Assembly: GCA_020052095.1 (NCBI GenBank)
Contig: JAGVPT010000165.1
Coordinates: forward strand, 1 to 35,546
Direction: 5' to 3'
Source of the DNA: Bacteroidota bacterium
GTDB taxonomy: Bacteria > Bacteroidota > Ignavibacteria > UBA10030 > UBA8401
Length of the DNA: 35,546 bases
Translations under genes and position numbers: made by a program
Part shown: positions 1 to 35,546 of the stretch, piece after piece
Numbering within the stretch: the first letter of the stretch is position 1
Layout of the letters: each line of letters opens with the position of its first letter
The notes under the pieces: model-generated
What the model was told of the DNA's origin: nothing
Databases searched by the model: none
What the model saw: the letters and a program-made list of their open reading frames with translations, nothing else

Positions 1-497
1 AACGGATCTACTTTTTTTAAAAGGAAATCTCCAAGACGACACTTTTGGGGATATATATATGTAAAGATGCCAGAAGTTTTCCCGATCACGCACAGCACCC
101 TTAATCGAAGTGGGGACGCTTTGATTGAAGTAAGTGCCGTGTTGAGAAATTGTGCAAGTCCGCGGCCTCTGGGGGAGAGTGGCTGTGGCTTGCACAGCTG
201 ATCGGGAAAGTTAGATGATTCAACATTAAAGCCGATTCCGCCTCATATTGGGTCGATCTAATTCTTCGATTTCTATCTGTCGCCGGTGGATACACAGAAC
301 ACTCAACCTCACCTTTGTTTCTTTGGATACAATTTAGTAGCATAAGAGGAACTTTAACGCATTGGAGTCGGACGGTAGATTTGGAGGTGACTGAAGTTTT
401 TAATGAGTTCAAAATCGTCCAGAATGTCTTTCGCGCCCACCCTGCAAAGTAATACAAAACACTTCTGAAAACGACAGAGAATTTTGAATGAGGCAAA
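1..497. other. Gene-free left end of the window
   Basis: No convincing gene is visible here. Short open frames on both strands lack family motifs, start signals and coding-like composition. A short run of alternating A and T lies at about 51-60. The last 15 bases carry a GAGG motif (about 487-490) placed correctly for the ATG at 498. The promoter of the TPR-CHAT gene should lie in this stretch, but I cannot point to a clear -35/-10 pair. Confidence 0.5.
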
Positions 498-3400
498 ATG
501 GGAAAAAATCTCACTAGATATTCTCTTTATACAGCCATCCACATCGCCTCTTTGTTTGTGGCGCCGAATAGCCACGCACAAAATGCAATCGGGGACACTG
601 TTCGGGCGGAAGAGTATGTTAAGAGAGCATGGGACGCATATCTTCAGGTCGAATATGACAGCTCGATCTTCTTTTATAGAAGAGCTGCAGATATCTTTGT
701 GAAGGCTGAACGATGGGAACGATATGTTCATTGTCTTAACATTATCGGAGACTGCTATTCAAGGGAACTCAGGTTGGATTCGATGGAAGTGATTTTGCAA
801 AGAGCGCGTAAGCTAGGGGAAGAGACCCTTGAACCCGATAACCTCGAATGCGCCCTAACGTACAGCCTTCTTGGCCTTTTATATGTGGGTCGAGACAAAC
901 TTGAAGTTGCGATTGAAAATATTTTGAAGGGGAAAAATATTCGCGAATCGAAGTTAGGCAAAGATCATCGCAAGGTTGCGGCGAGCCACTTTTTGCTTGG
1001 AGCTGCGTACTCTTACAAAGGCGAATACGACAAAGCGATTGAGACGTGCAGAGAGGCATTGCGAATATATGCACTCTTGGCTGACAATGACAACTTTGAT
1101 CTAGCAAACACTTTCATGCTAATTGGAACCGTGTTTGTTAGAAGAAGTGATAACGACATTGCCTTAAGCTACTTTTTGAAAGCGCAGTCGCTCATTAATG
1201 ATGGCAGCAGGAAATATGCACAACTCGTTGTTCATTGTGAGGATAACCTCGGCTGGGCGTACTTGGAGAAAGGAGACTATGCAAAATCAATTGAACATCT
1301 GACGAAAGCTATTGATCTACATTCTAAATCATTCGGAGAAAACGACGTCACAATGGCATCTTGCTACTCCAAACTCGGGGCTGTTTACGGGGCACTCGGC
1401 GACTATGACAGAGCGATAGAATTCTATCAGAAGTCGCTCACAATAGACAAGCAGCTTCTGGGTGAGAATCATTCATTCATTGCGGGAATTGGTAAGGAAT
1501 TGGCAATAGCCTTCGCGAATAAGGACGAAATTGATAATGCACTACGATCCTCATATCAATCACTATCAATTTATCGCAATGTATATGGAGAGAATCATCC
1601 AACACTTGGCTACAACTACGAAACGCTGGGCAATATCTACAAAAAGCGTGGTGATGATTCCCTTGCATTAGTCAATTATCAAAGGGCATTAGCCATTCGA
1701 TTGCAGCTAAGAGAATCGTATGACCGAATTGACGTTGCCAATCTCTACTCAGAGATTGGGTCAGTGTACAAAGAGATGAATCACAACGAACGCGCCATCG
1801 GGTACTTTAACAAGTCTTTGCAACTTTACAACAATTTGCCCGAGCCAAATCGATCACAGCGTGCCGCAACACTAAAGGGCCTCGGAGACGTATACACCAG
1901 ACAAAGAGAATTTGCCACAGGACTCCATTACTATCAACAAGCGATAATCACTCTCGTGCCGGAATTCTCAGACACATCCATTCAATCGAACCCAACGCCT
2001 CATGATGTCACGCACGGTAAAGTCCTCGTAAAAGTGCTCGGGGCAAAAGCCGCTGCGTTTGAGCTATGCTACTCGCCTAGATCTCGAGATTTATCAAACC
2101 TCCAAGCATCATTGTCGTCTTATGAATGTGCTGATAGGGTTGTCTGCCTCTTGCGGCGGAGACTTACTGCAGAAGGATCAAAGCTGTTCCTCGAAGAGGA
2201 GAGCCATTCATTATACCAAAACGCGATCAGGGTCAGCATGAAGCTCTTCAACGCAACTCAAAAGACGCGATATAAGGAAGCAGCCTTCCATTTCTCCGAG
2301 AACAGCAGGGCAAATATATTACTGGACGGTCTTGTTGATGCGGATGCAAAACAGTTCGGAGGAATAGCCGATTCGATCATTGAAAAGGAAAGATCATTGA
2401 GAATTGATCTCACTTATTACGAAACAAAATTACAGAAAGAAATCGACAAGAAGGAGAAGAGTGACACATCGAAGATCATCGAGCTACAGAACAGATGTTT
2501 TGCGCTCAAAAATAACATACAAGAATTGTTGACATTGCTTGATAAAACGTACCCACGATACTTTGAAATGAAATACAAGAACGATTCGCCGACGATCGGC
2601 GAACTCCAAAATGCGATTGATGACAAGACTTGCATCCTTGAATACTCCTTGGGTGAACATACTATATATGTATTTGTGATCACCAACACTGCGTTTGGCG
2701 CCGTGGCGATCCCCAAATCGATCGGCCTCGATCAGATCGCCACGACGTTTCACAAATCTATCATAAAAATAGAAAGGGAAGAATACGTAAGAAGCAGCGC
2801 GGCCCTGTATGATGCTCTTCTCCGGCCATTGGAAAAAAGAATGTCCGGAAAAAGTCGGTTTATCATAGTTCCAGATGGTCTTCTCCACTATCTCCCCTTC
2901 GAAGCGCTGATTTCTGATCTCCCTTCACAAAAGAACGTAGCAATCGATTTCTCTGCGCTTAATTATGTCGTCCGGTCTCACGAAGTTACGTATGCTTACT
3001 CTGCTGGTTTTTACCTGAATCGTTTACGCCAAAAAAGCGGTGCACCAAAAAGAGAAAAGAGTTTTGCCGGATTTGCTCCCGTGTTTCGCGAATCCGATGG
3101 TAACGGGGTGTTCCTCGCAAAAAACGCTTCGAGGCTCGAAAGTGATTCATCGGAGTTTCGTTCGATTTCGCTTGATGGGAAAACATTCAACGAGTTGAAA
3201 TTTTCAGGCGAGGAGGTCTCTGCAATTGCGGAGCAATTCCAAAAGCAAGGAAAGCCGTGCGCCAGTTTCTTACACGGCAATGCTACTGAAGAAAATTTCA
3301 AGACACGCGTAAGCAAATACTCGTATGTCCACATCGCTACACATGGCTATATTAATGAGGGACATCCCAAACTTTCGATGCTTCTTTTTTCACAACCAAG

Positions 3401-3758
3401 TGACTCGACGACGAAGGAAGACGGGGTGCTTTACGGTGGCGAAACATACAACCTAGATCTTGACGTCGACTTACTGGTGTTAAGCAGCTGCGAAAGTGGA
3501 ATCGGGAAGCTTATGAAGGGAGAAGGAATAATGGCAATGACGCGGGGATTCTTCTACTCAGGCGCAACAAATATAATTTTCTCTTTGTGGAAGGTGTACG
3601 ATAGGCAAACGAGCGATCTCATGCGCGAGTTCTATCACAATGTCCTTGCCGGTAAGACGCTGTCTTCTTCGCTCCGCCAAGCAAAGCTAAAGATGATCGC
3701 GGACCAAAGAACTGCATTCCCGTCGAAATGGAGCGGATTTATTCTTGTAGGCTATTAG
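498..3758 (+). CDS. Exported TPR-CHAT protein (predicted caspase-like peptidase)
   Basis: A 1086-residue protein. The first ~28 residues look like a signal peptide: basic start, hydrophobic stretch YTAIHIASLFVA, then a possible SHA-Q cleavage site. Residues ~30-520 are a series of kinesin-light-chain-type TPR repeats, recognisable from recurring LG-x2-Y and G-[DE]-Y-x2-A units. A charged helical linker (~600-700) follows, then a C-terminal CHAT domain from ~780. The CHAT catalytic pair is present: His949 in ATHG and Cys998 in SSCESG. CHAT domains belong to the caspase/separase-like clan and often cleave partner proteins recognised through TPRs. Start: ATG with GAGG upstream. The gene runs tail to tail with the anti-sigma-like gene, with 9 bp between their stops, which suggests a shared module. 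Substrate unknown; the family call is firm, the function is inference. Confidence 0.9.
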   Translation: MGKNLTRYSLYTAIHIASLFVAPNSHAQNAIGDTVRAEEYVKRAWDAYLQVEYDSSIFFYRRAADIFVKAERWERYVHCLNIIGDCYSRELRLDSMEVILQRARKLGEETLEPDNLECALTYSLLGLLYVGRDKLEVAIENILKGKNIRESKLGKDHRKVAASHFLLGAAYSYKGEYDKAIETCREALRIYALLADNDNFDLANTFMLIGTVFVRRSDNDIALSYFLKAQSLINDGSRKYAQLVVHCEDNLGWAYLEKGDYAKSIEHLTKAIDLHSKSFGENDVTMASCYSKLGAVYGALGDYDRAIEFYQKSLTIDKQLLGENHSFIAGIGKELAIAFANKDEIDNALRSSYQSLSIYRNVYGENHPTLGYNYETLGNIYKKRGDDSLALVNYQRALAIRLQLRESYDRIDVANLYSEIGSVYKEMNHNERAIGYFNKSLQLYNNLPEPNRSQRAATLKGLGDVYTRQREFATGLHYYQQAIITLVPEFSDTSIQSNPTPHDVTHGKVLVKVLGAKAAAFELCYSPRSRDLSNLQASLSSYECADRVVCLLRRRLTAEGSKLFLEEESHSLYQNAIRVSMKLFNATQKTRYKEAAFHFSENSRANILLDGLVDADAKQFGGIADSIIEKERSLRIDLTYYETKLQKEIDKKEKSDTSKIIELQNRCFALKNNIQELLTLLDKTYPRYFEMKYKNDSPTIGELQNAIDDKTCILEYSLGEHTIYVFVITNTAFGAVAIPKSIGLDQIATTFHKSIIKIEREEYVRSSAALYDALLRPLEKRMSGKSRFIIVPDGLLHYLPFEALISDLPSQKNVAIDFSALNYVVRSHEVTYAYSAGFYLNRLRQKSGAPKREKSFAGFAPVFRESDGNGVFLAKNASRLESDSSEFRSISLDGKTFNELKFSGEEVSAIAEQFQKQGKPCASFLHGNATEENFKTRVSKYSYVHIATHGYINEGHPKLSMLLFSQPSDSTTKEDGVLYGGETYNLDLDVDLLVLSSCESGIGKLMKGEGIMAMTRGFFYSGATNIIFSLWKVYDRQTSDLMREFYHNVLAGKTLSSSLRQAKLKMIADQRTAFPSKWSGFILVGY

Positions 3759-3767
3759 GCAACCTCA

Positions 3768-4520
3768 TTACTTCACAAAAAACTTACCTAAGTGTAACAG
3801 CTCATCATTGTCCTCTAATTTCCAGTAATATAACCCTGGTGGAATCTTTTGCGAGAAAACATACCGAGACCCGCGGACGGAGATAGTCTGCAAAGTCTTC
3901 TCATTGTTTGAGAGGATCTTCAGAGTTAACCGATCATCCGCGTCAGCTTTCCATTGAAACAATATCCTCTCCTTAAAATTTTCTCCATTCAATGGTGATA
4001 CGACTTGAATTGAGAGAGAGCGCGAATGAGCGTTTACGAGGTTTTCCAAATTAGGAGAAACCGTAAAATTCTCGGCGAAAAATTCCTGCTCGCTGACCGC
4101 CAGACTATCACTCGGCACGAAGTTTTGGTTACCCCTCTGGACGTATTCCGGTGTAACGATAGAGCCTCTCATTAGAGTATGTTCTTCCAAAAGCATCCGA
4201 AAATAATAAGAAACAAGGCCTATGCTTATTCCGATGACGAGCACCGCTGCAACCCGGAACGCAATTGAGAATTCCTTTTCAACCTCGGCGGTTTTTTCAT
4301 CCAAGAATGGATGGGGTTCCGTGCCGCCAATTTCTGGGCCCTGAAGGAGAGAAAATATCTCGACAATCTCCATTTTGCACTCCCTGCAATCGGCTACATG
4401 GCTGAGGATGACGCTCGGGAGATGATAGACTTTGTTAAATCTGAGAGCATCGACATACAACGCGATTGCTTCGTCGCTTAAATGAGCCTTGTCGGTAAAG
4501 AATTTGTTAATCCGTGGCAT
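3768..4520 (-). CDS. Membrane anti-sigma-like protein with zinc-finger motif
   Basis: About 250 residues from the chosen start. The N-terminal cytoplasmic part has an H-x3-C-x2-C motif (HVADCREC), the mark of zf-HC2/ZAS-type anti-sigma domains. A single membrane helix follows (VAAVLVIGISIGLVSYYF). The outer C-terminal part ends in a ~75-residue beta-rich module beginning SPLNGE, with W and Y core residues, resembling an Ig/FN3-like sandwich. I chose the ATG at 4520 because AAGGA lies 6 bases upstream; an upstream ATG at 4559 has no ribosome site and lies 11 bases from the IS. The sigma gene on the same strand would have been directly upstream before the IS inserted. Likely role: holding that sigma factor at the membrane and releasing it on an envelope signal (inference). 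Confidence 0.75.
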   Translation of the reverse strand: MPRINKFFTDKAHLSDEAIALYVDALRFNKVYHLPSVILSHVADCRECKMEIVEIFSLLQGPEIGGTEPHPFLDEKTAEVEKEFSIAFRVAAVLVIGISIGLVSYYFRMLLEEHTLMRGSIVTPEYVQRGNQNFVPSDSLAVSEQEFFAENFTVSPNLENLVNAHSRSLSIQVVSPLNGENFKERILFQWKADADDRLTLKILSNNEKTLQTISVRGSRYVFSQKIPPGLYYWKLEDNDELLHLGKFFVK

Positions 4521-4561
4521 CATAAATCCTTGACATAGTGAAGACCTTTTTTTCGGCATAC

Positions 4562-4570
4562 ATGTACATA
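4562..4570. repeat. Left copy of the 9-bp target-site duplication
   Basis: ATGTACATA directly abuts the left end of the IS element and is repeated exactly at 5912-5920 after the right end. The first eight bases are themselves palindromic. Confidence 0.9.
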
Positions 4571-5911
4571 CAGTAGTGTCCGGTTAAGGACGAGTGATAT
4601 TCTTATAAGTTCTTTGAAATAAACAAGTTGGTGGATATTTTATTTTTTTCGATTTGAATTCCGCTGCGAAAAAAATGGAACTATATTTTTCAATTTCACC
4701 ATTTTTTAGGAGCAGTGGCATGAATATTGGCAGAACAATATTTTCTCAATTGACCGAGTACATTGATGAATATATTTTCAAAACAATAGTCGAAAAAAAT
4801 AAAGGGAATGAGCGCGTCCGTCACTTTACCTGTTGGGAACATTATCTCTGCATGCTGTTCGCCCAACTGACGAATAGAGAGAGTTTGCGAGATGTTGAAA
4901 CATGTCTGCGTGCAGCCGGAAAAAAACTGTATCACGCAGGTATCCGTTCACGCATCTCAGGTTCAACACTTGCCGACGCAAACGAACATCGTCCGTGGCA
5001 GATGTATCATGATTTTGCCCAGCATTTGATTCGAGAAGCACGGGTGCTGTACCGTAATGAAAAGATATTCTCAGACATAAGTACCGCAGTCTACGCATGT
5101 GATTCAACAACTATTGATCTGTGTTTGAGTCTTTTTCCATGGGCGCGCGCTACGGTCTACCAAAAAGCAAATGCCGCTATCAAGGTTCATACACAGTATG
5201 ATGTACAACAGAAAATACCCACTTAGATTAGGGTTTCTGCGGCAAATGTCCATGATGTCAACTTTATGGATGCGCTGGTATATGAACCAGGCGCGTTTTA
5301 CATCTTTGATCGAGGATATGTCGATTTCTCTCGTTTGCACCAGATCGAAAATGAAAAAGCATTTTTTGTTATTCGTGCAAAAAGATCGTTACGCTTTATC
5401 AGAGAAGCTTCATTATCCGTAGATAAGACAACCGGCGTAAGAGTTGATCAACGTATTAAGTTACAAGTGTTCTATTCTCTAAAAGAATATCCCGATCAAT
5501 TAAGAAGAATAAAATATTACGATGCTGTCCATAACCAAACGTATGTCTACCTGACGAATAATTTCCAACTCAACTCATTCACAATCGCCGAACTCTATCG
5601 CGCTCGTTGGGAAGTAGAAACTTTTTTCAAATGGATTAAGCAACATCTTCGCATGAAATCATTTTTTGGAACTAGTCCGAATGCTGTGAAAACTCAAGTA
5701 TGGATTGCAATCTCCGCTTACGTAATGATTGCAATTATTCGCAAACGACTGAACATCAACTTGTCGCTCTACACAATTCTCCAAATTTTAAGTGTTTCGC
5801 TTTTTGAGAAAGTCCATATTTATCAACTACTTACGGATAATCAAACGCAATATTTAATGCAACACTCTGATAACCTATTGAATTTATTTGACTTATAACC
5901 GGACACTACTG
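4571..5911 (+). mobile_element. IS4-family insertion sequence (DUF4372-type), 1341 bp
   Basis: The element is bounded by perfect 16-bp inverted ends (CAGTAGTGTCCGGTTA at 4571-4586 and its complement at 5896-5911) and by identical 9-bp direct repeats outside. It carries one transposase gene filling most of its length. The intact ends and exact duplication point to a fairly recent insertion. It lies between the sigma stop (5927) and the anti-sigma start (4520), in what would have been a gap of about 56 bp, and its gene reads against the host genes. No passenger gene is present. Confidence 0.93.
4720..5898 (+). pseudogene. IS4-family transposase interrupted by one in-frame stop
   Basis: The reading frame is continuous from the ATG at 4720 (AGGAG 7 bases upstream) to the TAA at 5896-5898, except for one TAG at 5224-5226. 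It would encode ~391 residues. The N-terminal part matches the DUF4372 region of IS4-type transposases. The DDE residues are visible: Asp in ACDSTTID, Asp in FDRGY and Glu in the IS4 signature Y-x2-R-x3-E-x6-K (YRARWEVETFFKWIK). The stop falls right after QQKIPT, where relatives have a hydrophobic residue, and the frame resumes with IRVSAANVHDVN. A single nonsense substitution (or sequencing error) is the simplest reading, because there is no frameshift. As written, the element could not make a full transposase unless the stop is read through. Confidence 0.9.
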
Positions 5912-5920
5912 ATGTACATA
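5912..5920. repeat. Right copy of the 9-bp target-site duplication
   Basis: Identical to 4562-4570 (ATGTACATA). It lies 6 bp before the sigma gene's stop codon complement, so the insertion left the sigma coding region intact. Confidence 0.9.
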
Positions 5921-5926
5921 TATATA

Positions 5927-6682
5927 TCATCTTTCGAGCAGAAATGGAGAGAAGAAATCATCAACCAGAATTTTTAATGTCTCAACACTGTGATTTGTCC
6001 TTTTTGGCCTTCCGTTGAGAAGGTCTATGATTTCGCGGATTTTCGAATCAGTCCATTTGCGCATTGCGTCCACCGAGTTCGATCTCTTCTCGTTCCTATT
6101 CATAATCGGAGTTACTATCTTGTAGATATCGATATCGCTCAGTTGATCATAGTTGAGCCCAAAATGTCTCGTCAGAGAGGCTTGATCTTCGCCGCTGCAC
6201 TCGGGGTACCAGAGACGAATATCTTCGGGAGTCATCGGAATTCTGAAATACAGTTTCAAACAAAGCAGAAGTTTGGGGCGTTGTGCGTCGTAGAGACTTA
6301 CAACTGTCCTAAATCTACGCACTTCATGATCAAGGACAGATCTTTTTTCATGACTGTTTTCAACGAAATAACCGCTGAGATCTTCTTGTAGAAAGTCAAT
6401 TTCTTTCTGGCCTTTGTGATGCTCCTTTAGGCAAATATTGCGCACGATGACTGAAAAATACGTTTTGAACAACGATTTTCCGTTATACTGTCTTTGCATC
6501 GCGGGTATCTTGGCCAAAAGCGACACATTGATTTCTTGGATGATATCGTCGAATTCAGGTGCCCTGAACATCCCCGCCTCGATATACTTTTTTACAATAA
6601 TTCTGACGGTCTCTTGATATTTCAAGAGAAGCGCATGAGGATCAGACCGAAGCAATTCGACATCTCTATCATTATCCGTCAT
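5927..6682 (-). CDS. Atypical sigma-70-family factor
   Basis: About 251 residues from the ATG at 6682, which has GGAG 6 bases upstream; in-frame ATGs at 6694 and 6709 are alternatives with weaker sites. Roughly residues 10-110 resemble sigma region 2: acidic DDIIQEI as in region 2.2, then an aromatic-rich segment (YFSVIVRNICLKEHH) like the -10 melting region. The rest is unusual: instead of the common ECF region 4 helix-turn-helix close behind region 2, there is a ~120-residue segment with an acidic stretch and a basic C-terminal part (RPKRTNHSVETLK). Promoter choice may therefore differ from standard ECF factors. It lies upstream of the anti-sigma-like gene on the same strand, separated now by an IS. 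Sigma assignment is likely; the subgroup is unknown to me. Confidence 0.72.
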   Translation of the reverse strand: MTDNDRDVELLRSDPHALLLKYQETVRIIVKKYIEAGMFRAPEFDDIIQEINVSLLAKIPAMQRQYNGKSLFKTYFSVIVRNICLKEHHKGQKEIDFLQEDLSGYFVENSHEKRSVLDHEVRRFRTVVSLYDAQRPKLLLCLKLYFRIPMTPEDIRLWYPECSGEDQASLTRHFGLNYDQLSDIDIYKIVTPIMNRNEKRSNSVDAMRKWTDSKIREIIDLLNGRPKRTNHSVETLKILVDDFFSPFLLER

Positions 6683-6913
6683 CCTTCTCTCCATTAAAAT
6701 CAAACCCATCCATGAAGGGACTCGAAATAGCTGTTTTCCAGTTCTACGCTTCCGGGTCGGCCCACCGTGACCATTTCAGTGGCTGGCTTTCTCGAGAATA
6801 TCTAGGTCCGAAAGACCTATTTCTCCATTTGCAAGTGTGCCGCAATTAATACGATCAGGCAAGGAAAATCAATTATGCCCCCCGGGGGGAGAGATATTAG
6901 TCGTATGCACTCG

Positions 6914-6987
6914 TGGGCCCTGCAGGACTTGAACCTGCGACCCGCTGATTATGAGTCAGCTGCTCTAACCAACTGAGCTAAGGGCCC
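6914..6987 (-). tRNA. tRNA with CAU anticodon, probably tRNA-Ile2 (else Met)
   Basis: Read on the minus strand, it folds into a full cloverleaf: acceptor GGGCCCT/AGGGCCC, D stem GCTC/GAGC, anticodon stem GCTGA/TCAGC with loop CTCATAA, T stem GCAGG/CCTGC with loop TTCAAGT, and discriminator A. CCA is not encoded. The anticodon CAU allows initiator Met, elongator Met or lysidine-modified Ile2. C4-G69 and C5-G68 in the acceptor stem and the overall resemblance to known Ile2 tRNAs favour Ile2; the acceptor stem has a G1-C72 pair, which argues against initiator. Confidence 0.93.
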
Positions 6988-7236
6988 GTGTCAGTTCCAA
7001 ACAACAGACGAAATCTACCACAAAATCGGTGGAATATCAAGGTGATCCGGGCAAGAGCGCGTTCGATCGGCAATCGTTCGGAAAAATAAACTTGACTTAG
7101 AGGCAATGTTTGAGTAATTTTATATAGTGAATATGCATAGTTGTGGCTCTTCTCAGCTATTAGCCCGCCAATTTCCATCGTGGTGACATTATTTCTCTTG
7201 ATATAAATGCTTTCGAAGGTGAAGGGAGTTGTACGC

Positions 7237-7605
7237 ATGAGTAAGACAAAATATGTACTGTACTATTGCGTTTCGTGTAACAAGGAAACAAAGATGGGTG
7301 TGGTCGGGACTATGGAAGGATCGGAAAACAAAGTCTGGTACCGTTGCACCAGGTGCCATCACAGCACAATGATTGACATTTCTAAACGCCCTTCGGATAG
7401 CGTCATAAAATTTATCAAAGAAGATTGCACAAGCTATTCGCCCGAGCGAAGCTATACCGTCGGCGAATTAATCTACCATAACACTTGGGACGATATGGGG
7501 AAAGTGACCGCGAAAGAGAAAACGTCCAGCGGCGGCCGCGCGATTCTTGTCTCGTTCGAAAAGCTCGGCTCACGCCGATTGATCGAAAATCTTGCCGCAG
7601 AATAA
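7237..7605 (+). CDS. Small zinc-ribbon protein of unknown function
   Basis: About 122 residues from the ATG at 7237 (GGGAG ~11 bases upstream); an in-frame upstream start would add 10 residues without a better site. Two C-x2-C pairs (CVSC and CTRC) about 30 residues apart form a four-cysteine zinc ribbon. The C-terminal half (GELIYHNTWDDMGKV onward) looks like a small beta-barrel similar in style to the RNA-polymerase- or nucleic-acid-binding domains of CarD-like proteins; that comparison is weak. It lies 45 bp upstream of rpsU on the same strand, so co-transcription with a translation gene is plausible. I do not recognise a named family. Confidence 0.7.
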   Translation: MSKTKYVLYYCVSCNKETKMGVVGTMEGSENKVWYRCTRCHHSTMIDISKRPSDSVIKFIKEDCTSYSPERSYTVGELIYHNTWDDMGKVTAKEKTSSGGRAILVSFEKLGSRRLIENLAAE

Positions 7606-7634
7606 TTGACCGTTGTCCAACAAAAATTAAAATT

Positions 7635-7643
7635 GAGGAGGTG
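7635..7643 (+). promoter_or_regulatory. Strong ribosome binding site that fixes the TTG start of rpsU
   Basis: GAGGAGGTG is a near-perfect anti-16S complement. It leaves 7 bases to the TTG at 7651, while the TTG at 7645 would be too close. This decides the S21 start. Confidence 0.8.
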
Positions 7644-7650
7644 ATTGTAT

Positions 7651-7848
7651 TTGGTCGGCATTGTCCTTAACGAGAATGAACCAATTGATCGCGCCCTAAA
7701 ACGTTTCAAAAAGAAATACGAGCGGTCCGGCGTTTTAAAGGAATTCAAAAAGCGCACGTTCTTCACGAAACCTTCTGTGAAGAAACGAATGAAAAAAGTG
7801 AAAGCGATCCGCCGCTCTCAGCGGGCGGACGCTGAAGAGAAGATGTAA
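7651..7848 (+). CDS. rpsU: 30S ribosomal protein S21 (TTG start)
   Basis: A 65-residue basic protein. The N-terminal core VGIVLNENEPIDRALKRF and the following KKKYERSGVLKEFKKR are characteristic of bS21, with a Lys/Arg-rich tail. S21 binds the 30S platform near the anti-Shine-Dalgarno helix of 16S rRNA and assists initiation. TTG is used as start, supported by the strong upstream ribosome site and because family members begin M-V-G. A hairpin terminator follows 5 bases after the stop. Length is normal for the family. Confidence 0.95.
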   Translation: MVGIVLNENEPIDRALKRFKKKYERSGVLKEFKKRTFFTKPSVKKRMKKVKAIRRSQRADAEEKM

Positions 7849-7852
7849 AACG

Positions 7853-7890
7853 AAACCCATCCCGAGACGATCGAGATGGGTTTTCACTTT
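7853..7890. terminator. Hairpin terminator between rpsU and the convergent dipeptidase gene
   Basis: A 9-bp perfect stem, AAACCCATC (7853-7861) with GATGGGTTT (7875-7883), loop of 13, followed by T-rich sequence on the plus strand and A-rich sequence before the stem. It could serve both convergent transcripts. Confidence 0.75.
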
Positions 7891-7904
7891 CTAGTCCCCC
7901 CCGC

Positions 7905-9086
7905 CTATCTGCACGCCGCCGCAAACACTCTCATAAAATTCCCTCCTAAGATTTTTCGAATGTCATCGTCGGAGTAGCCCCGCTTCTGAAGCTCCCGGGT
8001 AATAGCAGGAAGATGCGTCACATCTTCCATGTCTTGGGGGGGCGCCGATATTCCATCAAAATCAGAACCGAGGCCGACATAGTCAACTCCCACTAATTTT
8101 ACCACGTATTCAATGTGGTCGATCAGGAGCGAAAGAGGCGCGCGCACATCGTCAACTTCCTTCGCAAGGAGCGAATCGATGATGTCGTTGGCGTGGTCCT
8201 CATCTTTGTAAATGCTCTTCACGGAATCGCTCAAGGCCGTGTGATTATGTCGAATCTCGGAAACCCGGCGGTCGTACGTGCTGTCAAGAAAGCCGGAATA
8301 AAAATTAATACACATCACTCCCCCATTTTTCGCCAGCGCTTTTATTTCTGCATCCTTCAAGTTGCGAAAGTGCGGAGCCAGTGAATAGACAGACGAATGA
8401 GAGACAAGCACCGGCTTTGTCGAGGTCGCGATGGCGTCGTAAAACGTTTGCTCGCCAACATGGGAAAGGTCGACCATCACGCCGAGTTCATTCATGCGCT
8501 GAACTATTTTTATTCCGAATTCGGTGAGGCCTTTGTGCGTGAGGCTCTCCGTATGTTTCGTTTCATCCAATCCGGACGTTGCCCACGATGTGCTGTTGTT
8601 CCACGTAAGCGTCATATACCGCATGCCGCGTTTGTATAACTCGTCGAGATACTCCAGCTTATCTTCGATCGGATGCCCCCCCTCTACACCAATGACGGCC
8701 GCCAACTTATTCTGCCTCACGATGTCCGCGGCTTCACGTGCTGTCCGGGCGATAGCGATCTTCTCCGGATTCCGTTGCACGTCGGCCTCGAGCGAATCGA
8801 TCATTTGATTCGCGCGCTTATATGCTTTTGCCATGCCATACTCCGGTCCCATCCACACCGAAAACACTTGAACATCAACCCCGCCTTCTTTGAGCCGCAC
8901 CAGATCGGAATGCCCCTCGGATGTTCGTCGTGAGATGTCTCTGCCGGTCATCACCCGCATCAGGACGTCGTTGTGCGCATCGGCAACGAGTGATGAGAAA
9001 TGAAGTGTCCGATAATCCGATTGCTGTGAAATCGAAACGGAAAAAAGGAAAATTGTGATAAACATGCTCTGGAATATCTTCGCCAT
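7905..9086 (-). CDS. Exported membrane-dipeptidase-like protein (peptidase M19)
   Basis: A 393-residue protein with a signal-like N-terminus (FITIFLFSVSIS before QQSD). The M19 fold is recognised from the zinc ligands in order: His38-x-Asp40 in DAHND, Glu135 in VEGGHP, His209 in DLSHVG and His230 in LVSHS, then GLGSDFDG near residue 345, which carries the conserved aspartate region. The family hydrolyses dipeptides, including some with D- or dehydro-residues, at a binuclear zinc site. The signal suggests periplasmic or lipid-linked action. It stands alone, convergent with rpsU and divided from the anti-sigma gene by 143 bp. Full length for the family. Confidence 0.93.
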   Translation of the reverse strand: MAKIFQSMFITIFLFSVSISQQSDYRTLHFSSLVADAHNDVLMRVMTGRDISRRTSEGHSDLVRLKEGGVDVQVFSVWMGPEYGMAKAYKRANQMIDSLEADVQRNPEKIAIARTAREAADIVRQNKLAAVIGVEGGHPIEDKLEYLDELYKRGMRYMTLTWNNSTSWATSGLDETKHTESLTHKGLTEFGIKIVQRMNELGVMVDLSHVGEQTFYDAIATSTKPVLVSHSSVYSLAPHFRNLKDAEIKALAKNGGVMCINFYSGFLDSTYDRRVSEIRHNHTALSDSVKSIYKDEDHANDIIDSLLAKEVDDVRAPLSLLIDHIEYVVKLVGVDYVGLGSDFDGISAPPQDMEDVTHLPAITRELQKRGYSDDDIRKILGGNFMRVFAAACR

Positions 9087-9229
9087 GGGGAAGTTCCTTG
9101 ACAGCTCGGAGGAAATGGGGATTAAAGCCGCTTGAGAAAGTAGAGAGGATGGTTATGAAAGTCAATCAAAATCTTTCAGTTCAGACGGGCAATTCAGTCA
9201 GGTCATGCAAATTTCCCCCGACACGCGGT

Positions 9230-10678
9230 CTAGAGTTCGAACGGATTGTTGTACCGTTTCTTGATCTGATTTACTCGCGGTTGCGATTTTCTGTCTCGCG
9301 GAAGATTAATTAATGAATCAAGATCGATACCGCGCCGACGCAGAGGATCGAATTTTCGTGCCTCCGCGGAGGGTTTGCGTGAGCCGTTGTTGAAGAATTG
9401 AATTGATGGCTCGGAATCATCATTGAAAAATTTTCCAATTTCCGGCATTTCCTGCGACTCATACCTGAACCTTATCGCTTGGGGCGCTCGCGCCATCACT
9501 TCGAACGGCATCTCCTCGCGCGACGATTCGAGAGCGTTGTTTTCAACTCTGACGCTGAAGTAGTCCGAATCGGAGAAAACCTCGAACGATGCATTCGGGG
9601 TTCTTGGAAGGCGCGCATGTGTGGAAAATTCCCTGATCAACGCATGCGCTCTCGCATTCACCGATCGGAATTCCTGTGCGGTGAGTTCTATATTCTGGCG
9701 ATCATACTCCAAGTCGACATTGATCTGTGCAAACGAACAGCTCTCTGGTGTGATTACAACGAACTGCTCCATGCGAGGCGCACGAGGCTCGCTAGGCTCG
9801 CTTGCGTCCGTTCTAGGAGTAGGGGCTGCAACAACGGCGAAGGTATACGGCGAATGCGACGTTATAAGAAATTTTCGAAATTTCTTCCGCTGCGGCAAAT
9901 CCAAACTTGCTGCGAGATGAGACATCGTCATCCGATTAAACTTTGCCAAATCGGCATGCACGGCCAGTGCCTTGTTCTCACCCAGAAAAACCGATTTTTC
10001 TATCTTTTCTTTTGCAGACGTAAGGATCGAATCGACTATTCTCTGTTGCGCTGGAGTCGCATCCACTACATCGCAAAATTCCTGCACAGTAACCTGGGGA
10101 TGCTGCTTTGCCTCGTTCTTCGCAAACTCAATTCGGGCACCATTTTCCTTGCTCTCATCAACGCGGAGCGCAGTGTTGGCTCGCGCATCGAGCGGCAACG
10201 TACCAAAGAATGCGAACTGTAGAACTTGATCCTTGTTCAAACTGGAGAAAAGCGGTAGCAACTTCCCTTGTAGTATATTCTCCTGGTATAGATGTTGAAC
10301 TTCTTCCTTCTTCTCGAAAAAAACCTTTGTCAGCAACGAGCGCTGCTGAAACAGCAGTACGCCGGCCGATGTTGCGATAAGGACAGCAAGAGAAGCTGCA
10401 ATGGGCATGTATTTACGAGAAAATGGATAGACGGTCTCTCGCTTATTCCGTTTTTCCTCAAGACGGGCAGACAACCTTTGCCAAAACCATTCGTTCGATG
10501 GAATTGCCGGTTGCGATTTCAGCAGTTGCTGTTGTTTCTTCAGAATTTCCAATTCGGATGCAGCTTCAGGGTTTGCCGCGAGATACTCCTCGAATTCGCG
10601 ACGACTTTGTTCGTCAAGCGCGCCGTCGAGATAGAGGGAAAGCGATTGGGAAAACTCTTTTGGTGACAATTCTTTCAT
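9230..10678 (-). CDS. Membrane anti-sigma-like protein with large outer domain
   Basis: A 482-residue protein. The N-terminus (YLDGALDEQSRREFEEYLAA) is the acidic helix pair typical of zf-HC2-type anti-sigma domains, but without the usual His/Cys zinc ligands. One membrane helix lies at ~93-112 (PIAASLAVLIATSAGVLLF). The outer ~370 residues include a helical part (~205-275) with a Q-rich TPAQQ motif similar in flavour to Spy/CpxP-like proteins, then a low-complexity region rich in R, E and P. It lies 25 bp downstream of the ECF sigma gene on the same strand, the standard sigma then anti-sigma order. It probably sequesters that sigma factor until an envelope signal (inference). Confidence 0.78.
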   Translation of the reverse strand: MKELSPKEFSQSLSLYLDGALDEQSRREFEEYLAANPEAASELEILKKQQQLLKSQPAIPSNEWFWQRLSARLEEKRNKRETVYPFSRKYMPIAASLAVLIATSAGVLLFQQRSLLTKVFFEKKEEVQHLYQENILQGKLLPLFSSLNKDQVLQFAFFGTLPLDARANTALRVDESKENGARIEFAKNEAKQHPQVTVQEFCDVVDATPAQQRIVDSILTSAKEKIEKSVFLGENKALAVHADLAKFNRMTMSHLAASLDLPQRKKFRKFLITSHSPYTFAVVAAPTPRTDASEPSEPRAPRMEQFVVITPESCSFAQINVDLEYDRQNIELTAQEFRSVNARAHALIREFSTHARLPRTPNASFEVFSDSDYFSVRVENNALESSREEMPFEVMARAPQAIRFRYESQEMPEIGKFFNDDSEPSIQFFNNGSRKPSAEARKFDPLRRRGIDLDSLINLPRDRKSQPRVNQIKKRYNNPFEL

Positions 10679-10703
10679 CTGATTACTCCTTCCATCACAC
10701 GAA

Positions 10704-11300
10704 CTACGATTCGAGCAATGGTTTCAAGACATTCCGCAACATCGTTCGGGCTCGGGAGAGCCGTGACTTCACTGTGCCAATTTCACATTGCATAATCTCG
10801 GATATTTCTTCGTACGTCATTCCGTCGATATCTTTCAAAATGATAGGAATCCTGAACTTCTCCGGAAGCTGCTTCAGGCCTATGGCGATGAGTTCTTGCG
10901 TCGAGTTATCCTCCGGGTTTACGCGGATTTTTGATTGAAGCTCGGCATTCGAACCATCGAGCATCGCATGAAGCGAAAAAAACTTCCGCATTTTTTTCCT
11001 CCTCATCTCATCTCGGCATTTGTTTACCGTAATGCGGTATAACCACGTGTAGAATGAGGACTCAAATCTGAATTTCGGCAAGGCTTCATACGTCCGAATA
11101 AAAACATCCTGAGCGATATCGTCGACGACCGAAGCGTCACTGAAGATGGAATAGATCAGGTTCCTTACCCTCTCTTTGTGACGGTCAACCAGAATCCGAA
11201 ACACTCCTTCTTCCCCACTCTGGAAGAGGGATATGAGGATGTCGTCGCTCTTCTGTTCAAGAGGCGTAACGGTACCCTGAACAACTTCTTGGTTGACCAT
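10704..11300 (-). CDS. ECF RNA polymerase sigma factor (RpoE-like)
   Basis: About 198 residues from the ATG at 11300; a TTG at 11330 would add 10 residues, and neither has a clear ribosome site. Region 2 is visible (DDIAQDVFIRTYEALPKF, then SSFYTWLYRITVNKCRDEMRR), and region 4 carries a standard helix-turn-helix (MTYEEISEIMQCEIGTVKSRL followed by SRAR). This is a typical group-4 sigma factor directing a small regulon, usually for envelope stress. The anti-sigma-like gene follows immediately, so the two are almost certainly co-transcribed. Family certain, regulon unknown. Confidence 0.93.
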   Translation of the reverse strand: MVNQEVVQGTVTPLEQKSDDILISLFQSGEEGVFRILVDRHKERVRNLIYSIFSDASVVDDIAQDVFIRTYEALPKFRFESSFYTWLYRITVNKCRDEMRRKKMRKFFSLHAMLDGSNAELQSKIRVNPEDNSTQELIAIGLKQLPEKFRIPIILKDIDGMTYEEISEIMQCEIGTVKSRLSRARTMLRNVLKPLLES

Positions 11301-11413
11301 CCGCGGCGGTATGTTTTTAGATTCACTCAATTAGACGAATACGCGTGGGTATAAGTTCCTTCGAAATATATTGAAGGTCGGGGGAAAGGTCAAAAGGAAA
11401 CAAAGAAGAAGGG

Positions 11414-11451
11414 AAAAATGCAAACAGCGGAGTTTGACCTCCGCTGTTTGC
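11414..11451 (-). terminator. Rho-independent terminator after the Hc1-like gene
   Basis: On the minus strand, a perfect 13-bp stem (GCAAACAGCGGAG with CTCCGCTGTTTGC; arms 11439-11451 and 11420-11432) with a 6-base loop is followed by T5. It starts 18 bp after the stop of the small histone-like gene. Confidence 0.9.
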
Positions 11452-11469
11452 CAGACAAAACAAATGGAA

Positions 11470-11676
11470 TTACATTGCGGGAGTTGTCGGCACGTCGCTT
11501 TTTGCCTGCGCCTTCACTTCCTGCACTTCCTTTCGAACTTCCTGCGCCTTTCTCTTCAGCTCGTTCATCGCTTTGCGGACGCGGGTTCCGGCTGATTTGT
11601 TCCCTTTGTCGTAGAACTTTATGAAATCCTTCTCAAAACTGTGCACAAGGTCCACAAGTTCACTGTAGCGGCTCAT
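11470..11676 (-). CDS. Hc1-type histone H1-like protein
   Basis: A 68-residue, Lys/Glu-rich, helical protein beginning SRYSELVDLVHSFEKDF, then KGNKSAGTRVRKAMNELK and a charged helix. This matches the short Hc1 histone-H1-like family found in Bacteroidota and relatives (named after the chlamydial Hc1, but without its long basic tail). Members are thought to bind DNA and act as small nucleoid proteins; direct functional evidence is limited. A perfect AGGAGG lies 6 bases before the ATG and a strong terminator follows, so it is a well-expressed, probably monocistronic gene. Confidence 0.85.
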   Translation of the reverse strand: MSRYSELVDLVHSFEKDFIKFYDKGNKSAGTRVRKAMNELKRKAQEVRKEVQEVKAQAKSDVPTTPAM

Positions 11677-11733
11677 AGATACCTCCTAAAAAGTGAATGT
11701 TTTGCCGGACCGGAGCCCGGCGGGGTCGTTATG

Positions 11734-12846
11734 TTATGTTGCGTATTTCCGTCTGTCTTTAACTCTGAAATATTCCTTCTTCAACTGTTCGAGATTTTTC
11801 ATCCGGCGATCTATCAGTCGTTTGAGTTTCCGCGGGCTATGTTTTGCAAGTGCATAGGAAGTGAGGATGGGCATCGCCACAGTCGAATCCAGATACGCAA
11901 CAACTGTATCCGGCAATCTGGCTGGATCGATCTTGCCCCAGCTCACGGCTTCCGATGGAGTTGCCCCCGATAATCCGCCGGTGTCGGGACGCGCATCGGT
12001 AATCTGAATGAAATAATCGTGTCCCTTTTCATCAATTCCAAGCACTTCCTGAATCTGAGGTTCGGTTTGAAGAATGAAGTTTTTAGGGGAACCTCCTCCA
12101 AAAATCAGTACCGCGCTCTTGCCTCCACTTCGCTTAGCGTCGAAAACGATGGAGGCAGTCTCGTTGACATCGGCGAGAGTGTCGAAATTCAACCGATTTC
12201 CCACAATCTGCTGCTCCGCCACATTCATTCCAATCGAACTATCAGCGGGTGAGGATGTGTAAATCGGAACACCGTATTTGTATGCAGCTGCCAGTACGCT
12301 GCTAATTTTGATGCCAAGCGCTTTCTCCCTTTTATAAACGTACTTGCCTACTTTGTAGTGAAATTCGGCGGTGCTCATTGGCTTTTGAAATTCCGGCGAC
12401 ATGATTATTTTTCGATAAAAAGCATCAGTTGAGAGCAAAACATCATAATCGAACAGAATATCATAGATTCGAATAACTCCTTCCCGACGCAAGATTCTGT
12501 CGTCTATGAAGGGACTTCCTTGATGTAATTTTTTCCCGATCGCAAAATGAGTGTCATGGTACAAATTTGCACCAGTGCTGACCATCCAATCGACAAATCC
12601 TGCTTTCAAGAGGGGGACGATGCATGAGCCACCCAATCCGGCGGGCGTCAATGCTCCCGTTATGGTCATTCCCACTGTGACATCGGATTCAAGGTATTTT
12701 CGCGCAAAAAGCTGGCAAGCCTCCCTGAGACGACCTCCATTGTAAGCTTGAAAATAAGAGTCCACCAATTCGACGATTCCGGCGTTTTTCCTTATCGGCT
12801 TTTGGACTATTACCCTCCCTCTCAGATATCTTGACTTAGAAGGCAT
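11734..12846 (-). CDS. Deoxyhypusine synthase family protein
   Basis: A 370-residue protein that aligns by eye with the DHS family: [10 protein letters not shown] near residue 64, [10 protein letters not shown] (~89-98) and [11 protein letters not shown]-like [11 protein letters not shown] (~247). It keeps the active-site lysine in VSWGKI (Lys305), the residue that forms the enzyme intermediate with the aminobutyl group of spermidine in eukaryotic DHS. Bacteria lack eIF5A, and several bacterial relatives make homospermidine from spermidine and putrescine or act on other amines; the substrate here is unknown. The gene lies 130 bp after the CPBP gene on the same strand and may be transcribed separately. 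No agmatinase or arginine decarboxylase gene is nearby. Confidence 0.88.
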
Positions 12847-12976
12847 TGCTTAGTCTTTCCTTTTGAGGTTCCACTTAACGGCTTGACTGACTGTAAGAAG
12901 GTGTATTTTTGAATGAGAGTCAAGGAAAAACTTGTGAAAATAGACAGATTTCGCGGTTTGTTCAAAATGAGGAAAA

Positions 12977-13804
12977 CTAGCGGAAATTCGTTGGTTCTTT
13001 TGTGCTCTTGGGAAATATGAAGAGACAAGAAGTGAAAGTCAGGGTAACAAATGAGAGCAATATCCCACTATTTGAGAGGATGTGCGTTTCTGTGTAAAAT
13101 ACGCCAGAAGTATCGCTTACTTCAGATGCGAGCATTGCTGAAGAAAAAACCAGCAGTCCGATTCGAAAAGAATATCCAGGCCAAATTGACTTTGTGTAGC
13201 AATAAATGGCTGAGCATACTAATCCAAGCGAGATGAGATTCAGCAATTCGGATGAGATGACAAAGAGGGATGAGGACCGAATTTGTGCTATTTTGTCGAA
13301 GTTGGCGACCGTCCAAATCATCGAAGAGATCAGGATTGACTTGAATATCCCATTTTCTCGAGAAACAAAATCCAACATGAATCCCCGGAATATCAATTCT
13401 TCAACCAGGACAACGGCAACTGAAAAAAAATATGCCGCTGGGACGTCAAAGAGAGTTGCCAGCAGCAATGTAACGGAGTCATCTGACCCAGCGAATGTCG
13501 TTTTTTTAAGCAGATATCCTGCGACGATGGTAAGAGCGAGGATTCCCAAAGGGCTGAGAAAGGCCATAATGTTGGGTCCCACATCCCATGTGAGAATCCC
13601 GAAGTTGTTTATTCCAAAATTCCAATGATATTTGCGAATAAATAAAAATAGCAGTAATACGAAGAGCAAGAGCTTCACATCAACAGGGAATTCCCAAAGG
13701 TAAAACTTGGTACTGACTCCGAGAAGAGCTACTTTTGCTGATACCAAGGAAATCAAGAAAAGAAAAAACAAAAATATGGAAAATGGGCTGAATTTGGGGA
13801 TCAT
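12977..13804 (-). CDS. CPBP-family-like membrane protein with altered motifs
   Basis: A 275-residue polytopic membrane protein with about seven hydrophobic helices. The first CPBP (CAAX protease/Abi) signature is present: the E-E-x3-R pattern in VEELIFRGF at ~residue 133. The usual second motif F-x3-H seems replaced by W-x3-N (MIWTVANF), and I do not find the third-motif His. Members of the family are intramembrane glutamic endopeptidases or bacteriocin-immunity-type proteins. With the second motif changed, activity is doubtful. It follows the SDR gene by 44 bp on the same strand, so they may be one transcript. Confidence 0.7.
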   Translation of the reverse strand: MIPKFSPFSIFLFFLFLISLVSAKVALLGVSTKFYLWEFPVDVKLLLFVLLLFLFIRKYHWNFGINNFGILTWDVGPNIMAFLSPLGILALTIVAGYLLKKTTFAGSDDSVTLLLATLFDVPAAYFFSVAVVLVEELIFRGFMLDFVSRENGIFKSILISSMIWTVANFDKIAQIRSSSLFVISSELLNLISLGLVCSAIYCYTKSIWPGYSFRIGLLVFSSAMLASEVSDTSGVFYTETHILSNSGILLSFVTLTFTSCLFIFPKSTKEPTNFR

Positions 13805-13848
13805 TCTGCATCCGTCTTCTTATCCGAACTGAAAATGCAAATTCTCAA

Positions 13849-14607
13849 TTACCCGACGAGAACGCTGCCGCCGTTCACGTTTAGGATTTCGCCGGTAATG
13901 TGCCGGGAAAGGTCGCATGCCAGAAACAAAATTGGTCCTGCAATGTCTTCCGCTGTAGGTATCCTCCCGATTGGTATTCCTTTTCGTGCCTCTTCAACAA
14001 ATTTTTGGTTGCGAAGCACTTCGGCGCTCAGGTCTGTATCAACCCAACCAGGCGCCACGCTATTGACATTTATGTTATAGTTCCCCAATTCGGTCGAGAG
14101 TGATTTTGTCAATGAAATGATTGCTCCCTTTGATGCGGCATAGTGCGAATGAAAGGCTTCTCCCCGTTGTCCTGCGGTGCTCGATATGTTGATGATTTTT
14201 CCGAAATGGCGCTTTTTCATGTATGGAACCACTGCATTGATCATGTGGAAAGTGCCATTCAGGTTTATCTCCATAGTCTCATTCCATATTTCTTCCGACA
14301 TCTTACCCATTTCTCCATGCGTCCAGATACCTGCATTGTTTACCAAGATGTCGATCTGACCGAATTTCTGCATTGCTTTTTCGACGACCTTTTTCGCATT
14401 TTTTGCCTTTGCCACATTCGCTCTTAGGATAATGCATTTCCTCCCCAAAACAGCTATTTCTTCCTGTACCTCTTTTGCTGCTTTTTCATTCCGGGCATAT
14501 GTTAACAAAATATTTGCACCAGCCTTGGCAAAAAGAACTGCAGTGGCGGCACCAATACCACGGGACCCGCCAGTTATTATCGCAACCTGATCTTCCAGAC
14601 TTATCAT
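13849..14607 (-). CDS. SDR-family oxidoreductase, FabG-like (3-oxoacyl-ACP reductase type)
   Basis: About 252 residues from the ATG at 14607, which has a purine-rich AGGGAAGAAGG just upstream; an ATG at 14682 would add a non-family extension. The classical SDR motifs are all there: cofactor loop TGGSRGIG (12-19), NNAG, catalytic Ser in INISSTAG, and Y-x3-K (Tyr156, Lys160). The C-terminus (GEILNVNGG) is typical of FabG-like NADPH reductases. No fatty-acid genes are adjacent, so it may serve another hydroxyacyl or alcohol substrate. A promoter with 17-bp spacing lies upstream, divergent from the fur promoter. Confidence 0.9.
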   Translation of the reverse strand: MISLEDQVAIITGGSRGIGAATAVLFAKAGANILLTYARNEKAAKEVQEEIAVLGRKCIILRANVAKAKNAKKVVEKAMQKFGQIDILVNNAGIWTHGEMGKMSEEIWNETMEINLNGTFHMINAVVPYMKKRHFGKIINISSTAGQRGEAFHSHYAASKGAIISLTKSLSTELGNYNINVNSVAPGWVDTDLSAEVLRNQKFVEEARKGIPIGRIPTAEDIAGPILFLACDLSRHITGEILNVNGGSVLVG

Positions 14608-14673
14608 TAGTTTTCCTTCTTCCCTATAATGAATTTTATTCCTTTCTGAGTTTTGAGATTTCACTTTCTCACA

Positions 14674-14702
14674 AATATACAAATTAGACTGTGATTCTGC
14701 AA
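14674..14702 (-). promoter_or_regulatory. Promoter for the SDR gene
   Basis: On the minus strand: TTGCAG (14702-14697), 17 bp, TATATT (14679-14674). Expected transcription start is near 14667, leaving a ~60-nt leader before the ATG at 14607. The same TATATT -10 sequence appears in the fur and argC promoters. Confidence 0.55.
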
Positions 14703-14711
14703 TGGAATTGT

Positions 14712-14740
14712 TTGGACTAAATAAGACTAATTAAGTCCAA
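14712..14740. promoter_or_regulatory. Palindromic half-site cluster, possible Fur-family operator
   Basis: TTGGACT (14712-14718) and AGTCCAA (14734-14740) form inverted arms around another GACTAA element at 14725-14730, so GACTAA-type half-sites recur every ~10 bp. The half-sites resemble those of the palindrome on the fur promoter. It lies upstream of the SDR -35 and could act on either divergent promoter. Confidence 0.45.
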
Positions 14741-14773
14741 TTTGCGAATTTGCCATATTTTTGAAGATTTCTG

Positions 14774-14826
14774 TTGACACACAGGTGTTCCATCCTTATA
14801 TTTATTTAGATTAAGTCTAAATAAAT
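14774..14826 (+). promoter_or_regulatory. fur-feo promoter with overlapping palindromic operator
   Basis: TTGACA (14774-14779), a 17-bp spacer and TATATT (14797-14802) form a near-consensus housekeeping promoter. An 11-bp perfect inverted repeat, ATTTATTTAGA (14800-14810) and TCTAAATAAAT (14816-14826) with a 5-bp centre, begins inside the -10 and covers the transcription start. Its core TTAGATTAAGTCTAA fits the 7-1-7 layout of Fur/PerR operators. Binding there would block the promoter, consistent with autoregulation and iron control of the operon. Confidence 0.75.
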
Positions 14827-14883
14827 GATTGGTACGGATATTGTAATTGCCTTAGCTTTCGGAGTATCAATCAAAAGGTTTGT

Positions 14884-15324
14884 ATGGACATAGATGCAGC
14901 CAAGGACAATTTTACAAAATACCTTAAAGCTGGAAACTACAGAATCACGCCTGAGAGGTTTCAAGTGCTCGAATCGGTTCTGAAGAACGACGGGCATTTT
15001 GATGCCGACGGGCTCTTCCTTCAGTTGAAGTCGAGCGGCTCAAAGGTCTCCAGGGCTACGGTGTACAACACTCTTGAACTGCTCCAAGACTGCGGGTTGA
15101 TTTCAAAGTACCGCTTCGGAGAAAACCATTCCCGGTATGAGAAAGCATTCGGGCGGCCTCATCATGATCACCTTATCTGCCTGGAGTGCGGAGACATTAT
15201 CGAATTTGTCAGCGATAAACTTACGAAGATCCAAACAGATGTGTGCAAAGAAAATGAATTCAAATCTCAAAGCTCGACGCTTCAGATTTTCGGTAAGTGT
15301 AAAAAATGTCAAGAGAAAGAATAA
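14884..15324 (+). CDS. Fur-family metal-dependent repressor
   Basis: A 146-residue protein with an N-terminal winged helix (ITPERFQVLESVLKN and the recognition segment SRATVYNTLELL) and a C-terminal metal-binding dimer domain. His93-His94-Asp-His96 and the structural zinc pairs C99-x2-C102 and C139-x2-C142 are intact. Fur and PerR are hard to separate by sequence; being first in the feo operon and having a palindrome on its own promoter make an iron-responsive Fur most likely. AAGG lies ~5 bases before the ATG. Only 5 bp separate its stop from the first FeoA start. Confidence 0.92.
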   Translation: MDIDAAKDNFTKYLKAGNYRITPERFQVLESVLKNDGHFDADGLFLQLKSSGSKVSRATVYNTLELLQDCGLISKYRFGENHSRYEKAFGRPHHDHLICLECGDIIEFVSDKLTKIQTDVCKENEFKSQSSTLQIFGKCKKCQEKE

Positions 15325-15329
15325 TCCGT

Positions 15330-15566
15330 ATGAACAGTTCACATAAGACACTCTCAGAAATACCGGTCGGAAGATTTGTGCAAATACGCGAGCTCCTGTC
15401 GGAGCCGGATGTTTGCCATCGTTTGCGCGAAATGGGATTCTGCGAGAATGCCATTGTTCGATTGGTGGTGAATGGAGAAGGCAACCTCATTTGTGAAGTC
15501 TGCAACACGCGGGTTGGACTCAATCAGTCTATTGCCCAGGATATCATCGTGGCGTCATTCGAATGA
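15330..15566 (+). CDS. feoA: FeoA-domain protein (first of two)
   Basis: About 78 residues forming an SH3-like FeoA barrel. Core motifs are visible: P-x-G (IPVGRF), L-x2-MGF (LREMGFCENAIVRLV) and the C-terminal R-V-G-L-N-x-S-I-A. I chose the ATG at 15330; an ATG at 15306 inside the fur end would add 8 residues. FeoA proteins assist the FeoB transporter in the cytoplasm. The stop overlaps the next start (ATGA). This copy diverges more from the family consensus than the second one and has two cysteines (ICEVCN) near its end. Confidence 0.88.
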   Translation: MNSSHKTLSEIPVGRFVQIRELLSEPDVCHRLREMGFCENAIVRLVVNGEGNLICEVCNTRVGLNQSIAQDIIVASFE

Positions 15567-15814
15567 TCTTGTCCAAAGTTACACTCAACACCCTTATTCC
15601 CGGAGAGCGTTGCGTGATTGAGCGAATTGAATCGGGGACGATATCTGTCCGGCAACGTCTGCTCGAGATGGGATTAACCAAAGGTACGAATGTTGAATTG
15701 ATTCGTTTCGCGCCGATGGGCGATCCCATAGAGATTTCAGTTCGCGGGTACCGCTTATCGCTCCGGCGCGTTGAGGCTGAGTCGGTCATCGTGTCGAAAA
15801 ACTCTCATCAATGA
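15563..15814 (+). CDS. feoA: FeoA-domain protein (second of two)
   Basis: An 83-residue, canonical FeoA: IPGERCVIERI, the RQRLLEMGLTKGT motif and the closing IEISVRGYRLSLRR strand pair. It is start-stop overlapped with both neighbours (ATGA at 15563 and 15811), so translation is coupled through feoA-feoA-feoB. FeoA is thought to bind the cytoplasmic G-domain region of FeoB and support ferrous iron import. Full length for the family. Confidence 0.95.
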   Translation: MILSKVTLNTLIPGERCVIERIESGTISVRQRLLEMGLTKGTNVELIRFAPMGDPIEISVRGYRLSLRRVEAESVIVSKNSHQ

Positions 15815-17925
15815 ATTCCTTAAAGACTGAAATACAGTTGCGGCATATCGCGATCATCGGCAACCCGAACGCCGGAAAGACCACCCTCTTCAACGCGCTT
15901 ACCGGAATGCGTCAGAAGGTCGGCAATTATCCAGGCGTCACTGTGGAGAAGAAGGAAGGAAGAATTATTTTTGAGGATGGGAGTGAAGCGGTTTTGCTTG
16001 ACCTGCCCGGAACGTACAGTCTCACGGCAAATTCTCCCGACGAAAAAATTGCTACAGACATCCTCCTCGGACGTGTGGACCACACTCCCCTTCCCGAACT
16101 TGTTGTCTGTGTGGTTGATGCCAGCAACCTCGAGCGAAATCTTTACCTGATCAGTCAAATAATTGATAACCGCCTCCCCGCCGTCGTTGCGTTAAACATG
16201 TTTGATGTTGCCGAGCGAGACGGATTGAAGATTGATATTCAAAAACTGTCGGCAGAATTGGGAGTTAAAGTCATCCCTACGGTCGGGAGCAAGTCACTGG
16301 GGATTGAAGAACTGAAAGCGGCGATCGCCGGACATGTTGAACCATCATCGCGATCGCGCCAGTGGATATTGCCGGCGCCGGTCCAGGAGGAATGCGACGA
16401 GCTGAAGGGCTTGCTTCAACAAATGCATCGTCTCTCCGAGCCAATCGCGTTTCACGAAGCGATCGTTCTCTTGACATCGCCAAGCGCGTTATCGGAACAT
16501 AATGACCGTTTCGCACCGGGCTTGATCGAACACGTAAAAAGGGATCATCAAAAACTAGACCTGCTGGGGATCGATCGGCATTCCGTTGTCGTCGAATCGC
16601 GGTACGAATGGATCAAGCGTGTCTGTTCTGCAGCTACTGTTTCGCACCGGCGCAGGGGAATGAGCGCAAGCGACAAAATCGACCAAATCCTCACTCACAG
16701 AGTGTGGGGCTTTGTGATCTTCATCGGCTTAATGACGATAATGTTTCAATCGATCTTCTCGTGGGCAAACGTCCCAATGGAATTGCTCGGCGATAGTTTC
16801 AACTGGGTCGGCGCGCAGGTATATGCGATGATGCCCGCAGGAGACCTCCGCGATCTTATCGTCAACGGAGCGATTGGAGGAGTTGGCGCGGTGGTGACCT
16901 TTCTTCCACAAATAATATTTTTGTTCCTCTTCATCGGATTCCTCGAAGACACCGGGTATATGGCACGCGCGGCTTTTATCATGGATAGAATGATGAGCAA
17001 GGTCGGCCTTCACGGAAAATCTTTTATCCCATTGCTCAGTTCATTTGCGTGTGCGATCCCCGGAATTATGGCCACTCGCACTATTGAAAGCCGCAAGGAC
17101 CGCCTTGTAACGATGCTTGTGGCTCCGCTGGTCAGTCGCAGCGCGCGGCTGCCGGTTTATGCCCTGATGATCGCTGCGTTCATTCCCAGAAAAACAGTGC
17201 TCGGGATTTTTTCATTACCGGGGCTTACTCTTGTTGCGATGTATCTCCTCGGACTAACGGCTGCCCTTTCAATGGCTTGGGTTTTTAAGAAAACGCTTCT
17301 AAAGAGCGAGGCGCCCGCTTTCATCATGGAGCTCCCGCCGTACAAGATGCCTTCCTTTAAATCCGTGCTGTTACATATGTGGGAACGCTCCATTCTTTTT
17401 TTGAAGCGCGCCGGAACCATCATCCTCGGAGTCTCAATTGTGTTGTGGTTCCTTGCTACATATCCAAAACTCGAACGCGCTTCCCCTTCGGAACAACTCA
17501 ACCAGAGCTTCGCCGGACGGGCTGGACATCTGATCGAACCCATCATTAAGCCGCTGGGGTTCGACTGGAAAATCGGTATAGGATTGATCGGGTCGATTCT
17601 GCAGCGAGAAGTCTTCGTTAGCACGATGGGAACGATCTATAACATAAAAGATGCAAAACATGAGAGGGGCAACGTTTCATTACGGGAACATCTCCAGCAG
17701 GACGTCGATCCGGTAAGCGGGGTCCCCACGTTCACGGCGTTGACCGCAATATGTTTAATGGTGTACTACGTTCTCGCGATGCAGTGTATGTCGACCGTTG
17801 CGGTTGTGCGGCGTGAAACAAATGGTTGGAAGTGGCCCCTCTTCCAAATCAGTTACATGACCGCGCTGGCGTATTCTGTAACATTTATCGTCTATCAAAT
17901 CGGACTTGTACTAGCGGAAGGATAA
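15811..17925 (+). CDS. feoB: Ferrous iron transporter FeoB
   Basis: A 704-residue protein. The N-terminal G domain has G1 GNPNAGKT (17-24), G3 DLPGTYS and G4 NMFD. A helical spacer follows, then a membrane part with about eight helices. Two Gate-type segments are visible (FLEDTGYMARAAF and the partner segment around LKRAGTIILGVSIVLWF). The conserved IPGIMATRT motif after a Cys-containing helix marks the family. FeoB imports Fe2+ across the inner membrane, driven or gated by GTP hydrolysis. It is last but one in the fur-feoA-feoA-feoB operon and presumably de-repressed when iron is low. Confidence 0.97.
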   Translation: MNSLKTEIQLRHIAIIGNPNAGKTTLFNALTGMRQKVGNYPGVTVEKKEGRIIFEDGSEAVLLDLPGTYSLTANSPDEKIATDILLGRVDHTPLPELVVCVVDASNLERNLYLISQIIDNRLPAVVALNMFDVAERDGLKIDIQKLSAELGVKVIPTVGSKSLGIEELKAAIAGHVEPSSRSRQWILPAPVQEECDELKGLLQQMHRLSEPIAFHEAIVLLTSPSALSEHNDRFAPGLIEHVKRDHQKLDLLGIDRHSVVVESRYEWIKRVCSAATVSHRRRGMSASDKIDQILTHRVWGFVIFIGLMTIMFQSIFSWANVPMELLGDSFNWVGAQVYAMMPAGDLRDLIVNGAIGGVGAVVTFLPQIIFLFLFIGFLEDTGYMARAAFIMDRMMSKVGLHGKSFIPLLSSFACAIPGIMATRTIESRKDRLVTMLVAPLVSRSARLPVYALMIAAFIPRKTVLGIFSLPGLTLVAMYLLGLTAALSMAWVFKKTLLKSEAPAFIMELPPYKMPSFKSVLLHMWERSILFLKRAGTIILGVSIVLWFLATYPKLERASPSEQLNQSFAGRAGHLIEPIIKPLGFDWKIGIGLIGSILQREVFVSTMGTIYNIKDAKHERGNVSLREHLQQDVDPVSGVPTFTALTAICLMVYYVLAMQCMSTVAVVRRETNGWKWPLFQISYMTALAYSVTFIVYQIGLVLAEG

Positions 17926-17929
17926 TACA

Positions 17930-18118
17930 ATGGATTGGCAGCAAACTATTTCATTGGTGATCGTGGCGTTGAGCGCGGTGCTTCTTGTGCGAGGCGAAAT
18001 CCAAAAAAGGAAGCGTGCCAAACTCACGGGATGCGGACACGACTGCGGATGCGGAGAGTCCGCCCCTGTCGACGAAGAAGTTTTCACCATTTCCACGAAG
18101 CAACGCTATCAACAATAA
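17930..18118 (+). CDS. FeoB-associated Cys-rich membrane peptide
   Basis: A 62-residue peptide with one N-terminal membrane helix (ISLVIVALSAVLLVRG), a basic stop-transfer segment (KRKRAK) and a cluster of cysteines, C35, C39 and C41 (GCGHDCGCG). This is the layout of the short Cys-rich proteins often encoded after feoB; they have been proposed to act in place of FeoC, possibly as an iron or redox sensor. It starts 4 bp after the feoB stop. Confidence 0.87.
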   Translation: MDWQQTISLVIVALSAVLLVRGEIQKRKRAKLTGCGHDCGCGESAPVDEEVFTISTKQRYQQ

Positions 18119-18320
18119 AAAAGTGCACCACCGGTTTATTGAGCCTCGCGAAAGGTCAACGGTAATGCACTTCGATACAGAGAGACCATCAGCGAACTGA
18201 CGTCCCTTTTCTCATAGTTAAGATACTGAACATGCTCCGGTATGTCAAGGAGCGAGAACGTAGACGTGTCATGCCGCTGGCGCTCTTCTCAATTCACTCA
18301 TAAGCGGAAAGGAGTACCGG

Positions 18321-19127
18321 GTGCATTCTTCCAGAAAAGCTTTTTTTCTATTGTTCATGCTACTTGTTGGAATATCGCAGTCTTCGGCAAATGAGAGGCG
18401 CTTTGTTTACACATATGAAACTTCAGTCTTGCCTCCCGGTAGCCGAGAGATTGAAACCTGGAATACATACCGCTCCGGCAAGAACTTTTTTTCCCGACGA
18501 CTTGATCAACGCATCGAGTACGAGTTTGGCGTGAGCAGAGATCTTATGTCATCGATTTACCTCAATTACGGCATGAAGACCGAAGATTCTAACGGCGACG
18601 AACCCGGGGGGAACTCGACGTCATCGTACGAACTCGGCTTTTCAAATGAATGGAAATACAAAATCTCCGATCGTGTCGCCGACCCAATTGGCATCGGCTT
18701 GTACGGAGAGTTTACACTTGTCCCCGGAGAGGTTGAGATTGAGGGTAAGCTCCTCTTCGACAAAGAGTTCAAGGATTTACTTTTTGCATTCAACGGTGTG
18801 GTGGAACAAGAATGGGAATCTGAAGTGGATAACGGAGAGACCAAGACTGCGAGGGAATTGAAGGTAGAATTTGACCTCGGCACGTCATACCTACTTACCA
18901 GCAGGTTGTCGGCCGGAGTCGAGATCCGTCAACACAACGTGATCGTGGATGGAGAAGTTGAGCATTCCACACTCTTCGCTGGGCCGGTCATTTCCTACGC
19001 GGCCGAAGGCTGGTGGGCAACAATCGCCGTCCAACCTCAGATAAAGAGTTTTAAAGGGTCGACGACATTAGACCTTGCGGAGTACGAAAAATTTCAGGCC
19101 CGGTTATTATTCTCATTTCACATTTAG
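18321..19127 (+). CDS. Predicted outer-membrane beta-barrel protein (GTG start)
   Basis: A 268-residue protein. AAAGGAG sits ~7 bases before a GTG start. A signal peptide is clear (AFFLLFMLLVGISQSSA, cut near SANE). The mature part has alternating aromatic/hydrophobic and polar residues expected for barrel strands (for example RIEYEFGVSRDLMSSIYLNY) and ends in phenylalanine-containing LLFSFHI, a typical barrel C-terminal strand. No named family is recognised. It lies 202 bp after the feo operon and 3 bp before the cytochrome lipoprotein gene, so these two form an operon. Its cargo, if any, is unknown. Confidence 0.75.
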   Translation: MHSSRKAFFLLFMLLVGISQSSANERRFVYTYETSVLPPGSREIETWNTYRSGKNFFSRRLDQRIEYEFGVSRDLMSSIYLNYGMKTEDSNGDEPGGNSTSSYELGFSNEWKYKISDRVADPIGIGLYGEFTLVPGEVEIEGKLLFDKEFKDLLFAFNGVVEQEWESEVDNGETKTARELKVEFDLGTSYLLTSRLSAGVEIRQHNVIVDGEVEHSTLFAGPVISYAAEGWWATIAVQPQIKSFKGSTTLDLAEYEKFQARLLFSFHI

Positions 19128-19130
19128 GCT

Positions 19131-19481
19131 ATGAAAAGCATTGTGGCGGTGGGTTTTATCCTCTCACTCTCAATCCTTGCAGCATGCGCAGGCTCTATCC
19201 CGGTGCCCGCAGAGCATCACGACCGTTGGGCAGCGCTTGCGTGGCCGGGCACGACCCATGCCGATTTAATAGAGGGACGGAGATTGTATATCGAAAACTG
19301 TTCTGGCTGCCATGGACTCAAATCTCCAATGGACTATACGGAAAATCAATGGAAGGAAAATGTCTCGGAGATGAGACAAAGAGCTAAGATCAAAGAAGCC
19401 GATAGTCAGTTGATTTTAAAGTATTTGATCACTGCGGCCCAGAAGTCAGACCGACTCGACACCGCCGCAATGACAAACTAA
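19131..19481 (+). CDS. Lipoprotein with a single heme c site
   Basis: A 116-residue protein. The signal peptide ends in a lipobox LAAC with Cys19 as lipid attachment residue. One heme-attachment motif is present, CSGCH (57-61), in a short class-I-like cytochrome domain, and a downstream Met in SEMRQR could be the axial ligand. It would act as a lipid-anchored periplasmic electron carrier or as a small diheme-type fragment. Tight coupling (3 bp) with the barrel gene suggests joint function, for example outer-membrane-associated electron transfer, but this is inference. Heme attachment requires cytochrome c maturation, and a CcdA gene lies further along. Confidence 0.85.
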   Translation: MKSIVAVGFILSLSILAACAGSIPVPAEHHDRWAALAWPGTTHADLIEGRRLYIENCSGCHGLKSPMDYTENQWKENVSEMRQRAKIKEADSQLILKYLITAAQKSDRLDTAAMTN

Positions 19482-19606
19482 GAACGGATTTTTCCCGGTT
19501 TGCCGATGGGATTCCGTGTAGTTCGAGAACGAATGATCAACACGAACCGAAGTCCCGCCGTTTTCTCTTGGAAAGAAGAAGCAGACCCGACAGGAGGAGG
19601 CATCTC

Positions 19607-19651
19607 ATGCTTAAGTTTGGGGGGAAGATTTCACAGGCAGCGGAACGATGA
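19607..19651 (+). CDS. 14-codon upstream ORF translationally coupled to the NarL-type gene
   Basis: ATG at 19607 is preceded by an excellent ribosome site (GGAGGAGG, 19593-19600, 6 bases away) and encodes MLKFGGKISQAAER. Its TGA (19649-19651) overlaps the regulator's ATG (19648) as ATGA. The regulator itself has no obvious ribosome site, so initiation there may depend on translation of this small frame. The peptide has no recognised family. Whether it is a functional product or just a coupling device cannot be told from the sequence. Confidence 0.5.
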   Translation: MLKFGGKISQAAER

Positions 19652-20298
19652 AAAAAATAACGATCCTGATAGCAAATAAGTACTTCTTGGTGAACTACGC
19701 CATTAAGTGCATACTAAGCAGGATCAAAGGATTCGAAGTCTGTGGCGTCCCTGAGGAGGAAGTCATTACCAAGATAGCCATTCTCAAACCGGATATCTTC
19801 ATTATTGAAGTTGATACCCAAAGAATCAACGGACTCCTCCTCTTAACGCAAGTCAAGGAAAAATATCCAAGATTGAAAAGCATTGTTCTTTTGGATGTCA
19901 TCAACAAAGAAACCCTCGCCGACTTGCTTCGCATGAACCTCGACGGTTACATCCTGAAAAATGTCAGCCGAGAAGAGCTAATCAGTGCGGCGACGAGCGT
20001 TTACAAAGGCGAGAAGTACTACAGCAAGGAAATTCAGCAGCTAATGCACGAGAGCGTAGTGGAAGGGAGAGGCAACGGTTCGTCGGACGAGATTGACCAA
20101 TTGAGCAAACGGGAACATGAGATATTTGAAATGATCATCGGGGGGATGACAAGCAGGCAAATCGCCGGCAATCTCTTTCTGAGTAAGCATACAGTGATTA
20201 CGCATCGAAGAAACATAATGAAGAAGTTGAATGTCAACAGCACTTCTCAGCTAATTCTCACCGCTGTGAAACGCAGCGCCATCCCCCAACGTGATTAG
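19648..20298 (+). CDS. NarL/LuxR-type regulator with a degenerate receiver
   Basis: A 216-residue protein with the two-domain layout of NarL-type response regulators. The C-terminal LuxR-type helix-turn-helix is standard (LSKREHEIFEMIIGG, then SKHTVITHRRNIMKKL). The receiver is atypical: where the acidic pair DD normally sits near residue 9 it reads AN, and the phospho-acceptor Asp position is Glu54 (PDIFIIEVD). The signature Lys (Lys104 in YILKN) is kept. The expected phosphate chemistry is therefore probably lost, and the protein may act constitutively or respond to another signal. No histidine kinase is encoded nearby. It is likely co-translated with the 14-codon ORF before it. Confidence 0.88.
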   Translation: MKKITILIANKYFLVNYAIKCILSRIKGFEVCGVPEEEVITKIAILKPDIFIIEVDTQRINGLLLLTQVKEKYPRLKSIVLLDVINKETLADLLRMNLDGYILKNVSREELISAATSVYKGEKYYSKEIQQLMHESVVEGRGNGSSDEIDQLSKREHEIFEMIIGGMTSRQIAGNLFLSKHTVITHRRNIMKKLNVNSTSQLILTAVKRSAIPQRD

Positions 20299-20607
20299 CC
20301 CCGCATCGCCTGTCGTAGGTAGAAAAAATTACCTCCCTTAGCGTATTGAGTCAGCAGCAGTAATGAAGCTATCTTTGTCATAGAAATTATGACACAGTAT
20401 ATGCCTCACGAAATTTTACCGCTGTTCGGTTTTACCAGTACGTCCGCATATCAAATCCACTCCGCCTCGCGAACCCGTGAGCACATTTCAACTTTTAGGT
20501 ACTCTACAAACAGCACCGGCGACTTTCCTCATGGTGCGGAGGACATACTCTTCCGTCGGGGTTCCTCAAATCAAATTAACCGCTCATATCACTTCGGGAG
20601 TATTGCG

Positions 20608-21555
20608 ATGAACCAACATTCATTCACCCTCAAGAATCTCAGATTGATGATCGCTTTCGTCATGATTCTTTGTTCGGTCTTCGTGGAGGTCTCTTTCGGA
20701 GGCCACGGCAACTCCAATAATCTTAAGAAGAAAATTGGAGTCTTGCTCGTGAACCACGGATCGCGTTCCGAAACGTGGCGAAAATCTTTATTCAATCTTG
20801 AAGACAGCGTTCGCAATCCAATCGCGAGGAACTCGAATATTCACGGGATAAAGACAGCGTTCATGGAGTACACTGAACCTTCAATCGCAACACGGTTAAG
20901 AGAATTTGATGCGGACGGATTCACGGATGTAATCATTGTCCCCGTATTCCTTACTATCAGCCCGCATTCCTTCGACGATATCCCCACCATCATCGGACAG
21001 AAGGAAGATCCACAATCCGTCGAAACGCTAAAAATGGAAAAGATACAACGTTACACGCCAAATGCGAAAACTCACCTGACTCCCCTGCTGGATTTCACCG
21101 ACATGCTGAAAAAAAATGTCTTACGGCGGGTACGGTCCCTTTCGAAAGTTCCCAGCGAGGAAGGATTGGTGATGATCGCATACGGGGACGAGACCTATAA
21201 GAATGAATGGATTCGATTATTGCGTTCGGTCGGACAATTTACAAAACGTCATACCGGAATTTCGGAATATGCCTATGGATGGTGCGGCCATCTTGTTCAC
21301 TACAACCCCGATTCCACGACAGCCGCCGTCAGGACAGTCTTAGAGAAGAAAAAGAAGGCGATCGTTATCCCGCTGTTGGTAGCTCATGACGAAATGTTTC
21401 AGGTGAAGATCATCGGCGACGGCATTGCCAATGTTCCGGACAATAAGAGCAGAGTGAAATACAAGCCCGATTCGATTTTACCGGATAAGAATATCGAAAA
21501 CTGGGTAGTGCAAATCACGAACGAGTTTACTCGTCACATTCTAACAACACAGTGA
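20608..21555 (+). CDS. Exported CbiX-like (sirohydrochlorin chelatase family) protein
   Basis: About 315 residues from the ATG at 20608 (GGGAG ~8 bases upstream); an in-frame upstream start would place an unlikely extension before the signal sequence. The N-terminus is a signal peptide or anchor ([20 protein letters not shown]). Two CbiX-type halves follow. The first has NHGSR (His50) and [13 protein letters not shown], with the second metal-site His. The second half keeps the fold (LVMIAYGDE, then [11 protein letters not shown]) but not the HG motif. CbiX enzymes insert Co2+ or Fe2+ into sirohydrochlorin in the cytoplasm; an exported form suggests tetrapyrrole or metal handling in the periplasm (inference). 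The PepSY-type gene follows 14 bp later. Confidence 0.82.
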
Positions 21556-21569
21556 GCCATTGATTCGGC

Positions 21570-22148
21570 GTGAAAACACTGTCTTCAAAAAAACCGAAGC
21601 GTTTGGTCAAAGTTCTTCACCGCGATTTCGGATTTTTCTTTTCCGGCTTGATAATTATCTACTGTATCTCCGGTTTGGCGTTGAATCATATTGACGATTG
21701 GAACCCGGATTTCGTCATCGAGAAAAAGAGAGTCGAAATTCCACAAATCATTATGAACAAGAAAATATCCAGAGATCAGGTAATTGAATTCGGTAAGAAA
21801 GTGGGAGAGGTTAATTACAAGCTTTATGATTTTCCGACTCCCGCACAAGTGAAGATCTATTACGATAATGCTTCACTGCTCATAGATTTGACGAGCGGTT
21901 CCGGCATCTATGAAAGAGTACTGCGGCGCCCCATCTTTTACCAATCCAATATCCTGCACAGGAATAGTCTTAAGGGATGGAAATGGGCCGCTGATGTCTT
22001 TGCCGTCATGCTCATTGCCATCAGCGTCACTGGCCTCCTTATCTTCAGGGGGAAAAATGGCATCTCAGGAAGGGGCAAGTGGTTAATCATCGCCGGAATG
22101 CTGCCACCGGTCATGGCATGGACAATTTACGAATTGGTACAAAAGTAA
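21570..22148 (+). CDS. PepSY-associated membrane protein (GTG start)
   Basis: A 192-residue protein. A basic N-terminus (KKPKRLVKVLHRDFG) leads into a helix (FFFSGLIIIYCISGLALNH), then a ~100-residue periplasmic part, a helix pair (DVFAVMLIAISVTGLLIF and WLIIAGMLPPVMAWTIYEL) near the end. This matches the short PepSY-TM type, with conserved His in HRDFG, LNH and HRNS, which may bind heme. Such proteins often accompany siderophore or heme receptors as probable inner-membrane reductases. The GTG start is 14 bp after the CbiX-like stop and shows no strong ribosome site. The gene is probably coupled to the CbiX-like gene. Confidence 0.8.
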   Translation: MKTLSSKKPKRLVKVLHRDFGFFFSGLIIIYCISGLALNHIDDWNPDFVIEKKRVEIPQIIMNKKISRDQVIEFGKKVGEVNYKLYDFPTPAQVKIYYDNASLLIDLTSGSGIYERVLRRPIFYQSNILHRNSLKGWKWAADVFAVMLIAISVTGLLIFRGKNGISGRGKWLIIAGMLPPVMAWTIYELVQK

Positions 22149-22177
22149 ACACGACGTCCGCCCGGAATAATGCATAA

Positions 22178-22429
22178 AGGCCGTTCCTGCTTGACGAAAC
22201 CGTGGTAACAGGGACCAGAACCGCAAAGCAACTTTCGAATGTTCCGATACCAACGTGGATCATTTCGCAGAAGGAAATTGATGGGCGACATCCCGTCCGT
22301 TTGGATGATATTCTCTCCGAACAGACAGGACTTTCAACAAAGATGCGCCGGCATCACCGGACGCAAGCTCGACAAACCGTAATTACAAATTCAGATATGT
22401 TTATCGCAAGGATGCGTCAGCGAAGTTGA
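22178..22429 (+). pseudogene. Remnant of a TonB-dependent receptor (plug-domain fragment)
   Basis: The frame after the stop at 22175-22177 encodes LDETVVTGTRTAKQLSNVPI and continues to DDILSEQTGLS, which is the unmistakable beginning of a TonB-receptor plug domain. It should be followed by hundreds of barrel residues, but it ends at 22429 after an unrelated tail. In another frame at about 22335-22431, the stretch NYKFRYVYRKD resembles barrel strands, so a large internal deletion plus frameshift may have joined the two ends. No signal peptide or start is left. The intact gene probably worked with the PepSY and CbiX-like proteins just upstream. Confidence 0.7.
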
Positions 22430-22577
22430 ACTGAGGCGAAGCAAAATGGTTCCCCCTTTTTCTCCTTCTCTTTCTCTCAAGGAACATTGTTGTCGATCGA
22501 TATCTCCTTTGGCATTTTACCGTAGACTTACGGTTTCATCTTTGGACAGAATTATGTATATTATCGGAGTTGAATAT

Positions 22578-22949
22578 ATGGAGAGAGATATGGACAACGT
22601 CGTCGAACAACCTCAGCCGAAGGCTGATGGGCCTCTGGCTCAGAAAGAGATCACTGCAGACATGGTCTACAGCGCCCTCAAAGATGTGCATGATCCTGAA
22701 ATTCCGGTGAGCATTGTCGATCTTGGCCTGGTCTATGAAGTTAAGATTATCGACGACTGGGTGGGAATAAAAATGACATTGACCTCGCCTGGCTGCGGCA
22801 TGTCGGCGATGATCGCCAACAATGCCCGCGAACGTGTCAAAAAAATTCCGGGCGTTACAGACGCTGATGTCCGCATCGTGTGGCAACCGCAATGGACGCC
22901 TGCGATGATGACCGCCGATGCTCGAAAAAAGCTCGGATGGAAGGTATAA
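22578..22949 (+). CDS. MIP18/SufT-like metal-sulfur cluster assembly factor
   Basis: About 123 residues from the ATG at 22578 (GGAG 8 bases before); the ATG at 22590 is an equally good alternative. The DUF59 family is evident: DVHDPEIPVSIVDLGLVYEV, then the conserved Cys in SPGCGMS, then a C-terminal VWQPQWTPAMMT motif. These proteins help deliver or mature Fe-S clusters in the cytoplasm (SufT, MIP18, PaaD relatives). No suf genes are adjacent here. The N-terminal ~25 residues are acidic and not part of the conserved core. Confidence 0.9.
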   Translation: MERDMDNVVEQPQPKADGPLAQKEITADMVYSALKDVHDPEIPVSIVDLGLVYEVKIIDDWVGIKMTLTSPGCGMSAMIANNARERVKKIPGVTDADVRIVWQPQWTPAMMTADARKKLGWKV

Positions 22950-23042
22950 CGATTTAGAGAAGCCCCTGAAATTCAAAAAGCATCCCGAATTGCTTCGAGA
23001 TGCCTTTTATTTGCAGCGAAGACTTCTTTGCGAGACTAGATA

Positions 23043-24140
23043 CTAGACATTGAAACGAAAGTGAACAATGTCGCCATCCTCAATTAAGTAGTCCCTTCCT
23101 TCTATGTAAAGAGCGCCTTTGTCTTTTACCGCTTGCTCGCTCTTCAATCGAATCAGATCATCGTACTTCATGATTTCAGCCCGAATGAATCCTTTCTCAA
23201 AATCGGAGTGGATAACGCCAGCGGTTTCCGGTGCGGTCGCCCCTTTTCGCACCGTCCAAGCATGAACCTCTTTCGGTCCCGCGGTAAAAAAAGTCAGCAG
23301 ATGAAGAAGATCATATCCCTCACGAATCACTTGTTGGAGCCCGGATTCTTTTAAGCCTAGTCCTTCGAGGAAGCCGGCCCGCTCTTCGGCCGGAAGCTCG
23401 GCGACTTCAGCTTCGACAGCAGCACTGATCACAACAACTTTTGCACTCTCTTTCTGGGCTACGTCGCGAACCTGGGCAATATACTTGTTCGATCCTGTAA
23501 CGTCTTCCTCGTGCACGTTACAGACGTACATAACAGGTTTGTTCGTCAGCAAATGCATGTCGCGAATCGAGAGTTTATCGTCGTCCCTCTCAATTTTCAA
23601 ATAGCGCGCGAGACGCCCCTCGAGCAGATGACTCCTGAGGCGCAGACAGAACTCGTGATCCGCCTTGAATTTCTTCTCACCCGTCTTTGCTCTCTTCTCC
23701 GCTTCTGCTGTTTTCTTTTCTACGGTATCCAAGTCTTTAAGAATGAGCTCTGTCTCAACCACTTCGATATCGCGCTTCGGATTGACGCTGCCGTCGACGT
23801 GTACAACGTTCTCATCGTCAAAACAGCGGACAACATGTGCAATTGCGTCCACATCCCGTATGTGAGAAAGAAATTGATTGCCGAGTCCTTCTCCCTTACT
23901 TGCTCCTTTAACAAGGCCTGCGATGTCTACAAATTCTATGGTGGAAGGAACGATTTTCGGCGGCAGATAGATCTTTGCCAATTCCTCCACGCGCGAGTCC
24001 GGAACGACAACGACACCGACGTTAGGATCAATTGTGCAGAATGGATAATTAGCCGCCTCGGCTCCCGCCGCAGTTATGGCGTTGAATAGAGTCGACTTGC
24101 CCACGTTCGGAAGCCCGACGATACCGCAGTTAAATCCCAT
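23043..24140 (-). CDS. ychF: Redox-regulated ATPase YchF
   Basis: A 365-residue Obg-related P-loop protein. The Walker [10 protein letters not shown] (9-17) and G3 [16 protein letters not shown] are canonical, the G4 position reads TNKP followed by VMYVCNV, and the C-terminal TGS domain is present ([17 protein letters not shown] to DIVHFRFNV). YchF hydrolyses ATP rather than GTP and is linked to the ribosome and oxidative stress. Full length; stands alone, divergent from argC. Confidence 0.96.
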
Positions 24141-24276
24141 TACTCAATTTCAAGAAGTTGGTCACTCGGTGGTTTGAACTGATTTCCCACAAATATACCG
24201 AATCGTGTCCGCATATCCAAGGTCGAAGTCATAATTATACAATTCAGGCCCCCTAATTGAATTTCTTGAGAAAGTT

Positions 24277-24314
24277 CTTGCATAATTATGCATTATGATG
24301 TATATTTATTCAGT
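24277..24314 (+). promoter_or_regulatory. argC promoter with two tandem ARG-box-like operators
   Basis: Two 14-bp cores match the ArgR consensus TGAAT-WWWW-ATTCA: TGCATAATTATGCA (24279-24292, perfect palindrome, one symmetric change per arm) and TGTATATTTATTCA (24299-24312, one mismatch). As 18-bp boxes they are 2 bp apart, the helical arrangement used by ArgR hexamers. TTGCAT (24278-24283), 17 bp and TATATT (24301-24306) form a promoter within the same bases, so repressor binding would exclude polymerase. An ArgR gene lies downstream in the cluster. Confidence 0.78.
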
Positions 24315-24342
24315 CTAATTTATTAGCACAGAGGCATCGTAA

Positions 24343-25356
24343 ATGACTGTTTCCATTGTGGGAGCTTCCGGGTACTCCGGGGCGGAACTTCTCAAAATAC
24401 TCTTGCGCCATCGGGGCGTTAATGTGAAGAAGGTCTTCGCGAACAATAACGCGGGGAAACGCGTTGACGAGATCTATGGAGTTTTTCGCAGTCAGACCAA
24501 CCTTGTCTACGAGAAGTATTCGCCGGATCAGATTTCTGATTCTGACGTAGTTTTCGTTGCGCTCCCCTCGGGCGATGCAATGCATATCGTTCCCGAAATA
24601 CTCAAGGCCAACAAGCGCGTGATCGACCTTGGCGGCGACTTTAGATTGAAGGATGCCAGCACCTATCAAAAATTCTACAAACACGAACATGTATCAAAAG
24701 AGTATTTAGCACAATCAGTCTATGGCTTGCCGGAATGGAACTGTGAGAAGATTCGCAACGCACAGCTTGTTGCGAACCCCGGATGTTATTCGACAAGCGC
24801 GATTCTTCCTCTTGTTCCACTCGTAAAAGAGAATGTCATAGAGGAAAAAGGCATCGTTATAAATTCACTGTCCGGGGTCTCAGGAGCGGGAAGAAGCACG
24901 TCGATCGACCTATCATTCTCTGAGGTGAATGAAAGTGTGCGGGCGTACAAAGTCGGCGTGCACCAGCATACGCCTGAAATTGAATCGGTCATCAGCGACG
25001 CATCGGGACGCGACGTGACTGTTACGTTCGTTCCGCATCTCATTCCTATTACAAGAGGAATCAATACCAGTATCTGCGCACGCCTAAAACGCACCGCGAC
25101 TCAAGAGGATATCGCGGCGATATATCAGAAATATTATTCCAAAGCGCCTTTTGTCCGCGTTGACGGCACAGCGATACCGGAAATCAAGAATGTAAACTAT
25201 ACTAACTTTTGTGACATCGGTTTCCGTATCGATGAAATCAATAATACAATCGTACTCATTAGCGTGATCGATAATTTGGTGAAGGGCGCGGCTGGACAAG
25301 CCGTGCAGAACATGAATATCATGTTTGGATTCAACGAAACGGAAGGACTTTTATAG
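24343..25356 (+). CDS. argC: N-acetyl-gamma-glutamyl-phosphate reductase
   Basis: A 337-residue protein: N-terminal Rossmann motif GASGYSGAELL (7-17) for NADPH and the active-site NPGCYST with Cys148. It reduces N-acetylglutamyl-5-phosphate to the semialdehyde, the third step to ornithine. It is the first gene of the arg cluster and lies directly behind the tandem ARG boxes, with ~30 nt of leader. Three bp separate it from argJ. Full length for the family. Confidence 0.97.
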   Translation: MTVSIVGASGYSGAELLKILLRHRGVNVKKVFANNNAGKRVDEIYGVFRSQTNLVYEKYSPDQISDSDVVFVALPSGDAMHIVPEILKANKRVIDLGGDFRLKDASTYQKFYKHEHVSKEYLAQSVYGLPEWNCEKIRNAQLVANPGCYSTSAILPLVPLVKENVIEEKGIVINSLSGVSGAGRSTSIDLSFSEVNESVRAYKVGVHQHTPEIESVISDASGRDVTVTFVPHLIPITRGINTSICARLKRTATQEDIAAIYQKYYSKAPFVRVDGTAIPEIKNVNYTNFCDIGFRIDEINNTIVLISVIDNLVKGAAGQAVQNMNIMFGFNETEGLL

Positions 25357-25359
25357 GAA

Positions 25360-26583
25360 GTGAAAAGTGACAAGTTAAATGTTAAAAGAATTAAAGGCGG
25401 AATATGCGCGCCATTGGGATTTATGGCTTCGGGCATCCACGCTGGGATAAAGAGAAAGAAAAAAGATATCGCCCTAGTTGTTTCGGAGGTGCCTGCATTT
25501 TCGGCGGGAGTCTTCACTCAAAGCAAGACCAAAGCTGCGTGTGTTCTTATTGATCAACGGCAGTTGGAAAGATCAGCATATGCAACCGCAATCCTCGTCA
25601 ACAGCGGCAACGCGAATGCCTGCACCGGACGACGCGGGATGAACAACGCGCTTCAGTCGATCAAAACCACTTCGTATGTCCTTGGAATTCCGCAATCCCA
25701 CGTGCTCATATCGTCGACAGGTGTCATCGGTCAATTTCTGCCGATGAAGAAGATACATCGCGGAATTCGTGAGGCGTCAAAGTGCGTCCGCAAAGAAGGA
25801 AATATCGATGCAGCGGAAGGAATCTGCACCACCGATACGTTCACAAAGGAGTACGCTCTAGAGGTTAAGCTCGGAGGCGTGCCGGTGCGAATCGGCGGCA
25901 TTGCGAAGGGTTCAGGAATGATCGCTCCAAACATGGCGACGATGCTTGCCTTTGTAACAACTGATGTGAATATAACGCACTCCCTCCTCCGCAAGGCATT
26001 GAAGCATGCCACTGAGACATCTTTCAACAGAATTACTGTCGACGGTGACACAAGCACAAACGATATGGTTCTAGCGCTTGCAAACAGAAAAGCGATGAAT
26101 GCTCTATTGAAAGAAGACACCCCGGCATACAAACTCTTTTACAGATCGTTCGAGCACGTCATGATCGTTCTCTCAAAAATGATTGTACTAGACGGCGAAG
26201 GTGCAACGAAATTCGTCGAGGTTAATGTGTCAGGAGCGAAATCCAGGGAAGATGCCGAAAAAGCGGGCCGAACGATCTGCAACTCAATGCTGGTAAAGAC
26301 TGCGCTTCATGGAGAAGATGCAAATTGGGGAAGAATTCTTGCCGCTGTCGGCAGATCGGGCATAGACTTCAATCCGGATAATACTGAAATCTTCTTCGGC
26401 GGTCTTCGCATTCTCGGCAGGAACTATCGCATCTCGTTTTCAGAAGAGAGGGCAAAACAAATCCTCCAGCAAAAGGAAATTACCATAACAGTCGACCTCC
26501 ACGGCGGCAAACACTCAGCCACATTCTGGACATGCGATCTTTCGAAAGGGTACGTGGATATTAATGCAAGCTATCGAAGCTGA
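25360..26583 (+). CDS. argJ: Glutamate N-acetyltransferase / ornithine acetyltransferase (GTG start)
   Basis: A 407-residue proprotein. The family mark is the self-cleavage site in KGSGMIAPNMATMLAF, with Ala193-Thr194; Thr194 becomes the N-terminal nucleophile of the beta chain. NSGNANACTG near residue 81 and the closing NASYRS are also typical. ArgJ transfers the acetyl group from acetylornithine to glutamate, making the pathway cyclic; bifunctional versions also use acetyl-CoA. Since no argA or argE is seen here, a cyclic pathway is likely. The GTG start has only a weak ribosome site and lies 3 bp after argC, so coupling is expected. Confidence 0.96.
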   Translation: MKSDKLNVKRIKGGICAPLGFMASGIHAGIKRKKKDIALVVSEVPAFSAGVFTQSKTKAACVLIDQRQLERSAYATAILVNSGNANACTGRRGMNNALQSIKTTSYVLGIPQSHVLISSTGVIGQFLPMKKIHRGIREASKCVRKEGNIDAAEGICTTDTFTKEYALEVKLGGVPVRIGGIAKGSGMIAPNMATMLAFVTTDVNITHSLLRKALKHATETSFNRITVDGDTSTNDMVLALANRKAMNALLKEDTPAYKLFYRSFEHVMIVLSKMIVLDGEGATKFVEVNVSGAKSREDAEKAGRTICNSMLVKTALHGEDANWGRILAAVGRSGIDFNPDNTEIFFGGLRILGRNYRISFSEERAKQILQQKEITITVDLHGGKHSATFWTCDLSKGYVDINASYRS

Positions 26584-26605
26584 AGAACATATCAGTGAAG
26601 CGTAA

Positions 26606-26674
26606 GATGTTAGACGTGAGATGAACAAGCAACCGCTTCGTCTGCGTCGCTTTTAACTTCTCACGTCTGACATC
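26606..26674. repeat. Inverted repeat in the argJ-argB gap
   Basis: GATGTTAGACGTGAGA (26606-26621) pairs with TCTCACGTCTGACATC (26659-26674) at 15 of 16 positions, with a 37-base loop. Motif units such as GACGTGAGA and related CATCTCACATCT recur in the right flank to about 26683. It may be a dispersed repeat rather than a terminator: no T-run follows. Confidence 0.6.
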
Positions 26675-26696
26675 TCACATCTAACTCAATGGAAAA

Positions 26697-27554
26697 ATGA
26701 AAAAAGAAGAAGTACTTATAGAAGCACTTCCCTACATACAGACGTATGAGGGGAAAACGTTCGTTATTAAGTATGGCGGTGCCGCGATGACGGATCCGCT
26801 TCTAAAAGAGACATTCGGAAAAGACGTGACGATCCTTCGCAAGATAGGGATCAACATCGTTATCGTACACGGCGGCGGAAAAGAGATCACGGATATTGCG
26901 AAGAAACTCGGCATCGAGACTAAATTTGTGGACGGGCAACGCTACACGGACGAGAAAATGGTGGAAGTTGTCCAAATGGTGCTGGCAGGAAAAATCAATA
27001 AAGAAATCGTGAACCTTATCAACCGCAACGACGGAGGCGCGGTCGGGCTGAGCGGCGTGGACAATATGCTGCTCTGCGCTGAAAAGCTCGTTGAGGGAGA
27101 AGCAGACCTCGGTTTGGTAGGAAAGGTCACCTCGGTGAATGTTCCCTTCATCGAGTTATTGCTCAAGAACGGAATGATGCCGGTGATCGCTCCGGTCGGC
27201 GTCGGAGGCGACGGAACAACCTACAACATCAATGCCGATCTTGCAGCGGGCGCGATAGCTTCCGCATTGAAAGCAGAGAAGCTCGTTTATTTGAGCGACA
27301 TTGAAGGCATCGTCATCAATAAGAAACGCATTTCTACAATGACGGAAACTGAAGCCGAGCGCCTTATCGAACAGGGAGCGATCTTCGGTGGAATGATTCC
27401 AAAGGTGCAGTCAGCTTTTAAGACACTGAACGCCGGCGTAAAGAAAGTACACATCGTCGACGGGCGCATCAAGCACTCCCTCCTACTCGAAATCTTCACC
27501 GACGAGGGAATTGGCACGCAAATGATCCGCGAAGGTGCACTCGCGAGACGATAA
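26697..27554 (+). CDS. argB: Acetylglutamate kinase
   Basis: A 285-residue amino-acid-kinase-fold protein: IKYGGAAM (phosphate-binding, ~24-31), VIVHGGGKEI (~56-65) and LVYLSDIEG near residue 198. It phosphorylates N-acetylglutamate, the second step to ornithine. Some kinases of this family are feedback inhibited by arginine through an N-terminal helix; here the N-terminal ALPYIQTYEGK helix is present, which fits an arginine-sensitive form but does not prove it. It lies 113 bp after argJ, with a repeat in between, and 11 bp before argR. Confidence 0.97.
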   Translation: MKKEEVLIEALPYIQTYEGKTFVIKYGGAAMTDPLLKETFGKDVTILRKIGINIVIVHGGGKEITDIAKKLGIETKFVDGQRYTDEKMVEVVQMVLAGKINKEIVNLINRNDGGAVGLSGVDNMLLCAEKLVEGEADLGLVGKVTSVNVPFIELLLKNGMMPVIAPVGVGGDGTTYNINADLAAGAIASALKAEKLVYLSDIEGIVINKKRISTMTETEAERLIEQGAIFGGMIPKVQSAFKTLNAGVKKVHIVDGRIKHSLLLEIFTDEGIGTQMIREGALARR

Positions 27555-27565
27555 GGAATAACAGT

Positions 27566-28024
27566 ATGAACAGAGCAAACCGACATTTCACCATAAAAGA
27601 GATAATACAATCGCAGCCGATTCCGAGCCAGGAAGAACTCTGCGTGGAGCTGAAAAAACGAGGCTTTGACATTACCCAAGCGACCCTCTCGCGCGACTTG
27701 AAGGAACTTGGTGTCGTCCGCATCCATTCGGAAGAGGGGCCGCGGTATGCGCTCACCGCCGAAAGCGAGGAGCGTAAGATGAAATCGCTCATCGGGTTTG
27801 AGATCACCAGCATCGACTCCAATGAAGCGATGGTCGTGATTCGCACTTTGCCGGGAAGAGCGCCGGGCGTTGCCTCCTTCCTCGACTCGCTTCACAACCC
27901 ACACTTTCTGGGGACGGTTGCCGGCGATGATACTGTGCTGGTGCTCCCCTCGTCGATAAAGAAGATTCATAGAACGCTGCAGGACATCAAATATGCGCTT
28001 GTGGAACACACCGGGCAAGGATAA
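27566..28024 (+). CDS. argR: Arginine repressor
   Basis: A 152-residue protein. The N-terminal winged helix carries the family recognition segment TQATLSRDLKELGVVRI. The C-terminal hexamer/arginine domain has LPGRAPGVASFLD and GTVAGDDTVLVLP, with the acidic pair that contacts arginine. It binds ARG boxes with arginine as co-repressor. It sits within the cluster between argB and argG, 11 bp after argB, so it is probably expressed from the operator-bearing argC promoter and regulates itself. Confidence 0.97.
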   Translation: MNRANRHFTIKEIIQSQPIPSQEELCVELKKRGFDITQATLSRDLKELGVVRIHSEEGPRYALTAESEERKMKSLIGFEITSIDSNEAMVVIRTLPGRAPGVASFLDSLHNPHFLGTVAGDDTVLVLPSSIKKIHRTLQDIKYALVEHTGQG

Positions 28025-28066
28025 TTTCAGAAGTGTGCGTGTTCATAGGCAATCGTACGATGGATA

Positions 28067-28197
28067 TGGTAGTGGTACGTTTTAGCGAGATGTAGGACAT
28101 CTTGGTAATTGACCTAGAAATATTTCTCAAATAGCTACGATTTTTTGAGCAAGATGTCCTACATCTTCTCGGAAAAGGGCAAAGTGTACCACTACCA
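28067..28197. repeat. Nested inverted repeat between argR and argG
   Basis: Outer arms: TGGTAGTGGTAC (28067-28078) and GTACCACTACCA (28186-28197), 12 bp perfect. Inner arms: AGATGTAGGACATCTTG (28088-28104) and CAAGATGTCCTACATCT (28150-28166), 17 bp perfect. Each inner arm also contains its own AGATGT/ACATCT palindrome. Total 131 bp, with a 45-base central loop. No coding potential inside. Confidence 0.8.
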
Positions 28198-28269
28198 AGG
28201 ATCTCAAAGACACAATAACGCAGTAGTTTACTTTGACTCATTACCAACCATAGCATAAGGAAAACGGAC

Positions 28270-29508
28270 TTGAAGAAGGAAAAAATAGCGGTCGCATACT
28301 CGGGGGGACTTGACACCTCCGTCATCGTGAAATGGCTCCAGGAAAAATACGATGCAGATGTCATCACCGTAACCGGAGACCTCGGTCAACAGAAAGAGCT
28401 TGTTGGCGTTGCAGAAAAAGCATACAAGACCGGCGCCAAAAAGGTATATATTCAGGATTTGAAGAAGGAATTTGTGGAGGAATACATTTTTCCCGCACTC
28501 AAGGCGGGGGCATTGTACGAGCACATTTATCCCATGGCAACCGCGCTCGGACGACCGCTCCTGGCAAAGGCGTTGGTTGAAGTAGCCCGTCGCGAAAAAT
28601 GCACAGCGGTCGCTCACGGCTGTACCGGAAAAGGAAATGATCAGGTACGGTTTGAGGTTACCGTCATGGCACTAGCCCCCGAGTTGAAAGTGCTCGCGCC
28701 CCTCCGCACTTGGGAATTCAAGTCACGCGAAGATGAAATTGCCTATTGTGAGAAGCACGGCATCCCTGTTTCCGCCACAAAGAAAAATCCTTATTCCATC
28801 GATGAAAACATCTGGGGAACCGCCATCGAGTGCGGAATCCTCGAAGATCCCATGGTCGAACCACCACAGGACGCATATCAGCGGACAGTTTCTCCCGAAG
28901 ACGCTCCGGACAAGGCGACGTATGTGACAATCGAGTTCAAGGAAGGCGTGCCTGTCGGTCTCAATGGAAAAAAGATGGACAGCGTTTCTATCATTGAAAA
29001 ATTGAATGAGATTGCCGGGGCGAACGGCGTCGGGAGAATGGATCTGGTCGAGAACAGACTTGTGGGCATTAAGTCCCGCGAGGTGTACGAAGCACCGGCT
29101 GCAGTAACGCTCCATTTCGCTCATCGGGAACTCGAACGTCTCACCCTCGACAAAGAAGTTTTCCATTACAAGGTGAAGTTGGCCGACGATTACGCGACAA
29201 TTATTTACAACGGTCTTTGGTTTTCCCCGCTCAAGCAGGCGCTCGACGGCTTCATCAATGTAACTCAGAAAAACGTCACCGGGCTCGTGAAAGTCCGGAT
29301 GTACAAAGGTAATCTCACCGTAGGAGGGCGCACATCACCATACTCACTCTATGACACCAAGCTTGCAACGTACACTGTCGAGGATACGTTCGACCATTCA
29401 GCGTCGGAAGGATTCATCAAGATCTATGGACTTGGGTTGAAGACATTCTATCGCGTCAACGGGTCGAAAGGCAGAAAAGCTGTGAAGCTCTTGAGGCGGA
29501 AAAAGTAG
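28270..29508 (+). CDS. argG: Argininosuccinate synthase (TTG start)
   Basis: A 412-residue protein with the ATP-pyrophosphatase P-loop AYSGGLDTS (9-17), then [14 protein letters not shown] and YSIDENIWG, which shape the citrulline and aspartate sites. It condenses citrulline with aspartate using ATP. The start is TTG, supported because family members begin a few residues before the P-loop. AAGGAA lies about 9 bases upstream. It follows a 245-bp gap containing a large inverted repeat, so it may have its own promoter, although none is clear. A terminator lies ~215 bp downstream. Confidence 0.96.
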
Positions 29509-29723
29509 TTCGTGATTTGGATTCTGAATTCGGGTTCAGGCTTTTCGAAAACAAATATGGGCGTATTGCTCTCCCCCCTTCCACGCCGAACTTACTTCGG
29601 ACGGCATGATGGGGTTACTCTGCGCTTTCACTCCCAATCCGTTCATTCTCGTTTGTATTTTGCCCCTTTTTGGCACTGAAGAGTTCATTCTGGACAGCTC
29701 TGATTCAGGATACATGATAATAG

Positions 29724-29759
29724 AAATCCTGGGGAAGGAAACCTTCCCGGGGATTTTTT
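29724..29759 (+). terminator. Rho-independent terminator after argG
   Basis: AATCC-TG-GGGAAGG pairs with CCTTCCC-GG-GGATT around a 3-base AAA loop (7 bp, one mismatch, then 6 bp including a G-T pair), followed by T6. Arms 29725-29738 and 29742-29755. Confidence 0.8.
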
Positions 29760-29797
29760 GTAGTGGTGGATTTTGTTTCTGATGTAAGTCAGACCCC

Positions 29798-29881
29798 CAG
29801 TGATGCCATGACTTTCTCGCTCAAAACCGGAAGAATTTGGTGGGGTTTATTTCCAGAATAGCGGGAGTCATGGCATCACTG
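29798..29881. repeat. 84-bp palindromic element in the argG to membrane-protein gap
   Basis: AGTGATGCCATGACT (29799-29813) and AGTCATGGCATCACT (29866-29880) are perfect inverted arms, extended outward by one C-G pair. Inside, CTCGCT and AGCGGG can continue the stem after a small bulge. No gene inside; no T-run after it. It could be a dispersed repeat or a small structured RNA. Confidence 0.7.
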
Positions 29882-29897
29882 TTCAGAGTAGCCCACT

Positions 29898-29940
29898 GTA
29901 TCGTTCGATACTTGACATTACCCTGCGCCTTTTCTATTTT
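29898..29940 (+). promoter_or_regulatory. Promoter with upstream palindrome
   Basis: TTGACA (29912-29917), 17 bp, TATTTT (29935-29940), expected to serve the gene at 30078 with a ~130-nt leader. GTATCG-TT-CGATAC (29898-29911) directly touches the -35 and may be an activator or repressor site. A 9-bp direct repeat AAAATAGAT (29956 and 29967) follows in the leader. Confidence 0.55.
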
Positions 29941-30077
29941 GTCCACAATATTTGCAAAATAGATACAAAATAGATGCGACGGTGCAGAGAACGGCCAAAA
30001 TCGGTTTGCTGTACGCCAAAGTTCGTTAAGTCAATCGCCAGCCAAAACCATCCTTAATAGGAAAGGAGTCATTCACC

Positions 30078-31133
30078 ATGGAGAACATTTTTAATCTTTT
30101 CGCAGAGGACTTGACAGCAACCCTTATCGTCTTTTTGATTCTCTTTGCGGCAATTGCCTACTTCTTCGCAAGAGAGAAATCCGTGGCAGTTTTCTCCGGA
30201 GTAATACTTATCGCCCTTTCTCTATTTTATGGTCCATTTGTCTATTTGAAAAAAGCTGTACTCAAATTGGCCGGACATGGCGCGAAGAAGAGAACCGAAT
30301 TCGAGCAGCCCAAGCAGTATCTGCTCGACAAACTACTCTTCATGCTTCAGGCTCTGTTGGTGATATTATCAATCGCGATACTGGCCGCGGGCATTGTGTC
30401 TGGATGGAATCAAACGGTTCCCTCAAAAGAACTTCGAGTGGCCATCAGTACTACGGAGGATGAATTACAGAAAATGAGGATAGAGCTCCGAGAAGTGGAA
30501 CCAGCTGCGAAACAACTTGAGACTGTGTGGTCCACTCAACGTGATTCTCTGATGAAGGGATACAAGACTGAACGGGCACACATAGGCGAGACGATGATGG
30601 CGCAGAACAACGATCTTGCAACACGAATCAATGCGAGCAGCGATACTGCTCAACAAGCGCTCAGTGAAATAAAGTACTACCATGCCCAAAACGAGTACCG
30701 CACCAGCCCTTCGGAATACGAACCCATAATGATCGAAATTAAGAATTACCTAGATAGGCAAATCCTGTCGCCAGAGGTCAAGAATCTCCTTCTCAACTAC
30801 AATGATAATTGGTACGCGCAGGTGCTCGCCCGTTTTGAGACTCGGACACTGTCCGAGGGCCAATTGAGATTTGCTCTTCAACCGGCCTATCACAATCGGC
30901 AGCAGAGATTAGACTACCTGAAAGAGACAATCCCTTCTCGAGAAAATGAGCTCGCGCAATTTCGCGCAGAATTAAAATATAACTTCGGGGCTTTAGGAGT
31001 GCAGATTCTGTTCACGATCTTCCAGTTTATTCTATTCGTGTGGGTGGTCGGCCTTGTCATAGAATCCCTCGAGCTGACGGTAGACACAGCGGCGAATGTG
31101 CAAAAGATCCAAGAACATTTTAAGAACCAATAA
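30078..31133 (+). CDS. Membrane protein with a coiled-coil middle, family not recognised
   Basis: A 351-residue protein with AAAGGAG ~10 bases before the ATG. Helices: ATLIVFLILFAAIAYFFA (~14-31), VAVFSGVILIALSLFYGPFVYL (~35-56), then LLFMLQALLVILSIAILAAG (~86-105). A long soluble middle (~115-305) is rich in Glu, Gln and Lys with heptad-like spacing, including ELQKMRIELREVEPAAKQLE. A final helix lies near the end (VQILFTIFQFILFVWVVGLVI, ~303-323). The middle is therefore probably on one side, anchored at both ends, like proteins that organise or tether envelope structures. I do not recognise a family and give no function. Confidence 0.7.
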   Translation: MENIFNLFAEDLTATLIVFLILFAAIAYFFAREKSVAVFSGVILIALSLFYGPFVYLKKAVLKLAGHGAKKRTEFEQPKQYLLDKLLFMLQALLVILSIAILAAGIVSGWNQTVPSKELRVAISTTEDELQKMRIELREVEPAAKQLETVWSTQRDSLMKGYKTERAHIGETMMAQNNDLATRINASSDTAQQALSEIKYYHAQNEYRTSPSEYEPIMIEIKNYLDRQILSPEVKNLLLNYNDNWYAQVLARFETRTLSEGQLRFALQPAYHNRQQRLDYLKETIPSRENELAQFRAELKYNFGALGVQILFTIFQFILFVWVVGLVIESLELTVDTAANVQKIQEHFKNQ

Positions 31134-31161
31134 CTCGTCTTACGCAGAGCATAAAAGCTAC

Positions 31162-31258
31162 GCCACAAAGACTCTAAGACACAAAGAATTTGAATGAGAA
31201 ACTTAATTCAATTAGGTTATCAACTAAAACATTTTGTTTTTCTTAGTGTCTTTGTCGC
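31162..31258. repeat. Imperfect inverted repeat (GCCACAAAGAC type)
   Basis: GCCACAAAGACTCTAAGA (31162-31179) is matched by TCTTAGTGTCTTTGTCGC (31241-31258) at 16 of 18 positions. The ACAAAGAC-type word resembles short intergenic repeats that are common in Bacteroidota-related genomes; that recollection needs a genome-wide count. Confidence 0.6.
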
Positions 31259-31267
31259 TTCTGTCAA

Positions 31268-31356
31268 CCCAAAGGGTTCCTTCGGAAGGGTATCCTCGAC
31301 GAGTCGTCTACGACCCTACGGGTCGGTAGACCCGTGGGGAGTCGTCGACCTTTGGG
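31268..31356. repeat. Compact multi-hairpin element
   Basis: Outer arms CCCAAAGG (31268-31275) and CCTTTGGG (31349-31356) enclose several short hairpins: CCTTCGGAAGG (31279-31289), GACCC-TAC-GGGTC and GGGTC-GGTA-GACCC (about 31312-31333), with GTCGTC/CGACGAG words. The layout is cloverleaf-like. It is not a tRNA: no anticodon arm or T loop. Confidence 0.6.
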
Positions 31357-31451
31357 AGTGGCAATTTTAAATGCGTTTTGCGTGACTTCAGTCAATAATG
31401 TGCGTGGTGTCGTCTGAAAAACGATATCACGAAGTTCGCTCTCTCATATAG

Positions 31452-31480
31452 GTGTCGTTATGCTCAACTCATAACGACAC
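31452..31480. repeat. 11-bp perfect hairpin
   Basis: GTGTCGTTATG (31452-31462) and CATAACGACAC (31470-31480) with a 7-base loop CTCAACT. Without a T-run it is not a good terminator. A GCAGGAGGAATAA segment follows at about 31484, but no frame starts there. Confidence 0.65.
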
Positions 31481-31629
31481 TTCGCAGGAGGAATAATCGT
31501 TCGTAGCTCGTGGCGGAATTCCGTGGCTACTCGAATGTTCCGGCATTGCCTCCCCCGTTATTCCCTCCCTTCCTTCCTTGATATTCTTCGCTAAATCAAT
31601 TACATTGATACGGGAAAACGAGGTTTTAA

Positions 31630-32364
31630 TTGGAAAATGTTGGTATTTTGACGGCTTTCGTATTTGGTCTGCTCTCCTTTGTTTCTCCGTGCGTGCTTCC
31701 GATTGTTCCAGGTTATATTTCGTTTATCTCCGGAGTGTCGCTGGATGAAATGAATGATAAGGACCAGAAGAAGTCTGCGATGCGTTCGATAGTATTGAAC
31801 TCTCTCTTCTTTATCGGCGGATTTACACTTGTCTTTATCCTTCTCGGTGCGACAGCGACGACCCTCGGAAAGACGTTCAACGAGTATTATTCTGCAATTA
31901 GCAAAGCGGCGGGTGCGATCATTATTGTGTTTGGACTGCACATGATGGGGTTGTTCAGAATACGCTTTCTGAATTACGAGAAGAGATTTCATGTCGGGGA
32001 GAAAAAGCTCGGAATATTCGGCTCGTTCCTCGTGGGGAATGCGTTCGCATTCGGTTGGACACCGTGTATCGGCCCGGTTCTTGCGGCGATATTGGTCATC
32101 GCGAGCCAACAGGACACCGTCTACAAGGGCATCGCGTTGTTGACGAGTTATTCTCTCGGGCTCGGGATCCCATTTTTCTTGACGGGGATCAGCATCAACA
32201 TCTTCTTCAACATGTTCAACAAAATAAAGAAGTATTTTCACGCCATCGAAATTGTGGGCGGCGCGATGTTAGTTATCCTCGGCCTGCTCATCATCACGAA
32301 TTATCTGACAATTATCGCCGCATATTTTTCGCGCTGGTTTCCATTTCTCAATGAACTGTCATAA
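31630..32364 (+). CDS. ccdA: CcdA-type thiol/disulfide membrane transporter (TTG start)
   Basis: A 244-residue protein with six membrane helices. The two redox cysteines of the CcdA/DsbD-beta family are in place: Cys21 in SFVSPCVLPIVPGY and Cys146 in FGWTPCIGP. It passes reducing equivalents from cytoplasmic thioredoxin to the periplasm, mainly for cytochrome c maturation. The start is TTG; family members begin shortly before the first helix, and no better start exists in frame. The heme c lipoprotein at 19131 is one possible client in this organism. KorA follows 26 bp later on the same strand. Confidence 0.92.
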   Translation: MENVGILTAFVFGLLSFVSPCVLPIVPGYISFISGVSLDEMNDKDQKKSAMRSIVLNSLFFIGGFTLVFILLGATATTLGKTFNEYYSAISKAAGAIIIVFGLHMMGLFRIRFLNYEKRFHVGEKKLGIFGSFLVGNAFAFGWTPCIGPVLAAILVIASQQDTVYKGIALLTSYSLGLGIPFFLTGISINIFFNMFNKIKKYFHAIEIVGGAMLVILGLLIITNYLTIIAAYFSRWFPFLNELS

Positions 32365-32390
32365 CGACATAAGCAAAGGACGAACACTGA

Positions 32391-34226
32391 ATGGTTAAGA
32401 AAACAAAATCACTGGATGAAGTGACGATTCGATTTGCGGGAGATTCAGGAGACGGAATGCAATTGACGGGGACGCAATTCACGAACACGTCTGCGATCAT
32501 GGGAAACGATCTCAGCACACTCCCCGATTACCCGGCAGAAATTCGCGCTCCGCAAGGAACGCTCTTTGGCGTGAGCGGATTCCAAATCCACTTCGGAAGC
32601 ACGGAGATCAACACACCGGGCGACCAGTGCGATGTTCTTGTGGCGATGAATGCTGCGGCGTTGAAAGTGAATCTTCGCAGCCTTGTCGATGGAGGCGCCA
32701 TTATTGTCAACACAGACGGCTTCAACGATAAGAATCTCAGACTCGCCGGCTATGAATCGAATCCGCTGGCTGATGCTTCGCTCTCGAAATACCAGCTCTT
32801 TCAGGTCGACATTACAAAATTGACGGCCCTTGCCTTGGCGGATATGAATCTGCCGACAAAAATCGTCGACAGGACGAAGAACTTTTTTGCTCTTGGGATG
32901 ATGTATTGGATGTACAACCGCTCCGTCGATACGACGGTCGAGTGGATCCGGTCAAAGTTCAAGAGCAAGCCCGACATCGTCGAAGCCAACACGCGTGTGC
33001 TGAAAGCCGGGTGGAGTTTTGCAGAGACGACCGAAATCTTCAACGTTCGATACGATGTGAAGGCTGCATCTCTGCCGCGCGGGAAGTACCGTAACATCAC
33101 CGGCAATACTGCCGTGGCGTTGGGGCTTGTGGCTGCAGCGAGCAAAGCGAAGCTAGACCTTTTCCTCGGCAGCTATCCTATCACGCCGGCGAGCGATATC
33201 CTTCACGAGCTGTCGATGTACAAAGAGTTTGGCGTGAAGACTTTTCAAGCAGAAGATGAAATTGCCGCGATCACAAGCGCGATTGGCGCGTCGTTCGGCG
33301 GCGCGTTGGCAGCAACAACCACAAGCGGCCCGGGTGTTGCATTGAAAACCGAAGCCATCGGGTTAGCGTTGATGGTTGAGCTTCCACTCCTCATCGTCAA
33401 CGTCCAGCGTGGCGGTCCGAGTACCGGTCTTCCGACTAAAACGGAACAAGCAGATTTACTTCAAGCGCTCTACGGTCGCAACGGCGAGGCACCGGTTCCC
33501 GTTCTCGCGGCGTCAACGCCGAGCGATTGTTTCAACACAGTTTTCGAAGCTGCACGAATCGCCTTGAAGTTCATGACTCCGGTTATGGTGTTGTCCGACG
33601 GATATCTCGGCAATGGATCAGAGCCCTGGCTGCTACCAAACGTTAAAGACCTTCCGGACATCTCGCCGAAATTCAGGTCCGATCCGAACAATTATCTCCC
33701 CTATTTACGAGACGAAGCGACACTCTCGCGCGAATGGGCGATTCCCGGAACACCCGGGCTAGAGCATCGTATCGGCGGTTTGGAAAAACAAGATAAGACC
33801 GGAAACGTAAATTACGAGCCGGAGAATCACGAAAAGATGGTTCACCTGCGCGCCGAGAAAGTGGAACGGGTGGCAAACGATATTCCTCCCGCGAAAGTCG
33901 AAGGTGATGAAAAAGGCGACTTGCTTGTCGTTGGCTGGGGTGGAACCTATGGCGCCATTCGCTCCGCTGTAGAGGCAAAGCGGGCGGAAGGAAAATCGGT
34001 TTCGCATCTCCACTTGCGATATGTGAACCCCCTTCAGAAAAACGTGGGAGAACTTCTCTACAATTTTAAGCACGTGCTTGTCCCGGAAATAAATTTGGGA
34101 CAGCTCATTAAGGTGCTTCGATCGAAATACCTGGTACCGGCGGTCGGGCTTAACAAAATCCAAGGACAGCCGTTCAAATCTTCAGAGATTGAAGAAAAAA
34201 TAGACGCAATATTGGGAGGCAAATAA
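32391..34226 (+). CDS. korA: 2-oxoacid:ferredoxin oxidoreductase, fused gamma/alpha subunit (KorA type)
   Basis: A 611-residue protein. Residues ~1-190 are the gamma domain (FAGDSGDGMQLTGTQF and VLVAMNAAALKVN); residues ~210-610 are the alpha (pyrimidine-binding) part (GSYPITPASDILHEL and TTTSGPGVALKTEAIGL). Fused gamma-alpha subunits are typical of 2-oxoglutarate:ferredoxin oxidoreductases; the exact substrate is not proven by sequence. With ferredoxin the enzyme can run in both directions, which allows use in the oxidative or reductive TCA cycle. The next gene is the beta subunit, 2 bp later. AAAGGA lies upstream of the ATG. Confidence 0.95.
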   Translation: MVKKTKSLDEVTIRFAGDSGDGMQLTGTQFTNTSAIMGNDLSTLPDYPAEIRAPQGTLFGVSGFQIHFGSTEINTPGDQCDVLVAMNAAALKVNLRSLVDGGAIIVNTDGFNDKNLRLAGYESNPLADASLSKYQLFQVDITKLTALALADMNLPTKIVDRTKNFFALGMMYWMYNRSVDTTVEWIRSKFKSKPDIVEANTRVLKAGWSFAETTEIFNVRYDVKAASLPRGKYRNITGNTAVALGLVAAASKAKLDLFLGSYPITPASDILHELSMYKEFGVKTFQAEDEIAAITSAIGASFGGALAATTTSGPGVALKTEAIGLALMVELPLLIVNVQRGGPSTGLPTKTEQADLLQALYGRNGEAPVPVLAASTPSDCFNTVFEAARIALKFMTPVMVLSDGYLGNGSEPWLLPNVKDLPDISPKFRSDPNNYLPYLRDEATLSREWAIPGTPGLEHRIGGLEKQDKTGNVNYEPENHEKMVHLRAEKVERVANDIPPAKVEGDEKGDLLVVGWGGTYGAIRSAVEAKRAEGKSVSHLHLRYVNPLQKNVGELLYNFKHVLVPEINLGQLIKVLRSKYLVPAVGLNKIQGQPFKSSEIEEKIDAILGGK

Positions 34227-34228
34227 GC

Positions 34229-35275
34229 ATGAGCGTTCTTGTTGAAGAAGTTGTTTCGAACAGCGAACCACCCGCCGTAAAGTATACGGCAAAAAATTTT
34301 CAATCCGATCAGGATGTGCGATGGTGCCCGGGCTGCGGCGATTATTCTATCCTTGCACAAGTGCAGCGCATCATGCCAGAGTTGAATGTGAAGAGAGAGA
34401 ACACCGTATTCGTTTCGGGCATCGGCTGTTCGAGCCGGTTTCCGTATTACATGGATACGTACGGATTTCACAGCATTCACGGGAGAGCCACCGCGATTGC
34501 GTCGGGCTTAAAGCTTGCGCGGCCCGAACTATCCGTTTGGGTTGTTACGGGCGACGGCGACGGACTGAGTATTGGCGGCAATCATATGATTCATCTCATC
34601 CGGCGCAACATCGACATCAACGTCATGATGTTCAACAATCAGATCTACGGGTTGACGAAGGGGCAGTATTCGCCCACTTCTGAATTCGGTAAAGTGACAA
34701 AGTCGACGCCGATGGGTTCGATTGATTATCCGTTTAATCCGGCCAGTTTGGCGCTCGGCGCAAGCGGCACATTCGTGGCACGGACAATGGATCGGGACCC
34801 GAAACATCTGCAGCAGATCATCAAGCGTGCGGCTGAGCATAAAGGCACATCGTTCGTCGAGATCTATCAGAATTGCAACGTGTTTAACGATGGTGCATTC
34901 TTCACACTCACGGAAAAAGAATCAAGAGATGAAAACGTCGTTTATCTCGAACATGGCAAGCCTCTGCTGTTCGGCAAGGAAAAGGATAAAGGAATCCATT
35001 TGGACGGCTTCACGCCGACGGTCGTTTCGTTAAAAGGCGGAAAATATTCCGTCAACGATCTGATCATCCATGATGAGAACAATTCCACCCTGGCGTTCAT
35101 CCTCGCAAACATGACGTACAATCATGCATTGCCGCGACCAGTCGGTATCTTTCTCAGCATCGAACGTCCGACGTACGAATCTCAGATGACCCGGCAGATT
35201 CAGGTGGCTATTGAGAAACGGGGCGTTGGAGACCTTGAAAAGCTCTTAGGTTCCGGCGATACCTGGACGATTTAA
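34229..35275 (+). CDS. korB: 2-oxoacid:ferredoxin oxidoreductase, beta subunit (KorB type)
   Basis: A 348-residue protein holding the thiamine diphosphate site: GDGDGLSIGGNH then the MMFNNQIYGLTKGQ segment. Four cysteines expected to bind a [4Fe-4S] cluster are present: C33 and C36 in RWCPGCGD, C67 in GIGCSSRF and one in QNCNVF (~214). It catalyses decarboxylation and coupling to CoA together with the alpha subunit. A GGGAGG ribosome site lies ~9 bases before the ATG. A hairpin terminator follows after 38 bp. Delta (ferredoxin-like) subunit genes are not seen here. Confidence 0.95.
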   Translation: MSVLVEEVVSNSEPPAVKYTAKNFQSDQDVRWCPGCGDYSILAQVQRIMPELNVKRENTVFVSGIGCSSRFPYYMDTYGFHSIHGRATAIASGLKLARPELSVWVVTGDGDGLSIGGNHMIHLIRRNIDINVMMFNNQIYGLTKGQYSPTSEFGKVTKSTPMGSIDYPFNPASLALGASGTFVARTMDRDPKHLQQIIKRAAEHKGTSFVEIYQNCNVFNDGAFFTLTEKESRDENVVYLEHGKPLLFGKEKDKGIHLDGFTPTVVSLKGGKYSVNDLIIHDENNSTLAFILANMTYNHALPRPVGIFLSIERPTYESQMTRQIQVAIEKRGVGDLEKLLGSGDTWTI

Positions 35276-35313
35276 CGGCCAAAAGGCAGTATTCAGGAAA
35301 GAGAAGTAGATCG

Positions 35314-35354
35314 AAGGTGTGGCGTTCGGTACATCGTGGACTCACACCTTTTTT
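35314..35354 (+). terminator. Terminator after korB
   Basis: AAGGTGTG (35314-35321) pairs with CACACCTT (35343-35350) around a 21-base loop and runs into T6 (35349-35354). The loop is long, but its position right after korB fits. Confidence 0.65.
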
Positions 35355-35426
35355 ATTATTAGCACACCCTTTGTGCAAGCGCCATTTCAAATAAATATTC
35401 TTGTGCCTGCCCTACATTCAGTCATG

Positions 35427-35473
35427 CTGAGCGAGGCCGCGACAGCCTCCTTCGACGCGCTTCGCTTGCTCAG
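35427..35473. repeat. Intergenic repeat fragment (CTGAGC type)
   Basis: CTGAGC (35427-35432) and GCTCAG (35468-35473) enclose a GC-rich stretch with GCGAGGC and GCTTCGC words. It resembles CATGCTGAGCGAAG-type short intergenic repeats seen in many bacterial genomes; identification is by recollection and needs a genome count. Confidence 0.45.
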
Positions 35474-35546
35474 ACCTTATGTTTAAAATAGTGCAAGCCT
35501 CAAAGCAGTTGTGTAGATTTCAGTGTCAACCAAAAACCCACAACAA

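Follow-up and report, generated by a model that had tools for sequence, protein, structure and literature searches.

A gene for a TPR-CHAT protein with a predicted export signal lies tail to tail with the gene of a membrane-bound anti-sigma protein in the window, by which we mean the whole stretch of 35,546 nucleotides analysed here. This arrangement raises the question of whether the protease acts on its neighbour. The original prediction was a relay in which an envelope cue activates the CHAT protein, which then cuts the outer part of the anti-sigma protein and so leads to release of a sigma factor.

The three proteins encoded at the locus

The features of the locus are listed in Table 1. 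The CHAT domain scored 207 bits against a curated cut-off of 24 (PF12770), and its His949 and Cys998 match the invariant histidine and cysteine in an alignment with relatives. No exception to this dyad occurs among 17 CHAT sequences from the GTDB family, and the linkage survey described below found it in every unbroken CHAT (136 of 136), cyanobacterial controls among them; the count covers the survey sequences and leaves out CHATs fetched later. The predicted TPR-CHAT protein with an intact dyad, tail to tail with the anti-sigma gene, is thus borne out by the open reading frames, Pfam and the alignment. Its proposed signal peptide is plausible in the window copy, where the N-terminus (MGKNLTRYSLYTAIHIASLFVAPNSHA, followed by Q) is moderately hydrophobic, and clearer in orthologues, as judged from sequence and hydrophobicity. 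PADLOC returned generic TPR matches only for the CHAT proteins, which were therefore given no defence label. Elsewhere in the host genome, another sigma gene adjoins a CHAT with neither catalytic residue.

Table 1. Positions of the features of the locus in the window.
Feature	Position	Strand	Basis and remarks
TPR-CHAT protease, exported (predicted)	498..3758	+	1086 aa; Pfam matches to CHAT (E 4.5e-61) and to numerous TPR models
Probable signal peptide, aa 1-27 (SHA/Q)	498..578	+	Sequence and hydrophobicity; clearer in orthologues
TPR region, ~aa 36-490	603..1967	+	TPR matches; limits approximate
CHAT domain, aa 766-1085	2793..3752	+	Pfam; His949 at 3342-3344, Cys998 at 3489-3491
Single-pass anti-sigma protein	3768..4559	-	Relatives (A3) and AF2 model; conserved start probably 4523 (251 aa)
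Outer Ig-like domain, T9SS C-terminal tail-like	3771..4013	-	AF2 model, structure and profile matches
Arg168-Ser169, ectodomain linker; candidate docking/cleavage point (inferred role)	4017..4022	-	R 38/40, K 2/40
Membrane helix (AF2 helix aa 87-119)	4167..4265	-	AF2 model, hydrophobicity
Hx3Cx2C zinc motif (H42, C46, C49 of 251-aa form)	4377..4400	-	Alignment of relatives
IS4-type insertion, DUF4372 and DDE transposase	4571..5911	+	1341 bp; target duplications 4562-4570, 5912-5920
ECF-like sigma factor, 260 aa	5927..6709	-	Conserved start probably 6682; Pfam, TIGR02937, AF2 model

The anti-sigma gene converges on the CHAT gene, with 9 bp between the two frames. Pfam gave no N-terminal zinc-finger match to the window protein and the NCBIfam RseA match was weak (E 0.02), so its identity was argued from the motif, the predicted fold, the gene order and the relatives. 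The Hx3Cx2C motif is invariant in 15 family members and present in 35-36 of 39 sequences of a wider set. In the AF2 model (pLDDT 79.9), the N-terminal part forms four short helices followed by a long membrane helix, residues 121-143 are of low confidence and a beta sandwich begins at residue 173. Structure matches to this sandwich reached Z 8-9, values that reflect a common fold, and included the tails of T9SS proteins, to which profile matches of the Ig domain likewise point. PDB searches with the anti-sigma profiles returned no significant match. The protein, whose gene follows that of the sigma factor, would bind and inhibit this cognate sigma factor.

Directly before the Ig domain, an alignment of 40 anti-sigma proteins revealed the linker motif F-x-P-x-P-x-L-E-x-L-V-x4-[RK]-S, in which most of the in-between positions vary. 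Its information content is 2.10 bits per column compared with 0.75 in the adjoining linker; its basic residue is always arginine or lysine (Table 1) and is followed by serine in 34 of the 40. Being so placed, the motif would be well suited to recognition or cutting. We also considered fusions of the Ig domain to CHAT as a further line of evidence and rejected it: the long-ORF matches carry no CHAT, two of them ending in T9SS-type tails and the others being unrelated, and hence provide no fusion evidence.

The sigma gene lies upstream of the anti-sigma gene on the same strand, as predicted, but an insertion element intervenes. Its product matched Sigma70_r2 of Pfam (E 1.7e-4, slightly below the curated cut-off) and TIGR02937 sigma70-ECF (E 1e-8, likewise below cut-off). 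The AF2 model (mean pLDDT 80.8) matched PDB entries that are sigma factors, the region 2 fold included, with Z near 10, which is modest for helical proteins. Region 4 of the window copy gave no sequence match; a two-domain structural match to 1or7 spans residues 1-229 with a different domain arrangement. A PDB sequence search with the sigma profile found no match. Judged by its sequence, the window sigma factor is a divergent member of its group.

The IS4-type element, which was absent from the earlier account of the locus, is bounded by 16-bp terminal repeats and a 9-bp target duplication (ATGTACATA). Its transposase frame is broken by one in-frame TAG. At another site the host genome carries a copy of 89% identity whose frame is open. 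In relatives the sigma/anti-sigma order is uninterrupted. Because the element splits the two genes, it may disturb the operon in the host genome, and the window copy may be mis-expressed.

Conservation and linkage of the three genes

Conservation of the neighbourhood was examined at increasing distance from the host. Among the 22 genomes of the GTDB family, CHAT was found in 12 and the sigma factor in 10, and all sigma genomes are also CHAT genomes; at the E-value used in this search, G012 to G018 show differences of detail only. The family pairs mostly lie on the same contig and on opposite strands, with the anti-sigma gene in between. The host itself carries a further copy near one end of contig C145 (L010), where the anti-sigma gene (207-920, +) and the CHAT gene (930-4070, -) are again 9 bp apart. 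A class sample of 294 genomes contained the type A sigma profile in 16, and a strong CHAT match was present in 14 of these; in a fifteenth (G495) the CHAT gene stands beside the pair and is broken into two frames. A scan of CHAT relatives in named genomes identified sigma and anti-sigma genes beside CHAT in Ignavibacteria, Bacteroidales, Balneolaceae and Chitinophagales, as well as in Saprospiraceae, Acidobacteria and an Aminicenantes MAG.

A sigma gene was located within 3 kb of CHAT at 6 of 7 family loci and at 8 of 10 loci of the class sample plus one phylum locus (L195-L230), that is, at 14 of 17 pooled loci with complete flanks. The corresponding counts were 18 of 37 for named non-cyanobacterial loci and 0 of 14 for cyanobacterial CHATs. 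Only CHAT frames flanked on each side by more than 3 kb were counted, and the loci were picked by CHAT similarity, except that L195, L196 and some class loci were fetched via their sigma match. With 12 Sigma70_r2 matches in 3.9 Mb of host genome, we estimate that about 2-3% of loci would be linked by chance. The trio is arranged convergently, co-directionally (sigma, anti-sigma, CHAT) or divergently, which indicates that the link between CHAT and sigma factor survived several rearrangements. One genus has its CHATs located away from the sigma/anti-sigma pair.

Co-occurrence of the three genes, on which the original prediction depended, was strong in relatives. Both outcomes that were to speak against that prediction, a lack of co-occurrence and a cytoplasmic CHAT protein, were sought and neither was found, export of the CHAT protein being predicted.

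Topology and co-evolution of the CHAT and anti-sigma proteins

CHATs paired with membrane anti-sigma proteins have N-terminal export-like segments, whereas those of L080, L081, L090 and L114 have no export signal. Genomes with such non-exported CHATs contain anti-sigma homologues at about twenty loci (G599) and about ten (G600). Nearly all of the anti-sigma proteins of this type that were fetched are devoid of a transmembrane helix, most adjoin a sigma gene, and many adjoin a CHAT without an export signal. Across all modules scored, both a helix and an export signal were predicted in 41, neither in 13, and 11 were discordant (Fisher p 2e-6, with kinship ignored). The discordant rows appear to be mostly over-extended starts or transmembrane scores slightly below threshold; the starts of the L081 and L284 CHATs are ambiguous. 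The topology of both partners was judged from hydrophobicity only. On the CHAT tree, the loci without export signal and helix form one clade, which points to a single evolutionary change of topology, though both partners changed.

Distances between anti-sigma ectodomains correlate with those between CHAT domains (r 0.56 over 35 modules), whereas the zinc half shows almost no such relation (0.08). Within 20 type A modules the contrast is retained, with r 0.65 for ectodomain and CHAT (Mantel p 0.0005) and 0.01 for the zinc half, and in 70% subsamples the ectodomain-minus-zinc difference stays above zero for both module sets. Convergent loci place ectodomain DNA next to CHAT-domain DNA, so shared recombination could raise this correlation. 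A correlation between zinc domain and sigma factor was discarded as firm evidence, since its value of 0.70 over all types drops to 0.21 within type A.

Because the topology changed jointly and the ectodomain co-evolves with the CHAT domain, these results favour direct contact between CHAT and ectodomain rather than mere co-regulation. Co-regulation would mean that the anti-sigma protein senses an envelope signal otherwise and that the freed sigma factor switches on the CHAT gene next to it; the CHAT protein would then have other targets and require no contact with the anti-sigma protein. Sigma factors commonly control adjacent genes, and co-directional loci could form one operon. Inspection by eye of 11 loci found no shared promoter motif upstream of the sigma and CHAT genes, and at its low power it neither supports nor excludes sigma control of CHAT. 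However, such control predicts neither that the ectodomain, unlike the zinc half, should track the CHAT domain nor that both partners should change compartment together, and we regard it as unlikely.

Contact might also occur with no cut, or with the reverse effect: the ectodomain could anchor or restrain the CHAT protein, its occupancy could tune the anti-sigma protein, or the anti-sigma protein could inhibit CHAT. Co-evolution and shared topology fit this arrangement equally well, and the host CHAT that lacks both catalytic residues and adjoins another sigma gene suggests that some members may act by binding. We nevertheless give it a rather small probability, since the dyad is retained in all unbroken CHATs surveyed and the sole experimentally studied pair of CHAT and sigma inhibitor works via cleavage (PMC10028731). 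That inherited gene order merely holds the genes together with no functional link is very improbable: many family-level loci do share the identical convergent order, but the order varies between convergent, co-directional and divergent, in distant lineages and with differing sigma types, which already contradicts this account, as does linkage far above the chance level.

A proposed cleavage relay

The computed results, namely the module and its conservation, the intact dyad, the matching predicted topology and an ectodomain that co-evolves with the CHAT domain, agree with a protease that encounters its partner in a shared compartment. Together with the linkage, the conserved arginine or lysine of the linker and the Csx29-Csx30 precedent, they support a cleavage relay, which we consider the probable reading. 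The window locus is one copy of a conserved three-protein module in which, as is somewhat more probable than otherwise, CHAT cuts the anti-sigma ectodomain and thereby brings about sigma release. Contact with the outer anti-sigma part is the portion of the predicted relay that topology and co-evolution favour; the activating cue and the cleavage, with its position and outcome, are what the following scheme would add.

From these results we infer binding and cleavage of the anti-sigma protein, the site, the direction (activation), a cue and later proteolytic steps. The sigma factor would be held by the cytoplasmic zinc domain of the single-pass anti-sigma protein, and the TPR-CHAT protease would be exported, so that it and the ectodomain face each other on one side of the membrane. 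There it would recognise the ectodomain via the linker motif and the Ig domain. Once activated by a cue, perhaps sensed by the TPRs, CHAT would cut in or near the linker, at Arg168-Ser169. This first cut would lead to regulated proteolysis of the anti-sigma protein, with later proteases finishing sigma release. Cut sites of Craspase vary between orthologues (PMC11106740); by analogy, the conserved Arg-Ser pair may serve for docking instead of forming the scissile bond. Counting against the relay, roughly half of the named CHATs outside the cyanobacteria lack a sigma gene within 3 kb, and the topology change was a single event on the tree.

Comparison with known systems

In the open-access papers that were searched, a link between CHAT and sigma factors was found for type III-E CRISPR only; earlier reports in subscription papers are possible. 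In Craspase, the TPR-CHAT protein Csx29 cuts the sigma inhibitor Csx30 and so relieves a sigma factor (PMC10028731). This type III-E Craspase/CASP system (Csx29-Csx30-CASP-sigma RpoE) resembles the present module in that a TPR-CHAT protein is encoded together with an inhibitor of sigma and with an ECF-type sigma factor, here an ECF-like one (PMC10028731), and in having the inhibitor as substrate, which for the present module is a proposal. In contrast, the CHAT protein described here is predicted to be exported, the inhibitor is a membrane anti-sigma protein with an Ig ectodomain, and a CRISPR effector is absent among the genes seen at the present loci. Reading through the translated frames of the 35.5-kb window, we saw neither a Cas7-11/gRAMP effector nor a CRISPR array. 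The best PDB match of the CHAT profile in this respect, chain E of 8d9h, a CHAT domain protein that we take to be Csx29, was not significant (E 0.81), and Csx30 was not matched in the anti-sigma profile searches.

The module also resembles RseA-DegS-RseP and RsiW, with a single-pass anti-sigma protein, a cytoplasmic sigma-binding domain and an outer part proposed to receive the first cut; profile matches of the anti-sigma protein to RseA and RsiW were weak. DegS, which makes the first cut in RseA, is a PDZ serine protease, whereas the protease proposed for this step here is the caspase-like CHAT. PorU is a caspase-clan cysteine protease that cuts directly ahead of the T9SS tail. The Ig sandwich resembles the T9SS C-terminal sorting domain, but it ends a membrane anti-sigma protein rather than a cargo for secretion, and the proposed protease belongs to the CHAT proteins. 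Class I anti-sigma factors (ASDI) are described as having N-terminal helices with Hx3Cx2C and as encoded beside an ECF sigma gene (PMC7406223). The helical domain and motif of the window protein fit this description (PMC7406223), with Hx3Cx2C and four short N-terminal helices present and weak sequence-profile support. The present anti-sigma proteins differ in their distinct ectodomain motif, their Ig domain like that of T9SS C-terminal domains and their CHAT linkage, and one clade has lost the membrane helix.

Based on these comparisons, we rate the present module as a CRISPR-free, mostly envelope-spanning form of a relay between CHAT, sigma inhibitor and sigma factor. More tentatively, and with the balance slightly against it, TPR-CHAT proteins could form a general, CRISPR-free class of anti-sigma-cutting signal proteases, of which the Craspase relay would be one captured branch. 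This class would have an envelope version, in which an exported CHAT is paired with a membrane anti-sigma protein, and a cytoplasmic version that has grown to some twenty loci in one genome. If the proposed reading is true, it hints at where the Csx29-Csx30-sigma relay may have come from, and CHAT proteases would be a common bacterial sigma switch, beyond CRISPR and defence effectors, with the envelope version making the first cut in membrane anti-sigma proteins as a protease of a new kind. A candidate substrate and site, both testable, are thereby named for an orphan protease group. In many Bacteroidota-type bacteria, a caspase-like protease that is predicted to be exported is thus kept next to a sigma factor and the membrane-bound protein that inhibits this factor.

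Variants of the CHAT and sigma factor arrangement

Sigma, anti-sigma and CHAT genes run in one direction as operons at five loci (L224, L225 and L227–L229). The CHAT proteins encoded there carry an export-like segment at the N-terminus and a membrane helix at the C-terminus, and in the L225 anti-sigma protein the outer part has a weak TPR-like (YbgF) match in place of the Ig domain.

In a third CHAT protein encoded by the host genome, the catalytic pair is missing altogether. Its gene lies tail to tail with an ECF sigma gene and the LiaF-like protein gene that follows it, and this arrangement is possibly a binding-only variant of the same CHAT/sigma logic. A second sigma/anti-sigma pair in the window was ordinary in look and had no CHAT.

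Features of the window, the host genome (G000) and another genome (G004)
Feature	Location	Coordinates	Strand
Third host CHAT protein	G000 contig C179 (locus L013)	8624–11323	-
ECF sigma gene	L013	6872–7570	+
LiaF-like protein	L013	7611–8537	+
Second ECF sigma and zf-HC2 anti-sigma pair	window	9230–11330	
Short stand-alone ORF matching anti-sigma N-terminal zinc part only	G000 contig C194	9548–9721	-
Short stand-alone ORF, same match only	G004 contig C19	255468–255686	-
IS4-type element splitting sigma from anti-sigma gene	window	4571–5911	
Conserved stretch upstream of CHAT	window	about 120–260	-

The stretch upstream of the window CHAT is kept in two species of the genus, with a counterpart upstream of the L043 CHAT, and appears to be coding on the opposite strand (QPLSPxGRxLAQF). 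Interrupted by the IS4-type element, the operon of this strain may be mis-expressed.

Sigma/anti-sigma-like pairs in which the membrane helix is absent number about ten to twenty per genome in some Bacteroidota (G599, L269–L282, L299 and L300; G600, L283–L286 and L292–L296; G598, L287, L288 and L290). Many adjoin cytoplasmic CHATs, and together they form a large paralogous signalling family.

Follow-up and report, generated by a model that had tools for sequence, protein, structure and literature searches.

The genes of the locus

The window analyzed in this work is the whole stretch of 35,546 nucleotides from a Bacteroidota genome (class Ignavibacteria), and its end coincides with the end of the contig. 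It harbors, in a row, a gene coding for an exported chelatase-like protein of the CbiX/SirB type, a gene coding for a small PepSY-like membrane protein and what is left of a TonB-dependent receptor gene (Table 1). These are the three elements that the first-pass annotation had proposed, and all of them were identified. They share one strand with the upstream genes for Fur, FeoB and the FeoB-associated protein. The chelatase and PepSY reading frames are both intact and are separated by 14 bases. The region between the FeoB and chelatase genes (18321-20298) encodes a DUF6662-like protein, a cytochrome c-like protein and a LuxR-type response regulator.

Table 1. Coordinates of the features discussed in the text, in the window and (last row) in two related loci.
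Feature	Position	Strand	Evidence or remark
Fur-family regulator	14884..15324	+	Upstream of the chelatase-PepSY pair, same direction; PF01475, E 2.1e-32
FeoB ferrous iron transporter	15811..17925	+	TIGR00437, 537.6 bits (cut-off 315.65); PF02421
FeoB-associated small Cys-rich protein	17930..18118	+	PF12669, E 2.7e-5, slightly below cut-off
Exported two-lobed class II chelatase-like protein (CbiX/SirB type)	20608..21555	+	PF01903
Three-helix PepSY_TM-like inner-membrane protein, probable electron conduit	21570..22148	+	PF16357
TonB-dependent receptor plug remnant, about 50 codons	about 22181..22333	+	Open frame 22202-22429
SufT-like protein, next gene 3' of the remnant	ORF from 22446		
FMN_bind/Fer4_5 membrane proteins beside the chelatase	L059:9904-11307; L060:7648-8715		

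The exported chelatase-like protein

The chelatase ORF begins with an ATG that has the motif GGGAG seven bases upstream, and it codes for a product of 315 amino acids. A longer in-frame ORF opens at 20389; the start at 20608 was preferred because both homology and the hydrophobic segment agree with it. The protein scores 49.9 bits against the Pfam CbiX model PF01903, above the curated cut-off of 22, and 61.2 bits against the model of the CfbA sirohydrochlorin nickelochelatase (NF033198), well below the equivalog cut-off of 120; the latter model was matched at E 0.001 or better by all 58 chelatase members. The Pfam and NCBIfam scans returned neither a CobN-type class I match (PF02514) nor a CbiK family for the window protein.

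The idea that this CbiX-like protein is exported, instead of having a cytoplasmic N-terminus, was supported. Home-made rules recognized an exported-type N-terminus in 59 of 64 chelatase-like proteins, the window one included (7 of the 71 rows were skipped in this survey and in the tree), and a loose lipobox pattern in 41 of these 59. The window protein itself reaches a best N-terminal 12-residue hydropathy of 3.03 and lacks a lipobox pattern, according to the same kind of home-made rule and not to SignalP.

Two histidines, H50 and H120 (window numbering), are invariant in all 62 rows of the chelatase alignment (A1, from which 9 of the 71 rows, mostly fragments, were omitted), and so is E87. 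Aligned with the solved CfbA, H50 and H120 fall on its positions 9 and 75, the metal-site histidine pair (His9 and His75). In a tighter set of 58 rows (A2, which additionally omits L007-L010), the second-lobe residues W225, G227 and H228 are also invariant, and they might perhaps form a second ligand site.

An AlphaFold2 model built from the 58 aligned sequences (pLDDT 90.2) was superposed on known structures with VIA-align. The sirohydrochlorin chelatases SirB, CfbA and CbiX, which share the histidine pair with the window protein, are the nearest ones by sequence and fold (Z 19.1, rmsd 3.5 and 242 aligned residues for SirB), and coproporphyrin ferrochelatase gave Z 16.6. Two exported proteins having the class II chelatase fold, as the window protein does, were also matched, i.e., the periplasmic cobaltochelatase CbiK of Desulfovibrio vulgaris (2xvz, 2xvx; Z 15.9, 14% identity) and FetB/IhtB of Porphyromonas gingivalis (PDB 9b86; Z 15.6, rmsd 3.6, 228 aligned, 11% identity in the structural alignment). 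SirB, CfbA and CbiX are cytoplasmic biosynthetic enzymes, whereas the window protein is of the exported type and falls far below the NCBIfam equivalog cut-offs.

The PepSY-like partner

The ORF following the chelatase gene scores 51.0 bits against PF16357 (PepSY_TM-like, cut-off 27) and 21.9 bits against PF03929, under the cut-off of 28.8. Three histidines, H17, H40 and H130, are invariant in 40 of the 40 proteins aligned (A3, from which 14 of 54 proteins were omitted for ragged starts or by choice). In the predicted structure (pLDDT 79.2, pTM 0.54) one helix is followed by a small alpha/beta domain and two further helices (7-39, 135-158 and 165-191), with H17 lying inside the first helix, H40 just past it and H130 ahead of the second one.

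Histidines of this kind hold the hemes of known PepSY_TM proteins, which reduce ferrisiderophores in the periplasm, according to the available passages of PMC13038864 (this and the other papers indicated by PMC numbers are cited from passages). By analogy, we infer that the short protein of the window type may also carry heme and act as a reductase in the periplasm. Since neither the sequence profile (0 solved relatives) nor Foldseek at E 0.001 found a solved relative of the model, heme binding by H17, H40 and H130 is proposed by analogy. The window protein appears to be PepSY_TM-related, as the FoxB-type reductases are, and its invariant histidines are predicted to flank the membrane; the absence of FoxB from the match lists, obtained with a model of pTM only 0.54, is no evidence against kinship.

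Conservation of the pair in related loci

A chelatase protein scan of 84,980 species genomes yielded 60 loci, 58 after dropping two duplicate contigs (L042 and L066, the same contigs as L008 and L007); L054, whose contig stops at the gene end, was dropped as well. A PepSY gene lies directly 3' of the chelatase gene in 52 of the 57 loci with room downstream, mostly at a distance of -3 to +17 bases. In 24 of the 42 full-flank loci a TonB-dependent receptor gene lies no more than about 4 kb away, in 15 there is a gene for an HmuY-type hemophore (PF14064 matches), and 18 have neither of them nearby. A distance control on these 42 loci gave 25 receptors within 4.5 kb (376 kb of DNA covered) vs 4 at 4.5-9 kb (343 kb), and 23 vs 0 HmuY genes. 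The conservation and linkage of the chelatase-PepSY pair is far beyond chance, and this pair is the constant core of the related loci. The linkage of genes that the first-pass annotation had presumed does exist in relatives; the link to the receptor is frequent and yet not universal, and the receptor gene of the window is broken.

The order most commonly found in Bacteroidota is an HmuY-like gene with a T9SS tail, chelatase, PepSY, in some cases DUF6686, receptor and a further HmuY-like gene. Proteins of the ABM family adjoin the pair in L007, L019 and L026; the one in L026 has its best matches with HmuQ and IsdG-type heme-degrading models, below their cut-offs. FeoB is encoded upstream in the window and in L007 and nearby in L010, and Fur is present in the window, L007, L041 and L044. 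The clustering of neighbors recognized no heme permease as a constant partner.

Some peculiarities of gene organization can be mentioned here. The DUF6686 protein, of about 110 amino acids, occurs in ten loci (e.g., L061:10479-10805), mostly between PepSY and receptor. In four Chlorobiota loci (L048, L049, L052 and L053) a divergent second chelatase gene lies 3' of PepSY, which is in this way enclosed between two chelatases. In L013, a 582-amino-acid exported protein with chelatase-like repeats (5063-6811) is followed by a receptor and then by the chelatase-PepSY pair.

Loci without PepSY

In L059 and L060 PepSY is absent, and its position is occupied by a membrane FMN_bind/Fer4_5 protein (Table 1) that has NosR, NapH and RnfG as weak kin. 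The latter are proteins of periplasm-facing electron transfer. In four other loci (L008, L043, L047 and L067) PepSY is missing as well and the chelatase has no signal peptide; these chelatases form one group (SH-aLRT 99) nested among exported forms in a quick tree with no bootstrap, and three of the four are Chloroflexota records. In L047 the chelatase gene is followed by one for a Pyr_redox_2 protein, and L008, L043 and L067 have no evident redox neighbor. Since the PepSY-less forms either have the FMN_bind/Fer4_5 protein or lack the signal peptide, export of the chelatase and presence of a redox partner in the membrane tend to coincide. Contrary to this pattern, L009 and L010 harbor very divergent exported chelatases (28-29% identity) without PepSY. 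The property that is kept seems to be the redox function of the partner rather than membership of the PepSY family.

This arrangement bears on the possibility that the chelatase inserts a metal in the periplasm, loading an imported porphyrin or one of the cell's own with another metal, in the manner of FetB. Fold and export are as in FetB and in the periplasmic CbiK, and manganese insertion, giving Mn-protoporphyrin, is reported for FetB in the passages of PMC13402209. However, metal insertion should have no need of an electron donor, yet the membrane redox-type partner is near-obligate and replaceable by one of another kind, and the links with Fur and FeoB indicate iron. We regard insertion as very improbable.

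It must also be noted that the window chelatase is the sole CbiX match of its genome, which might suggest a role in siroheme or B12 biosynthesis. As a main role, this was rejected because of the export of the chelatase, its PepSY partner and its neighbors.

The receptor remnant and the ligand

The remnant matches general models weakly (Plug, E 0.08; TIGR01785, E 2e-4), and it matches a model built from the receptors of related loci at E 3e-8. With tblastn, the best hit has E 1.9e-5 and 40% identity, and all matches below E 0.01 fall inside the stretch given in Table 1. On the basis of the tblastn result and the match to the related-receptor model, a chance origin was rejected. Neither the N-terminal export part nor the barrel is present.

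As for the receptors of the related loci, 23 of 40 ORFs were used in the alignment (A4). Heme and hemoglobin receptor models were matched by 23 of the 23 receptors scanned, with the best E-values among the models tabulated, and they match models of B12 and siderophore receptors as well. None of the models listed for the first receptor member reaches its cut-off.

Because of HmuY, the matches with heme-type receptor models and the HmuQ-like neighbors, heme is most likely the ligand class of the receptor-chelatase-PepSY loci, as far as can be judged from sequence. The earlier proposal of a tetrapyrrole or metal uptake unit, which is largely supported, is in this way narrowed to heme. Cobalamin uptake was discarded: B12 models do match the receptors, but the HmuY and HmuQ-like neighbors indicate heme.

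A different view is that the unit serves a siderophore, copper or cobalamin complex, with PepSY as the real worker and the chelatase domain binding something else. Known PepSY_TM proteins located beside receptors act as ferrisiderophore reductases or have been proposed to handle copper (passages of PMC13038864), and the receptors match siderophore and B12 models too. We consider this view quite improbable, in that within the loci HmuY occurs only near the pair, an HmuQ-like protein adjoins it, and the partner of PepSY belongs to a family of tetrapyrrole-handling enzymes.

Two TonB-dependent receptors with heme-model matches are encoded elsewhere in the window genome, on contig C183 (L082; 4699-6903 and 11459-13881), the second of which appears split across two frames. 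One receptor of this contig scores best with the heme models; a 734-amino-acid receptor on the same contig resembles the operon receptors and has 24% identity to that of L007.

A possible route to iron from heme

The pair adjoins heme-uptake genes in relatives and, therefore, it probably represents an undescribed route to iron from heme. On balance, we lean towards the idea that it works as the periplasmic section of a module for acquiring iron from heme, in which the exported chelatase removes Fe(II) with electrons supplied by PepSY. According to this model, a TonB-dependent receptor would let heme in, in Bacteroidota often with the aid of HmuY hemophores, and the exported chelatase would bind it. 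The PepSY protein would pass electrons across the inner membrane, either reducing the heme iron or keeping the freed iron ferrous; the class II chelatase would strip Fe(II) from the porphyrin, i.e., the reverse of what its biosynthetic cousins do, and Fe(II) would then be imported by FeoB. Heme as the substrate, the flow of electrons and the direction of the reaction are what we infer. Several observations count against the model: the 18 of 42 loci with neither receptor nor HmuY, the additional B12 and siderophore matches of the receptors, the genome's own ferrochelatase and its lack of HmuY, and the exported but PepSY-less forms of L009 and L010.

Alternatively, the exported protein might be a periplasmic carrier of heme or porphyrin, its chelatase fold having been co-opted for binding, that passes intact heme to the inner membrane, PepSY being its docking or uptake partner. 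In Foldseek searches the chelatase model also resembles periplasmic binding proteins, among the weaker rows, and its matches include a FetB entry whose title reads 'without heme group'; moreover, judging by the HmuQ-like/ABM proteins of L007, L019 and L026, heme may arrive intact in the cytosol of these organisms. A carrier is nonetheless unlikely in our opinion: both chelatase histidines are invariant, the clustering of neighbors recognized no constant heme permease, and the partner is of redox type wherever it can be named.

Distribution and the window genome

The chelatase gene is sporadic: it occurs in 5 of the 391 class genomes and, at E 1e-20, in 10 of the 395 phylum genomes. Within the family of the window organism it occurs in 2 of 22 genomes, the window one counted, and the chelatase of the other holder groups with Acidobacteriota and Verrucomicrobiota forms, apart from that of the window, with modest support. 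This placement outside the group of the window protein suggests a horizontal spread of the gene. Among cultured bacteria, Runella has the pair (L041 is from Runella defluvii); the uncultured holders are numerous and include Bacteroidota, Chlorobiota, Acidobacteriota and Verrucomicrobiota, among others.

Within the window genome we found one ferrochelatase, and no HmuY, CobN-type chelatase (PF02514) or second CbiX match. PF02514, the HmuS-type family, is also absent from 34 of the 36 operon genomes scanned. The same protein family occurs in 103 of the 395 genomes of the phylum sample, but this sample consists mainly of one family of organisms with mostly two copies each; these are presumably green sulfur bacteria with their chlorophyll chelatases. 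No claim that the pair replaces HmuS is made, because a phylum baseline dominated by one family is unsuitable for using HmuS absence as evidence of replacement.

Since the receptor gene beside it is lost, the pair of the window would either have to rely on a receptor gene located elsewhere or is itself disappearing. The options are use of a different receptor, a role in the turnover of internal heme, and decay.

Comparison with known systems

Participation of an exported class II chelatase in heme uptake is not a new idea, as FetB/IhtB has been proposed to take iron from heme (PMC6460266, PMC13227078 and PMC13402209, as far as their available passages go) and is CbiK-like (PMC6460266), whereas the window protein is CbiX/SirB-like. 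The hmuYRSTUV operon likewise combines HmuY and a receptor with a heme de-chelatase, the NADH-dependent HmuS, and FeoB then takes up the Fe(II) (passages of PMC12583661). A precedent for the route is also found in the passages of PMC6460266, which describe B. fragilis as freeing heme iron in the periplasm and requiring FeoAB. HmuS is a large class I CobN-like protein, unlike the class II chelatase of the window. HmuY and the heme receptor of the hmu operon are found in part of the related loci, the window having the receptor remnant only. For FetB/IhtB, we know of no PepSY partner.

The legend of a figure in PMC12106395 indicates that pepSY and T9SS genes are drawn in the hmu loci of some Bacteroidota; part of this neighborhood has therefore already been seen before. 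No description of the chelatase-PepSY pair was found in the open-licence literature. As far as our searches reach, it has not been described there that such a chelatase is almost always paired with a membrane redox partner, and that this partner seems to be exchangeable. The partner is PepSY_TM-like in most loci and of the FMN_bind/4Fe-4S type in some. A bolder reading, which we put forward only tentatively, is that such loci represent a second class of heme de-chelatases that evolved independently, namely an exported class II chelatase with an obligatory but exchangeable membrane electron donor, carried by a cassette that hops between phyla.

The extraction of iron from heme without heme oxygenase is poorly known outside the HmuS-bearing gut Bacteroidota, and a compact two-gene unit of small proteins makes this question directly testable. 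If the proposed route is true, the ferrochelatase fold would be run in reverse with the help of a redox partner.
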